Origin: an uncultured Spirochaetia bacterium
GTDB taxonomy: Bacteria; Spirochaetota; Spirochaetia; CAKZLE01
Reading direction: 5' to 3'
Assembly: GCA_937125225.1 (NCBI GenBank)
Contig: CAKZLE010000004.1
Location: forward strand, 1 to 64,000
Length of the DNA: 64,000 nt
The notes below the pieces were generated by a model that worked only from the letters and a program-made list of their open reading frames with translations, made no database searches and was not told the DNA's origin. Shown here one piece after another: positions 1 to 64,000 of the stretch. Made by a program: the position numbers and the translations under genes. Each line of letters starts with the position of its first letter. The stretch's first letter is position 1.

Positions 1-29
1 AATTTTCAGTATATCAGATTTTCATGGAG

Positions 30-70
30 CTTTCTTTTTCTCCTTTTCTTCGTGTGTCATTTCATTTTAC
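30..70 (-). repeat. Copy 1 of a leader-like repeat shared with an IS30 remnant
   Basis: This pyrimidine-rich stretch closely matches 17195-17236, which lies just upstream (minus strand) of the IS30-type transposase fragment at 16890-17138. On the minus strand both read as a purine-rich leader with a strong Shine-Dalgarno-like AAAAGGAG. The rest of any element here would lie left of base 1, outside the window. That it is the 5' end of a second IS30 copy is inference. Confidence 0.35.
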
Positions 71-105
71 CATTCAGCCCCATATAACAACAGTTGGTTA
101 AAAAG

Positions 106-134
106 TTGACATGCTACATATTGTATTATATACT
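106..134 (+). promoter_or_regulatory. Sigma-70-type promoter
   Basis: TTGACA at 106-111, a 17-bp spacer, then TATACT at 129-134. It points rightwards, away from the IS30-like repeat at 30-70. The first convincing gene downstream is the lipoprotein at 621. A 74-codon ORF at 267-491 with a weakly placed AAGGAG lies between them, but its protein is not convincing. Otherwise 135-600 is AT-rich and shows nothing I can name. Confidence 0.5.
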
Positions 135-620
135 AAAGAATTAATTTGATTATGTATTTAATTGTATTTGACTGGAAAATACTTAAGTAATACTAAAATT
201 TTTATCTACACATAGTATTTATATATTTTGATTCCCTTGCTTTTGTGAGAAGGAGTAATTTAATATATGATAAACTTAACATTTGTAGATGTTTTTCTAA
301 CTAACATCCCATCTCTTATACGAATAACCCCTTTATCAAAGTTCTCATCACGGAAATCGATAATGATTTCTGAGATGGAGATTGAGACCAGAGTCTCAGT
401 TATCTCATTACTTCTTAATAATCAGCATCTTATATGGAGCATGTTTTTAGTCTGTTATGTTCCATATCAACATATTAGATACTTATATTGATCACTAATC
501 TGTATTTGAAGAAGTATTTGATTATTATGGTATCAAGTCCGTTGTGTATCAGATAAATCTCTATGATTTATCCTTTAGAGACTGGTAGTAATAAAATTTA
601 GAGGTATAAGAGGTAAAGAG

Positions 621-2117
621 ATGAACAGGTTCAATTCACTGATTTCTATAATTCTTTTCAGTTTTCTTCTGATTGTGTTTTTAGGTTGTCCGTTCATTCT
701 ACCTGATACGTATACTGTGATATTTGATACTGATGGTGGGAGCATGGTGAATAATCAAATAATTCAAAAAAATGATATGGCTATAAGACCTACACCAAAT
801 CCAACTAAACCTGGGTATTCATTTGAGAATTGGTATGCAGAAGATAATTTTATAACTTTATGGAATTTTAATAACCCAATAACCGATGATACAACCGTTT
901 ATGCTCATTGGAGTGCAGATACCTATCGGGTCACCTTTGATTCTCAAAGTGCTGATACTGAAGCGAGTCCTACGAGTGAGACGGTCACTAGCCCTGCAAC
1001 GACAATCGATCAATTACCGACAGCCCCTACGAAGACTGGATACACCTTTGTTGGATGGTACACCGCAACAGAGGGAGGAGGTACTGAGTTCACTACCAGT
1101 AGTATCGTAACCGGTGACATAACTGTTTATGCTCATTGGACAGTCAGACCATTAACACGTGATGAACTCATAACAATGATCAGTGATGGTGATGATGTAA
1201 CAAACGCAGATACCTCTAGTATTACTGATATGAGCAATATCCTCGGTATGAATTCAACATTCAATCAGGATATTTCAAATTGGGATGTGAGTAGCGTTAC
1301 CAATATGTCTTATATGTTTCATCGTGCAGAGGCTTTCAATCAGGATATTTCAAGTTGGGATGTGAGCAATGTTACAGATATGTCTAGGATGTTCAATTCA
1401 GCATTTTCTTTTAATCAGGACTTATCAGACTGGGATGTGACAAGTGTCACAGATATTACATATATGTTCAATTTTGCAAAGAGCTTTAATGGGGATATAT
1501 CAGACTGGGACGTGAGCAATATTACCAATATGGATGCAATGTTCTATGGTGCCGAGAGTTTCAATGGGGACTTATCAGACTGGGACGTGAGTAATGTTAC
1601 AAATATGTCTAGTATGTTCTATGGTGCAGATGATTTCAATCAGGATCTACTAACTTGGGATGTGAGTGGTGTTACTACTATGAAACAAATGTTCTGGGGT
1701 GCAGAGAGCTTCAATGGGGATATAACAGCTTGGGACGTGAGTAATGTAACAACTATGTATGGAATGTTCGGATGGGCATTTGGTTTCAATGGGGATATAT
1801 CAGCATGGGATGTGAGCAATGTTACAAATATGTTCTCTATGTTCTATAGAAACAGTGTCTTCAATCAGGATATATCAAGTTGGGATGTGAGTGATGTTAC
1901 AGATATGGAGGGTATGTTCAGGAATGCTTCCGTGTTCAACCAGGATATTTCAAGTTGGGATGTGGCTAATGTTACTACTATGGATTATATGTTCAGCTAT
2001 GCATCATTCTTCAATCAAGATATTTCAAGCTGGGTTGTGAGTTCTGTCGAAGATAGACAATATAGATTCTCTTGGGAATGCCCTCTCCTGCTGGAATACC
2101 ATCCATCATGGGAGTAG
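621..2117 (+). CDS. BspA-like DUF285 repeat surface lipoprotein
   Basis: Exported lipoprotein of 498 aa. The N-terminus is a hydrophobic signal with a lipobox ending in Cys23 (FLGC). Two Listeria/Bacteroides (InlB B) repeats follow at about residues 30-100 and 100-175, each ending in a YAHW-type motif. From about residue 215 there are eleven DUF285 repeats of 25 residues (75 bp), of the form FNQDISSWDVSNVTxMxxMF. The last unit passes into a CPLLxEYHPSW-like end that resembles the normal terminus of this family, so the gene looks complete. The family consists of LRR-like solenoids displayed on the cell surface and implicated in adhesion; the ligand here is unknown. An AGAGG-type ribosome site precedes the ATG. 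The near-identical 75-bp units could expand or contract by slippage. A decayed paralogue lies at 3487-3740. Confidence 0.9.
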   Translation: MNRFNSLISIILFSFLLIVFLGCPFILPDTYTVIFDTDGGSMVNNQIIQKNDMAIRPTPNPTKPGYSFENWYAEDNFITLWNFNNPITDDTTVYAHWSADTYRVTFDSQSADTEASPTSETVTSPATTIDQLPTAPTKTGYTFVGWYTATEGGGTEFTTSSIVTGDITVYAHWTVRPLTRDELITMISDGDDVTNADTSSITDMSNILGMNSTFNQDISNWDVSSVTNMSYMFHRAEAFNQDISSWDVSNVTDMSRMFNSAFSFNQDLSDWDVTSVTDITYMFNFAKSFNGDISDWDVSNITNMDAMFYGAESFNGDLSDWDVSNVTNMSSMFYGADDFNQDLLTWDVSGVTTMKQMFWGAESFNGDITAWDVSNVTTMYGMFGWAFGFNGDISAWDVSNVTNMFSMFYRNSVFNQDISSWDVSDVTDMEGMFRNASVFNQDISSWDVANVTTMDYMFSYASFFNQDISSWVVSSVEDRQYRFSWECPLLLEYHPSWE

Positions 2118-2420
2118 TGAAACTCTGTATTTCTTCCAAAATAACATAGCTAGAGTTCTGTCAGTGCAGCCTTCATCTGCTCTGCAGAGACGAACCCAAA
2201 ACAGAGAAGGATCTGGCAGAGAATAAGCCATTATCAAAAAAGTCCCTGGGGTAAAGATAAAAGACTTCACAGGTATCGGTTAGGAGGTGAAGGGGTACAT
2301 AACTCAAGATCGTTGCCATCCTAGATCAGACTCTTCCGGTCTCTACGATGAATCATGCAACACCAACTGAATATCTTGGGTTCATGGTCTGTGTCTCTCA
2401 GAAGATCATCTCAATTCATA
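2118..2420. other. Intergenic region, nothing recognised
   Basis: Three hundred bases between the BspA-like gene and the convergent exodeoxyribonuclease gene. All frames are broken. There is no clear terminator and no RNA gene. A decayed mobile-element fragment is possible, but I could not match it to a family. Confidence 0.5.
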
Positions 2421-3182
2421 CTATTGTATGCAGAGTTCGATCGGACAATGGTCCGAACCCATCACCTCGTCGATGATATTTGCGCTCTGTAGCTGAGGTT
2501 CGAAACTAGAATTCACACAAAAATAATCAATACGCCACCCCATGTTCTTCTCCCGAGCCTTGAAGCGATACGACCACCAACTGTATCGATTTGGATCCTT
2601 GCAGTATTTCCTGAAGGTATCGATATGACCATGACTGATGAACCTGTCCATCCATGCTCGTTCCTCTGGCAGATAGCCGGGGTTCTTCTCATTTCGTTTG
2701 GGGTTCGCAAGGTCTATGGGCTTATGTGCCACGTTATAATCACCGCACAGGATAAAGTGTTTTCCCTCTGCGACTGTCTTATTGCAATAGTCCTCTACGG
2801 CTTCACAAAATCGAATCTTATAATCGAGCCGTTTTCCGGCCTCCTGACTATTAGGGAAATAACAGTTTATCAGTTTGTAATCGGGATATTCGAGGATGAT
2901 ACTCCTTCCTTCGGCATCAAACTCATCGATCGCTAGCGTAGAGACTGACAGTGGTGCTTCTTTTGCATAGGTGACTACTCCGCTATACCCTTTCTTCTGT
3001 GCTGATGCGAACCAGGAGGTATACCCTTCAGGTGCCGTGAATCTCTCATCAAGCTGTTCTATTTGAGCTTTCGTCTCCTGAAGACAGATGATATCTGCAT
3101 CTTTCTCTCTCATCCAGTCGAATAGCCCTTTCTTCTCGGCAGCCCTGATACCATTCACGTTCCATGAGATCAATGTTTTCAC
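2421..3182 (-). CDS. xthA: Exodeoxyribonuclease III (AP endonuclease)
   Basis: Protein of 253 aa, the normal length for the ExoIII/ExoA family. These enzymes cut DNA at abasic sites and remove 3' blocking groups in base-excision repair. Family motifs are in order: WNVNGIRA near the N-terminus, LQETK with the metal-binding Glu at about residue 36, GDYNVAH in the middle, and GSDHCPIEL at the C-terminus with the catalytic Asp-His. It is cytoplasmic with no signal peptide. A GAGAGGA ribosome site lies 7-8 nt before the ATG. It stands alone, convergent with the BspA-like gene. Function is secure; whether the symbol should be xthA or exoA is a naming choice. Confidence 0.95.
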   Translation of the reverse strand: MKTLISWNVNGIRAAEKKGLFDWMREKDADIICLQETKAQIEQLDERFTAPEGYTSWFASAQKKGYSGVVTYAKEAPLSVSTLAIDEFDAEGRSIILEYPDYKLINCYFPNSQEAGKRLDYKIRFCEAVEDYCNKTVAEGKHFILCGDYNVAHKPIDLANPKRNEKNPGYLPEERAWMDRFISHGHIDTFRKYCKDPNRYSWWSYRFKAREKNMGWRIDYFCVNSSFEPQLQSANIIDEVMGSDHCPIELCIQ

Positions 3183-3486
3183 GGTATATCCTCTCTTTTT
3201 TCCACCCTATGTAATAATATAATGATTGTACCATGAACTGATCATTTAATTAATCCTAAAAGGACTGTTACATTCCCTAGGTTGTTTCTCATATGAGTAC
3301 ACCCTGTCTTGGTGCATAAAACATATTCAATACCACATGAGGCAGTAATTCTCTCATATCGAGGGTTAACCCCCACAGAATTGACTTCTTCTATGATCTA
3401 TCGATTTTAGAAGTATTTCCAGCCTTCAGGAATATGATTGATTATTTGATGTGGATACGGTTCGGTATAGTCTGGTATATATACCG

Positions 3487-3740
3487 ACAGAACCTGAGAA
3501 ACTGGATACACCTTTGGTAAATGGTATACGGCAATAGATGGAGGAGGGAGAGTGTTTACCAGTAGTAGTGTCGTTACCGGAGATATAAACGTATTTGCGC
3601 ATTGGACCATCAGAATGCCAACATGAGGTGAACTCAAAGCAATAATTAGGAATGGCGATGATGTAACTAACGCAGATACATCTGATATTGCTGATAAGAG
3701 CAATTTACTTGTTAGAGGTTCGACATATAACAAAGCATTG
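3487..3740 (+). pseudogene. Remnant of a second BspA-like lipoprotein gene
   Basis: This stretch aligns base for base, with many substitutions, to about 1018-1275 of the intact lipoprotein. It covers the end of the second InlB repeat (TGYTFGKWYTAIDGGG), the AHWTI end motif, and the DGDDVTNADTSDI segment before the DUF285 repeats. The frame is broken by a one-base deletion near 3497 and a TGA where the intact gene has an Arg codon (near 3625). No signal peptide and no DUF285 units remain. At its 3' end the homology switches directly into an IS3-type orfA remnant, so insertion of an element may have killed the gene. Confidence 0.8.
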
Positions 3741-3936
3741 AAATTCACCATTGTATTCGAATCTATAAAAGGACAACGACAAGTTTCTAAAATCGCTGCA
3801 GAATAAATTGTTTATCCAAATCAGATAATTACAAGGAAGAAGCTTATCTTTAAAAAGGAATCGACGATTTTTAGAAAAAAGAGTAGAGTCAGAGGAAACA
3901 CAAGATGACCTTTTCAAGAAGATTGACCAACTTTTT
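3721..3936 (+). pseudogene. IS3-family transposase orfA remnant
   Basis: Reading + in two frames gives pieces of an IS3-type OrfA helix-turn-helix protein. They are NKALKFTIVFESIKGQRQVS, then KIAAE, stop, IVYPNQI, and after a frame change FLEKRVESEETQDDLFKKID. Compare the usual pattern KF...V...IKGQ.TV.EIA.EY.VHPNQI..WK. The frame has at least one stop and one shift, and no orfB follows. From 3937 to 4190 an open but unassignable frame continues to about 4127. The recognition is by motif only. Confidence 0.65.
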
Positions 3937-4190
3937 GTCCGCACCCCCTACAAGGGGATTGGTTTTGTATCTATATACCTTTTCATACAATCTTATCTAC
4001 CCCAGATTTTCTTTCAGGATCTTTTTGACAATTATGGTAAAAAATCCCATCCAAAGTATGAATCTTTGACGGGGAACATCCTGATTAGCCTTAGATTCTC
4101 GATTTATATATCTTTCATTCTAAAGTGAGTTAATGTCTTGTGGTAAGGGATTCCACCTGAGTAGATACCAGTGGGGTCCTTGTCTACAAA

Positions 4191-6458
4191 TTATGTTTCA
4201 AGGTGAGTTATCGCTTCATGAACAACCCGACTCAATGGTCCACTCAAATAGGGTTTACGGATAAAACCTTTTAATCCTAGATCTTTCATATCATCAAGAA
4301 TATCCTCTCCGATGAATCCTGAAGAGAGGATGACCCTTACTCCCTTATCGATTTCATGTAATACTGAAAAACAGTCTTTACCATTCATCACCGGCATGAT
4401 CATATCTAAGATGACAAGATCGAACTTATTCGGGGTCTGCTTGTAGAGGCTTATAGCATCTTTACCATTTTCAGCTAATGATACTGTATAGCCCAGATTC
4501 TCTAACATAGCTTTTGCAGTCAATCTCATGGCTTCTTCATCATCAACAACTAATATGTTCCCTTCTCCATACATGATCCCTTCAGCTTCCTTGTACTCCA
4601 CATAATGATTTTTCGTCAGGGGTAAGAAGATCTTGAAAGAGGTCCCAATCCCTAACTTACTGTAGACGTCAATCGCACCGCTATGCTGTTTGATCGTTCC
4701 ATAAACGGAGGAGAGGCCGAGTCCTGTTCCCTTACCTTGCTCTTTTGTCGTAAAGAATGGATCAAAGATCTTTCTGAGATTCTCATTACTGATACCACAT
4801 CCGGTATCTTTGATCTCAATCTCAAGGAATCTACCCGGTTGAATATCAAAAACAGAATTCTTACAGAATATGTCATCGATCATTACATTCCGAGTGGTTA
4901 TCGATATGGTTCCTCCCTCTGCCATAGCTTGAGATGCGTTGATCCCAATATTCATACATGTGCTTTGAATCAAGGAAGAATCACCTGAGACTATAGGTTT
5001 CTCAGCTTGTAGCTTCGTGATGATATCAATTCGTCGATCAAGAGTATTCTTAAGGATATTGACAGTTTCATCAATGATGGAGTGAACATCGACTGTAGCG
5101 ATCTTGTTCTTCTCAGTCTTTGAGAATGCAAGGAGATTTCTCGTCAGCTCAGCAGCTCTCGATGCTGAATTCATGAGTATGTGATGATACTCCTTTACAT
5201 CGGGTTTGTCAGGTAAATAAGAAGTGAGAAGTTCTCCTGCACCAATAATCCCACCTAGGAGGTTATTGAAGTCATGAGCTATACCGCCGGCAAGTTGTCC
5301 GAGCGCATCCATTTTCTGAGATTGTTCTAATCGTTCAGCATAACTATTGATCATTTTGGATATCCTTCTGGAAATAACCAGAAAGACTATGCTCATAATG
5401 AGGATTATCAACAGAGAGAACAAAAGAGTAGTTCTGATCTCTCGATGAATCTTGCCATTGACTTCCTCTTCAATGAGAGCTAATTGCTTCTCAAGAGCGT
5501 TGTAGTAGAACCCACTACCAATGGTCCACTCCCAAGTGGGATCATAGAAGAAGAAGGAGGTCTTTTTGACCTCAGTCCCATCTTCAGGTGAAGGAAAGTA
5601 GTAGCTGAGAAAACCTTCTCCTTCATCTTTCAATAGTGTGAGAATGTCTTTTCTGAAATAGTTTCCTCGACTATCGAGATCGGTATCATATAACAGATCT
5701 CCTGGCTTATGTATGGGATTACGAGAAAGGATGATAGAGCCGTAGGGGGTATCCTCTTCACCTCCTAGGTGGTACATCTCTTTGATAAATAGATCTTCAC
5801 TGTCCTCCCAATATTGTGTCTCTAATCGCTCAAGTACGCTGTCCTGTAGACGTTTCTCAATATCATCTAGATACTCACCGGTACCGATCAACCAATTGTA
5901 TGGTTTGAAATAGCGAACATACAGTTGTTTAGGGAACTCTTCATCCGGGGCTGTGGGTTTTGAAAAATAGATTATTTGAAATGCTCCGTCCTGATCAGAA
6001 AGCAACTCTTTTTGCTCTGTGAGAACCATGGTACCTCGTATATCCTTATGCTGGCTCATCGAATATCCTATCATATGCTCAAGCTTATGAATGATGATGT
6101 TCTCTGTTTCCATATCAACGGCGAAGAAATAACCATCCGGATGATCGAATACTGCATGGGATAGGATGAGTCTTAACTGTTCTTTCAGTTGACTTTCTGG
6201 TATTACCTCATGATATGTCTCATAGAAAGCATTACAGATATGGATAGCCTCATCAACTCGATCCTTCACTCGTTTCTGAACAAGATCCATAGTTTGACTC
6301 TGCTGGAATTGAATGAGCTCTGAGGTAACCATGACCCGCTCTTTTACGATCTTTTTTTGTGCATTGATGAACTCTGTCGTGACAGTATTTATCTGTTGTT
6401 CTTTATCATGCTGCAATTCGTAGATATTCAGAAAAGTGAGTCCGATGGCAGTTAACAT
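4191..6458 (-). CDS. Hybrid histidine kinase with two Cache-type sensor domains
   Basis: Membrane sensor kinase of 755 aa from the first usable ATG. Two Cache-type extracytoplasmic domains occupy about residues 35-200 and 220-325. They are followed by a transmembrane helix (343-363), HisKA with the H-box [11 protein letters not shown] (His395), HATPase with N507, DTGCGI and [11 protein letters not shown], and a C-terminal receiver (632-750) with phospho-acceptor Asp685 in LVILDMIMP. The expected first transmembrane helix is incomplete. The natural start appears to be an ATG at 6509, giving MKNRYSW, but codon 8 is TAG (6488-6486). The frame then continues as [10 protein letters not shown] into this ORF. 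The gene may therefore be disrupted, suppressed, or restarted at 6458. No separate response regulator lies nearby. Confidence 0.85.
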
Positions 6459-6754
6459 GATAAATGCAATGGGGAGAAGAGTGACCTACCATGAATAGCG
6501 GTTTTTCATTGATCTTCTATTATGAGATTGAGTCTTCATAAACTATAGTATAACACAATATTGAATAGCTTCGGATAAACCTTTACTGCAGATACCAATA
6601 TCAGATCGTCTATAAACTTAAGAAAGAGAATGGTGACAAAGTCTATGAGGTGAGAAACCAGTGCTTACCATGTCAAAGATCTAGCCCTTCTCTAAAAAGA
6701 GGTGTCTAGATCTTGATCTGTCAGAGTCTTACCCCTCCATACAGATCATATCAA

Positions 6755-6787
6755 CGAGAACTCCTATAGAAGGAATTCTCGTCTTTT
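6755..6787. terminator. Hairpin after the FG-GAP lipoprotein gene, copy 1
   Basis: Arms CGAGAACTCC and GGAATTCTCG around a 7-base loop. Folding is slightly better on the minus strand, where the mismatch becomes a T-G wobble. On the plus strand the stem is followed by TCTTTT. It can serve the lipoprotein gene ending at 6798 (minus). The same structure recurs at 9902-9928 after the second copy. Confidence 0.55.
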
Positions 6788-6797
6788 AAAGTGGTCT

Positions 6798-8705
6798 CTA
6801 CTCTAATGAGATATCAAAGACATAGGCACTTCCTGAGTTGCCACCGTTATCATCATCAGTGTTTGCACCAATCAAAGCGATATCACCATCAATACTGACT
6901 GAAATACCGAAGTTGTCATTGTTGCTTCCATCAGCAGCAGTCAGCTTATTCTCTTGTATCCATGTGGTATCTGATCGAGTAAAGACATAGGCACTTCCTT
7001 TATCATCATTGGTAAAGGCACCAATCACGACCGTATCCCCATCAATACTAACAGAAAGTCCAAAAAGATCCCTTGCAGATCCATCGTTAGCTATCAACTT
7101 TGCTTCTTGTGTCCATGTGGTACCCGAATAGGTGAAGACATAAGCGCTTCCAGCGTGATAGCTCTTATCATCATCATAAGCTGCACCAATTACTGCGGTA
7201 TCTCCATCAATACTAACAGAAATCCCAAAATAATCCCCTGCAGATCCATCGGTAGCTGTCAATTTTACCTCTTGTGTCCACGTGGTACCTGAACGGGTGA
7301 ATACATAGGCACTTCCTGAGTTAGAGCCTTTATCATCATTGTTATAGGCACCAATCACGACAGTGTCTCCGTAAATACTGACAGTACTTCCAAAACTGTC
7401 ATTCGCTGCTCCATCTGAAGCTGTCAGTTTCGCCTCTTGTGTCCACGTGGTACCTGAACGGGTGAATACATAGACACTACCTGAGTTAGAGCCTTTATCA
7501 TCATCTGTATAGGCACCAATCACGACAGTTTCTCCGTAAATACTGACATTCCTTCCAAAATTATCATTCGCTGCTCCATCTGAAGCTGTCAGTTTTGCCT
7601 CCTGTGTCCATGTGGTACCCGATCGGGTGAATACATAGGCACTTCCTTTAGCATCATCATCTTTATAGGCACCAATCACGACAGTTTCTCCGTAAATACT
7701 TACATTCCTTCCAAAATTATCATTCGCTGCTCCATCTGAAGCTGTCAGTTTTGCTTCTTGTGTCCAAGTAGTACCTGAGAGGGTAAAGATATAGGCACTA
7801 CCTGAGTTAGAGCCTTTATCATCATCATACGCTGCACCGATCACTGCGGTATCCCTATCTATGCTGACAGCCACACCAAAGAGATCAAATTCGGCTCCAT
7901 CCGTAGCGAGTAATTTTGTTAATTCTACCCAGTTCGCATAGAGTACCAATGGAGTATTGAGCGAGTAGGAAGCCCCTGCTTCATAGGTAGTACCTGATCC
8001 ATTAGCAGCAGTATTCCATCCTGCGAAGAAATACCCATTCTTTACAAGATTGCCGGTGTTAGTTGCTAAGGTCAGATCCTGATCATAGACTTTACTCTGG
8101 TCATCCGGAACACTACCACTCGTAGCAGTATTCGCATCATAGGAGATGGAGTAGGTGATAGAATCCCACTTGGCATAGAGGGTGATCTCTCCTTCAGAGG
8201 AATAGCTCGCCCCTGCAACATAGGTAGTACCTGATCCATTAGCCGCAGTATTCCAACCCCCAAAGGTATAGCCATCCTTTGTGAGATTTCCCGTGTTGGT
8301 TGCTAAAGTCAGATCCTGATCATAGATTTTACTCTGGTCTTCAGGAGCAGTACCACTGGACGCAGTATTCGCATCATAGGTGATGGTAGAGATCTCTGGA
8401 TCCCACCCTGCATAGAGGGTCATCTCTTCCTCGATAAGGTCTTCATCAAAATCCCAGCTTATCAAACAGTCTTCATCACCGTACCAACCGGTGAAGCTGT
8501 AGCCTGTTCTTGTAGGGGCTTCTTCGGGTTCGATGATATAGCCGATGGCCTCTTGGGGGGGAATGGGACTCCCTCCTTTGCTATCGAAGGTGATCATAGC
8601 CCCTTCCATCAATATCAGGTACTCACCACAACCACTATACAGGAGGGAGATCAGCATCGCTATAACGAGTAGTCTTGTCCATCGTCTCTGTTCTTTCATC
8701 ATCAT
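6798..8705 (-). CDS. Seven-blade FG-GAP lipoprotein with InlB repeats, copy A
   Basis: Exported lipoprotein of 635 aa. The signal peptide ends in the lipobox YSGC (Cys26). Three Listeria/Bacteroides repeats follow at about residues 35-105, 106-182 and 183-260, each ending in YAGW, YAKW or YANW. From about residue 262 there are seven repeats of 50-55 residues of the form [28 protein letters not shown], then [17 protein letters not shown]. These are integrin-type FG-GAP blades, and seven would close one propeller. Blades 2 and 3 are almost identical. The start shows three consecutive ATG codons behind AAGGAG, and the third gives the best spacing. The gene begins 5 bp after the stop of the 272-aa gene, so the two are almost certainly co-transcribed. 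Role: probably surface binding; the ligand is unknown. Confidence 0.9.
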
Positions 8706-8710
8706 TCTCC

Positions 8711-9529
8711 TTAGAGTGTCACGCTCGTACCGACAGTCACTGCTGTCTCGAAAGCCATCTGATCTGATCCGGTATAGAAGATCTCCTCTCCCCTGAGGAA
8801 GAGTTCCTGATGTTCACTGATCATTCCTGAAAGATCGACCCCAACTTTCCCATACCCGTCATAGCAGGGGATCAAGGTGCCGGTACAGTGGATAGGTGCC
8901 TCAAAGAGGAGTCCGGCTCCGATCTGTGGTGCAATAGTGAGTATTCCGAAGTCTACCGGATAGGCTGCCCCAATCCCTGCAGAACCGGTATGTACGGTAG
9001 TGATGAGATCACTAGGGGATGAACCCTTCCAGTAACTTGCCTCCCCATAGATCTCCATGTTCTCATAGGGTTTGATGAATCTGAGCGATCCCCCGTATCC
9101 CTGTTCATACAGGGCTTGAGGTGTATTACCGAGAGGCTTCACATAGAGTCCTCCGAGAGCGATCCTCATAGGTTCAGTAGGAGTGATACCGGTTGCTTCA
9201 AGGGGTGAAAAGGGGTGTTCCCAGGTGTCGGAGATCGGGTCATAGGAGAGTTCAAAACTACTACTCCAGCTTTTTCCATCGAGGGTATACTGGTAATAGA
9301 CGATATCTTGGAGTATATCGGAGGACACCCACTCAACAGAGGGGTCTTTCTGATCTAAGAGGGTCCACCCATCAGTGACAGCATGATTGACTTGATACCG
9401 ACAGGCTCTGATATCATCGCGAAGGATGAATCGCAGAGAGACGGTCTCTACACAATCGCCAGCGAACAGTGTAGCGGGGATGATCAATAGGAAGATAAGG
9501 ATTAGGATGACGTGTGATGTGAGTCTCAT
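8711..9529 (-). CDS. Exported beta-rich protein, possible outer-membrane partner, copy A
   Basis: Protein of 272 aa with a cleavable signal peptide (hydrophobic core, then a likely cut after LFA near residue 23). The mature part is rich in short alternating strands with aromatic residues and ends in VTVGTSVTL, suggesting a beta-barrel or beta-sandwich envelope protein. I do not recognise a family. It is first in a two-gene unit with the FG-GAP lipoprotein and has a GGAG ribosome site 6 nt before its ATG. The predicted protein is identical to the one encoded at 11885-12703. The leader upstream (9530-9789) is also identical between copies, so both units should respond to the same control signals. 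Confidence 0.8.
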
Positions 9530-9789
9530 AGAGTTCTCCTCAGTAAAATCAAATAGATTGATGATGTCTTATATGTTGGTATAACCACTTTTTTACATGA
9601 TGAGTACGGAAAAAATGATACTATATAGTGAGAAACCTGTGTTGTAAGCTTTGGGGTAATCTTGTAGGACAATGGGAAGTTGAAGGGGTGAACAGCTCAG
9701 ACTCGGTTAGTGATCGGGTTCCTGATAGTTGGAGTTGTTCTCATACACACAGGTTCATATGATTGGGTGATGGGATGAATCTTGGAAGA

Positions 9790-9877
9790 TCACCGATGAT
9801 GCTTTGGGGATATATACCTATGAAAGATAACCATTGGACCAATTTATCATCGTGTAGTTAATGTACTCTTTAGTATC
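9790..9877. other. Unique spacer between the two duplicated units
   Basis: Identity with the region upstream of copy B stops at 9789 (12963 in copy B). A short mismatched tail of similarity runs to about 9812. The rest matches nothing else in the window. No gene or promoter is evident. This marks the junction of the duplication. Confidence 0.6.
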
Positions 9878-9901
9878 ACCCCTCCATACAGATCATATCA
9901 A

Positions 9902-9934
9902 CGAGAACTCCTATAGAAAGAATTCTCGTCTTTT
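9902..9934. terminator. Hairpin after the FG-GAP lipoprotein gene, copy B
   Basis: Second copy of the hairpin at 6755, with arms beginning CGAGAACTC and ending GAATTCTCG followed by TCTTTT on the plus strand. One base change shortens the inner stem relative to copy A. It sits just past the stop codon of the lipoprotein gene ending at 9945. Confidence 0.5.
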
Positions 9935-9944
9935 AAAGTGGCCT

Positions 9945-11879
9945 CTACTCTAATGAGATATCAAAGAAATAGACACTTCCTGTTTTAACGCTATTAATTC
10001 TATCACGGGTTGAACTGACCAAGGCTTGATCACCATCAAGGCAACCAGAGATCCCAAAATAACTAATATTAGCGCCATCTCTAGGCGTCAATCTCTTTTG
10101 TTGGGTCCAATAACCATCTGAAAGGGTAAAGACATAGGCACTCCCAGTGCCATTTCCGTAGTCATTATCGTCTGAATATGCACCAATCAAAGTGGTATCT
10201 CCATCAATATCTACAAAAACTCCGAATTTATCTCCTGTGGCTCCATCAGCAGCCACAAGCTTAGCTTCTTGCACCCATGATGTACCTGTCCTGGTGAAAA
10301 TATAGGCACTTCCTGTATCAGTCCCATTATCAGTATCATCAGAAAATGCTCCAATTATGGTCGTATCTCCTTCGACTCTGACATGCCGTCCGAAATTATC
10401 ACCTGCCGCTCCATCTGAAGCTGTCAGTTTTGCCTCTTGTGTCCATGTCGTTCCTGAACGGGTGAAGACATAGGTGCTTCCTGAGTCCGTACCATTATCA
10501 TCATCATACATTGCACTAACCATAATAGTATTCTCATCGATACTGACGATATACCCAAATTGATCCCCTGCCGCCCCATCTGAAGCTGTCAGTTTTGCCT
10601 CTTGTGTCCACGTGGTACCTGATCTGGTAAAGACATAGGCACTTCCTGAATTTGACCCATCATCATCATTATAATTTGCACCAACGACGACCGTATCCCC
10701 TTCAATACTTACAGATTTCCCAAAATTATCATATGCAGCTCCATCAGTAGGTGTTAACTTTGCCTCCTGTGTCCATGTAGTACCCGATCGGGTGAATACA
10801 TAGACACTACCTGAATCAAAACTATTATCATCATCATACGATGCACTGATCACGACCGTATCCCCATCAATACTCGTATTAACTCCAAAATAATCATATG
10901 CTGCTCCATCTGAAGCTGTCAGTTTTGCCTCTTGTGTCCAAGTAGTACCTGAAAGGGTAAAGATATAGGCACTACCTGAGTTAGAGCCTTTATCATCATC
11001 ATACGTTGCACCGATCACTGCGGTATCACCAACTTTACTGATAGAATCCCCGAAATAATCATCCCTATCCCCATCTAGGGCAAGTATCTTTAGAGAGTCT
11101 ACCCAGTTCGCATAGAGTACCAATGGAGTATTGAGCGAGTAGGAAGCCCCTGCTTCATAGGTAGTCCCTGATCCATTAGCAGAAGTATTCCATCCTGCGA
11201 AGAAATACCCATTCTTTACAAGATTGCCGGTGTTAGTTGCTAAGGTCAGATCCTGATCATAGACTTTACTCTGGTCATCCGGAACACTACCACTCGTAGC
11301 AGTATTCGCATCATAGGAGATGGAGTAGGTGATAGAATCCCACTTGGCATAGAGGGTGATCTCTCCTTCAGAGGAATAGCTCGCCCCTGCAACATAGGTA
11401 GTACCTGATCCATTAGCCGCAGTATTCCAACCCCCAAAGGTATAGCCATCCTTTGTGAGATTTCCCGTGTTGGTTGCTAAAGTCAGATCCTGATCATAGA
11501 TTTTACTCTGGTCTTCAGGAGCAGTACCACTGGACGCAGTATTCGCATCATAGGTGATGGTAGAGATCTCTGGATCCCACCCTGCATAGAGGGTCATCTC
11601 TTCCTCGATAAGGTCTTCATCAAAATCCCAGCTTATCAAACAGTCTTCATCACCGTACCAACCGGTGAAGCTGTAGCCTGTTCTTGTAGGGGCTTCTTCG
11701 GGTTCGATGATATAGCCGATGGCCTCTTGGGGGGGAATGGGACTCCCTCCTTTGCTATCGAAGGTGATCATAGCCCCTTCCATCAATATCAGGTACTCAC
11801 CACAACCACTATACAGGAGGGAGATCAGCATCGCTATAACGAGTAGTCTTGTCCATCGTCTCTGTTCTTTCATCATCAT
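9945..11879 (-). CDS. Seven-blade FG-GAP lipoprotein with InlB repeats, copy B
   Basis: Paralogue of the 6798-8705 product, 644 aa. Signal peptide, lipobox Cys26 and all three InlB repeats are the same to about residue 260, apart from one Ala-to-Ser change in the third repeat. The seven FG-GAP blades that follow differ extensively. Blade 1 starts [17 protein letters not shown] instead of [16 protein letters not shown]. Blades 5 and 6 carry longer acidic loops, and blade 7 has lost most of its DDD calcium-type loop. The last residues (FDISLE) are again shared. So scaffold and anchor are conserved while the exposed propeller varies. Co-transcribed with the gene at 11885, 5 bp upstream. Confidence 0.9.
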
Positions 11880-11884
11880 TCTCC

Positions 11885-12703
11885 TTAGAGTGTCACGCTC
11901 GTACCGACAGTCACTGCTGTCTCGAAAGCCATCTGATCTGATCCGGTATAGAAGATCTCCTCTCCCCTGAGGAAGAGTTCCTGATGTTCACTGATCATTC
12001 CTGAAAGATCGACCCCAACTTTCCCATACCCGTCATAGCAGGGGATCAAGGTGCCGGTACAGTGGATAGGTGCCTCAAAGAGGAGTCCGGCTCCGATCTG
12101 TGGTGCAATAGTGAGTATTCCGAAGTCTACCGGATAGGCTGCCCCAATCCCTGCAGAACCGGTATGTACGGTAGTGATGAGATCACTAGGGGATGAACCC
12201 TTCCAGTAACTTGCCTCCCCATAGATCTCCATGTTCTCATAGGGTTTGATGAATCTGAGCGATCCCCCGTATCCCTGTTCATACAGGGCTTGAGGTGTAT
12301 TACCGAGAGGCTTCACATAGAGTCCTCCGAGAGCGATCCTCATAGGTTCAGTAGGAGTGATACCGGTTGCTTCAAGGGGTGAAAAGGGGTGTTCCCAGGT
12401 GTCGGAGATCGGGTCATAGGAGAGTTCAAAACTACTACTCCAGCTTTTTCCATCGAGGGTATACTGGTAATAGACGATATCTTGGAGTATATCGGAGGAC
12501 ACCCACTCAACAGAGGGGTCTTTCTGATCTAAGAGGGTCCACCCATCAGTGACAGCATGATTGACTTGATACCGACAGGCTCTGATATCATCGCGAAGGA
12601 TGAATCGCAGAGAGACGGTCTCTACACAATCGCCAGCGAACAGTGTAGCGGGGATGATCAATAGGAAGATAAGGATTAGGATGACGTGTGATGTGAGTCT
12701 CAT
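11885..12703 (-). CDS. Exported beta-rich protein, possible outer-membrane partner, copy B
   Basis: Identical in predicted sequence to the 272-aa protein at 8711-9529, with the same signal peptide, ribosome site and 5-bp spacing to its FG-GAP partner. Complete conservation next to a strongly diverged partner suggests either recent duplication with ongoing exchange in this half, or selection to keep this component invariant. Its family is not recognised. Confidence 0.8.
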
Positions 12704-12987
12704 AGAGTTCTCCTCAGTAAAATCAAATAGATTGATGATGTCTTATATGTTGGTATAACCACTTTTTTACATGATGAGTACGGAAAAAATGATACTATAT
12801 AGTGAGAAACCTGTGTTGTAAGCTTTGGGGTAATCTTGTAGGACAATGGGAAGTTGAAGGGGTGAACAGCTCAGACTCGGTTAGTGATCGGGTTCCTGAT
12901 AGTTGGAGTTGTTCTCATACACACAGGTTCATATGATTGGGTGATGGGATGAATCTTGGAAGCTCACTGATGAGGCTTTGGGGTATC

Positions 12988-13533
12988 CTATATACGGAGT
13001 AATCCTCGGAAACCACGAGCGTCATAGTAGGAATCGGCCCCGTTATGATACATGAAGACTTGATCATAGCGTCTGTCGCAAAAAAGTGCACCACCAAGGT
13101 CTCGGATGCTCGCGGGGGTCTTGATCCAACTCGATGATCTCAGGTCGAAATCACCTAGATCTTGTAGATGCCGATACTGAGACTCGGTAAGTAACTCGAT
13201 ACCCATGGTTGTGACCATATCGATCACAGAACCTTTTGGTTTATTCTTTTTCCTGTTTATCAAAGCCTCTTGGTCATAACAGAGACTTCTCCGTCCTTTA
13301 GGGCTCTCAGGTGAACAGTCGCAGAAGAGATATTCTAGAGTAAGATCATCAAACCCAATGATATCTGGCTCTCCCCCAGTAGTTTTCATTTCTGATAGAA
13401 TCATGTATTTTCCCGGATTCTTTTCGAGTCGATGCTTCACATCTTTCCATTCGATATTCTTATGACGTTCCATATGATTCAGGAATCTCATCTCAAGGAT
13501 CTCTGTGATTGGTATAGCAGTCTTTAGATTCAT
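12988..13533 (-). CDS. DUF4256 family protein
   Basis: About 181 aa from the preferred ATG at 13533. An in-frame ATG at 13569 exists but lacks a ribosome site, whereas GGGAGGAG lies just before the inner ATG. Conserved stretches typical of DUF4256 are clear: GGEPDIIG, CSPESPKGRRSLCYD, NKPKGSVIDM, SSWIKTPASIRDLGGALFCD and YHNGADSYYDARGFRG. The family is of unknown function, soluble and usually a single-copy cytoplasmic protein. Its 3' end abuts the duplicated region upstream of copy B, so the gene was not part of the duplicated unit. Confidence 0.88.
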   Translation of the reverse strand: MNLKTAIPITEILEMRFLNHMERHKNIEWKDVKHRLEKNPGKYMILSEMKTTGGEPDIIGFDDLTLEYLFCDCSPESPKGRRSLCYDQEALINRKKNKPKGSVIDMVTTMGIELLTESQYRHLQDLGDFDLRSSSWIKTPASIRDLGGALFCDRRYDQVFMYHNGADSYYDARGFRGLLRI

Positions 13534-13706
13534 CACTCCTCCCATAGATTCGGTAAGATCAAAAACCATTGGATGGTTGAGATAGTCATGATTGTATCAT
13601 GAAAACCTGGAGCAATGGGAATCGGTGATCCTAATTTGCTTATTTGAGTAGATTGTTATGAGATGAACGATTATCTATCTGTTGCTAGGGTCTCTCTGTA
13701 TTCTTC

Positions 13707-14060
13707 CTAGACACTCCTTGTGGTCACTACCCCAACACCGGTATCTTGAAAATCTGATATGATCACTTCCCCCATCTTGATCGGGGAGGCTAATCTCAGG
13801 GTGTACAGATGATTGAGTAGTGATGCGATCTGGGCTTTTGGTAAAGCCTCAGTGGTCTTGACCGGTATCCTTGAAAGTCCTTTAGCTCCGGTAACCGCTA
13901 CCGTGGCAGTCACTACCCGTCTTGGAGCTGAGATCTCCTCACGGGCATAGATGACCCCACGCTTACATTTATTTCCCGTGATCTCAAGATCTTCCACATC
14001 TCCTGCTATATGAAGATGACAACCCAAAGGGCAACTGATACAAATTATATCTCTATTCAT
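13707..14060 (-). CDS. DUF1667 iron-sulfur-type protein of a glycerol-3-phosphate dehydrogenase operon
   Basis: Protein of 117 aa with an N-terminal cysteine cluster (Cys7, Cys10, Cys14 and a further Cys in GNKCKRG) that fits a metal or Fe-S site. The C-terminal part has the DUF1667 pattern RVVTATVAV...PVKT..ALPK. In many anaerobes DUF1667 is encoded with a GlpA-like dehydrogenase and an FAD/NAD oxidoreductase, as here. It is last in the operon and overlaps the upstream gene by 8 bp. AAAGGAG lies 7 nt before the ATG. Probable role: a small electron-transfer or accessory subunit (inference from context). Confidence 0.88.
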   Translation of the reverse strand: MNRDIICISCPLGCHLHIAGDVEDLEITGNKCKRGVIYAREEISAPRRVVTATVAVTGAKGLSRIPVKTTEALPKAQIASLLNHLYTLRLASPIKMGEVIISDFQDTGVGVVTTRSV

Positions 14061-15312
14061 GATTCGTCTCCTTTAAATGGACCTCTAGATGATCTCCCTC
14101 ATCAATATCTTTAAGGATCTCATCAGGAACATCGATACCGATCATTTCCGATGGTTGAATATGTCGAAGTCTCTTTGAGAAGATCACTCGATTTCCAGCG
14201 GTAAGCTGGATCTCACTACGATTCGAGACGATCAGACTGCGCATATAAAGATGATTCTTTCCCTGAAGGCTCATCCTTCTTGGAACCACGTATTTTAAGT
14301 TAGCCCCTGCTTGAATATCAACCTGCTTTCCTACAGATTCTTTCCCGATGTAGGCATCCACAGAGGCCGCACATCGAAGGCTTTCTTCAGTGACATAGTC
14401 AACAAGGTCATGCACATGCAGTACATTCCCACAGGCAAAGATACCTGGGACAGAGCTCTCATGCCGAGAATCCACTAGTGGACCTCCTGTCTCCGGGGTC
14501 AACAAAACACCTCCCGTCTTGGCTATCTCTGTATCTGGGACTAGTCCCACCGATAGAAGAACGGTATCACAATCGATAACGAACGGTTCTGTGCCATCCC
14601 TTGGGGTAATCTCCACTGCTTCCACCCGATCCTTACCTCGAATCTCACTGACAACATGGTTCAGGTAGAGGGGGATACCGAAATCATTCAGACACTGTAC
14701 GATGTTACGGGTGAGCCCGGCTGGATAGGGTTGGATCTCTACTACTGCCTTCACCTTGGCTCCGACCCAACTCATCCGGCGGGCCATGATGAGTCCGATA
14801 TCACCGCTTCCGACTATAACAACCTCTTTACCGGGAATATATCCCTCAATATTGACCAATCGCTGGGCTAGTCCAGCGGTATAGACTCCACTTGGTCTTG
14901 TACCAGGAGTCCCGATATTCCCACGGTTCCGCTCCCTGCAGCCCATGGCTAGGACAACTGCTCTTACCTCAAAACAGACCATCCCGTGTTCAGCACTGAA
15001 GCCGTAGACCTTATGACGGTCTTCTACATCTTTTCCTGGGGTGATCTCGGTGATAGTCATCCCTAGATGGACGGGAATCTGCTGTTCGTTCACCAGCTCA
15101 GAAAAACGCTCGGCATATTCCGGGCCAGTGAGTTCTTCTTTGAAGTGGTGCAGGCCAAAGCCGTTATGGATACATTGATTGAGGATTCCTCCTAACACAT
15201 GATCCCTTTCCACTAGGACTACATCTCGGCCAAGTTCTTTGAGCTCTGTTGCTGCAGCCATTCCCGCAGCTCCTCCACCGATGACGAGGACATCTCTATT
15301 CTCTATCTTCAT
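14053..15312 (-). CDS. FAD/NAD(P)-dependent oxidoreductase of the glycerol-3-phosphate operon
   Basis: Protein of 419 aa with two Rossmann folds. The FAD site GGGAAGMAAA is near residue 12 and the NAD(P) site VGSGDIGLIMARR is near residue 170. A CIHNGFG segment lies near residue 50, and GIFACGN marks the second FAD contact. This is the family regularly paired with DUF1667 and a glycerol-3-phosphate dehydrogenase, and it probably passes electrons from the dehydrogenase to a pyridine nucleotide or other acceptor. Translation is coupled on both sides: its ATG overlaps the stop of the upstream gene and its end overlaps the DUF1667 start by 8 bp. GAGGAG precedes the ATG. Confidence 0.9.
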   Translation of the reverse strand: MKIENRDVLVIGGGAAGMAAATELKELGRDVVLVERDHVLGGILNQCIHNGFGLHHFKEELTGPEYAERFSELVNEQQIPVHLGMTITEITPGKDVEDRHKVYGFSAEHGMVCFEVRAVVLAMGCRERNRGNIGTPGTRPSGVYTAGLAQRLVNIEGYIPGKEVVIVGSGDIGLIMARRMSWVGAKVKAVVEIQPYPAGLTRNIVQCLNDFGIPLYLNHVVSEIRGKDRVEAVEITPRDGTEPFVIDCDTVLLSVGLVPDTEIAKTGGVLLTPETGGPLVDSRHESSVPGIFACGNVLHVHDLVDYVTEESLRCAASVDAYIGKESVGKQVDIQAGANLKYVVPRRMSLQGKNHLYMRSLIVSNRSEIQLTAGNRVIFSKRLRHIQPSEMIGIDVPDEILKDIDEGDHLEVHLKETNHE

Positions 15313-16766
15313 ACCATCTCCTCTACTGACAGATCGCCGACCTTGGCATTCACAATATAACTTCCACTTCCTCGTTTCGTGAGATCCTCAATAGTCTGAC
15401 CAGTCTCCCGTTGGAGTATCTGCAGGATACGGAAGGTGCAAAAGCCTCCCTGACAGCGTCCCATTCGTGCTCGGGTATAGAATTTGATCCCATCTAACGT
15501 CTTATGTCCCCGCCTGATCGCTGCTACGATCTCAGCCTCTGAGACTGACTCACAGCGACAGACGACTTCTCCATAGGCTGGGTTTTCGGCGATGAGCTTG
15601 TCTAACTCTTCTTTTTCCGTCCCACGGAATCGGGGAACCGCTTCAATCTCGGGGTCGTATTCAGGATTCTCTTCCAAGATTAGACCAGCTTTTCTCAGGA
15701 GGTCCTTGACGTATTCCCCAATAGCCGGGGCTGCGGTAAGACCGGGGCTCTGAATACCCGCTACCTGAACGAACCTGGGTGCTTCCTTGCTCACGTCTAT
15801 ATAGAAATCATTTCCTTTCAGGACTGGTCTCAGACCAGCAAAACTGGTGATGATATCTCTCTCCGACACAGTAGGGACCAGGCGTCGAGCGGAATAGAAG
15901 ACCTGTTCGAAATTTCCTTGGGTAGTGGCTTTATCCTCTTTGTCATCTCCAATGATCGCTGTAGGACCTACCATAGTAGTCCCTTCAACCGTGGGTATCA
16001 CTAACATTCCCTTACTGACTTTGCTAGGGACCGGGAAGATGATTCTTTGTGTGAAGGCTGATGCGTTTCGGTCAAGGAGGAACTCTTCACCTTTTCGAGG
16101 TGTTATCTTGAAATCTTCAGCCCCAAAGATGCTGCTGATCTTATCAGCATAAAGCCCAGCGGCATTGATCACCCATTTAGCTTGGATCGTCTGTCCTGAT
16201 TCTCCTGTTATGAGGTAGCAACCATCTTTTTCTTCAGCTTGTGAAACGTTGAAATCAGTTTTGAGTTGTACACCGTTCTTTAAAGCCGACTCCATGAGGC
16301 TATAGACGAATTGATAGGGTTCGATCATACCCCCACCAGGGGCATGAAGTCCTCCGACCACATCGGGATTCAGCTTTGGTTCCAAGGATAGGATCCGGCT
16401 GCGGGAGCAGAGTTCTATACCGATGGCCCCATTATCTAAACCGTTTTGGTAGAGTTCCTCCACAGTTCGCATCTCTTCTGTGCTGAAGGCAGCCACTAGG
16501 ATACCATTCCGTCGAAAGGGAAAGTGCAGCTCCTTCTGAAGCTGATCGAACATGAGGTTTCCTTTCATCTCAAGGTGACTCTTTAAGGCACCTTTCCCGT
16601 GATGAAACCCTCCATGTATAATCCCTGAATTCGCTTTGGATACCCCAAAGCTCACATCGGTCTCTTTTTCGAGAAGAACCGTCTTAAGCTTATAGGCACT
16701 CATTCTACGGGCTATTGCCGCACCACTTACCCCACCACCAATAATAGCTATATCGAAACAATCCAT
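15309..16766 (-). CDS. glpA: Glycerol-3-phosphate dehydrogenase-type FAD oxidoreductase with BFD-like domain
   Basis: Protein of 485 aa. The N-terminus has the FAD motif IGGGVSGAAIARRM, followed by a DAO fold with SGIIHGGFHHG and INAAGLYAD. At about residues 395-455 is a BFD-like [2Fe-2S] domain with CRC...GRCQGGFC cysteines. The architecture matches the anaerobic glycerol-3-phosphate dehydrogenase large-subunit family, oxidising glycerol-3-phosphate to dihydroxyacetone phosphate; related members act on 2-hydroxyglutarate or other hydroxyacids. It is first in a three-gene operon, with AAGGGG 6 nt before the ATG. No glpB or glpC is present; the two downstream genes replace them. The glpA symbol is a family-level call, and substrate is not proven by sequence. 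Confidence 0.85.
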   Translation of the reverse strand: MDCFDIAIIGGGVSGAAIARRMSAYKLKTVLLEKETDVSFGVSKANSGIIHGGFHHGKGALKSHLEMKGNLMFDQLQKELHFPFRRNGILVAAFSTEEMRTVEELYQNGLDNGAIGIELCSRSRILSLEPKLNPDVVGGLHAPGGGMIEPYQFVYSLMESALKNGVQLKTDFNVSQAEEKDGCYLITGESGQTIQAKWVINAAGLYADKISSIFGAEDFKITPRKGEEFLLDRNASAFTQRIIFPVPSKVSKGMLVIPTVEGTTMVGPTAIIGDDKEDKATTQGNFEQVFYSARRLVPTVSERDIITSFAGLRPVLKGNDFYIDVSKEAPRFVQVAGIQSPGLTAAPAIGEYVKDLLRKAGLILEENPEYDPEIEAVPRFRGTEKEELDKLIAENPAYGEVVCRCESVSEAEIVAAIRRGHKTLDGIKFYTRARMGRCQGGFCTFRILQILQRETGQTIEDLTKRGSGSYIVNAKVGDLSVEEMV

Positions 16767-16889
16767 TTGACACCCCTTGTTAAGATAGGGTTAGCCTATA
16801 CTTTATTTGAACGTTTGACGAGTCTTTATGAACCTTTTGAAGGTAGAAATGTTCGTTTGTTAATTAATATGATCTAATTTAAGGTTAAC

Positions 16890-17138
16890 CTAAGGGAAAC
16901 CGGTCACCACTTCCCTTATCTTCGGCATCAGCTTGTGCATATTCAGCATTATATTCGCTTCTTTCGAAGGGCGGATTTGATATCTTATGTTTCCCAATAG
17001 TACTCCTAGTGCCTTTGCACTTCTGGTTCTGGTATACCTCCCTGATCCGCAGTAATAATATTGCAATTGAATCCTCTCTTCCTAGGAGAGATGGGTATGC
17101 CGTGTCCCATTTGTTATGATAAACTTGTTTCGTCCCAT
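16890..17138 (-). pseudogene. IS30-family transposase N-terminal fragment
   Basis: On the minus strand an ATG at 17138 opens MGRNKFIITNGTRHTHLS. A TAG sits at the next codon, followed by EERIQLQYYYCGSGRYTRTR and SAKALGV, the helix-turn-helix region of IS30-type transposases. After a frameshift the sequence reads EYNAEYAQADAEDKGSGDRF, the typical segment that follows. No DDE catalytic part remains, so the element is dead. An upstream leader at 17195-17236 is shared with 30-70. The rest of the 16767-17554 gap holds promoter and operator elements listed separately. Confidence 0.72.
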
Positions 17139-17194
17139 GGTTCCTCTACTTTGATGGTTGTTAAGTAGTTTCATCTTAGCAGAGTTCTGTCGGA

Positions 17195-17236
17195 CTTTCT
17201 TTTTTTCTCCTTTTTTTCGCGTGCATTTCATTTTAC
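17195..17236 (-). repeat. Copy 2 of the IS30-associated leader repeat
   Basis: It matches 30-70 with a few differences and lies just 5' (minus strand) of the IS30 fragment. It contains AAAAAAAGGAG on the minus strand. It probably represents the element's 5' end. As at the other copy, a strong outward-pointing promoter begins about 35 bp beyond it. Confidence 0.5.
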
Positions 17237-17269
17237 TGCACGAGGAACTACGAAAAATCATAAAAAATA

Positions 17270-17298
17270 TTGACAGCAATTACTTATGCCCCTATTAT
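17270..17298 (+). promoter_or_regulatory. Sigma-70-type promoter upstream of the URO-D-family gene
   Basis: TTGACA at 17270-17275, 17-bp spacer, TATTAT at 17293-17298. A transcript would start near 17305 and carry a leader of about 250 nt that includes the palindrome at 17429-17446. Confidence 0.6.
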
Positions 17299-17428
17299 AT
17301 ACAGACACAAGTCAGTTCATGAATAACTGTTGCATGTTGATAGAGTTGGTTTTCAGGTTAGAGTATTTGAACACTAACAGTAGAGTTCAGCGGTAGGTTC
17401 TTTTGAGGATTGATTTTTTTTATCATGA

Positions 17429-17446
17429 AATGTATACGTATACATT
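17429..17446. promoter_or_regulatory. Perfect 18-bp palindromic operator
   Basis: AATGTATACGTATACATT is a perfect inverted repeat, flanked by further near-symmetric bases (TCATGA and CTATGA). The TGTATAC half-site is of the kind bound by GntR- or LacI-type regulators. It lies 109 bp before the URO-D-family start and just upstream of a possible -10, TATGAT at 17449-17454. No regulator gene is adjacent. Confidence 0.65.
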
Positions 17447-17554
17447 CTATGATAACCAGAAGAACTGAGGTGTATGAAGTTGGATTTGTGTAAATATATG
17501 AGAGAAGTTCCTGATCATTCAGTGGTCAGCGTACATTATTAGGAGGTACATTTT

Positions 17555-18598
17555 ATGTCATCATTACGAGAGCGGAATTTTCGACGCCTAAAACAGAGTA
17601 TTGCTGGAGAAAAATCAGATAGACATGCTGTTTTCCATTACTATACCTATCCCTTTTTTCAGTCAATGACGGGAGTGGATCTGAATGATTTCTTTCATGA
17701 CCCTGAAGTGACACTGAAATGCGAGATAGATACATTTAATCAGATAGAGGGGGTAGGAAACCCACTCCCAGATATGGGTTCTGTACCAGTAGCAAGCGGA
17801 CTAGGTGGAGTTGTGAAATTCGATGATGCCGGTTTCATATCAGTGCATCCGAATCCAAAGATCGTATCTGCTGAGACAGTGGAAGACCTAGACTGGCTTG
17901 AAGCGGGTGATCCCTATGCTGATAATTATATGTGCAAAGCTCTTGAATCCCTCCAGTATATGGTAGATAACTGTCCTAAAGATTATAAGATCAATCCTCA
18001 CCCAATACAGGGAGCCTATACAACCGGTGCGAATATCCGGGGAATCAGTGAATTCTGTATTGATACGCTCATTCAGCCAGAATTTGTGAAGAAGATCCTT
18101 GATGTTGTTATTGAAACTCAGATCCGTTTCCTGGAGGCTCAGAAAAAGATTCTTGGTTCTTTGTCACATATTCTAGTTGGTGATGACCTTTCTGCTTTCC
18201 TGAGTGAACCGGTATACCGGGAGTTCATTCTTCCTACCTACTCAGCATTGTTCGAGGCGTTCCCTGACACTCCGTTCTGGCTCCACAATGATTCTACTGC
18301 AAGACACGTAGCACCGGCTATTGGAGATTCCGGGATGAAGGCTTGGCATTATCATCCAGATATTGCTCCTCAGGATGCTCTGGAAATGACTGGAGGTAGA
18401 GTGACCCTCTTAGGAGGATTGAGTCCCCTTGATCTTCAGAAATGGTCTGCTAAGGAAACCTATGACAAGAGTATTGAGATTCTGAAATCTTTTGGTGGGA
18501 ATAGTAAGTTCGTCCTGGCTGCCGGTGGTTCTGTTAATCAGGTACCTGTTGAGAATATCATGGCTATGTTCAGAGCAGCAGATGATTTTGAGATCTAA
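17555..18598 (+). CDS. Uroporphyrinogen decarboxylase (URO-D) superfamily protein
   Basis: Protein of 347 aa with the overall pattern of URO-D/MtaA-like proteins: an N-terminal RERNFRRLKQSIAGEKSDR stretch, a central HPIQGAYTTGANIRG region, GDDLSAFLSEPVYREFILP, WLHNDST and a C-terminal LLGGLSP. True haem-pathway HemE residues are not evident. The Cys that binds zinc in cobalamin methyltransferases of this fold appears replaced (LAAGGSVNQVP near the end). It may be a methyl-group or small-molecule enzyme; the reaction is unknown. AGGAGG is well placed before the ATG. It is monocistronic, with a long leader carrying the palindrome at 17429. No haem genes are nearby. Confidence 0.8.
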   Translation: MSSLRERNFRRLKQSIAGEKSDRHAVFHYYTYPFFQSMTGVDLNDFFHDPEVTLKCEIDTFNQIEGVGNPLPDMGSVPVASGLGGVVKFDDAGFISVHPNPKIVSAETVEDLDWLEAGDPYADNYMCKALESLQYMVDNCPKDYKINPHPIQGAYTTGANIRGISEFCIDTLIQPEFVKKILDVVIETQIRFLEAQKKILGSLSHILVGDDLSAFLSEPVYREFILPTYSALFEAFPDTPFWLHNDSTARHVAPAIGDSGMKAWHYHPDIAPQDALEMTGGRVTLLGGLSPLDLQKWSAKETYDKSIEILKSFGGNSKFVLAAGGSVNQVPVENIMAMFRAADDFEI

Positions 18599-18680
18599 TA
18601 TGCACGACGATTTGACTTATCAGAGAGTATCAGCTTACTGATGACTCTGTTTGAATTTTCATATCTTAGAGTATCCATAT

Positions 18681-18724
18681 GAAGAGATGGGCTCTTTACC
18701 ACTTGGTAAGGAGCCCATCTCTTC
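18681..18724 (+). terminator. Very long perfect-type hairpin after the URO-D-family gene
   Basis: Twenty-base arms (GAAGAGATGGGCTCTTTACC and its complement with one wobble) around a 4-base ACTT loop. It is about 80 bp downstream of the stop codon. No T-tract follows on either strand, so it may be a Rho-independent-like pause, an RNA-stability element or a small structured RNA rather than a canonical terminator. The rest of 18600-19260 shows no gene. Confidence 0.5.
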
Positions 18725-19267
18725 AGATAGTAGTACTACGAGAGATAGTCTTATAGGCTACGGTTTTCAAGTTTTGAATCAAAGTCATCCTGAATACCCC
18801 ATAGGTTATTTTCATCTACATAACATACAATTGAAAGTTAAGGCTATCCAAGTATCGTTCATTGGGTATGAGTAAGCTTGTTTAGTTTTCTATATGTTAT
18901 ATGCAAAAATCTTCTATAAAACGAAAGGACCTCCTATGTACCATTCTTTTTCTTGAGGATTAGAATGAGGTCTATGGTCTTTATCTTAACCGACGGATAG
19001 GAGCTTTTATTTTAGGAAACCGATAGGTCTTTTTCTGCTGTCTTAAGTAGAAGTAATTGAAATATTTTAATTCACTGGCAAATTCACAACATATTAATAA
19101 GCCGATTTACTACATGTGAATACCCCATTGATACTACTCATATCCATATAAGGTGAGTATGTATAATAATGCGACTTAGTGCATAAAGAGGTGGAATCGT
19201 TTAATAGCGATGATGGAGAGCTCTAGATCTAAATACGATATTACAGAGCATGTAATATGATAAGAAT

Positions 19268-19296
19268 TTGACATGTTGTCATATTGTGATTATGTT
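19268..19296 (+). promoter_or_regulatory. Promoter with overlapping inverted repeat, upstream of the TspO-like gene
   Basis: TTGACA (19268-19273), 17-bp spacer, TATGTT (19291-19296). The -35 overlaps the inverted repeat TGACA-TGT-TGTCA (19269-19281), and a wider pair AATATGA...TCATATT encloses it. This suggests a repressor site at the promoter. Confidence 0.5.
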
Positions 19297-19324
19297 ATGA
19301 AGGTATTCACTTAGGGAGGACTAT

Positions 19325-20104
19325 ATGGAAAGAATAAAATCATTACAAATTTGGTCACTGATTAATTTGGGTATCCTTACTGCAGTCATTGTGATAAATG
19401 TCTTAGCTAGTACGTTACCATTAAACGGCCTAGATACTGGGCAATTATCTGATATGTATCCCAATCTGTTTGTCCCAGCTGGATTGACCTTTTCAATTTG
19501 GGGAGTCATCTATCTGTTGTTGATCAGCTTCGCATTGTTTGGGCTTTATACCGCATTTACGAGCAGAGAATCTGCAAAACCATTAGAAAAGATTGGTAGC
19601 TGGTTTCTCATATCATCTTTGGTGAATATTGGGTGGATCTTTTCATGGCACTGGAAGATGCCTATCCTTTCATTAGTGTTCATGTTGGTCATCCTTTTTT
19701 CTCTTATCAGAATATATTTGGCCCAGCATCAGAATGTAGTTCCTACGAGCACGAAAGAGAAACTGTTCTTCACGGCTCCTTTTAGCGTGTATCTTGGTTG
19801 GATCACAGTTGCAACAATCGCCAATGTCACAACAGTGCTCGTTGATCTTGGCTGGTCAGGGGGACCATTCTCAGAAACGTTCTGGACGGCTTTCGTCATC
19901 ATTGCTGCAGTCGTTATCACAGGAATCGTTCTATTTATTCAGGGTGACTTGTTGTATGCAGCGGTAATCGTCTGGTCTCTTCTTGGTATCATTATCAAAC
20001 GAAGTAACGTTGGGGATGCCCCCATAGTTGTGGCAGTAGCATCTATTGGTTTGGTGTTAATTATAATTTATGCCATCCTACGAAAGACTGTGATGACCAG
20101 ATAG
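19325..20104 (+). CDS. TspO/MBR-like tryptophan-rich sensory-type membrane protein
   Basis: Integral membrane protein of 259 aa with about eight hydrophobic segments. The N-terminal half has the TspO-type signature region PNLFVPAGLTFSIWGVIYLL and Trp-rich positions (NIGWIFSWHWKMP). Compared with classical 160-aa TspO it is longer, like the group annotated as tryptophan-rich sensory proteins. TspO proteins bind porphyrins and related ligands. Adjacency to the URO-D-superfamily gene is suggestive, but the two have separate promoters. GGGAGGA lies 5 nt before the ATG, and a terminator follows. Confidence 0.75.
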   Translation: MERIKSLQIWSLINLGILTAVIVINVLASTLPLNGLDTGQLSDMYPNLFVPAGLTFSIWGVIYLLLISFALFGLYTAFTSRESAKPLEKIGSWFLISSLVNIGWIFSWHWKMPILSLVFMLVILFSLIRIYLAQHQNVVPTSTKEKLFFTAPFSVYLGWITVATIANVTTVLVDLGWSGGPFSETFWTAFVIIAAVVITGIVLFIQGDLLYAAVIVWSLLGIIIKRSNVGDAPIVVAVASIGLVLIIIYAILRKTVMTR

Positions 20105-20149
20105 CATCAATTATCAGTAGGAAAACAACATCTTATCAATCCGTACTTG

Positions 20150-20180
20150 CCCCTTATAACTCTAAAGTAAGGGGTTTTCT
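20150..20180 (+). terminator. Rho-independent terminator
   Basis: Stem CCCCTTA/TAAGGGG with an 11-base loop, followed directly by TTTTCTT. It lies 46 bp after the TspO-like gene. Confidence 0.75.
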
Positions 20181-20256
20181 TATAAACTACTGTGATGGGT
20201 TACATTGTCTAAAAGGGTAGTATGTCTGTAGTTGGAAAGTCATAGGTGTTATCCTG

Positions 20257-20399
20257 TTCTTGACGTAGAACGGGAACCGGTGACCGTGTAGATGAGGTTT
20301 GTGATGGATGCTCAATACTCAGACATCCCTCAATAAAAAAGATACACTTGCTGGTCACCGAAGACTACTTCGTGACTTCCCGGGGATTCTCCCCGGGAA
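20257..20399. other. Cluster of consecutive hairpins, possible structured RNA
   Basis: The clearest parts are two back-to-back hairpins. At 20354-20376 GTCACCGAAG pairs with CTTCGTGAC (one bulge). At 20377-20399 TTCCCGGGGA pairs with TCCCCGGGAA around a 3-base loop. Upstream, GGATG...CATCC (about 20306-20327) and GTTCT...AGAAC add smaller stems. CGGTGACC at 20278-20285 could pair with GGTCACCG at 20353-20360 as an alternative to the first hairpin. No T-tract follows. It matches no riboswitch I can name. Confidence 0.4.
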
Positions 20400-20605
20400 T
20401 GATCTCAATAATAAACATGAAGGACATCTACGAATTTCCTGTCATAAAGTTTCCCAACTATCCATTGATTCATTTTGAGGAGGCTGCCATGATAGACAGA
20501 CCTTTACGATTGACGGCAACTAGGATCATCGGATTGGATCTTCCCAAGAAGACGCTGGTTGGATGTATGCTTCTCGATGAAGAAGATTTCTTAAAAACCT
20601 CATGA
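20399..20605 (+). CDS. Small hypothetical protein
   Basis: Open frame of 68 aa from an ATG that overlaps the right arm of the GC-rich hairpin at 20377-20399. An inner ATG at 20489 has a much better ribosome site (GAGGAGG, 5 nt away) and would give 38 aa, beginning MIDRPLRLTATRIIG and ending DEEDFLKTS. No family recognised and no signal or membrane segment. It may be the tail of a decayed gene. The gap from here to 21022 shows nothing else I can name. Confidence 0.3.
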   Translation: MISIINMKDIYEFPVIKFPNYPLIHFEEAAMIDRPLRLTATRIIGLDLPKKTLVGCMLLDEEDFLKTS

Positions 20606-21022
20606 GATTTCAACTTGTCGTGAATTCTTTCTTCTTAGACTCTCTAGGGGGAGTTTTTGTATAAAGCTAAGCTTGGGCATCTTGTCCAAGAGGCCTCTTT
20701 AGACTCAGTAGTACAGAATATCTGTTACATACTTCTTTCTCTTACCTTACAAAGAGGTCCACGAGATATTCTCTAAAAACAATATCAGATTCTCAAATAT
20801 TCAAACTACTTACATCTTGTTTTACCATATGAAACAAACGAAAATCCCGAGCATCACAAGAAAAAGTGAATACCACGTAAATCTGTGATGTTACCCATGG
20901 CTCAATAATAATTGAAAAACTCTAAGTATAGTGATAGCATGTATATAAGAGAGTGAAATCTAGCTAAAAATAGAATATACAGCTTGTAGATTCAAATAAA
21001 ATTGTTAATCTGAGGGGTTACT

Positions 21023-24000
21023 ATGTACAAAAGGAGATCTGTTTCTGCCATCGTCGTCTTTATAATCATATTTATGAGTATCTTCACGATCGGTTGTCCG
21101 GTCGTCCCTGTGGAACCTGATACCGGAGATCTTACGATCACTTTACCGACAAGTCTATCTGGCAGCAGAGATATCGACCCTGATATCTCCCTGATACCAG
21201 CCACATTCACTATCACGGGGGCAGGCCCGGAAGGAGCTTCATTCTCTGTGAGTGATTTTAGTGGAACCATGTTCTCCAGACCTGGTCTTACCATAGGTTC
21301 TTGGGCGATCACTGTCTCAGCCTACAATGCGGATGGGACTCTTATCGGTGATGGATCAGGGACCGTGGATCTCACCATCGATGGTGCTAATTTGCCCATT
21401 TCTATCAATATACTTCCCGGAGATGGGACGATCGATATCGTTGTCTCATTTGACACCTATTTGATGGAGGACCCCAGGATCACCGCGACACTCTCTCCGA
21501 CATCCCGTGCGATCAATTCCTTTAGCGTGACTTCTGATGTGGTGAATGGAAGGGCTATCTGCCGTGCTGCTGGGTATGCAGCAGGGGATTATACCCTGAC
21601 TGTGAACCTCTATGAAGGATTATCCCTTATGGAGACGAAACAGGAGAGTGTCCGGGTGATCAAGGACCTTCCCACCGTTGGAGCTGTGAGCTTCGGTACC
21701 ACCACCCACGCTTTTGGCTCTCTCTCAAGACCGATCATCCTTAATCATGAGATACCTCTTGCCGTTGAGATCAGTTCTGCTGCAGATACGAAGACCGAAG
21801 ATGAGACATTGGTCCTCACTGCATCAGTCACGAGTTTCGATGCCCCCATCGATTACGTCTGGTATGTGGACAGAACTATTGCAGGAGTAGGTCCCTCATA
21901 TACTCTCGGTAGTAATCTGGCTATCGGAACCTATACGGTCAAAGTCGCAGCAGTCAATGCTGATGGGACGAGAGCTGGTAGTGATATCAAGATTATCACC
22001 GTCACATCAGGAGAACAGACAGAGCCAGTCTATTCGATCCCTCTGACATTCGTGGAAGGTGGGACCTTCACGATGGGGGGAACTGATAACGGTCCGACTC
22101 ACGATGTCACCTTGGGTGATTTCTATATCGGGACCTATGAGATAACTCATGGTGATTTCTACCATGGGGCAGAAGTGTATACCTCCGGTAGTTACCAGAG
22201 GGGCTCCTCATATCCGGCTGACAATATCTCTTGGTATAGGGCGCTCGCTTTCTGTAATGAATTGAGTATCACAGATGGACTTACCCCGGTCTATACGATC
22301 AAGGGGAGTACCGATCCTGATGACTGGGATTCCACCTCAATACCCTCATCGTATGATGATGATTGGGATGCGGTAATAGTAGATTGGACGGCACATGGAT
22401 ACCGTCTACCGACCGAGGCTGAGTGGGAATATGCTGCACGGGGAGGCAACAATGCATCTGATACCCTCTATGCAGGGAGTAACACCATCGCTGATGTCTC
22501 TTGGTATCAGAATACGAGTTATGATGCTACCTGGAGCAAGAAAGTGACCCATCCTGTGGGTGAGAAGGCTGAGAACGAACTTCATATCTTCGATATGAGC
22601 GGGAATGTGGAAGAGTGGTGTTGGGATTGGTATAATGTTTATTCCACAGATGAACAGACTGACCCACACGATGCTACCCCACAGGACATGAAACACCGGG
22701 TACAGCGTGGTGGTGCCTATAACTACATAGATGATGCAAACAGAGTCTTTCATCGTAGAAGTTATGCTCCCTATAGTAGAACTGATTCTATGGGAATGAG
22801 GGTGGTCTTGAACCCCGGGGTCACCATGGTTCCGGTAACTGGGGTAGATATCATCGAAGATGATCAGGTGATGAATCTGTCAGGATCTCTGCAGTTACAT
22901 ACTGGTATTATCCCCTCCAATGCTACGATGCAGGAAGTGCTTTGGGAGAGTGACGACCCTAGTATCATCTCTGTAGATGAGAATGGGCTTGTGACTGCGA
23001 ATCAGGTTGGTGATACCGTGATCAGGGTGAAGACTGTTGACAGTAGACACGAAGACTCGATCAATCTAGAGGTTAAGAACAGTTTGTTCGATTCAGCTAC
23101 AATGGCTCGGGTTGAAGGTGGGACCTTCATGATGGGAGCTTACAAGCATCTTACGGGAAAAGAGACAACGGTAAGCAGTTTTTACATCAGTACTCATGAG
23201 GTGACTCAGAATGAGTATCTGTCTGTCATGGGTGAGAATCCCTCATACTTCCAAGAAGGTGATACCGGAAGTTGTCCGGTAGAGCAGGTGAACTGGTATG
23301 AGGCAGTCATCTATTGTAACAAACTCAGTGTCCAAGATGATCTGACCCCGGTATATTCCATCACTGATGATCTGGGGGTCTTAATTACTGATACAGATCA
23401 GTGGATAGCTGATTATGAGGGTATTCCCGGTCGTGGTGATGATCCCTCCTATAATATTGCTTGGCATGAGATCGAAGTCGACTGGCTTGCAGACGGCTAT
23501 CGTCTACCGACCGAAGCTGAGTGGGAGTTTGCAGCCCATGGAGGCACTTCTACTGAAGGGTATCGATTCTCAGGAAGTGATACCATCGATGATGTTGCCT
23601 GGTATGGTGGTAACAGCAATAACAAGACACATGCTGTAGGTGAGTTGGCTCATAATGAGCTCGGACTCTATGATATGAGCGGTAATGTGAGTGAATGGTG
23701 CTGGAGTAAGCTCGTCAGTTATGGAACTGGTCCACTCTTTAACCCCACCGGATCAGGTGATCCTGCTGAAGGCTCTAGCCAAGTAGAGCGAATGCATAAA
23801 GGGTACTACTATAATCTAGTTCCAGAAGCAAACAGTGATTACCTAGAGATTGGAGGAAGGGAGTACCGAGAACCTTCTCAAGATTCTCTCACGACAGGTT
23901 TTAGGATCGCTGCCCATGATAAGGGAGATGAGGTAAGGGTGACTGGTATCGAGATCGAGGAGGGCATTCGTGCTGAACTGGAGATCGTGAACGAGGTCGC

Positions 24001-24937
24001 TGATACCATCACTCTGCATGCCTCGGTGAAACCTGAGACTGCATCGAATAGGGTGTTCTCCTGGTCATCGACCAATGAATCAGTAGCCACCGTCGATGAG
24101 GATGGTCTGGTTACTGCAGTCTCAGATGGACTTACTGTCATTATCGCGACTACTGAAGAAGGTGGTTATACTGATCGCTTCGTCGTCTTCGTAAAAGAGC
24201 ATTTCATTCCGATGGTATCGGTCCCCGGATGTACCCTCGCTATCAATGGTGTAGCAACTGCGGCTGATTTCAAGATTGGCATGTTCGAGGTCACACAAGC
24301 TCAATATGAAGAGGTCATGGGTAGTAATCCTTCTGGCTTCCTTGAAGGAGAGGACGCACCGAATAGACCGGTTGAGATGGTCTCCTGGTTCGATGCTATC
24401 CTCTTCTGTAATACCTTGAGTATCGAAGAGGGGTTGACCCCTTACTATATGGTCGATGGGAGTGTTTATCCTGATCAATGGGATCCTGTCCCAGAAAGTC
24501 TAGAGGATGAACGTACTAGTTGGATCTCCATAACTGGTAATCATACTTCGAGTGGTTATCGTCTTCCGACTGAAGCTGAGTGGTTGATCGCTGCAAATGG
24601 TGGAGCTGATAGAGAGGGGTATCTCTTCTCAGGTGGTAATCAGATCGATGATGTCGCTTGGTACGGATATAACAGTGGAAGGACCACCCATCCTGTTGGG
24701 GAAAAGCAACCGAATGAGCTCGGTCTCTTTGATATGACGGGAAACGTCTCAGAGTTAGTCTGGGATAGCACACCCGGACAATATATATACACTGATTTTG
24801 AATGGTGTAAATTCTTCGGTGGTAGTTATATGACATCTAGATGGGACTTCCTACAACCGAAACTAGGAATCCCTCATTGGCGGAATTATCGTAATGTGAC
24901 CATTGGTTTCCGTGTCGCTAGATATGACTACGACTAA
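21023..24937 (+). CDS. Giant lipoprotein with three FGE-sulfatase-like (SUMF1) domains
   Basis: Exported lipoprotein of 1304 aa with a lipobox ending in Cys25 (TIGC). An N-terminal region of beta-sandwich-like segments (30-330) is followed by three FGE-sulfatase/C-type-lectin-fold modules at about 335-600, 695-965 and 1065-1300. Each has the markers GYRLPTEAEW, NELxxxDMSGNV(x)EW or similar, and a GFR/GMR end. They are separated by two Big_2-type Ig domains (605-690 and 970-1060, e.g. WSSTNESVATVDEDGLVTA). True formylglycine-generating enzymes need a Cys pair near the C-terminus. I see none at the matching places (RVQRGGAYN..., FFGGSYMT...), so these modules are probably binding folds. The gene has its own strong terminator. 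Confidence 0.9.
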   Translation: MYKRRSVSAIVVFIIIFMSIFTIGCPVVPVEPDTGDLTITLPTSLSGSRDIDPDISLIPATFTITGAGPEGASFSVSDFSGTMFSRPGLTIGSWAITVSAYNADGTLIGDGSGTVDLTIDGANLPISINILPGDGTIDIVVSFDTYLMEDPRITATLSPTSRAINSFSVTSDVVNGRAICRAAGYAAGDYTLTVNLYEGLSLMETKQESVRVIKDLPTVGAVSFGTTTHAFGSLSRPIILNHEIPLAVEISSAADTKTEDETLVLTASVTSFDAPIDYVWYVDRTIAGVGPSYTLGSNLAIGTYTVKVAAVNADGTRAGSDIKIITVTSGEQTEPVYSIPLTFVEGGTFTMGGTDNGPTHDVTLGDFYIGTYEITHGDFYHGAEVYTSGSYQRGSSYPADNISWYRALAFCNELSITDGLTPVYTIKGSTDPDDWDSTSIPSSYDDDWDAVIVDWTAHGYRLPTEAEWEYAARGGNNASDTLYAGSNTIADVSWYQNTSYDATWSKKVTHPVGEKAENELHIFDMSGNVEEWCWDWYNVYSTDEQTDPHDATPQDMKHRVQRGGAYNYIDDANRVFHRRSYAPYSRTDSMGMRVVLNPGVTMVPVTGVDIIEDDQVMNLSGSLQLHTGIIPSNATMQEVLWESDDPSIISVDENGLVTANQVGDTVIRVKTVDSRHEDSINLEVKNSLFDSATMARVEGGTFMMGAYKHLTGKETTVSSFYISTHEVTQNEYLSVMGENPSYFQEGDTGSCPVEQVNWYEAVIYCNKLSVQDDLTPVYSITDDLGVLITDTDQWIADYEGIPGRGDDPSYNIAWHEIEVDWLADGYRLPTEAEWEFAAHGGTSTEGYRFSGSDTIDDVAWYGGNSNNKTHAVGELAHNELGLYDMSGNVSEWCWSKLVSYGTGPLFNPTGSGDPAEGSSQVERMHKGYYYNLVPEANSDYLEIGGREYREPSQDSLTTGFRIAAHDKGDEVRVTGIEIEEGIRAELEIVNEVADTITLHASVKPETASNRVFSWSSTNESVATVDEDGLVTAVSDGLTVIIATTEEGGYTDRFVVFVKEHFIPMVSVPGCTLAINGVATAADFKIGMFEVTQAQYEEVMGSNPSGFLEGEDAPNRPVEMVSWFDAILFCNTLSIEEGLTPYYMVDGSVYPDQWDPVPESLEDERTSWISITGNHTSSGYRLPTEAEWLIAANGGADREGYLFSGGNQIDDVAWYGYNSGRTTHPVGEKQPNELGLFDMTGNVSELVWDSTPGQYIYTDFEWCKFFGGSYMTSRWDFLQPKLGIPHWRNYRNVTIGFRVARYDYD

Positions 24938-24951
24938 TAGGAGTATATGAC

Positions 24952-24985
24952 GCCACCAACTCTCACCGAGTTGGTGGCTTTTTCG
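24952..24985 (+). terminator. Strong Rho-independent terminator
   Basis: Perfect 11-bp stem GCCACCAACTC/GAGTTGGTGGC with a 5-base loop and TTTTTCG directly after, 14 bp past the stop codon of the triple-FGE lipoprotein gene. The remaining gap to 25404 holds a minor interrupted inverted repeat (25070-25128, arms TAGCCT...ATGATCA) and no gene. Confidence 0.92.
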
Positions 24986-25404
24986 TTAAGAAGCACCTAT
25001 CATAACTCTTCTTTAGAACCGATCTGTTGAAATGAGTATTGATGATCATGACAGTATTCAACGAGAAGATAGCCTGCATGCATGATCACCCCCATAGAGC
25101 AGTACCGGTCAATCATGATCATAGGCTACCTTTTCCTTCGGGTCTCTACCACAACAAGCTTAGTGAATAAGCTCTCAATCCATCCTAATATCTATACGTC
25201 GATCATGCAGTGAATAATCACCATAAAGCACAGAATACAACTCATGTGATACAAACAGGCATATTTTAGCGACTTTTTCGTCTTACATCACTACTATTTG
25301 AGTGTTAGATTATAGTTAGACATATTACATATCATAGAGATACATATAACAGATTGCTCGAAAGATGAAACGTCTTTTTAGCGATACTCACACGAAGGAG
25401 TATA

Positions 25405-26358
25405 ATGATGGCAAAAAGAAAGAACCAATTTGGAAGAAAAGGCTGGACACCAGAGAGAATGAGGTCTCAGAAGGGTAAGACCTATCTGATCACCGGAGCT
25501 AATAGTGGTACGGGGTATGAGGCCTCTAAGATCCTTCTGTCGAAGGGGGCAACGGTGGTGATGTTAAACCGAAATCCGAAAAAGTCTGCAGATGCGATCG
25601 GGGCTCTGAAGAAGGAGCTTGGTAGGAACATTGATGTATCGTTCATTCGTATGGATCTAGGAGAGTTAGCCTCTGTGAAGAGGGCAGCTGAAGAGGTCCT
25701 TGAGCAAGTGACCCAGATCGATGCTCTTATCTGTAACGGGGCAATCGCCCAAGTCCCAAAAAGACAGATGACCATTGACGGTTTTGAAAGTCAATTAGGA
25801 GTGAACTATTATGGTCATTTTCTTCTCCAGGGAATTCTCTTTCCCCTTATAGAGAGATCAAAGGGTCGTATTGTGACCGTGGGTAGTGAAGGGTATAAGA
25901 TGGGTATCAAGACCATCAAATTCGATGATATGAACTGGGATAAGGACTTCACTGGGAATAACGCCTATAGCCAGAGTAAATTGGCGCAGATCATGTCTAT
26001 CTATGAATTACAGGACCGCTTACGAAAAGCTGGTAGAACTGATGTCAAAGCCTATGCCTGCCATCCAGGAAGTTCTAGGACTTCTCTGATCAAGACGAGT
26101 GGTAATCTCATGATGAGGTTCGCATTCGTACTCATGACTCCACTGACACAGTCTGCTGAGAAAGGATCCTATCCTGAACTCATGTGTGCCACAGAACCAG
26201 ATTTAGATCAGAAAGGCTTCTATGGTCCTACGGGGAGAAGTAATTGGGTTGGACCTGTTGGGGTGAACGATCTCGCACCACATGCAGTAGACAAAGCTGT
26301 TTCAAAGAAGTTATGGAGCATATCAGAACAGGCAGTGGGATTCTATTGGGGCCTATAG
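25405..26358 (+). CDS. Short-chain dehydrogenase/reductase (SDR)
   Basis: Protein of 317 aa, NAD(P)-dependent SDR. The nucleotide-binding motif TGANSGTGYEASK is at residues 30-42. The usual NNAG is replaced by CNGA (LICNGAIAQ), Ser is in VTVGSEGYK, and the catalytic Tyr-Lys is in YSQSK near residues 192-196. The overall pattern, with the late HPGSSRT segment and GPTGRSNWVG end, fits the retinol-dehydrogenase/WW-domain-oxidoreductase-like branch. CGAAGGAG lies 6-7 nt before the first of two ATG-type starts. It is convergent with an AraC-type regulator that often accompanies such genes. The substrate cannot be told. Confidence 0.88.
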   Translation: MMAKRKNQFGRKGWTPERMRSQKGKTYLITGANSGTGYEASKILLSKGATVVMLNRNPKKSADAIGALKKELGRNIDVSFIRMDLGELASVKRAAEEVLEQVTQIDALICNGAIAQVPKRQMTIDGFESQLGVNYYGHFLLQGILFPLIERSKGRIVTVGSEGYKMGIKTIKFDDMNWDKDFTGNNAYSQSKLAQIMSIYELQDRLRKAGRTDVKAYACHPGSSRTSLIKTSGNLMMRFAFVLMTPLTQSAEKGSYPELMCATEPDLDQKGFYGPTGRSNWVGPVGVNDLAPHAVDKAVSKKLWSISEQAVGFYWGL

Positions 26359-26373
26359 AAATGGCTGATGACC

Positions 26374-26416
26374 GATGAACGGATTCCTCTGAATGTCATT
26401 CAGGGAATCGTTCATC
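26374..26416. terminator. Bidirectional hairpin between SDR and AraC genes
   Basis: Arms of about 20 bp (GATGAACG-ATTCC-CTGAATG with two single-base bulges) and almost no loop. It sits between convergent genes, ending 50 bp before the AraC stop codon. Confidence 0.6.
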
Positions 26417-26465
26417 TATCTATTAGATGTATGAATAGGTCTGTTTGGAAGAGGGAATGGGGATG

Positions 26466-27359
26466 TCAGACTATGCCTATGGGAATCTGCAGGGAATGAC
26501 TCCACTGTCTAGGAGACTGTCCATACATACGTTTGAACTCCCGGCTGAATTGAGAGGAGCTCACATACCCTACCTCCATGGCAGCCTCGTTCACGTTCAT
26601 ACCTCCAGCAAGCTTCATGGCAGCATTATTGAGTTTCATGGACTTCACGAACTGGATGGGAGACATTGTGGTAGCTTGTTTGAACTTACGGTGGAACACC
26701 GCTCTACTCATCCCAACCTGAGCTGCCATATCCTCGATCGTGAATGATTGGTCTATGCTAGTAGACATCAATTCGATCGCACGGGCAATCTCATTACCAA
26801 CGCCAAAAGCACGTCTTGCAGAATCTCCTGCCCCACCTTTCAATATCGCATAATACAATTCACGGAGCCTTCCTTCTCCAAGTACCACCACATCAGTGGG
26901 GTCCTCCAATAAGCTCAACAACCGAAAGAGGGCCTCAGTGAACTCTTCATCCCACGGTGCGAGTACTAGTCCCTGAGGGACCATAGTATCCTTTGGCATA
27001 CTGATAGCCCCATGAGCATTCTTCATCTCTATTGCGAGGTCAGTCATGACTCGTGTGTCTAGATTGATCTTCACCCCAAGGAGTGGTTGTTCTGGAGATG
27101 CTTGGGGAGTCCCCGCCTCAACGGGCATCGACATACAACAACACAGATACTTACTGCTGTCATAGGTATAGGATTGCCCATCTAATATTGCTTCTTTCGT
27201 CCCGCTCACGATGGCAATCACTGCAGGTTCATATATCGCAGGGGCACAGCGCATCGAATCGGTGACACGAAAGAGCTCAACTCCCTTTAATTTGGTTTCC
27301 ACTATTCCACTCTCACTCACAAGGCGATCGATCAATTGTTTTATCTGTATACTACTCAT
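26466..27359 (-). CDS. AraC-family transcriptional regulator with AraC_N domain
   Basis: Protein of 297 aa. The N-terminal cupin-like ligand domain is of the AraC_N/YqhC type (YEPAVIAIVSGTKEAILDG near residue 43). The C-terminal 100 residues hold two helix-turn-helix motifs: FTIEDMAAQVGMSRAVFHRKFK, then the second helix pair ending VGYVSSSQFSREFKRMYGQSP. YqhC-type regulators commonly control aldehyde or ketone reductases, and the convergent SDR is the obvious candidate target, though no operator was identified. No strong ribosome site precedes the ATG. Confidence 0.9.
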   Translation of the reverse strand: MSSIQIKQLIDRLVSESGIVETKLKGVELFRVTDSMRCAPAIYEPAVIAIVSGTKEAILDGQSYTYDSSKYLCCCMSMPVEAGTPQASPEQPLLGVKINLDTRVMTDLAIEMKNAHGAISMPKDTMVPQGLVLAPWDEEFTEALFRLLSLLEDPTDVVVLGEGRLRELYYAILKGGAGDSARRAFGVGNEIARAIELMSTSIDQSFTIEDMAAQVGMSRAVFHRKFKQATTMSPIQFVKSMKLNNAAMKLAGGMNVNEAAMEVGYVSSSQFSREFKRMYGQSPRQWSHSLQIPIGIV

Positions 27360-27732
27360 GAATCAAAGATACCATGATACATATCATTCTTCAATCTCAA
27401 TGATACGATTAGGCATATATTCGCCACTATTAAACATAAATACAGCATGAGACGAGCCATTCATTACGGTTTGTTAACACTTCATGAAACTCAATGAGTT
27501 TCTCCTGAGTTGAGATCGAAGAGTTCTTAAAGACGTTGGCCGGGTTGTATGAGTATAAGACTATATCCCTCCAACAATCTGAGATCGGGGTACGACTCAG
27601 AGAGAATCTCATCAGGGCTGTCTTTCTCGAGAAGAGAGCGAATAGACTAGGGATACACCTCTATACGATCGATTCTTCAAGATAGAAAAAATGGTAGAAC
27701 TACTTTTCATGACAGGGGAAAATAGGTAATAT
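27360..27732. other. Intergenic region with no assignable gene
   Basis: Short open frames exist on both strands, including a minus-strand piece reading LLEKDSPDEILSESYPDL that faintly resembles the end of a DUF433-like antitoxin. It is broken by stops on both sides and I do not call it. No terminator or RNA gene seen. Confidence 0.4.
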
Positions 27733-27978
27733 ATGAGCATGAATGATCTATTTGATAGTATACTAGATGAAACCTTTGAAGCTGTACTGTCCACCCTTGA
27801 AGAACGGGCAAGAAAAGCAGATTTCGAGTTGTCCTTGATCGAGCGGGAGTTATCAAGTCTTTATGACTATGATGGTCTAGGTTGGGCTGGGCGAGGGGAT
27901 GTGAAACAGGCTGAGATTGAAGGATCCATTCTTGCCTATCAGGCTTTGATCTTACGATATAAAAGCAACGATCAGTAA
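27733..27978 (+). CDS. Small hypothetical acidic protein
   Basis: Eighty-one residues, mostly helical and acidic: a start rich in Asp/Glu (NDLFDSILDETFEAVLSTLEER), then RKADFELSLIERELSSLYDYD, a GLGWAGRGD turn and a final helix AEIEGSILAYQALILRYK. No signal peptide, no Cys, no recognised family. The shape suggests a small coiled-coil or adaptor protein. It stands alone between unrelated genes, with a weak GGGGAA-type ribosome site. I rate it probably real on amino-acid composition, without other support. Confidence 0.5.
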   Translation: MSMNDLFDSILDETFEAVLSTLEERARKADFELSLIERELSSLYDYDGLGWAGRGDVKQAEIEGSILAYQALILRYKSNDQ

Positions 27979-28271
27979 GTAGCAAAAGGACTCTAGCCGT
28001 GATCAACCTCTTAGGCCACTTGGTCTTTAGCAGAATCTCTTCATATTCCCATCAAGAAACTGTTGTCTTTTTCACTATGTCATGACAGAAGAGTATATCC
28101 CTTCCTTAAACTCGAAGGGGTGAGATTATCATCACGATATTGATCTTTCATCTTGATAGGTTGCCCACCCCCGGTATGTAATTATCTCATAGAAGATACG
28201 AGAGGGTCACAAGAAGTCTAGGACCGAAGGAATTGGAGGCTGGGATCTTGTGATGATTCTCAAGATACAAG

Positions 28272-28317
28272 AAGACCGGGGATGCTTATGGTCCTTCCCA
28301 CAGGCAGCCCCGGTCTT
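28272..28317. terminator. GC-rich inverted repeat downstream of the DUF1566 gene
   Basis: AAGACCGGGG (28272-28281) pairs perfectly with CCCCGGTCTT (28308-28317) across a 26-base loop. It is 20 bp past the stop codon of the minus-strand lipoprotein gene. No T-tract follows, so termination is only likely. The gap 27979-28336 holds nothing else that I recognise. Confidence 0.45.
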
Positions 28318-28336
28318 ATGCTATTAAGATTCCAGA

Positions 28337-29836
28337 CTAATCTACATCACGTACGAGCAATGCGTAGTTATAGAGTACGATATAGTCAGCAGCGTTCTCT
28401 GAAGCACTGAGCTCGAAGATCGTGGTGGTATCTTCAGGGTCGTAATCATAGGGATATTCCTCACCGTAGAGGCTCTCCCATAGTTGTCGACTGAGTTCAG
28501 GTGCCTGAGTTGCCACTCCGGTAGTATCCTTATAATCATTTCTCATAGCACCCGGACCATGGGTGTCTACAAAATCATCGACTGTAGCATCAACGGAGGA
28601 GGAAGATTCCTCCTCATCGGAGACCTCTTCAGTTGGAGGAGGTAGTTCTTTAGACTCTTCCCCATCCTCTGGGGGTGGTCCCATCTCCTCATCACTCCCC
28701 ATTCCGGTAGCGCCTCCGGTTGCCAGGTTGATCCCATAGGCTCTTCCGAAGGCAAAGTAGAGGGCTGTGTCGGGGAAGTCTCCGCAGGTGGTACTCGTCC
28801 ACATATAACAGTCTTCCCTACTCAGGTCGAAGTAGTCTGTATCCACGACAGGAAGCTCTGTGATGCCGTACTGGACGATACTCTGAAGTTCCTTGGCATC
28901 GGGTAGTCTCCAGTCGCTATAGCCAAGATAGGCTGCATTGTTCATCTCTTGGACCCAGCCTAGGGTATCTACCCAGGTACGCCCGTATCCGTAATCATCA
29001 TCAGCTTCAGTCCTGAAGGTCCCGTCACTGTTGAGAGCTCCACTGTCTTGTTGACTCCACATGAAGCCGGTCGCCTGATCTGTTATCGTCCCATCTCCAT
29101 TATCGACGAAGTCATTGATACCGAATACGCCCTCTTCACCTCGTACTGCCCTGACACCTGCAGGTATAGAGGAACCTGAAGAGCTCCCGTCTAGATAGTA
29201 GCCATCTCCATAGGATTTCAGGTGGCCATCAGCCCAGTTGAAGCCATAGTTCTTCTCTGACTCTTCATATTCGTTTTGAGCTGGGATCTTTGTGACAGAG
29301 CTAGTCCAGTAGGACCCGGTGTAGGGTCGTCCCTCGTCATAGAAGAAATCGAAATAGTCTGAGTCGATATAGGGTACGCATTCTTCTATATCAGCAGCAT
29401 TCAATTTCCCGTCCATATCGGCGAGGGAGAAGGACTCCTTTATGGTAGGGAGTCTCCAGTCGGTATAACCTCCCAACTCTAAGTTCTCTATATATTCGAG
29501 TGCCTCATCATAGGTGAGCTTATCAGAGGGAGGTGTTTGCTGCCACATCAGACCAGTATTGTCGTCTGTCACAGTCCCATCACCGTTATCGGTATAAGAT
29601 GGTATGATACCCTGGTATTGTGCATCCTGACCGTACAATGGATCGCCGAGTTCCGGTTCATCAATGATGTTCCCATCTGCATCGTAAAAGCTGCTCTGCA
29701 TCGCATCGGTGACGACGAACTTTACCTCTGGTACCTCTGTTGTCATATCGTTGTTCCCGACAGTCAGACAGCCTGTTGCTATGAGAACCGTTGTTGCCAA
29801 TAAAAGCATACTCGCTTTTCTATCAATCATTTTCAT
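28337..29836 (-). CDS. DUF1566 (Lcl C-terminal) lipoprotein
   Basis: Exported lipoprotein of 499 aa, lipobox ATGC with Cys23. It has two DUF1566 modules: the first (about 75-250) is complete from TGLMWQQ through GYTDWRLPTIKE and YWTSS to AGVRAVRGE. The second (about 255-370) has GFMWSQQ, GYSDWRLPDAKEL and MWTSTTCG but loses its usual VRCVR end. It runs instead into an acidic, Pro/Ser-rich linker (about 375-410) and a C-terminal tail with YGEEYPYDYDPED. DUF1566 folds resemble C-type lectins and are common in surface proteins of this kind of bacterium; the ligand is unknown. GGAG lies 6 nt before the ATG. An operator-like repeat overlaps its promoter (29875-29919). Confidence 0.88.
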   Translation of the reverse strand: MKMIDRKASMLLLATTVLIATGCLTVGNNDMTTEVPEVKFVVTDAMQSSFYDADGNIIDEPELGDPLYGQDAQYQGIIPSYTDNGDGTVTDDNTGLMWQQTPPSDKLTYDEALEYIENLELGGYTDWRLPTIKESFSLADMDGKLNAADIEECVPYIDSDYFDFFYDEGRPYTGSYWTSSVTKIPAQNEYEESEKNYGFNWADGHLKSYGDGYYLDGSSSGSSIPAGVRAVRGEEGVFGINDFVDNGDGTITDQATGFMWSQQDSGALNSDGTFRTEADDDYGYGRTWVDTLGWVQEMNNAAYLGYSDWRLPDAKELQSIVQYGITELPVVDTDYFDLSREDCYMWTSTTCGDFPDTALYFAFGRAYGINLATGGATGMGSDEEMGPPPEDGEESKELPPPTEEVSDEEESSSSVDATVDDFVDTHGPGAMRNDYKDTTGVATQAPELSRQLWESLYGEEYPYDYDPEDTTTIFELSASENAADYIVLYNYALLVRDVD

Positions 29837-29874
29837 TTGTGACTCCTAATAGTTAAGGTTTATGTCATAATCTT

Positions 29875-29919
29875 AGTATAGGGAAGCCTTAGCAATCGTC
29901 CAAATGGCACGATTTGGAC
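29875..29919 (-). promoter_or_regulatory. Promoter and overlapping operator of the DUF1566 lipoprotein gene
   Basis: On the minus strand TTGGAC (29903-29898), a 17-bp spacer and TATACT (29880-29875) form a good promoter about 40 bp before the ATG. The -35 is embedded in an 8-bp inverted repeat with a 6-bp spacer, GTCCAAAT-GGCACG-ATTTGGAC (29898-29919), a likely regulator site. Confidence 0.6.
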
Positions 29920-30119
29920 AAATTCACTGAATATCTCTCCTTTTCGTACCTATTTCAGAGAGAAGTCTATGCATGTGAAGTAATGATTCATGCATCTAGA
30001 GGAATGATTGCTCTGAGACCTGTCGGTACAGATCGATCTGACTCATCTTCCAACACACACATGAGTTCACCCTAATGGAAATATAAGGATCCAACAAAGA
30101 GACTCTTTGGTTGAAGCTT

Positions 30120-30146
30120 GGATGCAATACTTTGAATACTGCATCC
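30120..30146. terminator. Weak hairpin after the PQQ-propeller lipoprotein gene
   Basis: GGATGCA (30120-30126) pairs with TGCATCC (30140-30146) and two further pairs lie inside. It is 20 bp beyond the minus-strand stop codon at 30168. No T-tract, so this is tentative. Confidence 0.35.
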
Positions 30147-30167
30147 AGGTCATTCCTTGATGATCAG

Positions 30168-32462
30168 CTACTGCCGTTCTCCAGTCCTCTGTCCGTTTCC
30201 CCGGTACATGGGCCATGGTGCATTGGAATCTATCCCTGAAAGAGATTCTGTCTCGAAAGCAAACACTGCGGTTGTTGTAGCCCCTTGGCTGTTGTGACTA
30301 TACGTATAATGCTTTATTACCACGAGGATCCCATCAGAAGTGATGACAGGAGGAAGCAGGGTTATCGAAGAAGAATCTGCTACATCATCTAGATCATATG
30401 ACCATTCGATCGATCCTGTGTCCCTGTCAAGAGCATAGAGTTTACTCCCGCTCGTAGCATAGAGCCGATTATCTGAGCCAAGAAGCATATAGGCGTTACT
30501 TGATTCCAGAGATGTATTCCACTGTACATCGCAGTCTGAACTGTCTATTGCCCTGATTTTTCCGCTTCCTGGGAGGTAAAGAATCCCATTCCCATCGATC
30601 ACAGGAACACTCTTCTCATCGATCGATATGTCAAATCCATCGTTCCCGCCTGAGTATCCATAACCACTAGTAGACCAATCTGCTGTTGTAGGGCCTGTAC
30701 TGACGTAATTCCCGGATTCATCGATCTTCAGTAGACGGTGGTCTTCAGTTGATACATAGATATTCCCATTACTATCGATGACCGGCTCTACGGTAGAAAG
30801 ATCGGTATTCGATGTGGCTGTATAGGAATAAACCCACTTACGTGTTCCATCAGAGGTATTTACCGCATAGAGGGTGTTCTCTACGGTGAAGTAGAGAGTC
30901 AGACCATCTTCTGATATCGAGATATCTGATCCTTCAGCTGTTCCGAAGGAGTCGTTCGTCCAGGTGACGACTGAGACTTTCTCAGCGTTCCATTGTCTTG
31001 GTACATGATTCTCGATCGCATACAGAGTCCCATTCTGAGCTCTGAAATAGATATCCCCATCACCGACGGTGGCTGTAGAGGTGTCTTCGGTATATGAAAG
31101 ACTCGACAGGACATCCAGACCTGAGATTCCACCAGGAGAGACCTCGTAGGAGTATCCAGATATCACAGAAGAGTTATTGGTGAGCTCATATGATCCCATA
31201 TGGGTATCATCATCGATCGTGATGATAGCATGCTTATCTGTGTAGGAGTATTCCGGAGTGACCATGGGTGGGATATGGCGTGCAACATCCAAAGAGGCTC
31301 CTAAGTAGTTAAAATCGATGTTCCTATTATAGAGCGTAAAGAACAAGAGCGAACTGATCGGGTTGTTATTCTGATAATAGGAGATTATTGAGAATATATT
31401 ATTCTCAGGATCGATGCTTGGTGCAGAATATACATCATAGAAGTCCGCATAGGTATGTTTCCAGATGAGATGGTCATACTCCCTGAATACAGGTGAAAAG
31501 GGTATATCTTTATCGATGGTGACCTCAATCTCTGGCTCCGTACTATAGTTACCATAGGGGCAACCCCAAGAGTCCAGGGTATAGCCCTCATCTGGGACGG
31601 CGGTCAAGGTTATGTTCGTACCAGGTTCAAAGGAACCGGAGGTGAAGATACTGCCATCCTTCAGAATCTCACCATGAGTCGCCGTATTGACAGTGATCGT
31701 ATAGGTCTCTGGTGTGAAGATTGCTCCAATAGAGGAGTCTTCTGTGATGGTGAAGGTATAGGGGGTTGTTGTCATATTGGAACTTCCAGTCCATCTTGAG
31801 AAGTCATATCCCTCATCAGGTACCGGAGTAAGAGTCAATGAAGTACCATAGGGGTAGTCATGAGTTCCTGCCGTGAGGAGTTGGTCTCCTTCTTTGATAG
31901 CGCCATTCGTAGGAGCTAAGACTGTCAGTTGATAGATCAGATTGGAGAATGTCGCACCTATACTCATATCTTCGGTGACGGTTACCACCTTTGGGTTCTC
32001 TGAACCACTTATATCGTCTGTCCAGCTACTGAGCGAGTATCCGGTATCTCCGACTGCATGCAGGGATATCTCTGTCCCATAGGCGATTGATAGGGTCCCC
32101 GAGGCATCGATACCGTCTATCTGGATCTGACCATTGGTCGGATCAGATATGGTAATGGTATACATGTTGGGCTCGAATACGGCGGTGACCTCTGTATTCC
32201 CATCGAGGATGACCTCGAGGGGATTCTCACTCCCCGTGGCTCCAGAGGCCCAGTGGTCGAAATGGAATCCTGTCTCTGCTGTGGCCTGTAGGGCTACCTG
32301 TTCCCCAAATTCATACACATTCTTTGAGGGGGTGCAGGTTATTGTCCCCTGAGTATCATCGAAGATCAGGGTCAAAGAGGCAGTCTGCTGCGGACAGCCT
32401 GTGAGGATGATGAGAATGAGTACTACTCCTACAATAAGCACTGATGAAAGTCTTCTCTTCAT
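30168..32462 (-). CDS. Lipoprotein with four InlB-type repeats and a PQQ-like beta-propeller
   Basis: About 764 aa from an ATG at 32462; a TTG six codons upstream is in frame, but AAAGGA fits the ATG. The lipobox is LTGC. Four divergent InlB/Bacterial_repeat domains follow over roughly residues 30-330, each with GTxxTLTAVPDEGYxFxxW and a final IGAxF. The C-terminal 430 residues form a PQQ/quinoprotein-type propeller: repeated GxxYxxxxDGxLYAI, VYVSTEDHRLLKID, YALDRDTGSIEWSY, then the diagnostic end PWPMYRGNGQRTG. No PQQ-binding enzyme residues are assignable. It probably acts as a surface-exposed binding or assembly protein. Neighbours are also exported proteins on the same strand, but spacing suggests separate transcripts. 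Confidence 0.88.
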   Translation of the reverse strand: MKRRLSSVLIVGVVLILIILTGCPQQTASLTLIFDDTQGTITCTPSKNVYEFGEQVALQATAETGFHFDHWASGATGSENPLEVILDGNTEVTAVFEPNMYTITISDPTNGQIQIDGIDASGTLSIAYGTEISLHAVGDTGYSLSSWTDDISGSENPKVVTVTEDMSIGATFSNLIYQLTVLAPTNGAIKEGDQLLTAGTHDYPYGTSLTLTPVPDEGYDFSRWTGSSNMTTTPYTFTITEDSSIGAIFTPETYTITVNTATHGEILKDGSIFTSGSFEPGTNITLTAVPDEGYTLDSWGCPYGNYSTEPEIEVTIDKDIPFSPVFREYDHLIWKHTYADFYDVYSAPSIDPENNIFSIISYYQNNNPISSLLFFTLYNRNIDFNYLGASLDVARHIPPMVTPEYSYTDKHAIITIDDDTHMGSYELTNNSSVISGYSYEVSPGGISGLDVLSSLSYTEDTSTATVGDGDIYFRAQNGTLYAIENHVPRQWNAEKVSVVTWTNDSFGTAEGSDISISEDGLTLYFTVENTLYAVNTSDGTRKWVYSYTATSNTDLSTVEPVIDSNGNIYVSTEDHRLLKIDESGNYVSTGPTTADWSTSGYGYSGGNDGFDISIDEKSVPVIDGNGILYLPGSGKIRAIDSSDCDVQWNTSLESSNAYMLLGSDNRLYATSGSKLYALDRDTGSIEWSYDLDDVADSSSITLLPPVITSDGILVVIKHYTYSHNSQGATTTAVFAFETESLSGIDSNAPWPMYRGNGQRTGERQ

Positions 32463-32815
32463 ATTCTCATCCTTTTTCAATAGGCATGATTCTCACTAGT
32501 TGAGAAACACATGCATTATACGTGATCACCTCATACACAACATATGAGACCCTGTTCTTGGGAAATATACTCAATATCAGTCATGAATAACGGTTACATT
32601 ATACTATGGAAATCTGGATTTTTGTACTACCTGTTAATAGGATATGCTTATAACTTAGATTGTAGTGGTTGCTCGCTATCTGAGGTTACTGAGACTCTTA
32701 AAGATCCGATCATGAGGAAGTCGTCACTTCCAAGATAAGGGTGGGCATGAACTGTCACAGATCGTAGTTAAAAGGTAGTCTTGAAAGGATGAGCAATGAT
32801 CTACCCTGATGAAAA

Positions 32816-34771
32816 CTACCAACTCGTCCGAATCTGTTGATTGAGATCTAGATGAAGACGATGTTCCCCATGGGTGAAGGTCAATGCCTCAGGTTCTCTG
32901 TCTGCTGTGATCCAAGGTGAATCGAATCGGGGATAGGTAAGATTCTGTGCTTCATCGTCAATGAAGAATCCCTTCTGGTACTCCAAACTGATGATCCCTT
33001 GCGGTGAAGGATAGCTCAAGAGCCCTGATTCATAGGTCGTCTTTGCTACCTGCTCCCTTATGCGCTCCTTGAACTGTGAATAGTTCTCTCCATCTCCCTC
33101 TGATCCCACCTCAGTGATCCACCAGCTGTCTTTTCCCTCTAATATCAGATCATCTGGGGTCTGCTCAGAGGTAAGATGTAGGAGATCACTTCCGATCAAC
33201 GCTATATAAGCGGTTCCTGACCTCCCGAAGGCTATAGTTCCCTCTATGGTGGCTTCATCGAACCTGTCCATGGGAAACCATGCATGCGTATATGGCAGTA
33301 GTTCTTTCTCAACGATTTCCTTCCGCTTTGGGAGTCTGTAGATGGACAGATTGATGTTCTTCGTCTGTACCGTATGGGGAATATGGCCATAACCTACCCA
33401 ATAAGCTGGTGAGTTCGTATGCACACCATGTTGTCCCTCTTCTACGGCAGGATGGGTATGAAATACCATCAGGTCATTACGCAAGGTGACCCCGAATAGA
33501 TGGTGTTGATCACCGAAGGTTCCCGGATGATAGGACTGAGCAGTATACATCATATACTCAGGGGTCCTATAGGTATAGGTATTCGCCCTCTGGATAGCGA
33601 TCCCATCAGTCTGTGGCGATATGAGTCTTGCTAATGGGCTTAGGAGTCTCATCTTGAGTAGGAGGTCATAGTTGATGTCAGTGAAAGCGTGAAGATCGCT
33701 GTGAGAGAATAGCTGTTGGTCCCTGATATAGGACAAGGAGTTCTCAATGATCTCGGGATTGGTAAAGGCTTCCATCCCCCATTGCATCATGATCTGGTGG
33801 TCCTCATGTCCTATGAGATCTTTGGCTCTTAACTCCTTCAGATCAAGTCCCGTTGAGGCCTTGATCTCGGATGTTCCTGAGTCTTTAGCGATAGCTTTAC
33901 ATACTTCAGGTATCTGGTAGTTGTCACAGAGAAGGAAGGTCTGGAGCATGTGAGCTCCTAGGTCTGGACTTTCGTCCCAGAACACTCGCATGAATTTCTC
34001 CATGATAGACCCATCATCATATTTACGATCATGTTCGTAGGCCCTCCCGCTCGAACTGATGAAGGTGCCCTGAAAAGACTGGCTCGCCATATCATAGAGC
34101 AGAAGGTCCATGATCGCTGTTGCTTTAAAGACTATCTCCTCATCTTCAGCATAGGATATGAGGGCCGCAAGAGCTGAGATATCCTCTTTGTAGTAGGTGT
34201 TGGAGTACCATTCTGTGAACCCATGATCCCAACGGAATCCAAGCCAAGTCAGTATACGTTCTCTTGCTCGCTGCTCATGATCGATCCCGGAAAGACCGGT
34301 ATTCGTGAAGGTCTCTTGCCGAAAGAGTTGCCCGGAGAGGTATTCTCCTGTAGCTCCTAGGATCTGATGATTCTCACTCCAGTAGACCATGGAATCTTCA
34401 CCGGGATCAGTGATCCAGTATTTATAGTGGAGGAGAGCCTCTTTGAGGGTCGAGAGATCTACAGCCTTCAGGTGATCAGGGAATTCATAGAGGAGAGCAA
34501 GGATAGAGGGCAGTCGGAAGTCAGAGGTATCCTGGCGTGAGTCCAAGAAGGCTGCAGTCTCCTCGATCTGTAATGAGTCATATTCTCTACCTTGTCTGAT
34601 ATCATAGAGGACTTGATCAGTCCATCTAGAATCCTTGAACCAGGTCTCTGTAGATCGTACTACTGATACGGACTCATTGCTCTTCTTATCAGCTAGAATT
34701 GACCAAGAGATGCTGATCAGGATCGTAAGGATTCCTATGATCAAGATTCTTCTTATCCATGTTCTTTTCAA
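32816..34771 (-). CDS. Large exported protein, possible alpha/alpha-toroid carbohydrate-active protein
   Basis: Protein of 651 aa with an N-terminal hydrophobic signal (IRRILIIGILTILISISWSILA). The start is probably TTG, with AGGAG 9 nt upstream. The N-terminal two thirds look mostly helical with aromatic-rich turns (YWSENHQILGATGEYLSGQLF, GFTEWYSNTYYKEDISALAAL), reminiscent of the alpha/alpha toroids of polysaccharide lyases. The C-terminal third is beta-rich (YRTPEYMMYTAQSYHPG, HGVHTNSPAYWVGYG, FGRSGTAYIALIGSDLLHL). Many His, Trp and Tyr residues would suit sugar binding. I do not recognise a named family, and the lyase-like idea is inference from shape only. It is alone on its strand, with 335 bp to the next gene. 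Confidence 0.7.
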   Translation of the reverse strand: MKRTWIRRILIIGILTILISISWSILADKKSNESVSVVRSTETWFKDSRWTDQVLYDIRQGREYDSLQIEETAAFLDSRQDTSDFRLPSILALLYEFPDHLKAVDLSTLKEALLHYKYWITDPGEDSMVYWSENHQILGATGEYLSGQLFRQETFTNTGLSGIDHEQRARERILTWLGFRWDHGFTEWYSNTYYKEDISALAALISYAEDEEIVFKATAIMDLLLYDMASQSFQGTFISSSGRAYEHDRKYDDGSIMEKFMRVFWDESPDLGAHMLQTFLLCDNYQIPEVCKAIAKDSGTSEIKASTGLDLKELRAKDLIGHEDHQIMMQWGMEAFTNPEIIENSLSYIRDQQLFSHSDLHAFTDINYDLLLKMRLLSPLARLISPQTDGIAIQRANTYTYRTPEYMMYTAQSYHPGTFGDQHHLFGVTLRNDLMVFHTHPAVEEGQHGVHTNSPAYWVGYGHIPHTVQTKNINLSIYRLPKRKEIVEKELLPYTHAWFPMDRFDEATIEGTIAFGRSGTAYIALIGSDLLHLTSEQTPDDLILEGKDSWWITEVGSEGDGENYSQFKERIREQVAKTTYESGLLSYPSPQGIISLEYQKGFFIDDEAQNLTYPRFDSPWITADREPEALTFTHGEHRLHLDLNQQIRTSW

Positions 34772-35138
34772 CGGGACACACTCCTAGATTCGTAAAGATG
34801 AACAAAGTAGTATCAACCCTCTTTCGTATCATCCCTTGGTATCGACACACTGAGCATCTGTAAGGAGCTCTTGTTTCCTATAGATTCTATATGAGTTGTA
34901 ATCTCTAGCAAAGGAGAGTTTAAGAATATCGGGGAAGTTTTATATTAAAAAGTGTTCCTTTGAGAAAAGAGCCCGTAACTTATATAGAACATGCTAGCCT
35001 CTAACCTAAACATAGTAGTCAGGGCCAGATTGCACTTTTCGCATAGTCTCGTCTTTCGTATGAGTGTTTGATGAGAAAAAGTATATACCATGCTATACTT
35101 CTAGTATCTGGAAATTACAATGAATGGAGTAATCTCAT
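34772..35138. other. Divergent intergenic region
   Basis: About 370 bp between the divergent genes at 34771 and 35139. It is AT-rich with several possible -10 boxes (for example TATACT at 35094-35099), but I see no clear -35 pairing, RNA gene or large repeat. Confidence 0.4.
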
Positions 35139-36008
35139 ATGGTATTGGATATTAGGACGTTGTCTTTAACTTCGAGCATCATCAGCATTGCCCTTGCAGC
35201 GGTCATGATGCATATCCATACGACCCATAAGACCTATCATGGTTTCAACTATTGGGTAGTTGCCGCTATTTCCATGATCCTGGGGTTATTTCTCATGAGT
35301 ATGCGGGGTTTTATTCCTGATCTGTTTACCATCGTGCTCGCTAACTTACTCATGCTAGCTCACTATGCATTGGTGATGCATGGTTTGATTATCTTTTTGA
35401 ATCGGCAAAGTAAGATCTGGGTATATGTTATTATGACATTATTGTACCTTGTCATGATCCTGTTCTTTACCTATGTGAGCCCCAACATATCTGTGAGGAT
35501 CGTCGTTGTCACCATCTTATCAATGATCTTCTATCCCATCTCCTTGATTCATATACAGAAGTACTCTAAAGATATTAGAATCGACCCGAATTTTCTCCTG
35601 ATAGTCACTTTCATCATATTGATCTTATATAGCCTGTTTCGAATCATCTATACACTCTTCTATGAAGATCATATCTCTGACTTCATGGTAGCCTCTGCCA
35701 TACAGGGGATAATGTTTCTCGTTATCATCTTTACGAATATCACTATGTTCATCGGGTTGATCATGTTGAACCAACAAGCCATAGAACGTGATTATTTGGA
35801 AGGTGAAGCGGAAATACAATCTTTGAGAGGAGTGATCCCGATATGTATGCATTGTAAGGAGATCAGGGATGATGATGGGTATTGGCAACAACTCGAGCAG
35901 TATATCTCAGATCATGCAGATGTACAGTTCAGCCATGGTATCTGTGATAAGTGTCTAGAAAAATACTATTCAGGAATCTATCCGACCATATCTGATGAGG
36001 ATGAATAG
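35139..36008 (+). CDS. Multi-TM protein with C-terminal CxxC...CxxC module
   Basis: Protein of 289 aa. Residues 5-225 contain about seven hydrophobic helices, resembling a membrane sensor input domain. The C-terminal 60 residues hold a compact motif: IPICMHCKEIRDDDGYW, QQLEQYISDH, then FSHGICDKCLEKYY. The two CxxC pairs look like a zinc ribbon. I know this tail as a recurrent, uncharacterised C-terminal module on PAS/GAF-type sensory proteins of spirochaetes and deltaproteobacteria. Here it is fused directly to a 7TM unit with no kinase, cyclase or phosphatase. It may relay a membrane signal by protein contact (inference). The start has TGGAG upstream. No obvious partner gene is adjacent. Confidence 0.75.
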   Translation: MVLDIRTLSLTSSIISIALAAVMMHIHTTHKTYHGFNYWVVAAISMILGLFLMSMRGFIPDLFTIVLANLLMLAHYALVMHGLIIFLNRQSKIWVYVIMTLLYLVMILFFTYVSPNISVRIVVVTILSMIFYPISLIHIQKYSKDIRIDPNFLLIVTFIILILYSLFRIIYTLFYEDHISDFMVASAIQGIMFLVIIFTNITMFIGLIMLNQQAIERDYLEGEAEIQSLRGVIPICMHCKEIRDDDGYWQQLEQYISDHADVQFSHGICDKCLEKYYSGIYPTISDEDE

Positions 36009-36113
36009 AACTGACTAGAAAGGTCCTGAAACTCTCCTTACTGTGAAGCTTCACTGTTGGCTATCATATGATTTAAATAAACCTCAAAGGTATCAATAGT
36101 AGGAGAGGGATCT

Positions 36114-37181
36114 ATGCGTGAGATTCAGAAGACATTACAAGCTGTCTTAGATAAGACTGTAGCAACAGACAAAGTCTTTGGGACATCCTTTGCTATAGAA
36201 CAAGGCGATCTTATATGGTCAGGGGCCTCAGGTGATCTTTCGAAGGATCAATCATATTTTATTGCCAGTACCACAAAGCTTTTCACCACTGCGATGATAT
36301 TACAGCTCCAAGCAAGGGGAGATCTCGCTCTTGAAGATAGGGTCAGTAACTACTTGGATGAGAGTGTGTTGCTCGGGTTACACCTGTTCAAGGGGCAAGA
36401 TTATTCAAGGGAGTTGACGATCAAAGAGCTACTTGCCCATACCTCTGGGCTCCCCGACTATTTTCAGGGGAAAGGAGATCATGGGAAAAGTCTGGAAGAT
36501 GAGATAACCCAGGGATATGATCAGTCCTGGACTTTTGACGAATCTATTGAGAGAACGAAGAAGATGCGCCCTCTATTTGCCCCAGGGACAAAGAATAAAG
36601 CACACTATTCTGATGCGAACTTTCAATTATTAGGGAGGATCATCGAAGTCATCACGCATAGAACTTTCTGCGAGAATTGCATTGATCTGATCACTGGACC
36701 ACTTGGATTAGAAAAGACCTACCTGTATCAAGACCCTTCTGACAAGAGGCCGAAGAGACTCTACTATAAAGAGAAAGAACTGATCATTCCCAAAGCTATG
36801 GTCTCCTTTGGAGCAGATGGGGCAGTGGTCTCGACTTCTGCTGATATGCTGGTTTTCATTGAAGGCTTCTTTACCGGTAGACTATTCCCGCTAGAGTATC
36901 TGAGCTCATTGCAGGAGTGGAACCGGATCTTCTATCCTATGCGTTCGGGTATTGGTATCCACCTATTCAGACTTCCATGGCTGGTCAATCCGGCCGGTTC
37001 CATACCCTACTTCATAGGACATTCAGGTCTTTCCGGGGCATTGGCATTCTATAGTCCCAAAGAGAACCTCTATATTGCCGGTACAGTGAACCAGGTGGCA
37101 CATCCCGATATCTCCTTCAAGACAATGATCAAGCTAGCACAAGTATTGTTAAAAGGTAAGAATAAAAGTAAAGGGGCTTGA
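36114..37181 (+). CDS. Serine hydrolase of the beta-lactamase (class C/esterase) family
   Basis: Protein of 355 aa. Catalytic SxxK is at Ser52-Lys55 (ASTTKLFT). The second motif is YSDAN, where Asp replaces the Asn of the classical YxN, and the third is HSG (FIGHSGLSGALAF). TSGLPDYF after the first motif and ERVSNYL-like spacing fit the Pfam beta-lactamase/D-aminopeptidase/esterase group. There is no signal peptide, so it is likely cytoplasmic and more probably an esterase or peptidase than a resistance enzyme. GGAGAGGGA precedes the ATG. It may be co-transcribed with the sensor gene 105 bp upstream, but a gene link is not evident. Confidence 0.88.
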   Translation: MREIQKTLQAVLDKTVATDKVFGTSFAIEQGDLIWSGASGDLSKDQSYFIASTTKLFTTAMILQLQARGDLALEDRVSNYLDESVLLGLHLFKGQDYSRELTIKELLAHTSGLPDYFQGKGDHGKSLEDEITQGYDQSWTFDESIERTKKMRPLFAPGTKNKAHYSDANFQLLGRIIEVITHRTFCENCIDLITGPLGLEKTYLYQDPSDKRPKRLYYKEKELIIPKAMVSFGADGAVVSTSADMLVFIEGFFTGRLFPLEYLSSLQEWNRIFYPMRSGIGIHLFRLPWLVNPAGSIPYFIGHSGLSGALAFYSPKENLYIAGTVNQVAHPDISFKTMIKLAQVLLKGKNKSKGA

Positions 37182-37301
37182 ATCATTTTGGGATAGATCA
37201 GAAATGGTAGGGTGAATCAAGAAAATAGAGACCTTTTTCTAGCGCTTCAAGAAGCTAGTCCATGAGGTGAATTCAAACTCAGAATGAATAGAGCTACGAA
37301 G

Positions 37302-37652
37302 TCAGACCCTAAGGATCTTATCCATGGGTTTCCCCTTTGCCAACTCATCGATGAGCTTATCAAGATACCGGATCTCACGCATGATGGGGTCTTCGACTTC
37401 TTCGACACGAACCCCACAGACGGTCCCAGTGATCAGAGTCCTCGAAGGGTTCAATTGTGGGCTCTCTTTAAAGAAGCTCTCAGCATCTACTCCTTGCTCG
37501 ATCTGACTCTCTATGGCCTCCTGGCTATATCCCGTCAGCCATCGCAGGATTTTATCAACCTCTTCTTTGGTACGGCCTTTCCTCTCTGCTTTATTGATAT
37601 ACAGAGGATACAATCGAGAAAAAGCCATAGAAAGAACTTTATTTTTACTCAT
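37302..37652 (-). CDS. DUF2200 family protein
   Basis: About 116 aa from the second in-frame ATG (37652), which has the better spacing from a CAAGG site; the first ATG is at 37661. Conserved blocks of the family are clear: [57 protein letters not shown] and [18 protein letters not shown]2200 proteins are small, soluble, and of unknown function, widespread in bacteria. It is transcribed against the serine-hydrolase gene upstream. Confidence 0.9.
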
Positions 37653-37689
37653 AATATACATCCTTGACTTAAAAGTAATTCCTCTTGAT

Positions 37690-37863
37690 ATGAGTCGTCA
37701 ATGGTCGGGATGGTATAAGATGAACGAGACCTATAAGATTCTCCTAGAGGAATGCTACCTAGATGAGCTATTTAAACTTTCATGGGGTGATATTATGAAA
37801 AGGAATAGTCTTCTTGATCATAGAACAGTTCATACTATGGCTGTGTTCGTAGTGTATCAGTAG
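37690..37863 (+). CDS. Possible small protein of 57 residues
   Basis: Open frame from an ATG at 37690, with inner Met codons at residues 11 and 36. The ribosome site is poor. The sequence ([20 protein letters not shown] in the middle) looks protein-like but has no recognised family. It may be a decayed gene. Confidence 0.2.
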
Positions 37864-37915
37864 TTAGTTCTGTTGAAAGATGCAGGTGGGTAGGCAAGTT
37901 ACATTAAGAATGACT

Positions 37916-37939
37916 TGCTACGGGTTTACACCCGTAGCA
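37916..37939. terminator. Hairpin after the ankyrin-like lipoprotein gene
   Basis: Perfect 10-bp stem TGCTACGGGT/ACCCGTAGCA with a 4-base loop, 11 bp past the minus-strand stop codon at 37951. On the minus strand it is followed by AGTCATTCTT, only moderately T-rich. Confidence 0.65.
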
Positions 37940-37950
37940 GTGAAGTAATA

Positions 37951-38394
37951 CTAAAACTTCTTGAATATGCTCTTTACTACACTATTCTTTGTTTCATTAG
38001 CTTTTTTAAGTACTTCCTGTTTGACAGATTCTTCTACTAAGAATTTGACCATATCTTCTGTACCTTCTCTACGAGTCAAGTAATCGATAGCACTCATATC
38101 TGTTTGATAATTCATCTTATGGATACTAGGGAAATAGGTAGCGATGGTCTCTAGTACTTCAATATTTGTAGTATAACGAGCAGCGATCATGAGAATAGAA
38201 TCTCCACTCATGATTGATACATCGATATCTCCACCACGAGATTTCTCTTTTTCAAGATAGGTCTTGATGGCATCGCTGTCATCGATATTTTCCACGATGA
38301 ATTGATATGCTTCTTCGTTATCCTTCTCTACGGTCATACAACCGGATAAGAGTGTCACTGCTACTAAGAGAACCAATAGTATTCGTTTTTTCAT
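37951..38394 (-). CDS. Small lipoprotein with ankyrin-like repeat
   Basis: Exported lipoprotein of 147 aa, lipobox LSGC (Cys19). Residues 50-110 resemble one to two ankyrin-type helix pairs (GDSILMIAARYTTNIEVLETI, then MSAIDYLTRREGTEDMVKFLV). The tail is Lys-rich. Such short ankyrin lipoproteins usually mediate protein contacts in the periplasm; no partner is visible. AAAGGA lies 8 nt before the ATG. Confidence 0.7.
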   Translation of the reverse strand: MKKRILLVLLVAVTLLSGCMTVEKDNEEAYQFIVENIDDSDAIKTYLEKEKSRGGDIDVSIMSGDSILMIAARYTTNIEVLETIATYFPSIHKMNYQTDMSAIDYLTRREGTEDMVKFLVEESVKQEVLKKANETKNSVVKSIFKKF

Positions 38395-38817
38395 GTTTTC
38401 ATTCCTTTTTTGTGATTTTTATTAGGATATTGTAGAGTATAACAACATAATTAGCAAGGATTGAGTTTTAGCATAACTTTATGATTAGAATGCTCTACCC
38501 ATTGACTAGTGAGACCGATATATAGGGTAATCGTTGTTGAGGAGCGGCTGTAATCATGAAGATTCACTTTGATCGTTCTCACTTCAATAATATAGGCTTA
38601 GTAAGCTTCCTGATGAATTACCCAACACCAGAAGCTACGCTCTACGAAAAATGTGATATGATAAGCTATGGAAAAGGAACTCTCTCATCTGTGATATAGG
38701 AAATATGAGGAAGAGCTGATCGATAAAGTTCAACAGTAGGGTGCTCGTCTGTTTTTCCGGCTAGAGTAGGCCACCTTATTGGGGAGGGAGTGTATTAGAT
38801 GCATACGGAGGATAACC

Positions 38818-40077
38818 ATGCCAAATGTAAAAGAACTACTTGAAAGTGCTAAAAAAGAGTTTGATCTGACTGAACCTGCAGATCAGGAAAGTTTGTACGC
38901 TCTCACCTCTGCCTTACTCGAACAACCTGAACTGACTGATTCTCTATTACAGGAAACAGCCCGACAACCTGATGCTCCGCTTGAATTCAGACTTGCAGTT
39001 AAGTTGGTAATCTCTAGACGCTATGCCTTGAGTATGAATGAACCGATCAACATCGGTGTGGTCTTTGCCATGTGGGGTGAACATAATAGATTATATGCAA
39101 AAAATGACAATAATCCTCATGGTGAAGATTCCTTACGTACCAAGCTCGAGCAGTTGAATTGGGTGACCGAAGGGACCCCAATCGAGTGGACTCTCTATGC
39201 AGTAGATGACGGGTGTCCTCACGACAGCGGAAAGATCGCTCAGGAAATAGCAGATACACATCTCTTAGGGGACAAGGTGAAGGTCCTGTTCCTTAGTGAT
39301 GCTATACCTGCATCGAGTGGGCCTCTAAAAGAACTTGAATCGGTGAACGACTCACGGAAAGCAGGTGCGATCATCCTCGGTTGTATGCAGGCAATCTCCG
39401 ATGATAAGGATGCAGTCGTTTACACCGATGCTGATAATTCGGTCCACTTGGGACAACTCGGGTTGTTACTGAAGCCCTATATTGAAGAAGACTATCGGAT
39501 CATATTGGGTAATCGTAAACATCCCGATGCCGTACTCGTAAAACAGGAGGGACGATGGGGGATCGGTATCAAGGTTCTGAGGCACATGCAACGGATGGTG
39601 GGCCAGGCGATCTTCTCACGTGACATATTGGATACTCAGGCTGCTTTCAAACTCTATGAGTGCGATCTTTTGGAGAAGATCATTGCACACCCTACCGTGT
39701 TTGACTTTTCCTTCGATACCGATTGGATATTAGCTGCTATTAGCATGGAAGAGTCCTTTGCTAAGGTTCCTTTTGCGTTCATCGACTCCTTTGCAGAATC
39801 AGCTTCGATAACACAAGGGCCTATGACGACCTGGGAGACTTTGTTGAAGGGTTTGGTCAAGGCTGTACGGCGACATGGGGTACCTCATAACGAAGAGATG
39901 GCTCGTCTACTTGATGAAGAGATCAAGAGTTCAGCAGATCTGGATCTGCTGATCCATCATCTACCACAGGAGTTGGAACATGCGAGCGCAGAAGCTCTAG
40001 GTGACCCAGCGTTGATGTCTCCAGAGTCTTTGCAGGTTTGGATTCAGCAGCGCAAGAAGGATGCAAGGAATCAGTAG
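38818..40077 (+). CDS. Family 2-like (GT-A fold) glycosyltransferase
   Basis: About 419 aa from the ATG at 38818, which follows CGGAGGATAACC; a TTG 13 codons earlier is in frame but less likely. A leading helical domain of about 60 residues precedes a GT-A core. The core has INIGVVFAMWGEHNRL, WTLYAVDDGCPHDSG and the metal-binding VVYTDADNS, then IILGNRKHPDA and DTQAAFKLYECDLL as in GT2 enzymes. No membrane helices, so it is cytoplasmic. The donor and acceptor cannot be told. An isolated gene, not in a polysaccharide cluster. The gap to 40384 has no clear feature. Confidence 0.75.
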   Translation: MPNVKELLESAKKEFDLTEPADQESLYALTSALLEQPELTDSLLQETARQPDAPLEFRLAVKLVISRRYALSMNEPINIGVVFAMWGEHNRLYAKNDNNPHGEDSLRTKLEQLNWVTEGTPIEWTLYAVDDGCPHDSGKIAQEIADTHLLGDKVKVLFLSDAIPASSGPLKELESVNDSRKAGAIILGCMQAISDDKDAVVYTDADNSVHLGQLGLLLKPYIEEDYRIILGNRKHPDAVLVKQEGRWGIGIKVLRHMQRMVGQAIFSRDILDTQAAFKLYECDLLEKIIAHPTVFDFSFDTDWILAAISMEESFAKVPFAFIDSFAESASITQGPMTTWETLLKGLVKAVRRHGVPHNEEMARLLDEEIKSSADLDLLIHHLPQELEHASAEALGDPALMSPESLQVWIQQRKKDARNQ

Positions 40078-40383
40078 ATAAGACTGGTGAGTTAGTGCTT
40101 GCCGGTCATGAAAAAGGGAATAGGAGCGATTTTTCGATTCTGAAGTAGCCAGGAATAGGTGAGAACGATATAGATGACGTGAAACCTCTGTTCAGCACTA
40201 ACCTTTTCGTCCTCATAAGCGGTGATTAACTCCCTGTCTCACTGCTAATCTTCTCAAGGAGTGAACCAATAGTTGATTATTAGTAAAAAGAGTAGAGACA
40301 TCAAGATACCGCTTGTTGAGTATTACTAGATAACCTGTTAGAGTTCCCGGACTAAACATATCTTAAAGGGTTTTTAAAAATTA

Positions 40384-42039
40384 ATGAAACAAAAGAATAA
40401 TTTTCTCTTTTCAATACGGATTTCCAAACCAAGAAATCTGAAAAATGACTTTCTATCTGGTATTACTGTCTCCCTGGCTTTAGTCCCTGAGGCTATAGCC
40501 TTTGCCTTCATTCTCGGTATAGATCCAGTCATCGGACTGTATGCAGCATTTATGATGGGACTCGTCACTGCTCTGATCGGAGGGCGCCCAGGTATGATCT
40601 CCGGGGCTACCGGAGCGGTTGCTGTGATTCTAGCTCCCTTGATCCGAGAGAGGGTCGCCCTTGGAGGCATGGAATCAGCTTTGGGATATCTGTTTGCAGC
40701 AGTAGTGCTGATGGGGATCATCCAAGTCCTCTTCGGAGTACTCAAGCTGGGAAAATTCATTCGACTCGTCCCTCATCCTGTTATGCTCGGCTTTGTGAAC
40801 GGTCTTGCGATCGTCATATTCCGTTCGCAGTTCGAGATGTTCGAACTCAGCCATGACCTCCCTTCAGAACAGAAAATACTGATCTGGACAGTCATGGGAG
40901 TCTTGATCCTGCTGACAATGGCAATAAGCTATCTTATGCCTAAGATCACCAAGGCTGTACCGGCGACCTTGACTGCTATGGTTGTGGTCAGCTTGATCAG
41001 TCTCATACTGAATAACCTAGGAATAGTGGAAGTCACGACTGTTTTAGATTTCGTTCAGGGTAAAGATCCTTCTAAGCTGACACTCGCTGCAGCTCTACCT
41101 CGATTTGCAATTCCTCATATTCCCCTCTCGCTAGAGGCCTTCAGAATCATTCTACCATATTCTATACTGGCAGCCTCTGTTGGGTTGATCGAGTCTCTGA
41201 TGACTCTGACTCTTGTGGATGAGCTTACCGAGACGCGAGGCTTCGGTAATCAGGAATGTGTCGGTCAGGGTATTGCAAATATCTTGAACGGCTTCTTTGG
41301 TGGTATGGGCGGCTGTGCCATGATCGGTCAGAGTATCATCAATATCAGGGCTGGTGGTCGAGGGAGGACCTCGGGTATAACAGCCGCAGTAGCTCTACTG
41401 GGTTTTATCCTCTTCGGCGCACCGCTTATCGAGCAGATTCCATTAGCAGCTCTTGTCGGGGTGATGTTCATGGTAGTCATCGGTACTTTCGAATGGTCGA
41501 GTTTTCGTGTGATGAAGAGCATTCCTAAATCGGATGCATTAGTCATCGTAGTCGTCTCAGTCATTACCGTCGTAACCAATCTTGCCATAGCTGTGGCAGT
41601 CGGGATCATCTTCTCTGCACTCGTGTTTGCGTGGGAAAAGGGAAAGAAGATGGAGGCCACTCCGTTTACCGATCAGTTCGGTTCGAGAATCTATCCGTTA
41701 GAAGGAGCATTGTTCTTCGGGTCTGTACAGTCCTTCAAAGATCTCTTTGATTATACTCAGGATCCACTCGATATCGTCATAGACTTTGATAAGGCCCATG
41801 TACACGATCATTCCGGTCTTGAAGCTATCAACTTCGTAGCAGAGAAATATGGTCAACAGGGCAAGAAACTGCATCTGCTGAATCTGAGTGATGAATGTCG
41901 GGATCTCCTAAGCAAGGCGGAGAATATCGTAGAGGTGACCATAATAGAAGATGCCCATTACCAGCTAGCTGACGATCAGCTCGCTTGGCAGGGGTTACGT
42001 TTGAAAGAGAGATTGAAAAGGACTATGGCAAGCTTGTAG
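40384..42039 (+). CDS. SulP-family anion transporter with STAS domain
   Basis: Protein of 551 aa: an inner-membrane SulP permease (about residues 20-425, ten or more helices) followed by a C-terminal STAS domain (about 435-535, e.g. DIVIDFDKAHVHDHSGLEAI). The first membrane segment has the family motif GITVSLALVPEAIAFAF, and the GRPGMISGATGAVAVILAPL block follows. SulP proteins exchange or symport sulfate, bicarbonate, or dicarboxylates, and the sequence alone does not decide between them. Start ATG follows AAAGGG. It is convergent with the GH84 gene across a shared hairpin. Confidence 0.93.
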   Translation: MKQKNNFLFSIRISKPRNLKNDFLSGITVSLALVPEAIAFAFILGIDPVIGLYAAFMMGLVTALIGGRPGMISGATGAVAVILAPLIRERVALGGMESALGYLFAAVVLMGIIQVLFGVLKLGKFIRLVPHPVMLGFVNGLAIVIFRSQFEMFELSHDLPSEQKILIWTVMGVLILLTMAISYLMPKITKAVPATLTAMVVVSLISLILNNLGIVEVTTVLDFVQGKDPSKLTLAAALPRFAIPHIPLSLEAFRIILPYSILAASVGLIESLMTLTLVDELTETRGFGNQECVGQGIANILNGFFGGMGGCAMIGQSIINIRAGGRGRTSGITAAVALLGFILFGAPLIEQIPLAALVGVMFMVVIGTFEWSSFRVMKSIPKSDALVIVVVSVITVVTNLAIAVAVGIIFSALVFAWEKGKKMEATPFTDQFGSRIYPLEGALFFGSVQSFKDLFDYTQDPLDIVIDFDKAHVHDHSGLEAINFVAEKYGQQGKKLHLLNLSDECRDLLSKAENIVEVTIIEDAHYQLADDQLAWQGLRLKERLKRTMASL

Positions 42040-42063
42040 CCCGGTGAATCCTTATTTGAGCAT

Positions 42064-42087
42064 GAGAATAGTCATTTGACTATTCTC
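42064..42087. terminator. Bidirectional terminator between SulP and GH84 genes
   Basis: Perfect inverted repeat GAGAATAGTCA/TGACTATTCTC with almost no loop, followed on the plus strand by TCTTTGG. Its right arm overlaps the last codons of the minus-strand GH84 gene (stop at 42080). Confidence 0.65.
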
Positions 42088-43243
42088 TCTTTGGAAGATA
42101 CCTTGTCACTGCACCTGTGTAGTAATTGTTGATCCATTTATCTGTTTTCCCATAGTCTGCATAGAGTAACTGTAAGTCGGTGATCAGACCGATGAGATAC
42201 TGGAACCACTCAAGTCGTAGGGGATTCTGCCATGCAACCACGACCTCATCATAAAAACTCTTTAGACCTTCTGCCTGTTCAGCAGTAGGAAAGTCTCGAT
42301 CAGTCGTCGTGAAGGGTGACCAGTAGTAGGGAAGAACCTTCTCGATATCCGGGTGGAGAGCGAACTCTTTTGTGGCTCGTCTCCAGGACGCTAGATCATT
42401 AGCTCCTGTCCTTAAGAACTCCTCGGTCAAGGAGAGGAGCATCTTATCAGTCACATAGAGTCCGGTCGGGTTGATCATGAAACCAGTCAACCTGTCAGTG
42501 AATTCTTTGTCTCTACCGAGCATAGGACCTATGAAGATACGATAGGGAGTATAGTCGTTGGCATAGTAGTTATCCCAGATGATCAGATTGTCTTTGAACA
42601 ATTCTCTGATCCTCCCTGTATTCGACTCACCGATCGTCTCTGAGACCACCTGATCACCAGTCCAGAATATTGGGATATCATCGGGGATGATCGCTGCCAG
42701 GTCTTTGATATAGTCCGAATCTGCAGCTTCACCCTCGACAAAATAATCAGAATAGACTGTAGGACAGAAAAGAAGATCACAAGTAGGTTCTACTTTACGT
42801 AGATCTGATTGGAGTCTTATCAAGAGCTTCCCATGGGCATCCCCTAAAGAGTTGAAACTCCCCTGACACGTCGAAGGTAACTCTGGTACAAGATCATCCA
42901 TGAGTAGCGCCATGATGGTGATACCCATTTCGAAGTAGCGTTCGAATTTGCCCAGGAGTATCGCATAATGCTCATCAGAAAGGTAATCATATGAGAGTCC
43001 GGGGGCTAGGGCCGGGACCACATCGATATCTAAGGACCTTCCTTTGGAGGCCAACTCCTCAAGCACTCTCTGTTCGGATGCAGGATAAGGGACTTTCCAC
43101 TGTACTCGATGGTAGGGATCCTCTTTTGGAGCGTAGAGGTAGGTATTCATGTTTAAGAGGCTTAGATGTTCGAGTATACCTATTCTCTGTTCATGAGAGA
43201 GTATCCTCCCAAAATAACCTTCAATATAACCAGTTCTCTTCAT
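42080..43243 (-). CDS. GH84 family beta-N-acetylhexosaminidase
   Basis: About 387 aa from the ATG at 43243 with GGAGG 9 nt upstream; an in-frame TTG at 43276 is less likely. It carries the GH84 (O-GlcNAcase/hyaluronidase-type) signature: EGYFGR at residues 8-13, NTYLYAPKEDPYHR at 33-46, and the catalytic Asp pair in MALLMDDLV (Asp116-Asp117) for substrate-assisted catalysis. Then FWTGDQVVS, WDNYYANDY and GFMINPT follow. No signal peptide is present, so it is probably intracellular, unlike secreted clostridial toxins of this family. It likely trims beta-linked N-acetylglucosamine from recycled or imported glycans. Confidence 0.9.
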   Translation of the reverse strand: MKRTGYIEGYFGRILSHEQRIGILEHLSLLNMNTYLYAPKEDPYHRVQWKVPYPASEQRVLEELASKGRSLDIDVVPALAPGLSYDYLSDEHYAILLGKFERYFEMGITIMALLMDDLVPELPSTCQGSFNSLGDAHGKLLIRLQSDLRKVEPTCDLLFCPTVYSDYFVEGEAADSDYIKDLAAIIPDDIPIFWTGDQVVSETIGESNTGRIRELFKDNLIIWDNYYANDYTPYRIFIGPMLGRDKEFTDRLTGFMINPTGLYVTDKMLLSLTEEFLRTGANDLASWRRATKEFALHPDIEKVLPYYWSPFTTTDRDFPTAEQAEGLKSFYDEVVVAWQNPLRLEWFQYLIGLITDLQLLYADYGKTDKWINNYYTGAVTRYLPKRE

Positions 43244-43480
43244 CTCCTGAACCCTCCGATATATAGTAGTAATCAAGTCTTATTCTAATACATTTTTCTT
43301 GATTCGAGAAGAAAAGAACGATTTGCCACATAGCTGAGTAATGTTAAGCTTACAGCTACTTATGTTAGCATCCCCTTTACTCAAGGCTGAAGAACGTGAG
43401 ATAATTATTTCAGACGTTGATTTAAGGGAATTCCCTACTTGCATGCGTCTTAAAACAAATTTGCTAAAACGGAGGATTTG

Positions 43481-44271
43481 ATGATCAAAGATCAGAGAAT
43501 TTACGATTTCCCCTCTATCCCTCATTCACCCCTGATCCTCCACATCCCTCACTCGAGTAGGGAGATCCCTCCTTCCTATCGTGATGAGTTCTTGATTTCC
43601 GATGATGAGATCGAGGATGAACAGCTCCAACTTGTCGATCACTATACAGAAGAGCTTTTTAGTACACCAGATGAGGTTCAGGCTATATTCCCTGTCTCTC
43701 GATAGTCTGTGATCCTGAACGATTCTCTGAGGATTCAGCTGAACCCCTGACTGAACATGGGATGGGAGTGATCTATACGAAAACCCTTAAGGGTGGGTGC
43801 TTAAGGGAATACTTGACAGATGAAAAGAGGGCCCAGTTACTCAAGGAGTATTACTTCCCACATCACAAACTCTTAGAGGGACAGCTGCGTTCAGCTTTAT
43901 CACGGTTCGGAAAGGCTCTCATCATAGACTGCCATAGTTTCCCCTCAAGACCTTTTCCCTATGAGCAGGACCAGCTTTCAAGGCGGCCAGACATCTGTAT
44001 AGGAACTGATTCCTTTCACACCCCAAGGAGGCTCTCCACTGAAGTGATGAATTTTTTCAGGGATCTCGGATACACGGTCGCTAGAGATCTCCCTTTTTCT
44101 GGTAGTCTCGTTCCTCAGTGGTATTATCGACAAGAGCGAGGAGTGACCTCGATCATGATCGAGGTGAATAGAGCTCTCTATATGGATGAGGTGACTGGAT
44201 CGAAGAAGTCTTCATTCTATGAGGTAAGACGAGTCCTACAGAAACTGATCAGGCTTCTTGGTGAATCATGA
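43481..44271 (+). pseudogene. N-formylglutamate amidohydrolase-like gene broken by one frameshift
   Basis: The frame beginning at 43481 (GGAGG 5 nt upstream) gives the family start with ILHIPHSSREIPPSYRDEF and ends at TAG 43703-43705 after FPVSR. Shifting frame at 43705 restores the family sequence immediately as VCDPERF, followed by GVIYTKT, IDCHSFPSRPF, DICIGTDSFHTP and VPQWYYRQER, ending IMIEVNRALYMDE. A single missing base near 43702 explains it, since the intact family motif is R-x-VCDPERF. The family hydrolyses N-formylglutamate or related N-acyl amino acids. No slippery sequence is visible, so mutation or a sequencing error is more likely than programmed frameshifting. Total coding length is normal (about 263 aa). 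Confidence 0.85.
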
Positions 44272-44279
44272 CAGTTGTT

Positions 44280-45191
44280 TTAGGTTCTACAGAAAGATTG
44301 TTCATCAATATGGGAGAACACCTCTCTGAAGGGGCCTATGAAGGTTCTATCGTCAGACCAATCAGCTATCGCAAAGACTACGTTGGAGAACAACCCACAA
44401 TAGGGACCAGTAAGGGCTTCCTTGAAATCTTCAGCGGTAGTATATGGATTGTTCCAAAAGGCCCCACAACCCCAGGCTCCTAGTACTAGCTGTTGATAAC
44501 CAAAGGCATGTGCGGTCTCCAAGATCCTGAGAATTCTTTTCTTCAGAAGGGGTCTTGCCCTCCTTTGACCTATAGAAGATGCTACAGGAGCTGCGCAGGT
44601 GAATATATCCATGAGCCAGGGCTCTTCTATACCTGTTCCATCGTCCTCACGGAAGACCGGGACCTTTGGTGAATAGATGATCCAATCGGTTGAATCTGGC
44701 TCTTCTCGCTCTAGGTGGTATTCATACATAGGGTCATCGATCAAGGTTCTGTATAGGCCGCTCGAACGGCAGAGTACCTCTTCCTGTGCTCTTGCCCCAT
44801 GTAAGAAGCCCCCACCAGGGCTGATCCCATTGGCAAAATTAAGTGCTACAGTCTTTTTTCCAGTCTTTAAAAGACGATATGCTGCCTGCATGGTCGTCTC
44901 ATTATTGATCTCGATATGAGTATCACTGATATGAATATCATTAGGCTCAGGAAGTTCTGTAGTAGGAGGGATAGACCTTTTCTCTTCTAAAGCTTTCTCC
45001 ATAGCGTCGGTGATAGAGATTTCATTCCCTGTATCAGAATAATATATTCCCTCTTGTGAGATATCCCATGCTGATAGTCCCAACTCCCTCGCATAGTTTC
45101 TTTTCAATTCAAGAGATCGCTTCATATCCTGAGCACATTGCGAATTATCATGTAAAGAGACTTGAAATCTAGTCATAGCTTTTTTATCCAT
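44280..45191 (-). CDS. Bacterial-type poly(ADP-ribose) glycohydrolase (TIGR02452 family)
   Basis: Protein of 303 aa. The macrodomain-fold PARG signature GGG-X7-QEE is complete: GGGFLHGARAQEE, with GGG at 126-128 and Glu137-Glu138. It is preceded by ALNFANGISPGG and followed by YSPKVPVFR and the LVLGAWGCGAFWNNP block near residue 240. Members remove ADP-ribose chains from proteins or nucleic acids. The N-terminal 90 residues match the accessory DUF2263-type domain. It is cytoplasmic, with GAGGAG 8 nt before the ATG. Its stop is only 8 bp from the convergent amidohydrolase-like gene. No poly(ADP-ribose) polymerase gene is seen in the window. Confidence 0.9.
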   Translation of the reverse strand: MDKKAMTRFQVSLHDNSQCAQDMKRSLELKRNYARELGLSAWDISQEGIYYSDTGNEISITDAMEKALEEKRSIPPTTELPEPNDIHISDTHIEINNETTMQAAYRLLKTGKKTVALNFANGISPGGGFLHGARAQEEVLCRSSGLYRTLIDDPMYEYHLEREEPDSTDWIIYSPKVPVFREDDGTGIEEPWLMDIFTCAAPVASSIGQRRARPLLKKRILRILETAHAFGYQQLVLGAWGCGAFWNNPYTTAEDFKEALTGPYCGLFSNVVFAIADWSDDRTFIGPFREVFSHIDEQSFCRT

Positions 45192-45448
45192 ATAAGAATC
45201 TCCTCTAGGTGTTGTTAGCTATTGTTTGATGAGTGAATATTGCAATTACACATTCTTTTACTGAGTATACCATGATTATTAAAGGAAAACATGAGAAAAA
45301 TCGTTCAGTCTCAAACGAAGGATATTTGCTAAAAAAGAGGAGATCCTATTGCCTCTTCTACAGGAAAACCTTATCCGTCGGTATCTGTGTTAAAAAATAA
45401 TCCATGAACTAAACCCTGATTGTACTCATTAAGCCTCGATCTTAGCTA
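45192..45448. other. Intergenic region
   Basis: AT-rich spacer upstream of the glycohydrolase gene and downstream of the MASE3 kinase gene. No terminator, RNA gene or repeat is clear. Confidence 0.4.
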
Positions 45449-48400
45449 TCAATCAGTTGATTGATTATGTAAGAGTCTATAGATCTTAGTGCCAAGGTCT
45501 TTTAATGAGAAAGGTTTCTGAATAAAGTGTGTTCCTTGTTCTAATACTCCATGAGGGGCTATCACATTATCTGTGTAGCCTGACATATAGAGTGTCTGAA
45601 GACTTGGACATATTTGTTGTATCTTTACTGATAGATCCCGACCGTTCATATCTGGCATGATCACATCCGTCAAAAGGAGCGCTATGCTATCTTTTTGAGT
45701 TTCGGCAAAACTGATAGCTGCCGTAGGGGTCTCTGCTACGAGTACCTGATAGCCAAGACGTTCTAGGATAGATTGTACCATTTCCCGGATGATCTTCTCA
45801 TCCTCAACGAGTAATATAGTTTGACCTTGTCCTTTGTATAATCCTTCTTGAGTTCTTGGTAGTTGTATATCAGTCTCTCCAACATATTTAGAGAAATAGA
45901 TATTGATAGTGGTTCCTTTACCAATCACACTAGAGACGTTAATGAATCCTTTATTCTGTTTGACTATGCCATATACGGTTGCCATACCTAGACCAGTACC
46001 TTTTGCTCCCTTTTGAGAGAAGAATGGTTCAAAGATCTTATCTACAGTCTCCTCTTCCATACCACTTCCATTGTCACTGAATGAAAGCAAAACATAATCA
46101 CCTTTCGCCAACTCTTTGTACTTACCACTATAATCCCTATCAACTGATATATTTTTTGTTTTGATGGTGATTCTTCCACTCTTTTCTATGGCATCTTTCG
46201 CATTGATACAGAGATTAACAAGTATCTGATTAAGTTGAGAGGGGTCAAATCTGATTATACTTTTTAAAGAGGAAGGGAGCCATATCAGATCAATATCCTC
46301 TCCAATCAATTTCCGTAACATATTCAATGTATCCTCGATATTCTCATTTATATCAAGAACTCTTGCAACTATGGTCTGCTTTCGGGAGAAAGCGAGTAAT
46401 TGTTGTGTAAGATCAGCTGAACGAGTTGCTGCTTTTAGGATCTCTCCTACATCCTCATGAACAGGATTACTTGTATCTATCTTTTCTAGAATGAACTCAG
46501 CATACCCAATGATTACACCTAGCATATTATTGAAATCATGTGCTACTCCGCCTGCTAATCGACCTATTGCATCCATCTTCTGTGACTGTACTAGTTGTTC
46601 ATGTAGTCTCTTATTCTCATCTTCTGCCTGTTTCTGCTCTGTCAGATCCCGGAACTCGACTACTCGTACTCTTTTGCCTTTATAGGGGATGTTTCTTGCT
46701 TCTAACCTTAGCGGGTATTGCTCTCCATTCTTGCGAATACCATATACTTCATACGATTTTTCATAACCTAAAAGAATATTATTCAAGACTGACTTCCGAT
46801 ATTGTTCAGCAATCAATAACAGACCATCCATCCCTAACAGTTCAGTATAACTAAACCCTGATATCTCGGAGAGCCCTTGGTTTGTCTCAAGTATGATTCC
46901 CTGATCGTGAATTGCAATACCGCCAAATGAGGCATTATGCAGTGCCTTGAATCTGTATTCGCTTTGTTGTAGAGCTTCTTCGATCTTGACTCGCTTCGTT
47001 ATATCTCGCGAAACACCCAATAGTGCGATGGGGTTATTTTGAGGATCCCTTATAAAATTTGCTCTAATCGCATCCCAACCGATGGTTCCATCACTAAAGA
47101 ATCGTTCTACTTCAAATTCAAAGATACGATTGTAATCTGGATTAGGGGTCTGCTCTCTTTCAAGCTCCTTAGATAGTATTTTCTTGAACTTTTCAATCGA
47201 AGATGGAGGATAAGTACTTGTTATGGGCAACTGGAGGAACTCTTCAGGTGTGATCCCAATGATTCGTTCGACGGATGGACTTATATATGTTGGTTTCAAA
47301 TGTAGATCTGTGACCCAAACCACATCAGTGACATTATCTGCTATACGACGATATTTCTCCTCACTTACACGAATCCTTTCCTCAGCAAGAAGTTTTTCTG
47401 TATTATCGATGATGATCGTATAAAGGTATAGGGCCCTCTCAGTCTTTACCGGTCCGATAAAGAGTTCCAGATCTCTGATAGCCCCTGATTTCAATCGATG
47501 CTTGACGTGTAATATCTCTGAATCTTTATTTTGGGCCTTTCTCAACAAAGCTAAAACTTTATCATCTGGTTGAGTATCCAGATCTGTGATACTCATCTTA
47601 CTGAGTTCCTGTTTACTATACCCATAGAATTCACAAGCTGCTTGATTTGCTTCTATAAGAGTTCCCCGATTCGAAACATCTATAAGAAGCTTGATAGCCT
47701 TATTCTTCTCAAACATCTGCTGATACTTATCTGCTCCATCAATGATAGCTTTGTTCAAAAGGGTATATGGCTTTCGTAACCCAGTATAGATAAGTGCTTT
47801 ATATACAAAATAGACTGAAAGCAGTTTTAAGAGGTGACCGAAAAGATTCGAGATCCCATACACACTGATATAGAAAGTGAACAGTAGTTCACTTACTATT
47901 GTAACGATGATCGACAGTACATAATACTTCAAAAGGACTGGATCTATATGATCACGTTTTATATAGACTAGATACAAAGAAGCAAGAAGGATGATACTGA
48001 TTATATACTCACTTGTCTTCTTGAAACTAGTAAGACCAATTCCCTCAATGAAACAAGTAGGGAATATCTTATAAACAAAGATCATCAAGAAGATCACCGT
48101 TGTGATCAAGGTGTATCCTGCAAAGACTGATCTTGTTCGGACTCTTCTATGAAAAAGAAATGGGAATAGGAATAATGAGATGCTTTCCATATAACGAGCT
48201 GCAATCCATAGCTGGGTTGCAGGGTTCGCATCGTCTCCATTACTGATGATCATCATTCCTCTATAAGCTATGGTATGAAAGAGGTCGATCATTCCAATGA
48301 ACAGGTAGGCAATTGCTAAGAATATGATCGCTTTTTCCTGATTCTCATTTACGGTATTTAGGAGAATGATGAATAGAGCCCACATGACAGCTATGGTTAT

Positions 48401-48523
48401 GAGCTCCACAAAGGTATGAAAAAGGAGATAATTCACTTCACTTATACGAACACTAATAAAAAGGATAGTGAGAGAAATCAATATGAATTTATTATACTTA
48501 AGTTTAAAAAATGTCTTGTTCAT
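45449..48523 (-). CDS. Hybrid histidine kinase with MASE3 membrane sensor and three PAS domains
   Basis: Protein of 1024 aa. MASE3-type membrane domain at about 1-250 (seven to eight helices, with MIDLFHTIAYRGM and LWIAARYMES). PAS domains at about 265-380, 385-510 and 515-630. HisKA follows with H-box GGVAHDFNNMLG (His662), then HATPase with N774 region (VNLCINAKDAI), SDNGSGM, GTGLGMATVYG, and a receiver at about 902-1020 with Asp953 in LLLTDVIMPDMNG. It senses an intramembrane or membrane-soluble signal and autophosphorylates, passing phosphate to its own receiver. No separate output gene is nearby, so a phosphotransfer partner must be elsewhere. No strong ribosome site precedes the ATG. 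Confidence 0.92.
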   Translation of the reverse strand: MNKTFFKLKYNKFILISLTILFISVRISEVNYLLFHTFVELITIAVMWALFIILLNTVNENQEKAIIFLAIAYLFIGMIDLFHTIAYRGMMIISNGDDANPATQLWIAARYMESISLFLFPFLFHRRVRTRSVFAGYTLITTVIFLMIFVYKIFPTCFIEGIGLTSFKKTSEYIISIILLASLYLVYIKRDHIDPVLLKYYVLSIIVTIVSELLFTFYISVYGISNLFGHLLKLLSVYFVYKALIYTGLRKPYTLLNKAIIDGADKYQQMFEKNKAIKLLIDVSNRGTLIEANQAACEFYGYSKQELSKMSITDLDTQPDDKVLALLRKAQNKDSEILHVKHRLKSGAIRDLELFIGPVKTERALYLYTIIIDNTEKLLAEERIRVSEEKYRRIADNVTDVVWVTDLHLKPTYISPSVERIIGITPEEFLQLPITSTYPPSSIEKFKKILSKELEREQTPNPDYNRIFEFEVERFFSDGTIGWDAIRANFIRDPQNNPIALLGVSRDITKRVKIEEALQQSEYRFKALHNASFGGIAIHDQGIILETNQGLSEISGFSYTELLGMDGLLLIAEQYRKSVLNNILLGYEKSYEVYGIRKNGEQYPLRLEARNIPYKGKRVRVVEFRDLTEQKQAEDENKRLHEQLVQSQKMDAIGRLAGGVAHDFNNMLGVIIGYAEFILEKIDTSNPVHEDVGEILKAATRSADLTQQLLAFSRKQTIVARVLDINENIEDTLNMLRKLIGEDIDLIWLPSSLKSIIRFDPSQLNQILVNLCINAKDAIEKSGRITIKTKNISVDRDYSGKYKELAKGDYVLLSFSDNGSGMEEETVDKIFEPFFSQKGAKGTGLGMATVYGIVKQNKGFINVSSVIGKGTTINIYFSKYVGETDIQLPRTQEGLYKGQGQTILLVEDEKIIREMVQSILERLGYQVLVAETPTAAISFAETQKDSIALLLTDVIMPDMNGRDLSVKIQQICPSLQTLYMSGYTDNVIAPHGVLEQGTHFIQKPFSLKDLGTKIYRLLHNQSTD

Positions 48524-48785
48524 TTCATGAGTATATCATTAATGAAATATATGTGAAGTATGATTATGGAAGAATCCTATGGAATCATAGTTTAGTGGAG
48601 AAGAATCAACACATTTTCAACAAGCAAATAAAGAATATCCTAAGGAGTATTGGATCATTAGTCTCTTAGAATAGACTAGCTGAAAGAGCTATTCTGATTA
48701 ATTTCTTTTTAGTATTAATTGGTTTTAGAGTAAACTAAGAGAGAGACTCTCCAACCTCCGATTTAGATATTCAAAAAAGGTGTTG

Positions 48786-49577
48786 CTAGTTATGATCCCC
48801 ACAACCATAGAGAATCTTGGAGATCTCTGCAGCAGCATCATTGAGGGCAGGAAGATACTGTAAGAGCTCTTCTTGTTCCTTGATACCGATCAAACCGCTA
48901 AAGGAGAGGGCCGCTATGGCGGTACCTTTGCTGTCACGAATAGGGACACCAATACAACTCCCGTTCTCTGCACTCTCTTTGTTATCTACTGCATAACCCT
49001 GCTTTGCAGCATTCCTCAATTCTTGCCAAAATTGTTCAACATCGGTAATTGTCCTTTTTGTGAGAGGAACTAGCTCTCGTGAATGAATGATGGTATCAGC
49101 AAGGTTTATGGGGAGTTCAGATAGAAGGATCTTCCCTCCGGCACAGGCATAAAAGGGGAGGTCTGAATAGAGTGGTGGGATATAATCTACCAGTTTCTTT
49201 GTTCTGGATTGCTGCATGATATAACAATGTGATCCTTCTCGAACTATGAGGTTCATCGCATGATTGTATTTCTCAGTATATTTCTCCATCACGATCAAGG
49301 AAGCTTCCTGTAATGCAAGATAATGATTATCTTTTCCCAGAACAAAACTCAGTTTCTCACCTGAGATGTATTTCCCATCTCCCATCTGGTAGACCCAATC
49401 ATTCACCTCTAGTGTCTTCAAGATCCTATGGGCTGTTGAAGGATTGATCTCGCATTGCTTTGCTATATCATTCACCCCAATACTTTCTTTAGAAAGCCGA
49501 AGGATATCAAGAACCTGTAGTGCTCTGTCTACCATTTTGATTATATCAGGGTTCTGTTCTACCTTTTTCTTATCCAT
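48786..49577 (-). CDS. IclR-family transcriptional regulator
   Basis: Protein of 263 aa. N-terminal winged helix (residues 14-75, with LSKESIGVNDIAKQCEINPS and TAHRILKTLE), then the IclR effector domain with FYACAGGKILLSELP, TITDVEQFWQEL and a GSCIGVPIRDSKGTAIAALSFSG block. It is divergent from the aldolase/oxidoreductase/ABC operon and is its probable regulator. AAGGAAG lies 4 nt before the ATG. Its own promoter region carries one copy of the GGAATAnnTATTCC motif and another palindrome, so autoregulation is likely. Confidence 0.93.
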   Translation of the reverse strand: MDKKKVEQNPDIIKMVDRALQVLDILRLSKESIGVNDIAKQCEINPSTAHRILKTLEVNDWVYQMGDGKYISGEKLSFVLGKDNHYLALQEASLIVMEKYTEKYNHAMNLIVREGSHCYIMQQSRTKKLVDYIPPLYSDLPFYACAGGKILLSELPINLADTIIHSRELVPLTKRTITDVEQFWQELRNAAKQGYAVDNKESAENGSCIGVPIRDSKGTAIAALSFSGLIGIKEQEELLQYLPALNDAAAEISKILYGCGDHN

Positions 49578-49611
49578 CTTTTCTTCCTTATTTTATGCTC
49601 CAGGTAAATTA

Positions 49612-49625
49612 GGAATAACTATTTC
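49612..49625. promoter_or_regulatory. Candidate IclR operator, site 1
   Basis: GGAATAACTATTTC, an imperfect copy of the palindrome at 49942-49955, located between the iclR promoter and the start of the iclR-type gene. A perfect ATAGTAT-C-ATACTAT repeat at 49628-49642 lies right beside it. Confidence 0.6.
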
Positions 49626-49650
49626 AAATAGTATCATACTATATATTACG

Positions 49651-49679
49651 AAATTAAAGTATTTTTTTGTAGTTGTCAA
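49651..49679 (-). promoter_or_regulatory. Promoter of the IclR regulator gene
   Basis: On the minus strand TTGACA (49679-49674), 17-bp spacer, TAATTT (49656-49651). Transcription would run into candidate operator site 1, as expected for autorepression. Confidence 0.6.
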
Positions 49680-49717
49680 TACTGAATCAGTCATAAAACA
49701 CTATATCATATTATTAT

Positions 49718-49731
49718 GGAATAGATATTCC
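49718..49731. promoter_or_regulatory. Candidate IclR operator, site 2
   Basis: GGAATAGATATTCC within the palindrome TGGAATAGATATTCCA, in the middle of the divergent region about 40 bp upstream of the iclR -35. Confidence 0.65.
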
Positions 49732-49906
49732 AAAAAAGTGCAATCGTCTATTCATATAAAGAATAACAAGAAGTGTCATAACATCACTACTAAATTGGAA
49801 CTATGGATTTATTAGTTATAAGATAATAAATTATGTCTTTTAATAGCCTTTAAGTGGTGATTCTGAGATTATTTCTATTTTCTAGAAAAACCTTTGATAG
49901 TTTTTG

Positions 49907-49935
49907 TTGACAACCATTCTAAACCATGGTTTACT
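49907..49935 (+). promoter_or_regulatory. Promoter of the aldolase/oxidoreductase/ABC operon
   Basis: TTGACA at 49907-49912, 17-bp spacer, TTTACT at 49930-49935 (or TACTAA two bases on). A second perfect palindrome, TAAACCATGGTTTA (49920-49933), fills the space between -35 and -10. Operator site 3 begins right at the expected transcript start. Confidence 0.6.
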
Positions 49936-49941
49936 AAAACA

Positions 49942-49955
49942 GGAATAGCTATTCC
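49942..49955. promoter_or_regulatory. Candidate IclR operator, site 3
   Basis: Perfect 14-bp palindrome GGAATAGCTATTCC just downstream of the operon promoter, 36 bp before the first ATG. Its form (GGAAxxnnxxTTCC) is typical of IclR-family operators. Its position at the transcript start favours repression. Confidence 0.75.
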
Positions 49956-49991
49956 AAAAAATATACAACGAGCTGAGAAGGAGACTACATA

Positions 49992-50912
49992 ATGGGCAAA
50001 GGAAAAAAATTGGATGGGATCTATATCCCGATGGTAACTCCATTTAATAGAGATGAAACTATTAATTTCAATGGGATCAAAGAATGTACCGATTTCCTAA
50101 TAGAGAATGGTGTGACAGGTGTCATCCCGTCTGGAAGTACTGGTGAGATGGTTGGAATGACCCCAGCAGAACAGATGGCAGTCAACGCTGCTACCGTGAA
50201 AGCTGCAGATGGAAGGATCAAAGTCGTATGTTCGACTGGAGCGTATCGAACTAAAGATGTCGTAGAGATGTCTAAGTCAGCAGAAGAGGCTGGGGCAGAT
50301 GGGGTCATGGCTGTGACTCCATGGTATATGGCTCCTAATGAGAATGAGCTGTTGCTTCATTATGAAACCTTACGTAAGGCAATAGATATCCCTATCATGG
50401 TTTATCATAACCCCTACTATTCAACCTGTCTCATGTCTGATGAGTTCATGGCAAAACTCTATAATGAGGGTTTTATCGATGCAGTAAAAGAGAGACAGGC
50501 GGACGTATTTCGACAACAGAATCTTCGTTATCTTACTGATGATGATTTCAGTATCTTCTATGGTTATGATGTTTGTCCTGTAGAGAGTCTCTCTTGCTGG
50601 GCAGATGGCTGGGTCTGTGGAACCGGTAACCTCTTTCCAAAGGAGAATACTGCAGTTTACCACCTAGCACATGAACGTAAGATGGAAGAGGCGATGAAAG
50701 CTCATTTCGAGAAGGTAAGACCTTACCTACCTCTCTTTACAAAGCCTACCGCAGACGGTATGCCAACACCATGGCTTCAGATCATCAAGGAAGGTATGAA
50801 ATTACGTGGTGTCGATGCTGGATTCTGTAGAAAACCGGTTATCTCTGAACTTCCTACCGAGGTGATGGATACATTGAAGACCGTACTGAAAGAGTATGGG
50901 TATCTTGCATAA
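49992..50912 (+). CDS. Dihydrodipicolinate synthase / N-acetylneuraminate lyase-family aldolase
   Basis: Class I aldolase of 306 aa with a DHDPS-type TIM barrel. Visible residues: GSTGE at 48-52 (pyruvate carboxylate site), the Tyr138 in MVYHNPYY, and Schiff-base Lys166 in FIDAVKERQAD. This superfamily makes or splits 2-oxo acids using pyruvate. Context (IclR regulator, FAD enzyme, sugar-type ABC importer) argues for catabolism of an imported acid rather than lysine synthesis, so it should not be called dapA. First gene of the operon, AAGGAG 8 nt before the ATG and 13 bp to the next gene. Confidence 0.9.
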   Translation: MGKGKKLDGIYIPMVTPFNRDETINFNGIKECTDFLIENGVTGVIPSGSTGEMVGMTPAEQMAVNAATVKAADGRIKVVCSTGAYRTKDVVEMSKSAEEAGADGVMAVTPWYMAPNENELLLHYETLRKAIDIPIMVYHNPYYSTCLMSDEFMAKLYNEGFIDAVKERQADVFRQQNLRYLTDDDFSIFYGYDVCPVESLSCWADGWVCGTGNLFPKENTAVYHLAHERKMEEAMKAHFEKVRPYLPLFTKPTADGMPTPWLQIIKEGMKLRGVDAGFCRKPVISELPTEVMDTLKTVLKEYGYLA

Positions 50913-50931
50913 AAGGTAAGGAGTAATGACC

Positions 50932-52275
50932 ATGAAAGAGAGAAAGATAGATGTGCTTGTAGCCGGAGGTGGGACAGCCGGTATTATCGCAGGATTAGCT
51001 TCTGCAAGGAATGGTGCCAAGACTCTTATTGTTGAGAAACAGAGATGTCTTGGTGGACAGTTCACGGTAGGTCTGCAAGGGGCCTGGGTTGGCTTCAGTG
51101 ACAAACAGAAGGTCATCATCAAAGGAATCGCATGGGAACTGAGAAAGAACCTCTTAGCTCGTGATGCCATGGTTGAAGATGATCCTAATACAGATGTCTG
51201 CTTTCTCTATGATACGGAGATCGCCAAAGTCGTATTGGATGAGATGGTGGCACAAGAGCCGAATCTCAGTGTATATCTCGATACCACTATCGTTGATACG
51301 CTCACAGATGGTGATACGATAATCGGGCTTAAGGTGCTCTCCGAGTCAGATTTCATGGAGATCCGAGCAGCGGTAGTCATTGACTGTTCAGGGGATGCGG
51401 TTGTAGCAGCAAAGGCAGGAGCGCCGTTTGAGATAAGACCAAAAAAAGACATTCAGCCAATGACTCTGATGGGGAAGATGTCTGGAGTCGATCTGGACAG
51501 GGTAAAAGAGTATTATAGGACCCATCCTCCCATCGTCGATCATCATGTACCTCCAGCTTGGCGAGAATTCAAGACCTTCCCCGGTTTTATGCATTTTGGA
51601 CTACATGATGAACTTGAGCATGTAGACCTTCCAGAACATCTTGAATACCTCCGCTCCTGGTTGGGTATCTTTACCTCTACGCCGAATCCCGGAGAGGTGA
51701 CGATTAACTGTTCTGGAGCGATCGAGGCCCACAGTACAGAGGGCTTCGAGTCGAAGGCGGAACAGGAGGCCTTCTCTCAAAAATGTCTGTATGATGTCTC
51801 AGAGGCTTTCAAGCGCTATGTTCCAGGTTTTGAGCATGCCTACCTTTCAACTATGGCAGCTCTTTTAGGGATCCGGGAGAGTCGACGGATCATCGGTGAC
51901 TATAAAGTCACTCTTGAGGACTTTCTCGAAGCAAAGGAGTTTGAAGATAGTATTGGTCGTGGTGCGATGCCGGCTGGGGCTCACACCCCCGATGGTGTCA
52001 CGATGAACGTCTATAATCTAGAACCTGGAAAATCAATGACAATCCCGTACCGGTGTATGTTGCCAAAGGGTAAGGAGGGGCTTTTGGTAGCAGGTCGTTG
52101 CGTCTCTTACGAAGCTCCAGTCGCTAATTGTATTCGATGTATGCCTCAGTGCATGGCAATGGGAGAGGCTGCTGGTATTGCTGCATCGCTTGCAGTGAAG
52201 GAGGGTACAACACCACGGAATGTTGATATTCCTAAACTGCAATCGATATTGAAAGATAATAACGCCATAATCTAG
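50932..52275 (+). CDS. FAD-dependent oxidoreductase (PF12831-type)
   Basis: About 447 aa. FAD-binding DVLVAGGGTAGIIAGLASARNG at the N-terminus, GGQFTVGLQG next, VVIDCSGDAVVAAKAG in the middle, and a C-terminal LLVAGRCVSYEAPVANCIRC...CMAMGEAAGIAASLA that closes the FAD site. This matches the PF12831 group, often encoded with sugar or sugar-acid ABC systems and of unknown substrate. Two ATG codons are close; the second (50932) has the correct distance from AAGGAG, the first is at 50926. Second gene of the operon. It probably oxidises the imported compound or the aldolase product (inference). Confidence 0.88.
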   Translation: MKERKIDVLVAGGGTAGIIAGLASARNGAKTLIVEKQRCLGGQFTVGLQGAWVGFSDKQKVIIKGIAWELRKNLLARDAMVEDDPNTDVCFLYDTEIAKVVLDEMVAQEPNLSVYLDTTIVDTLTDGDTIIGLKVLSESDFMEIRAAVVIDCSGDAVVAAKAGAPFEIRPKKDIQPMTLMGKMSGVDLDRVKEYYRTHPPIVDHHVPPAWREFKTFPGFMHFGLHDELEHVDLPEHLEYLRSWLGIFTSTPNPGEVTINCSGAIEAHSTEGFESKAEQEAFSQKCLYDVSEAFKRYVPGFEHAYLSTMAALLGIRESRRIIGDYKVTLEDFLEAKEFEDSIGRGAMPAGAHTPDGVTMNVYNLEPGKSMTIPYRCMLPKGKEGLLVAGRCVSYEAPVANCIRCMPQCMAMGEAAGIAASLAVKEGTTPRNVDIPKLQSILKDNNAII

Positions 52276-52307
52276 GTATGTATAGGAGTGAACTGAAGAT
52301 AGAAGAT

Positions 52308-52340
52308 AACCCTTGATAGGGTTTAGATCGAAAGAGATCT
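52308..52340 (+). other. Two small hairpins before the binding-protein gene
   Basis: AACCCT-TGAT-AGGGTT (52308-52323) and AGATC-GAAAGA-GATCT (52325-52340) lie in the 92-bp gap between the oxidoreductase and the solute-binding-protein genes. They may affect mRNA stability; no known RNA motif. Confidence 0.35.
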
Positions 52341-52367
52341 GTCAGGTCTCAGTAAAAGGAGAAGAAT

Positions 52368-53714
52368 ATGTTTAAGAAAATGGTTGTTTTAGTACTGCTA
52401 TTAGTAGTAGGGGCCATGGTCTTCGCTGGTGGTAACAGTGAGGATACCGTAGTTGAAGAGAAAGATACCAGCCAAAAGATCGTCATCTGGACGAACTTGA
52501 CTGCCGATGCTCAAGCTGTAGTGCTGAGAAAGCAATTCACTGAGGTCGCACAAGAGATGGATGTCGACTTTGAGATGGTCACTATCTCCTTCGGTGATAT
52601 GTATACCAAACTCGCTACTGCTGTAGAGTCTGGAACGGTACCTGATATCATGCATACGAATTTTTCTGGTACCGCCTATCTCTATTCTCAGGATATGCTC
52701 TCACCTATGGATGATGTCATAGCAGATCTTGGCAAAGATGACTTCATCGCATCTTACCTTCATGTCCTCAACGCTGAAGGAAAGACCTGGGGACTTCCTG
52801 ACTGGGCTCTGCATACCTCCGTATGGTATCGAAAGGACCTCTTTGAAAAGTACGATATCGATATCCCAACAGATTGGGATGAGTTCATGGCAGCTGCTGA
52901 GAAACTCACAATCGATAATGACGGCGACGGAAAGACCGATATCTATGGTTTTCCTGTAGCACTTAATGCTACTCATGTTGCAGCACAGACCTTCTATGAA
53001 TTCCTCTATTCTGCAGGTGTCACTACCGTAGATCCAGAGACTGGTGAATATACATTCGGCTCACAGAAAGAGACTGCAGAAGAGGTTCTGGATTATATGA
53101 TGGAACTCTACCACAATGTCTCACCAAAATCATCGATTGAATGGGCCTGGAGTGAATACCGTAATGCACTTGTTGAAGGTACGGTTGCGATGACTCTCGA
53201 TATGGGTGCTGTCATTTTGATGTCCCAGAGTAATAATCCCGAGATGTTAGAGAATCTTGGATGTTTCGATCTTCCCGGACCAGATGGACATAAAGCTGCA
53301 TCCTTCGGTAGTGGATATGCCTTTGTTGCCAGTAACAGTGGCGACAGCGATCAGATCAAGCTCAAGAAGGAATTCCTGACGAGACTTTACACCAAGGAAA
53401 GGGCAGCAGAAAGAGCTCTCTCTCGACCGATGTTCGCTTTCCCATCACTTTATTCAGCTGTCGCTACCTATAGAGATGATCCAAAGGTCGCACTCTTCGG
53501 AGAACAGATCGATACGATCACCGACGCATTCGAGAATAACAACTGGTACTGGTATGGTATGGAGAATGGATTAAGTCAGCTTTCCTCACAGATCGAATCA
53601 ACCACATTCTTTGGTGAGACACTGCAGAGTGTTGCTCTGGGAATGGAGTCAACTGAGGATGCTATCGAATATATTGATCAACAGTTGCAGGAACAGGTTG
53701 CTCTGATACAATAA
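52368..53714 (+). CDS. ABC transporter family 1 solute-binding protein
   Basis: Exported protein of 448 aa. Signal peptide MFKKMVVLVLLLVVGAMVFA followed by GGNSED; there is no lipobox Cys, so it is probably cleaved by signal peptidase I and soluble in the periplasm. Extracellular family 1 (maltose-type) fold: VIWTNLT near residue 43, GTVPDIMHTNFSG, WGLPDWALHTSVWYRKDLF, IPTDWDEFMAAAEKLT. An Asp-rich DNDGDGKTD calcium-like loop lies near residue 184. Substrate unknown, probably a sugar or sugar acid matched to the aldolase. AAAAGGAG 6 nt before the ATG. A strong hairpin after the stop should make this the most abundant product of the operon. Confidence 0.92.
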   Translation: MFKKMVVLVLLLVVGAMVFAGGNSEDTVVEEKDTSQKIVIWTNLTADAQAVVLRKQFTEVAQEMDVDFEMVTISFGDMYTKLATAVESGTVPDIMHTNFSGTAYLYSQDMLSPMDDVIADLGKDDFIASYLHVLNAEGKTWGLPDWALHTSVWYRKDLFEKYDIDIPTDWDEFMAAAEKLTIDNDGDGKTDIYGFPVALNATHVAAQTFYEFLYSAGVTTVDPETGEYTFGSQKETAEEVLDYMMELYHNVSPKSSIEWAWSEYRNALVEGTVAMTLDMGAVILMSQSNNPEMLENLGCFDLPGPDGHKAASFGSGYAFVASNSGDSDQIKLKKEFLTRLYTKERAAERALSRPMFAFPSLYSAVATYRDDPKVALFGEQIDTITDAFENNNWYWYGMENGLSQLSSQIESTTFFGETLQSVALGMESTEDAIEYIDQQLQEQVALIQ

Positions 53715-53735
53715 TAGTCAAGGCATCATGTTCAT

Positions 53736-53765
53736 GCCCAGGCTGAGGGCACCCTTAGCCTGGGC
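53736..53765 (+). terminator. Intercistronic hairpin after the binding-protein gene
   Basis: Fourteen-bp stem GCCCAGGCTGAGGG/CCCTTAGCCTGGGC with one wobble and a 2-base loop, then TAGCTTTT. It sits between the binding protein and permease genes. This is a classical arrangement for partial termination or mRNA stabilisation. Confidence 0.75.
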
Positions 53766-53789
53766 TAGCTTTTAAGGAGATATAGGATA

Positions 53790-54695
53790 ATGGAAAGAGC
53801 GCGTTTGATGGGACACAAGAGAGATTATCATACACAACGGCAGTTACTGGGTATCATCTTCATCATACCTACGGTACTCTTCCTCCTTGTGTTCGTCATC
53901 TATCCAGTCATATACAATGTCATCTTGAGTTTCACCGATGCACGTCTGATGAAGCCGGACTTCTCGTTCATCGCCTTTGATAACTATAAGAAACTCTTCT
54001 CTAATATGAGATTCTTGAAATATGTGAAGAACACATTGATATGGACGTTCTTCTCAGTGATCGGTCAGCTTCTTCTTGGGCTTTCGATCGCACTTCTGAT
54101 CAACAAGAAAAAATCTGGAACAGGGTTAAGGAGCTTCCTGCTCATCCCCTATGTGGTTCCGGCAGTCGCTCTCGCTCTTGTCACTAAATGGGTGACCAAT
54201 GGAGATTATGGTATCGTGAGCTGGTGGCTCAATTCATTGGGTCTTCTCGAATACAGACAATCTCCTCTTGCGGTACCAGGTAGTGCGATGGCCGTATTGA
54301 TCATCGTGAATATCTGGAGGTCCTATCCCTTTCCCATGCTCATCTACTGGGCAACTCTTAAGGGTATAGATAAGGAGTTGTATGATGCAGCGAATGTCGA
54401 TGGTGCAGGAACATTTCAGACTTTCTGGAATATAACACTCCCTCATCTGAAGAACACTACTATCGTACTCGCTATCCTGCGAATCGTCTGGACAGCTACC
54501 TATTTCGATCTGATCTGGCTAATCACAGGAGGTGGTCCTGCTGGTACGACCACACACCTGCCCATCATGATCTATCAGGCATCCTTTGGGACATTCCAAA
54601 CAGGTTATGCATCGAGCATCTCGGTGGTACTAGGACTGTTTCTCTTTATCTGTGTCGTATTCTACGTTAAAAAGACCATTGCGAATGATCGCTGA
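53790..54695 (+). CDS. ABC sugar-type permease (MalF-like)
   Basis: Inner-membrane permease of 301 aa with six helices. The coupling-loop EAA-type motif is DKELYDAANVDGAGTFQTFWNITLP at about residues 196-220, matching the family EAAxxDGA...F..I.LP. The start follows AAGGAG at good distance. The gene lies 75 bp after the binding-protein gene across a hairpin, and 15 bp before the second permease. No ATP-binding protein is encoded in the locus; a shared MsmX/UgpC-type ATPase elsewhere is expected. Confidence 0.93.
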   Translation: MERARLMGHKRDYHTQRQLLGIIFIIPTVLFLLVFVIYPVIYNVILSFTDARLMKPDFSFIAFDNYKKLFSNMRFLKYVKNTLIWTFFSVIGQLLLGLSIALLINKKKSGTGLRSFLLIPYVVPAVALALVTKWVTNGDYGIVSWWLNSLGLLEYRQSPLAVPGSAMAVLIIVNIWRSYPFPMLIYWATLKGIDKELYDAANVDGAGTFQTFWNITLPHLKNTTIVLAILRIVWTATYFDLIWLITGGGPAGTTTHLPIMIYQASFGTFQTGYASSISVVLGLFLFICVVFYVKKTIANDR

Positions 54696-54710
54696 GGATA
54701 GGACAAAAAC

Positions 54711-55553
54711 ATGAAAACAAACATAATCAAGCATATAAGAGATGACTTTTGGTTCTATATCATGGTACTTATTACTGTGATGTTCGTAGGCTTCCCACTC
54801 CTGTGGATGGCCTTGAGTTCCTTGAAGCCCTCGGTAGAACTGTTCAAGATGCCTCCTCAGATCTTTCCGAAGAACCCGACTCTACTCTGGTACAAGAATA
54901 CGTTCAGTAATTCGACTGTCGTTCGTTATTTCTTCAATAGTTTTCTTGTAGCGAGTTCAACTATGATCATTGATATGGTCATCGCTACCTTGGGAGCCTA
55001 TAGTCTAGCAAGATTCAGCTATAGGGGAAGACGCTTCATCATGATGACAGTTCTGTCTGCCTACTGTCTTCCACCCATCATGTTGATGATTCCTCTCTAT
55101 AGGATCATTGCAGCATTGGGTCTCAATTCTAGCTATCTGGGGGTAATCATTGGTCATGTTACCTTTACATTCCCCTTCAGTGTGTGGCTACTGATTCCCT
55201 TCTTCCAGAAGGTCCCAAAAGAGATGGAGGAGGCTGCGATCGTAGATGGAGCTACCTCGTTGAAGATCTTCTCTGCAATTATGCTTCCGTTATGTGTTCC
55301 TGGTATTCTTAGTACCGGGATCATGGCCTTTATTCTCTCCTGGAATGAATACCTTCTATCGAGTGTTCTTATCATCAGTGATACCATGAAGACTTTGACC
55401 GTTGGACTTGCGAACTATATAAGTTCAACAGAGATCGATTGGGGGGCGATCATGGCCTTAGGGACCGCAACCACTCTACCAATAGTCATTATGTTCTCTG
55501 CCATCCAGAAATACTTTGTAGAAGGTTTGACTGCAGGAGCAGTCAAGGGATAA
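54711..55553 (+). CDS. ABC sugar-type permease (MalG-like)
   Basis: Inner-membrane permease of 280 aa with six helices and the EAA motif PKEMEEAAIVDGATSLKIFSAIMLP near residue 170. The C-terminal YFVEGLTAGAVKG end is characteristic of MalG-type subunits. It pairs with the permease just upstream and closes the operon, followed by a hairpin terminator. A GAGGA-type ribosome site is 12 nt from the ATG, rather far. Confidence 0.93.
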   Translation: MKTNIIKHIRDDFWFYIMVLITVMFVGFPLLWMALSSLKPSVELFKMPPQIFPKNPTLLWYKNTFSNSTVVRYFFNSFLVASSTMIIDMVIATLGAYSLARFSYRGRRFIMMTVLSAYCLPPIMLMIPLYRIIAALGLNSSYLGVIIGHVTFTFPFSVWLLIPFFQKVPKEMEEAAIVDGATSLKIFSAIMLPLCVPGILSTGIMAFILSWNEYLLSSVLIISDTMKTLTVGLANYISSTEIDWGAIMALGTATTLPIVIMFSAIQKYFVEGLTAGAVKG

Positions 55554-55595
55554 GACTTCTATAGTCACCCATGAGATAGTCTTCCTCTCTGAAGA

Positions 55596-55623
55596 AACAG
55601 GTATCCAATGATGGATGCCTGTT
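55596..55623 (+). terminator. Terminator of the ABC operon
   Basis: Eleven-bp stem AACAGGTATCC/GGATGCCTGTT (one wobble) with a 6-base loop, 43 bp after the last permease gene, followed by CTTAG. Moderately T-poor. Confidence 0.6.
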
Positions 55624-55821
55624 CTTAGATTAATGAGAGTATGGCGCCTATGCTAGCTCTTTTGTTGGTTGACCCCTGATACCATCGCTAGGGTCAAGGA
55701 TTTCTGCAATTACTAGCCATGAAAATTGTATTCTAGATAAAGTGAGTTTATAATGATGCTCATACGTCTTTTGAAGGGCACTATCATGATGTACTCAGGT
55801 GACATGTAGGCAATATGCTAT

Positions 55822-56511
55822 ATGGAGGTGTTGAAGTTGATAAAGAATACCATACAAGTCATGAAAACAAAACATATCAATTACCTACGAGAAGATGGTC
55901 AAAAGATCAAACATAAACCCTGGTTAGGTGATTTATTCTCATTCCTGTATGATTCAATCATGACTAGATCTATATTTCCTAAGAAATTTGGTGCCTCAAT
56001 CAAAGAACATACTCGATTCTTAGAAAATGAATGTATAGATATACATAACAGAAGGGTCTTGGAACTAGCTACTGGTAGTGGGTCGATTACCGAGGTTCTT
56101 CCTTGTGATAATACCTATCGAGGGATAGATATCAGTGAAGGTCTGTTAAGAATCGCATATAGAAAATTCCTGTTACAGGGTTTTGAAGATTTTGAGCTGT
56201 TTGTGTGTGATGCTGAAGCCTTGCCGTTTGAAGATGATCAATTTGACCTATGCATCTGTAATCTCTCATTGAATTTCTTCAACAACCTTGATCGAGTGGT
56301 TAAAGAGTTGAAAAGAGTAATCATACCTGAAGGGGTCTTTATATGCAGTGTTCCGGTTCCGGAGAGAAATACCAAAGACAGTGAAATAAGAGGTCACTTA
56401 CTCTCGGAAAGCGAACTGAGAACGTTATTTGAACAAAACGGTTTCTCAATCTCTTCATACGATTTCGTGAATGGGGCAATCTTGTATTTCAAGGGTATAA
56501 AGATTGATTAG
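55822..56511 (+). CDS. Class I SAM-dependent methyltransferase
   Basis: Protein of 229 aa. The SAM-binding motif I is VLELATGSGSITEVLP near residue 80, acidic GIDISEGLLRIA is motif II, and the motif post-I region reads DAEALPFEDDQFDLCICNLSLNFF, with a GVFICSVPVP strand later. This is a small-molecule or lipid methyltransferase-type fold (Methyltransf_11). Start is uncertain: ATG at 55822, a TTG at 55837 well placed behind GGAGGTG, or ATG at 55861. No neighbour suggests a substrate. Confidence 0.85.
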   Translation: MEVLKLIKNTIQVMKTKHINYLREDGQKIKHKPWLGDLFSFLYDSIMTRSIFPKKFGASIKEHTRFLENECIDIHNRRVLELATGSGSITEVLPCDNTYRGIDISEGLLRIAYRKFLLQGFEDFELFVCDAEALPFEDDQFDLCICNLSLNFFNNLDRVVKELKRVIIPEGVFICSVPVPERNTKDSEIRGHLLSESELRTLFEQNGFSISSYDFVNGAILYFKGIKID

Positions 56512-56896
56512 GAGACTTGCGGTTGGGACACTTGAACTGATTTAATAAGACTCTGTATTTCTTTATGAGAATATAATTTGGAAAATCTTAATGACTTCCC
56601 ACCCAACCCTTTAGTTCAATACGATTAATTCCTCACCTCTGTACTCTTATGATATATTGGTGCATTTCATGTTCAATGTATATAGTGCAGATCTTTATTA
56701 GTTATTTTTTTGAGATTTACCTGTGTATCAATTGGGATAAGAAAGAAAATAAATTAATAAACTCTTTGTTATAGTAGAATATACTATCTATATGTTATGA
56801 TGCTATTCAGAAAATATCGTGGTCTGATTATTCAAGAATAGGAGCTTTAATATAGAAATCTTATTAGAATAATCCCTCCTTAGAATAGGATGTACT
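56512..56896. other. AT-rich intergenic region
   Basis: About 385 bp of strongly AT-rich DNA without an open frame of interest. Possible -10 boxes are frequent and give no information. It begins the AT-rich block that contains the CotH-type gene. Confidence 0.45.
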
Positions 56897-59563
56897 ATGA
56901 ATGATTTGAGTTTAAGAAGATATTGTACTATGACGATAGGTATTATACTCCTACTATTGGTTGCAGGTTGTGAGACGATAGAACCCAATAGTGAAGAGCC
57001 TTTTTCTGTGAAAGATGAAAAGCGGTATGAAGAAATTATTAATGACCGTTGCGCCCGGCTCAATAGACAAGATGTCAGTTCCGTAGTTATCAATGAGGTC
57101 TCAATCTGGAATCATTCTGAACTCGAGACCGAAGATGGAGAGTTCCCTAGTTGGTTAGAAATAAAGAACAATATGGAGCTTCCTCAATCCATAGAGGGTT
57201 GGAGGATCAAGATACATGATCAGGATGGTTCTTCCTTGGTATTACCTCCTTTTCCAGCCTTGATGCTTGAACCTGATGAGATAAAGGTGATTGCCTTTGT
57301 TCCAAAGCTCTCTAAGCTTCCCGTAGTTAGTATCAGAGTTGGTACCGATCTCCCTAAAAGTACGATTGCTTTGGAGCTTCTCGATCCTATGGGTACTTCA
57401 GTTAATCTTTTCAATCTGAACGAGGTTGCTCCTTATGATTGGACTCAACCTTCAAAGAGAGATTTTTCCCAGTTTCGAAGAACTTCGTTGGTTAGAGAGA
57501 TCTTGAGTGGATGTCATGCAACACCAGGATTAGAGAATGATGTGATTATCCCCTCACCAGTATTTAAGCAGGATTCTGGCTTCTTTGAAGAGTTTATATT
57601 GCAATTTGAAACTTCAACTCTTCCTGAAGGGTATCAGATTGTTTATACGATCAATGATGGTCAGTTATGGGATGATGATGTTCTATTTGGATATCACAAG
57701 TGGGATTATCCAACCCTTGTTAGTGGTGTGAGATATACTGGTCCTGTCACTCTTGACAAGACTTCTGTGGTGAAAGCTCGTGTATTTGCTCCGAGTGGGG
57801 CTTGTGGTCCTCTGGAGACAAGAACATATTTTATTGGAGAGAAGACAGATCTTCCCATAGTTTCTCTTACAATAGATCCTGCTGATCTTTGGGATGCTGT
57901 TGAGGGGATATATACCGAAGGTCCTGATCCAGAGGATCGAAATTATTTGAAGAAAGCTTACCGTTCTCTTCATATGGAATATTTTCCAGATGATTCTTCA
58001 ATTGCATCTGTTATCGATGGTGATTTTCCTTTCAGGATATTTGGATACTATTCTAGATATTATCCTCAGAAATCTTTAGCTATCTATGCGAACAGTCATA
58101 GAAAATCTGATCTAATCCCAAATTTTTTCTTCGAGACTGGATCTGCCAAGGATATAGATTCTCTCTCTGCTATTGTCATGAGGAACTCCGGTGGAGATAA
58201 CTCTAGAACGATGTTCAGAGATGCGTTAGCAACTGAAATCACCACCGGCTATGATATTGAAATGCAGGATAATAGGGCGGTAATTGCTTTTATAAATGGG
58301 CAGTATTGGGGAATCTACAATATTAGAGAGAAGATAAATGAGTATTTTCTTGAAGATCATACAGGAATGAATCCCCAAAAGATCGATCTGATCGAAGGAG
58401 TTTACCGTGAATATATGACAGTCAATGAGGGTGATTTCGAAAAAATGGATGAACTGATCGAACTCATTAAAAACTATGATCCAAAATATGAGATAGCATA
58501 TAATCAATATGGGGATTTGATCGATATAGATAATTTTATTGATTATATGATCTTTCAGGTCTTTATCAATAATACTGACTGGCCATGGAATAATACTAAG
58601 TACTGGAGACCTAGGACTGAGGATGGGAAATGGCGATTTATCTTGTTCGATACTGATGGATGTATGGATACAAAAGAATACCATACTAGTCACTTACCAG
58701 AAGAGGGCTATGCTCATGGGTTATCAAGTTTCGATATGCTCTCTTTTGTTAGTTCAGAAAATAACCCCGCTGTGGTTTGTAAGTTGCTGGCAAGGTTACT
58801 CAGAAATCAAGAATTCTATGATAAGTTCATCGCAAGGTTTGAGTTTCTTCTTGATACTCATTTGACATCAGAGATGTTTCAAGAAAAGATTGACGAACAT
58901 GTTGGGAACATAGAGGGGGAGATTCCAAGACATTGTGATCGTTGGACCTATAAGGATGAAGAGACTGGAGAACATATTAAAAGATCTTTTGAAGTATGGG
59001 AACAAGAGGTTCAGGTATTACGGGATTTTGTAGATCAGCGTATAGATTATATTGAAGAATATCTTACTGCTTTTCAAGAAAGGGTTCACCCTCCAGGTTT
59101 GGAACGGATAGAGAATGGAGGATTCGAAGATGAAGACTATTCTATGTGGAACATGGTTTGGTCAGAAGATTCTGTTAATAGTAGGATTCTTGAGTTAGAT
59201 GGTTCAAGAGTTGGCTATTTGAAGATGATAGAAGGGGAAAAGAATCCTTGGGATGCAGTCTCTTATGTCTATGATGATATTTTCATGCAAACTGGTGAGA
59301 TTCTCAAGTTTTCTTTTGATGTTCGGGTTAATACTAAACTTACTGGTGATGAGGTCCTCAGAGTCAAAATTTTCGAGATTACATCGCATGATATGATTGC
59401 TGTAAAGGACTTTATACCAAGAACTGATTGGAATAGGGAAAGTATGACCTTTACCTATAGTGGGCCGACGATTTTTTCAGGTCGTATGCAGTTTAGGGTT
59501 GGAAACCTCAATACCGGACAGGAGATGTATCTAGATAATATTACCCTTGAGGTCGTGAACTGA
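56897..59563 (+). CDS. Lipoprotein with lamin-tail, CotH-kinase and C-terminal carbohydrate-binding-type domains
   Basis: Exported lipoprotein of 888 aa, lipobox VAGC (Cys25). A lamin-tail-type domain occupies about 60-165 (VVINEVSIWN, SWLEIKNN, IEGWRI). A chitobiase-C-terminal-like beta domain follows at 205-300, then a CotH kinase domain at about 305-690. The latter has MRNSGGDNSRTMFRDALATE, GQYWGIYNIREKI, NNTDWPWNNTKYW and the metal-site region RFILFDTDGCMD. The last 180 residues look like a CBM4/9-type jelly roll. CotH enzymes phosphorylate proteins outside the cytoplasm or on spore coats. In this setting the protein may act on surface or extracellular-matrix targets. The gene is markedly more AT-rich than its neighbours. 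Confidence 0.88.
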   Translation: MNDLSLRRYCTMTIGIILLLLVAGCETIEPNSEEPFSVKDEKRYEEIINDRCARLNRQDVSSVVINEVSIWNHSELETEDGEFPSWLEIKNNMELPQSIEGWRIKIHDQDGSSLVLPPFPALMLEPDEIKVIAFVPKLSKLPVVSIRVGTDLPKSTIALELLDPMGTSVNLFNLNEVAPYDWTQPSKRDFSQFRRTSLVREILSGCHATPGLENDVIIPSPVFKQDSGFFEEFILQFETSTLPEGYQIVYTINDGQLWDDDVLFGYHKWDYPTLVSGVRYTGPVTLDKTSVVKARVFAPSGACGPLETRTYFIGEKTDLPIVSLTIDPADLWDAVEGIYTEGPDPEDRNYLKKAYRSLHMEYFPDDSSIASVIDGDFPFRIFGYYSRYYPQKSLAIYANSHRKSDLIPNFFFETGSAKDIDSLSAIVMRNSGGDNSRTMFRDALATEITTGYDIEMQDNRAVIAFINGQYWGIYNIREKINEYFLEDHTGMNPQKIDLIEGVYREYMTVNEGDFEKMDELIELIKNYDPKYEIAYNQYGDLIDIDNFIDYMIFQVFINNTDWPWNNTKYWRPRTEDGKWRFILFDTDGCMDTKEYHTSHLPEEGYAHGLSSFDMLSFVSSENNPAVVCKLLARLLRNQEFYDKFIARFEFLLDTHLTSEMFQEKIDEHVGNIEGEIPRHCDRWTYKDEETGEHIKRSFEVWEQEVQVLRDFVDQRIDYIEEYLTAFQERVHPPGLERIENGGFEDEDYSMWNMVWSEDSVNSRILELDGSRVGYLKMIEGEKNPWDAVSYVYDDIFMQTGEILKFSFDVRVNTKLTGDEVLRVKIFEITSHDMIAVKDFIPRTDWNRESMTFTYSGPTIFSGRMQFRVGNLNTGQEMYLDNITLEVVN

Positions 59564-59834
59564 TAAATAATTAGAAAATGTTACAGAGATTATTGGTATA
59601 GTCAAAAGGATGAATTACTTATAAAAAGTCACTGATAGAATGAGTTGCACTAAATACAGTCTTGATGAGATCGAGTCTGTCAATATTCTTGAGAGAACTT
59701 TCCTGTATCTTTTATCCTATCGTCTATTGAACTAGTATCTTACAATTATTGTATATTTACTCTGAGTGTCATTTGGTGTATTATTCCATCTTCATTACAA
59801 CATGTGTTATACTCATAATAATTTGGAGTTATAT

Positions 59835-60935
59835 ATGAAAAAGCATACTAAATCAGTCATAATTATACTATTACTCACCATAGCTGTTCTTCCACTCTTT
59901 TCTACAGAAGATTCGAGGCAGCCCTTCTTACGTTTTGAACTCGCTCCTATGGAGCCCCTGTTCCGAGAACCATTAGCCGATCCCTATTCCTGTTCTTCTA
60001 GTGTGACTCATATGTCCATGAGTGATGAGCAGAGTATTCCTCACACTGTCTTGATCAGTAATGGTGAAGAATATGAGGAGGTCTCTTTCAGGGATGTTGA
60101 CTTTGAGAATAAGAATGAGTTCTTTCAATTGAAAAGTGCCGTCAACATTGGTTTGATGCGGCTTTCTGTAGGACCACTCCAGGTCGAAGGATACCTTCAA
60201 GGAGGGCTCAGTTCCACCTTTCAGGGGTTTGGTGCCCTTGATACATTAGGATTCGGAGGGATCTATGGAGCAGGAGTTTCAGTACGTTTATTCAATGTAC
60301 TTGCTCTACAGGGTGGATTGCATCACTTCTCAGGACACTGGGGTGATGAGACGCTAGTGACTCTCGCAGAAGAAGGTGTAGATCTAGCAAATACCAAACT
60401 CGAAGAGTACACTCGTGGTAACTCCTGGTTAGCAGGATTTTCCCTTGATTTTTCTGAACATGGGCGAATCTATGGATTTGCAGAACTTCCTATGGATCAG
60501 GCCTGGGTCAGACCCGGTATCCATGTTCCCTCTTTCGTATACAAACCAGGCTCAACCGAGCAATTACAGTTTGACTATATAACAGGGCAGGAGGGACTGA
60601 CAGATCTTGAACTCTATGACTCCTCCTACAAAGCATGGAGGCTGCAGTGTGGTCTAGAGTATCGGATTCCGATACTGAAGTTAGGGTCACTTTTTCTAGC
60701 TGGAGACTTTCAGTTTCATCAAGATGGGCAGACGTTACATCAGGTAGGAGCCTACAGCCCAGATAATCCCTGGGAGACTGAATTCACTGTAGGTGGAGGA
60801 TTTGAGTTCGATCAGACCCTTCTTGGACGGAAGATCCGTCTAGAAGCCTACTATCATGATGGGAGATTCCCTGAGTTGAACTTTTTCTATCAACGTAGCA
60901 GATATATCAGTATGGGATTCGCGGTCAACGGATAA
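59835..60935 (+). CDS. Predicted outer-membrane beta-barrel protein, DUF1207-like, paralogue 1
   Basis: About 366 aa from the ATG at 59835 (GGAG 9 nt upstream); the open frame extends 23 codons further left without support. Signal peptide KKHTKSVIIILLLTIAVLPLFS. The mature part alternates short amphipathic strands: LADPYSCSSS, LKSAVNIGLMRLSVG, GLSSTFQGFGALDTLGFGG, HHFSGHWGDE, and ends YYHDGRFPELNFFYQRSRY, ISMGFAVNG. The strand pattern and aromatic C-terminus suggest a small barrel; DUF1207 is my best family guess. It pairs with the similar gene 18 bp downstream. Confidence 0.65.
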   Translation: MKKHTKSVIIILLLTIAVLPLFSTEDSRQPFLRFELAPMEPLFREPLADPYSCSSSVTHMSMSDEQSIPHTVLISNGEEYEEVSFRDVDFENKNEFFQLKSAVNIGLMRLSVGPLQVEGYLQGGLSSTFQGFGALDTLGFGGIYGAGVSVRLFNVLALQGGLHHFSGHWGDETLVTLAEEGVDLANTKLEEYTRGNSWLAGFSLDFSEHGRIYGFAELPMDQAWVRPGIHVPSFVYKPGSTEQLQFDYITGQEGLTDLELYDSSYKAWRLQCGLEYRIPILKLGSLFLAGDFQFHQDGQTLHQVGAYSPDNPWETEFTVGGGFEFDQTLLGRKIRLEAYYHDGRFPELNFFYQRSRYISMGFAVNG

Positions 60936-60953
60936 ACAGGAGAGTTACACAGC

Positions 60954-62027
60954 ATGAGAACAAAACAGCTAATATGGGGAATCCTATTTTTCCTAATCAC
61001 TATTCCAATAACAGCAACACATTCGCCAAGGAGTCTTTCGTTCGATCTATATGCCCCTGCTGCACTCTTTCCGGAGGCCGTTGCAGATCCTCATTCATCT
61101 GCAAGTAAGTTGCATGTCCTGTCAATCCTAGAAGGACAACCGAGAACCATCAAGGTAGAGGGAACTAATACCTATGAGGATGTATCCATCTATACCGGGG
61201 ATAAATATTCTTCGGAAACACTCTATGCACAATTGAAGACTGGTGTGAATCTTGGGCTTTTTCGATTGAGTTACCAGGACTCAGTTGCAGTCGAGTTTGC
61301 ATTTCAGGGAGCTTTGAACTCTGTCTTTCAGGGCTTCGGAGGGGCTGATATGTTAGGCTTTGATGGGAGTTTCTTCATCGGTACCAATGTGAAGCTATTC
61401 AATATATTGACTGCTCGTTATGGATTACAGCACTATTCAGGCCATTATGGTGATGAGACTCTGGAAAATGTTCGTGACCATTCAGGAAGTACTGCTACTC
61501 CTATCGAATACTGTAGGGATAATAATATTCTTGCAGGTATCTCCCTTCCTGTGGGTAACAACCTTCGCTTATATGCAGATGCAAGCAAACCCATTGGGGA
61601 TGCCTGGATGAATCCTGCCGTACATATTCCTTCTTGGGTGATCAAAGAGACCTCTGGTGAACCATTGTATATCTCGGTGTCCAATAACGAAGGAATCGAT
61701 CCTGCGGCTCTGCCAGCCTCTTATAAGGCTTGGATCATCCAGACAGGAGCTGAATTGACTCTCCCAATTGGCTTTGGAGAAATCTTTCTTGCAGGTGATC
61801 TAAAACTTCACCAGGATGGACAGACTAATCATATGCCTGGACAGTATGCTGAAGATGATCCATGGGAGAAAGAGTTCACAGTCGGAGGTGGGATCGCATT
61901 CTATCAGGCTGAGGGGCTTGGAAAAGCACGGCTTGAAGCCTATTACCATGATGGGAGATTTCCCTTGTTGAACTTCTTTTATCAGAGAACGAGATATATC
62001 TCCATCGGATTCGGTTTTAGTGATTAA
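60954..62027 (+). CDS. Predicted outer-membrane beta-barrel protein, DUF1207-like, paralogue 2
   Basis: Protein of 357 aa, a clear paralogue of the 59835-60935 product along its length: shared VADPHSSASKLH, LKTGVNLGLFRLSYQ, QGALNSVFQGFGGADMLGFDG, HYSGHYGDE and the end YYHDGRFPLLNFFYQRTRY, ISIGFGFSD. It has a signal peptide ending near ITATHS. Spacing of 18 bp and GGAGAG upstream support co-transcription. The pair probably arose by tandem duplication long ago, since the proteins are diverged in the extracellular-type loops. Confidence 0.68.
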   Translation: MRTKQLIWGILFFLITIPITATHSPRSLSFDLYAPAALFPEAVADPHSSASKLHVLSILEGQPRTIKVEGTNTYEDVSIYTGDKYSSETLYAQLKTGVNLGLFRLSYQDSVAVEFAFQGALNSVFQGFGGADMLGFDGSFFIGTNVKLFNILTARYGLQHYSGHYGDETLENVRDHSGSTATPIEYCRDNNILAGISLPVGNNLRLYADASKPIGDAWMNPAVHIPSWVIKETSGEPLYISVSNNEGIDPAALPASYKAWIIQTGAELTLPIGFGEIFLAGDLKLHQDGQTNHMPGQYAEDDPWEKEFTVGGGIAFYQAEGLGKARLEAYYHDGRFPLLNFFYQRTRYISIGFGFSD

Positions 62028-62074
62028 TAGCAAATAAGGTTGTTCCATCAAAAAGGCACTTTTGCACTCTGATC

Positions 62075-63868
62075 TCAGGCCTCCTTTGGGCATACCTGAT
62101 TCTTACCAGCTCTTTTTGCCTTATAGAGCTCTTCATCTGCTCTATCTATGACAGAAGAACAGGAATCTCCCTGTTGATAGGTACTGACACCAAGAGAGAT
62201 CGTTTGATTCGGGCTTATAGGGAATTTCGTCTCAGAGGCATTCATTCTCAGATGCTCAGCCATGATAAGCGTCTTTGCTAGAGCTGTCTCAGGACATAGG
62301 ATCAGGAACTCCTCTCCTCCATACCGATATACCGTATCGGTGACCCTGATAGAACTCTGTAGTCTTCTAGCGATCTTCTTGAGAACCTCATCTCCCTCAC
62401 TATGTCCATAATTGTCATTGACCTCTTTAAAATCATCAATATCCAATAAGATGAGAGAGAACGTCGATCCATATCGCCTAGCTCGTTCGATCTCCTGGGA
62501 TAATAGTTCATCTAGCTTCAGACGATTATAGAGACCTGTGAGCTTGTCTGTGACCGATAGGAGCTCTACCTTCTTCTTATCAGTGATATCCTGACCAATC
62601 GAAGTATACCCGATAAGGGTCTTTTCCAGATTATAGAAGGGAATCAACTGCACATCTACCCAGAAGCAATTACCATCTTTGGAGACCTTTTCGATCTCCC
62701 CTGAAAAGACTGAATGAGACCTGATCTTCTCCATGATAGCCTCATAGAGCATATCAGACATATTGCTGCTCCAAAGCTCCCTGAACTGCCTACCTAGAAG
62801 TTCATCACTCTCATACCCACTCAAAGCACAGAAGGCAGCAGAGACTTCAATGATCATTCCCGTCATGTCGATACTCAGAGATATGATATTCTTGTCTATA
62901 AGAGAGAGATATTCCTTCATGGAGCTTTCCATATAGATCCTTTTCTTTATCTCACGCTTCAACCGTCTGTTGATACGATTGAAGCAAAGGATAATAGTTA
63001 CCCCTATGAGTGCCGCGATGAAGATCACTAGGAGTATGTCCTTAAGTTGGATCCCGTGTTCATAGCGAACTGAGAAGTAGGAATCTGTGATCGAATTCTT
63101 TGTAGCTTCTGGGATTGCCTCTAACCCTTTATTGATGATCGAGACTAGTTGAGGCCAGTCGTCACGGATAGCCATCGCATTGGCATGGTTTCCAAAGGGG
63201 GTAGGTGCGGCGATCTTCACGTTATGGAGATCGTTCTGCTTGATGAAGAAACTTCCGGTAGCAAGATTCCCTATATAGGCATCGACCTCTCCCACCGCTA
63301 GAGCCTCTATTGCTAGTTCAGTGGCATGAATCCCTGAATATGGTCTTAAGAGGATCTCAGGATAATTGGTCTCAAGGAGGCTTTGCATGACAAATCCCTC
63401 CTGTACGGCTACAGTCTTTCCATAGAGGTCTCTTATCCCAGAGATGAAGTGTGAATCGTCACGGGTGAAGATGACCCAAGGAGGTGCCACATATTCTGTA
63501 GTGAAGAGCATATGCTCTTTTCTCTCTTCAGTGATCTTTGCAGTGAGGATGAGATCTATATCTTTCTTCAAGGAAAGAGCCTCTAATGCATCAGTCCATT
63601 TCTGTGGATAGGAGACTAGGGTGTAGTCAATATCTAGTCGATCGAAGATGTAGGATATGTAATCAACAGAGATTCCACGATAACTATCATTATCACTCAT
63701 ATGATAGGGGGGCCAATTAGCCACCCTGACAATCACAGCATGCCCTTCCTCGAGCCAAGTGGTCTCTGCAGCAGTCAGTGAGATCGACTCCTCAAAAGAG
63801 GGTTGATCTGCAGAGAGGGAAAAAGAGGTCAGTAGGATAAAGACAATAAGAAAAATCTTTGTTTTCAT
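62075..63868 (-). CDS. Membrane diguanylate cyclase with periplasmic solute-binding sensor and PAS domain
   Basis: Protein of 597 aa. Signal peptide (1-20), family 3 solute-binding-type domain (about 40-270, VIVRVANWPPY...GISVDYISYIF), one transmembrane helix (275-297), PAS (320-430), GGDEF domain (435-597). The active-site motif is GGEEF at 517-521, preceded by the product-inhibition I-site RVTD (508-511), so it should make cyclic di-GMP and be feedback-controlled. The sensor likely binds an amino acid or similar small ligand in the periplasm. The gene is convergent with the barrel pair; the last 130 bases of the window hold nothing more. Confidence 0.92.
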   Translation of the reverse strand: MKTKIFLIVFILLTSFSLSADQPSFEESISLTAAETTWLEEGHAVIVRVANWPPYHMSDNDSYRGISVDYISYIFDRLDIDYTLVSYPQKWTDALEALSLKKDIDLILTAKITEERKEHMLFTTEYVAPPWVIFTRDDSHFISGIRDLYGKTVAVQEGFVMQSLLETNYPEILLRPYSGIHATELAIEALAVGEVDAYIGNLATGSFFIKQNDLHNVKIAAPTPFGNHANAMAIRDDWPQLVSIINKGLEAIPEATKNSITDSYFSVRYEHGIQLKDILLVIFIAALIGVTIILCFNRINRRLKREIKKRIYMESSMKEYLSLIDKNIISLSIDMTGMIIEVSAAFCALSGYESDELLGRQFRELWSSNMSDMLYEAIMEKIRSHSVFSGEIEKVSKDGNCFWVDVQLIPFYNLEKTLIGYTSIGQDITDKKKVELLSVTDKLTGLYNRLKLDELLSQEIERARRYGSTFSLILLDIDDFKEVNDNYGHSEGDEVLKKIARRLQSSIRVTDTVYRYGGEEFLILCPETALAKTLIMAEHLRMNASETKFPISPNQTISLGVSTYQQGDSCSSVIDRADEELYKAKRAGKNQVCPKEA

Positions 63869-64000
63869 GTGTTGAATAATTCTCTCATTTATTCATTTTA
63901 GATGAACTCATACTAGGATGCAATCATTATTAGCCTTTAGTAGCAGAAAACACCGAAAGATACTTAAATGTTCAGTACTCCTTGATGATGGCTTACGATA

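Follow-up and report, generated by a model that had tools for sequence, protein, structure and literature searches.

How can two neighbouring copies of a surface-protein unit be almost indistinguishable over one half and far apart over the other? The question is raised by a locus at ~6731-12962, in which two units lie side by side in tandem on the minus strand. The window, i.e. the whole stretch analysed, comprises 64,000 bp (positions 1-64000 of contig C4) of a draft genome of 3.43 Mb in 36 contigs that is 97% complete with 4.5% contamination. Each unit consists of a 259-bp leader, a gene for a 272-aa protein and a lipoprotein gene that starts 5 bp on. The features of the locus are:

6731..6836, minus: converging tail, last 13 codons and the 67 bp that follow, including an inverted repeat; 101/106 identical to 9878-9983
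6798..8705, minus: unit 1 lipoprotein, 635 aa; signal/lipobox, 3 InlB repeats, 7 FG-GAP_2 blades; 7-blade propeller predicted
7275..7754 (approximate bounds), minus: unit 1 blades 2-4, mutually 88-93% identical, within-array homogenisation (blade alignment, tree)
7738..7855, minus: island from the second half of blade 1 to the start of blade 2; 114/118 identical to 10912-11029 (base comparison and permutation)
7924..8009, minus: blade-side edge of the constant block; 2/86 bp differ (base-level comparison)
8010..9788, minus: unit 1 core, 1779 bp, 0 differences from 11184-12962 (base-level comparison)
8711..9529, minus: unit 1 272-aa protein, identical to the unit 2 copy
9530..9788, minus: non-coding leader of unit 1, same sequence as 12704-12962
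9789..9809, minus: upstream edge; 3/21 bp differ, similarity lost from 9810 (base-level comparison)
9810..9877, no strand: inter-unit spacer, without similarity to the other flanks
9945..11879, minus: unit 2 lipoprotein, 644 aa; signal/lipobox (..YSGC), 3 InlB repeats, 7 FG-GAP_2 blades
11184..12962, minus: unit 2 core, identical to 8010-9788 (base-level comparison)
11885..12703, minus: unit 2 putative outer-membrane beta-barrel protein, 272 aa (from homologs; no Pfam/NCBIfam match)
12704..12962, minus: unit 2 leader

Both lipoproteins have a signal with the lipobox YSGC, a stalk of three Listeria-Bacteroides (InlB/Flg_new) repeats and seven copies of FG-GAP_2 that score above the Pfam threshold. 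The structure model of the unit 1 lipoprotein contains a confident propeller (block means mostly >70 from residue 262) with four strands per blade in most blades and integrin alpha propellers as the best PDB matches; the stalk was modelled without resolved structure. Leaders and open frames are intact in both units. A promoter-like CTTACA-17-TATAGT is present in both leaders, in a sequence in which promoter matches are no better than in shuffles, and an Rfam search of the window returned no elements. Both units are predicted to be expressed.

Repeat-built exported proteins are abundant in the window. The gene at 621-2117 on the plus strand encodes a surface protein with InlB and DUF285 repeats, and a 226-bp segment at 3501-3726, 75% similar to it, may be the remnant of a second copy. 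Further candidates for surface proteins lie at 30168-32480 and 21023-24937, with a fusion of divergent InlB repeats to a PQQ-type propeller and a combination of FGE-sulfatase domains and Big_2 repeats.

Three levels of divergence between the two units

An earlier note on this DNA, made by eye, had described two nearly identical blocks with two differences between them. In a base-level comparison of 7924-9788 with 11098-12962, 2 of 1865 bases differ, at 7992 (A/C) and 8009 (C/A), as described; the final base that had been included in the blocks (9789/12963) itself differs. Base comparison, the identical 272-aa proteins and a domain search bore out that the block takes in the 259-bp leader, the entire 272-aa gene and the lipoprotein signal with the three InlB/Flg_new repeats. 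Over ~365 synonymous sites in the constant coding half and the 272-aa gene, there is one difference, and a genome-wide search for the constant block gave no other match >72%. The edge SNPs flank the core and lie within sequence that is homologous on both sides, and they look like the ends of conversion tracts rather than those of an inserted copy.

A second level of divergence is found in four segments, with bounds picked by eye, i.e. the blade-side edge (7924-8009, 2/86), the upstream edge (9789-9809, 3/21), the island (7738-7855, 4/118) and the tail (6731-6836, 5/106), which together differ at 14/331 positions (4.2%). The contrast with the core (0/1779) is significant (Fisher 4e-12) and would remain so even with 18 core differences concealed by the assembly (1e-4).

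The third level is the remaining propeller. Over the whole propeller, 129/261 synonymous differences were counted (pS 0.49), and position-matched dS for blades 1 to 7 is 0.47, 0.35, 1.03, 0.98, 0.96, 1.20 and 1.50; outside the second-level segments the propeller is near synonymous saturation, with dS about 1 in blades 3-7. The blades indeed diverge immediately past 7924/11098, with about 60% identity by eye in the first half of blade 1. The island of identity, previously placed at 7758-7850 versus 10932-11025, extends over 7738-7855 versus 10912-11029 and is the sole stretch of the propeller with a pS near zero; the best 38-codon window of the propeller contains 35 identical codons (p = 0.00025, from 20,000 permutations in which synonymous states were shuffled within amino-acid classes). 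The tail converges again, as had also been noticed (6731-6836 versus 9878-9983).

These three distinct levels (0/1779, 14/331 and dS about 1) exclude a single recent duplication followed by uniform neutral drift, in agreement with the argument of the earlier note, and imply that exchange or homogenisation of the constant half postdates the separation of the propellers. As in concerted evolution, one segment of the paralogs is far more alike than its homologous flanks, and its boundaries are sharp.

Probable blade turnover and the two-gene module in Spirochaetia

Over the propeller, pN/pS is 0.42. Among the columns scored, pN exceeds mean pS in five, by a factor of 1.25 at most, and most of these lie near the FG motif or in the loop that follows the IGA strand. 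Positive selection on the blades is weak at most, and the blades seem to have diverged long ago while under purifying selection.

The genome encodes four other FG-GAP lipoproteins (C24:158k, C20:501k, C20:384k and C15:10.7k), and the blade count is seven in all six arrays. In a blade tree, most blades of the two units cluster with each other and apart from those of the four other arrays, with the exception of the capping blades 7; support for the deep nodes is weak, and blade 1 is the only one with strong position-wise pairing (support 0.995). The longest exact tracts measure 52 bp between units 1 and 2 and 50-55 bp inside some arrays, such long internal repeats being present in two of the four other arrays. 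By contrast, no tract >24 bp is shared between the units' blades and the four other arrays. The recent homogenisation of unit 1 blades 2-4 lowers rather than raises the variety of blades. In total, these sequence comparisons suggest that blades turn over within arrays, that tracts may occasionally pass between the neighbouring units and that outside donors are probably absent from this genome.

No Pfam or NCBIfam model matches the 272-aa family, and the single-sequence structure model (pLDDT 34) gives no usable fold. The family is conserved, and its members terminate in F or L, preceded by alternating residues. A search of 395 genomes of the class found homologs in 71, with many short and weak matches among them. 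In every locus read, a lipoprotein gene follows about 10 bp downstream of the homolog. The gene after a paralog in the same genome (C24:181411, 51%) encodes a lipoprotein with InlB and BspA-type leucine-rich repeats, a genome of the same family (G001) has one unit with an InlB and FG-GAP lipoprotein, and YDG-repeat lipoproteins occur in the units of further genomes, of which at least some are Sphaerochaeta-like. An unannotated bicistron of a putative barrel gene and a lipoprotein gene with interchangeable FG-GAP, BspA-type LRR or YDG domains recurs across Spirochaetia (L023:2885-7009; L069:10132-12966; L071:3253-8889 and 11249-16159; L072:3509-8923 and 11235-15326), and the 272-aa protein is predicted to be a barrel that acts together with the lipoprotein. 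A literature search on FG-GAP/InlB lipoproteins in Sphaerochaeta found nothing relevant.

In two single-contig genomes (G276 and G236), a pair of such units is likewise arranged in tandem, each accompanied by regulator and kinase genes of its own, and there is no homogenised half; therefore, tandem units recur and the homogenised half is seen only here. In Sphaerochaeta-like single-contig genomes, response-regulator-like and GHKL-type kinase genes precede each unit (L071 1122-3142 and 9083-11103; L072 1317-3337 and 9114-11134), and the four-gene block of regulator, kinase, barrel and lipoprotein genes is itself tandem.

Origin of the pattern

We favour, with a probability of roughly 0.6, an old tandem duplication after which the constant halves were overwritten by recombination between the neighbours as the propellers drifted apart. 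The starting event would have been the duplication of a two-gene surface module, with the putative barrel gene followed by the gene for a lipoprotein with an InlB stalk and an FG-GAP tip. The two propellers would then have diverged under purifying selection with blades turning over within each array, and RecA-type homologous recombination between the adjacent copies would repeatedly have rewritten leader, barrel gene and stalk; the propellers would have escaped overwriting once their divergence hindered pairing. This reading, for which the evidence base is one draft genome, is supported by the contrast between the core (0%), the edges, island and tail (4.2%) and the propeller (pS 0.49), by the single barrel, InlB and FG-GAP unit of the sister genome, by the tandem units without homogenisation in other Spirochaetia, by the grouping of the two units' blades apart from the four other arrays, as well as by the likeness of unit 1 blades 2-4 (88-93%) together with the 50-55 bp repeats in two other arrays.

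A divergent propeller allele imported into a younger duplicate would look similar. Recombination would then have targeted the exposed tip, replacing most of one propeller by another strain's allele of the same locus after a recent duplication of the unit, and the shared edges, island and tail would be remnants of the original copy. All of these are ~4% diverged, a plausible age for the duplication; the mosaic inside the propeller and the tapering seen at either end of it are compatible with tract ends, and an intragenomic donor is unnecessary. However, even with some assembly collapse allowed for, the age difference between the 0% core and the older 4% segments is significant, so that an extra homogenisation event is needed, and no donor allele turned up in the genomes searched. 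Both this alternative and old duplication with overwriting need more than one exchange. We consider allele import possible but unlikely, and the sequence points to gene conversion as the source of the pattern. In a broader proposal, which we regard as doubtful, free-living Spirochaetia would use the barrel and lipoprotein as a display module whose anchor and stalk are held uniform by recombination and whose propeller tips pass between strains, giving a population repertoire of binding tips without host immunity as the driver.

The earlier note had proposed ongoing gene conversion of the constant half together with diversification or shuffling of the exposed half, as in antigenic or ligand variation. 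The first part is supported, in that the constant half was exchanged or homogenised after the propellers split; the second, as active diversification, is not. A surface lipoprotein with a constant/variable layout and blade exchange inside arrays would fit programmed variation by cassette conversion or a mutagenic reverse transcriptase. However, a search for donor FG-GAP cassettes elsewhere in the genome found none; silent cassettes sharing tracts with the pair, such as those of vls-type systems, are likewise absent from the assembly, and tracts shared with other arrays are <=24 bp. The intact leaders and frames of both units, the low pN/pS and the five marginal columns described above also argue against such a programme. 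A diversity-generating retroelement was rejected as a candidate: the lone RVT_1 match in the genome lies on another contig and looks, by eye, like a group II intron reverse transcriptase, there is no template match, and the blade substitutions between the units are of all base types and not restricted to one. Similarly, the tail hairpin is found in the genome only at these two tails and was rejected as a dispersed recombination site. Antigenic variation, moreover, presupposes a host immune system; G001 contains the record JAIPFY010000111 of the Spirochaetia MAG Tobar13m-G40, and this nearest named relative looks environmental judging by its name. Altogether, programmed variation is very unlikely.

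Finally, the near-identity of the constant half might be partly artificial, the assembler having fused two copies that differ more, or sequences of two strains. A contig end cuts off the 16S rRNA gene (C6:2-732; only model positions 9-741 are covered), which is typical of short-read assemblies and indicates that this one has repeats left unresolved; therefore, the exact identity of the core and the copy number are insecure. With short-read data, the identical core would be a single graph node passed twice, and small internal differences or more than two loop copies could go unseen. De Bruijn assembly collapse can hide only widely spaced differences of about 1% or less, far below the divergence of the blades, and the contrast between core and blades is unaffected. 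Although the 36-contig draft, its contamination and the broken 16S gene fit this explanation, and the surviving SNPs lie only close to unique edges, as collapse would give, the loop topology (flank-R-propeller2-spacer-R-propeller1-flank) requires a real junction of tail 2 with the unit 1 leader, and an assembly effect is very unlikely to be the explanation.

Relation to known systems

The closest documented pattern is the segment-specific concerted evolution of babA/babB and homA/homB in H. pylori, for which PMC3960876 and PMC2795765, citing Pride and Blaser 2002, describe one segment homogenised within a strain by gene conversion and another that is divergent. Both cases involve paired surface-protein genes with this division. 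The H. pylori pairs differ in that a 3' adhesin segment is homogenised, the loci are separate, many strains are covered and expression switching occurs; here, the leader, partner gene and stalk of a tandem pair are homogenised, as known from the sequence of one genome. Borrelia vlsE is likewise a spirochaete surface lipoprotein with a constant/variable layout; according to PMC2632889 and PMC9159922 it involves silent cassettes and one expression site, whereas here both units are complete and a cassette array was not found in the assembly. The WD-repeat hnwd genes of Podospora have an unstable repeat number and strong positive selection at four positions (PMC2873952); they resemble the present case in encoding beta-propeller recognition domains with repeat units evolving in concert, and differ from it in that here all six arrays of the genome have seven blades and strong positive selection on the blades is absent. 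Repetitive FG-GAP/alpha-integrin beta-propellers that arise through blade amplification have also been described (PMC9218822), and the present case shares with these the seven blades, the near-identical neighbours and, as the closest PDB matches to the predicted fold, the integrin alpha propellers; it differs in that the propeller belongs to a bacterial lipoprotein with an InlB-repeat stalk and a putative barrel gene as partner.

The two tips, for which surface exposure and binding are predicted, may bind different ligands. The finding extends segment-specific concerted evolution, known from H. pylori adhesins, to a probably environmental spirochaete, and a barrel/lipoprotein module with interchangeable tips is a possible surface-display pair.
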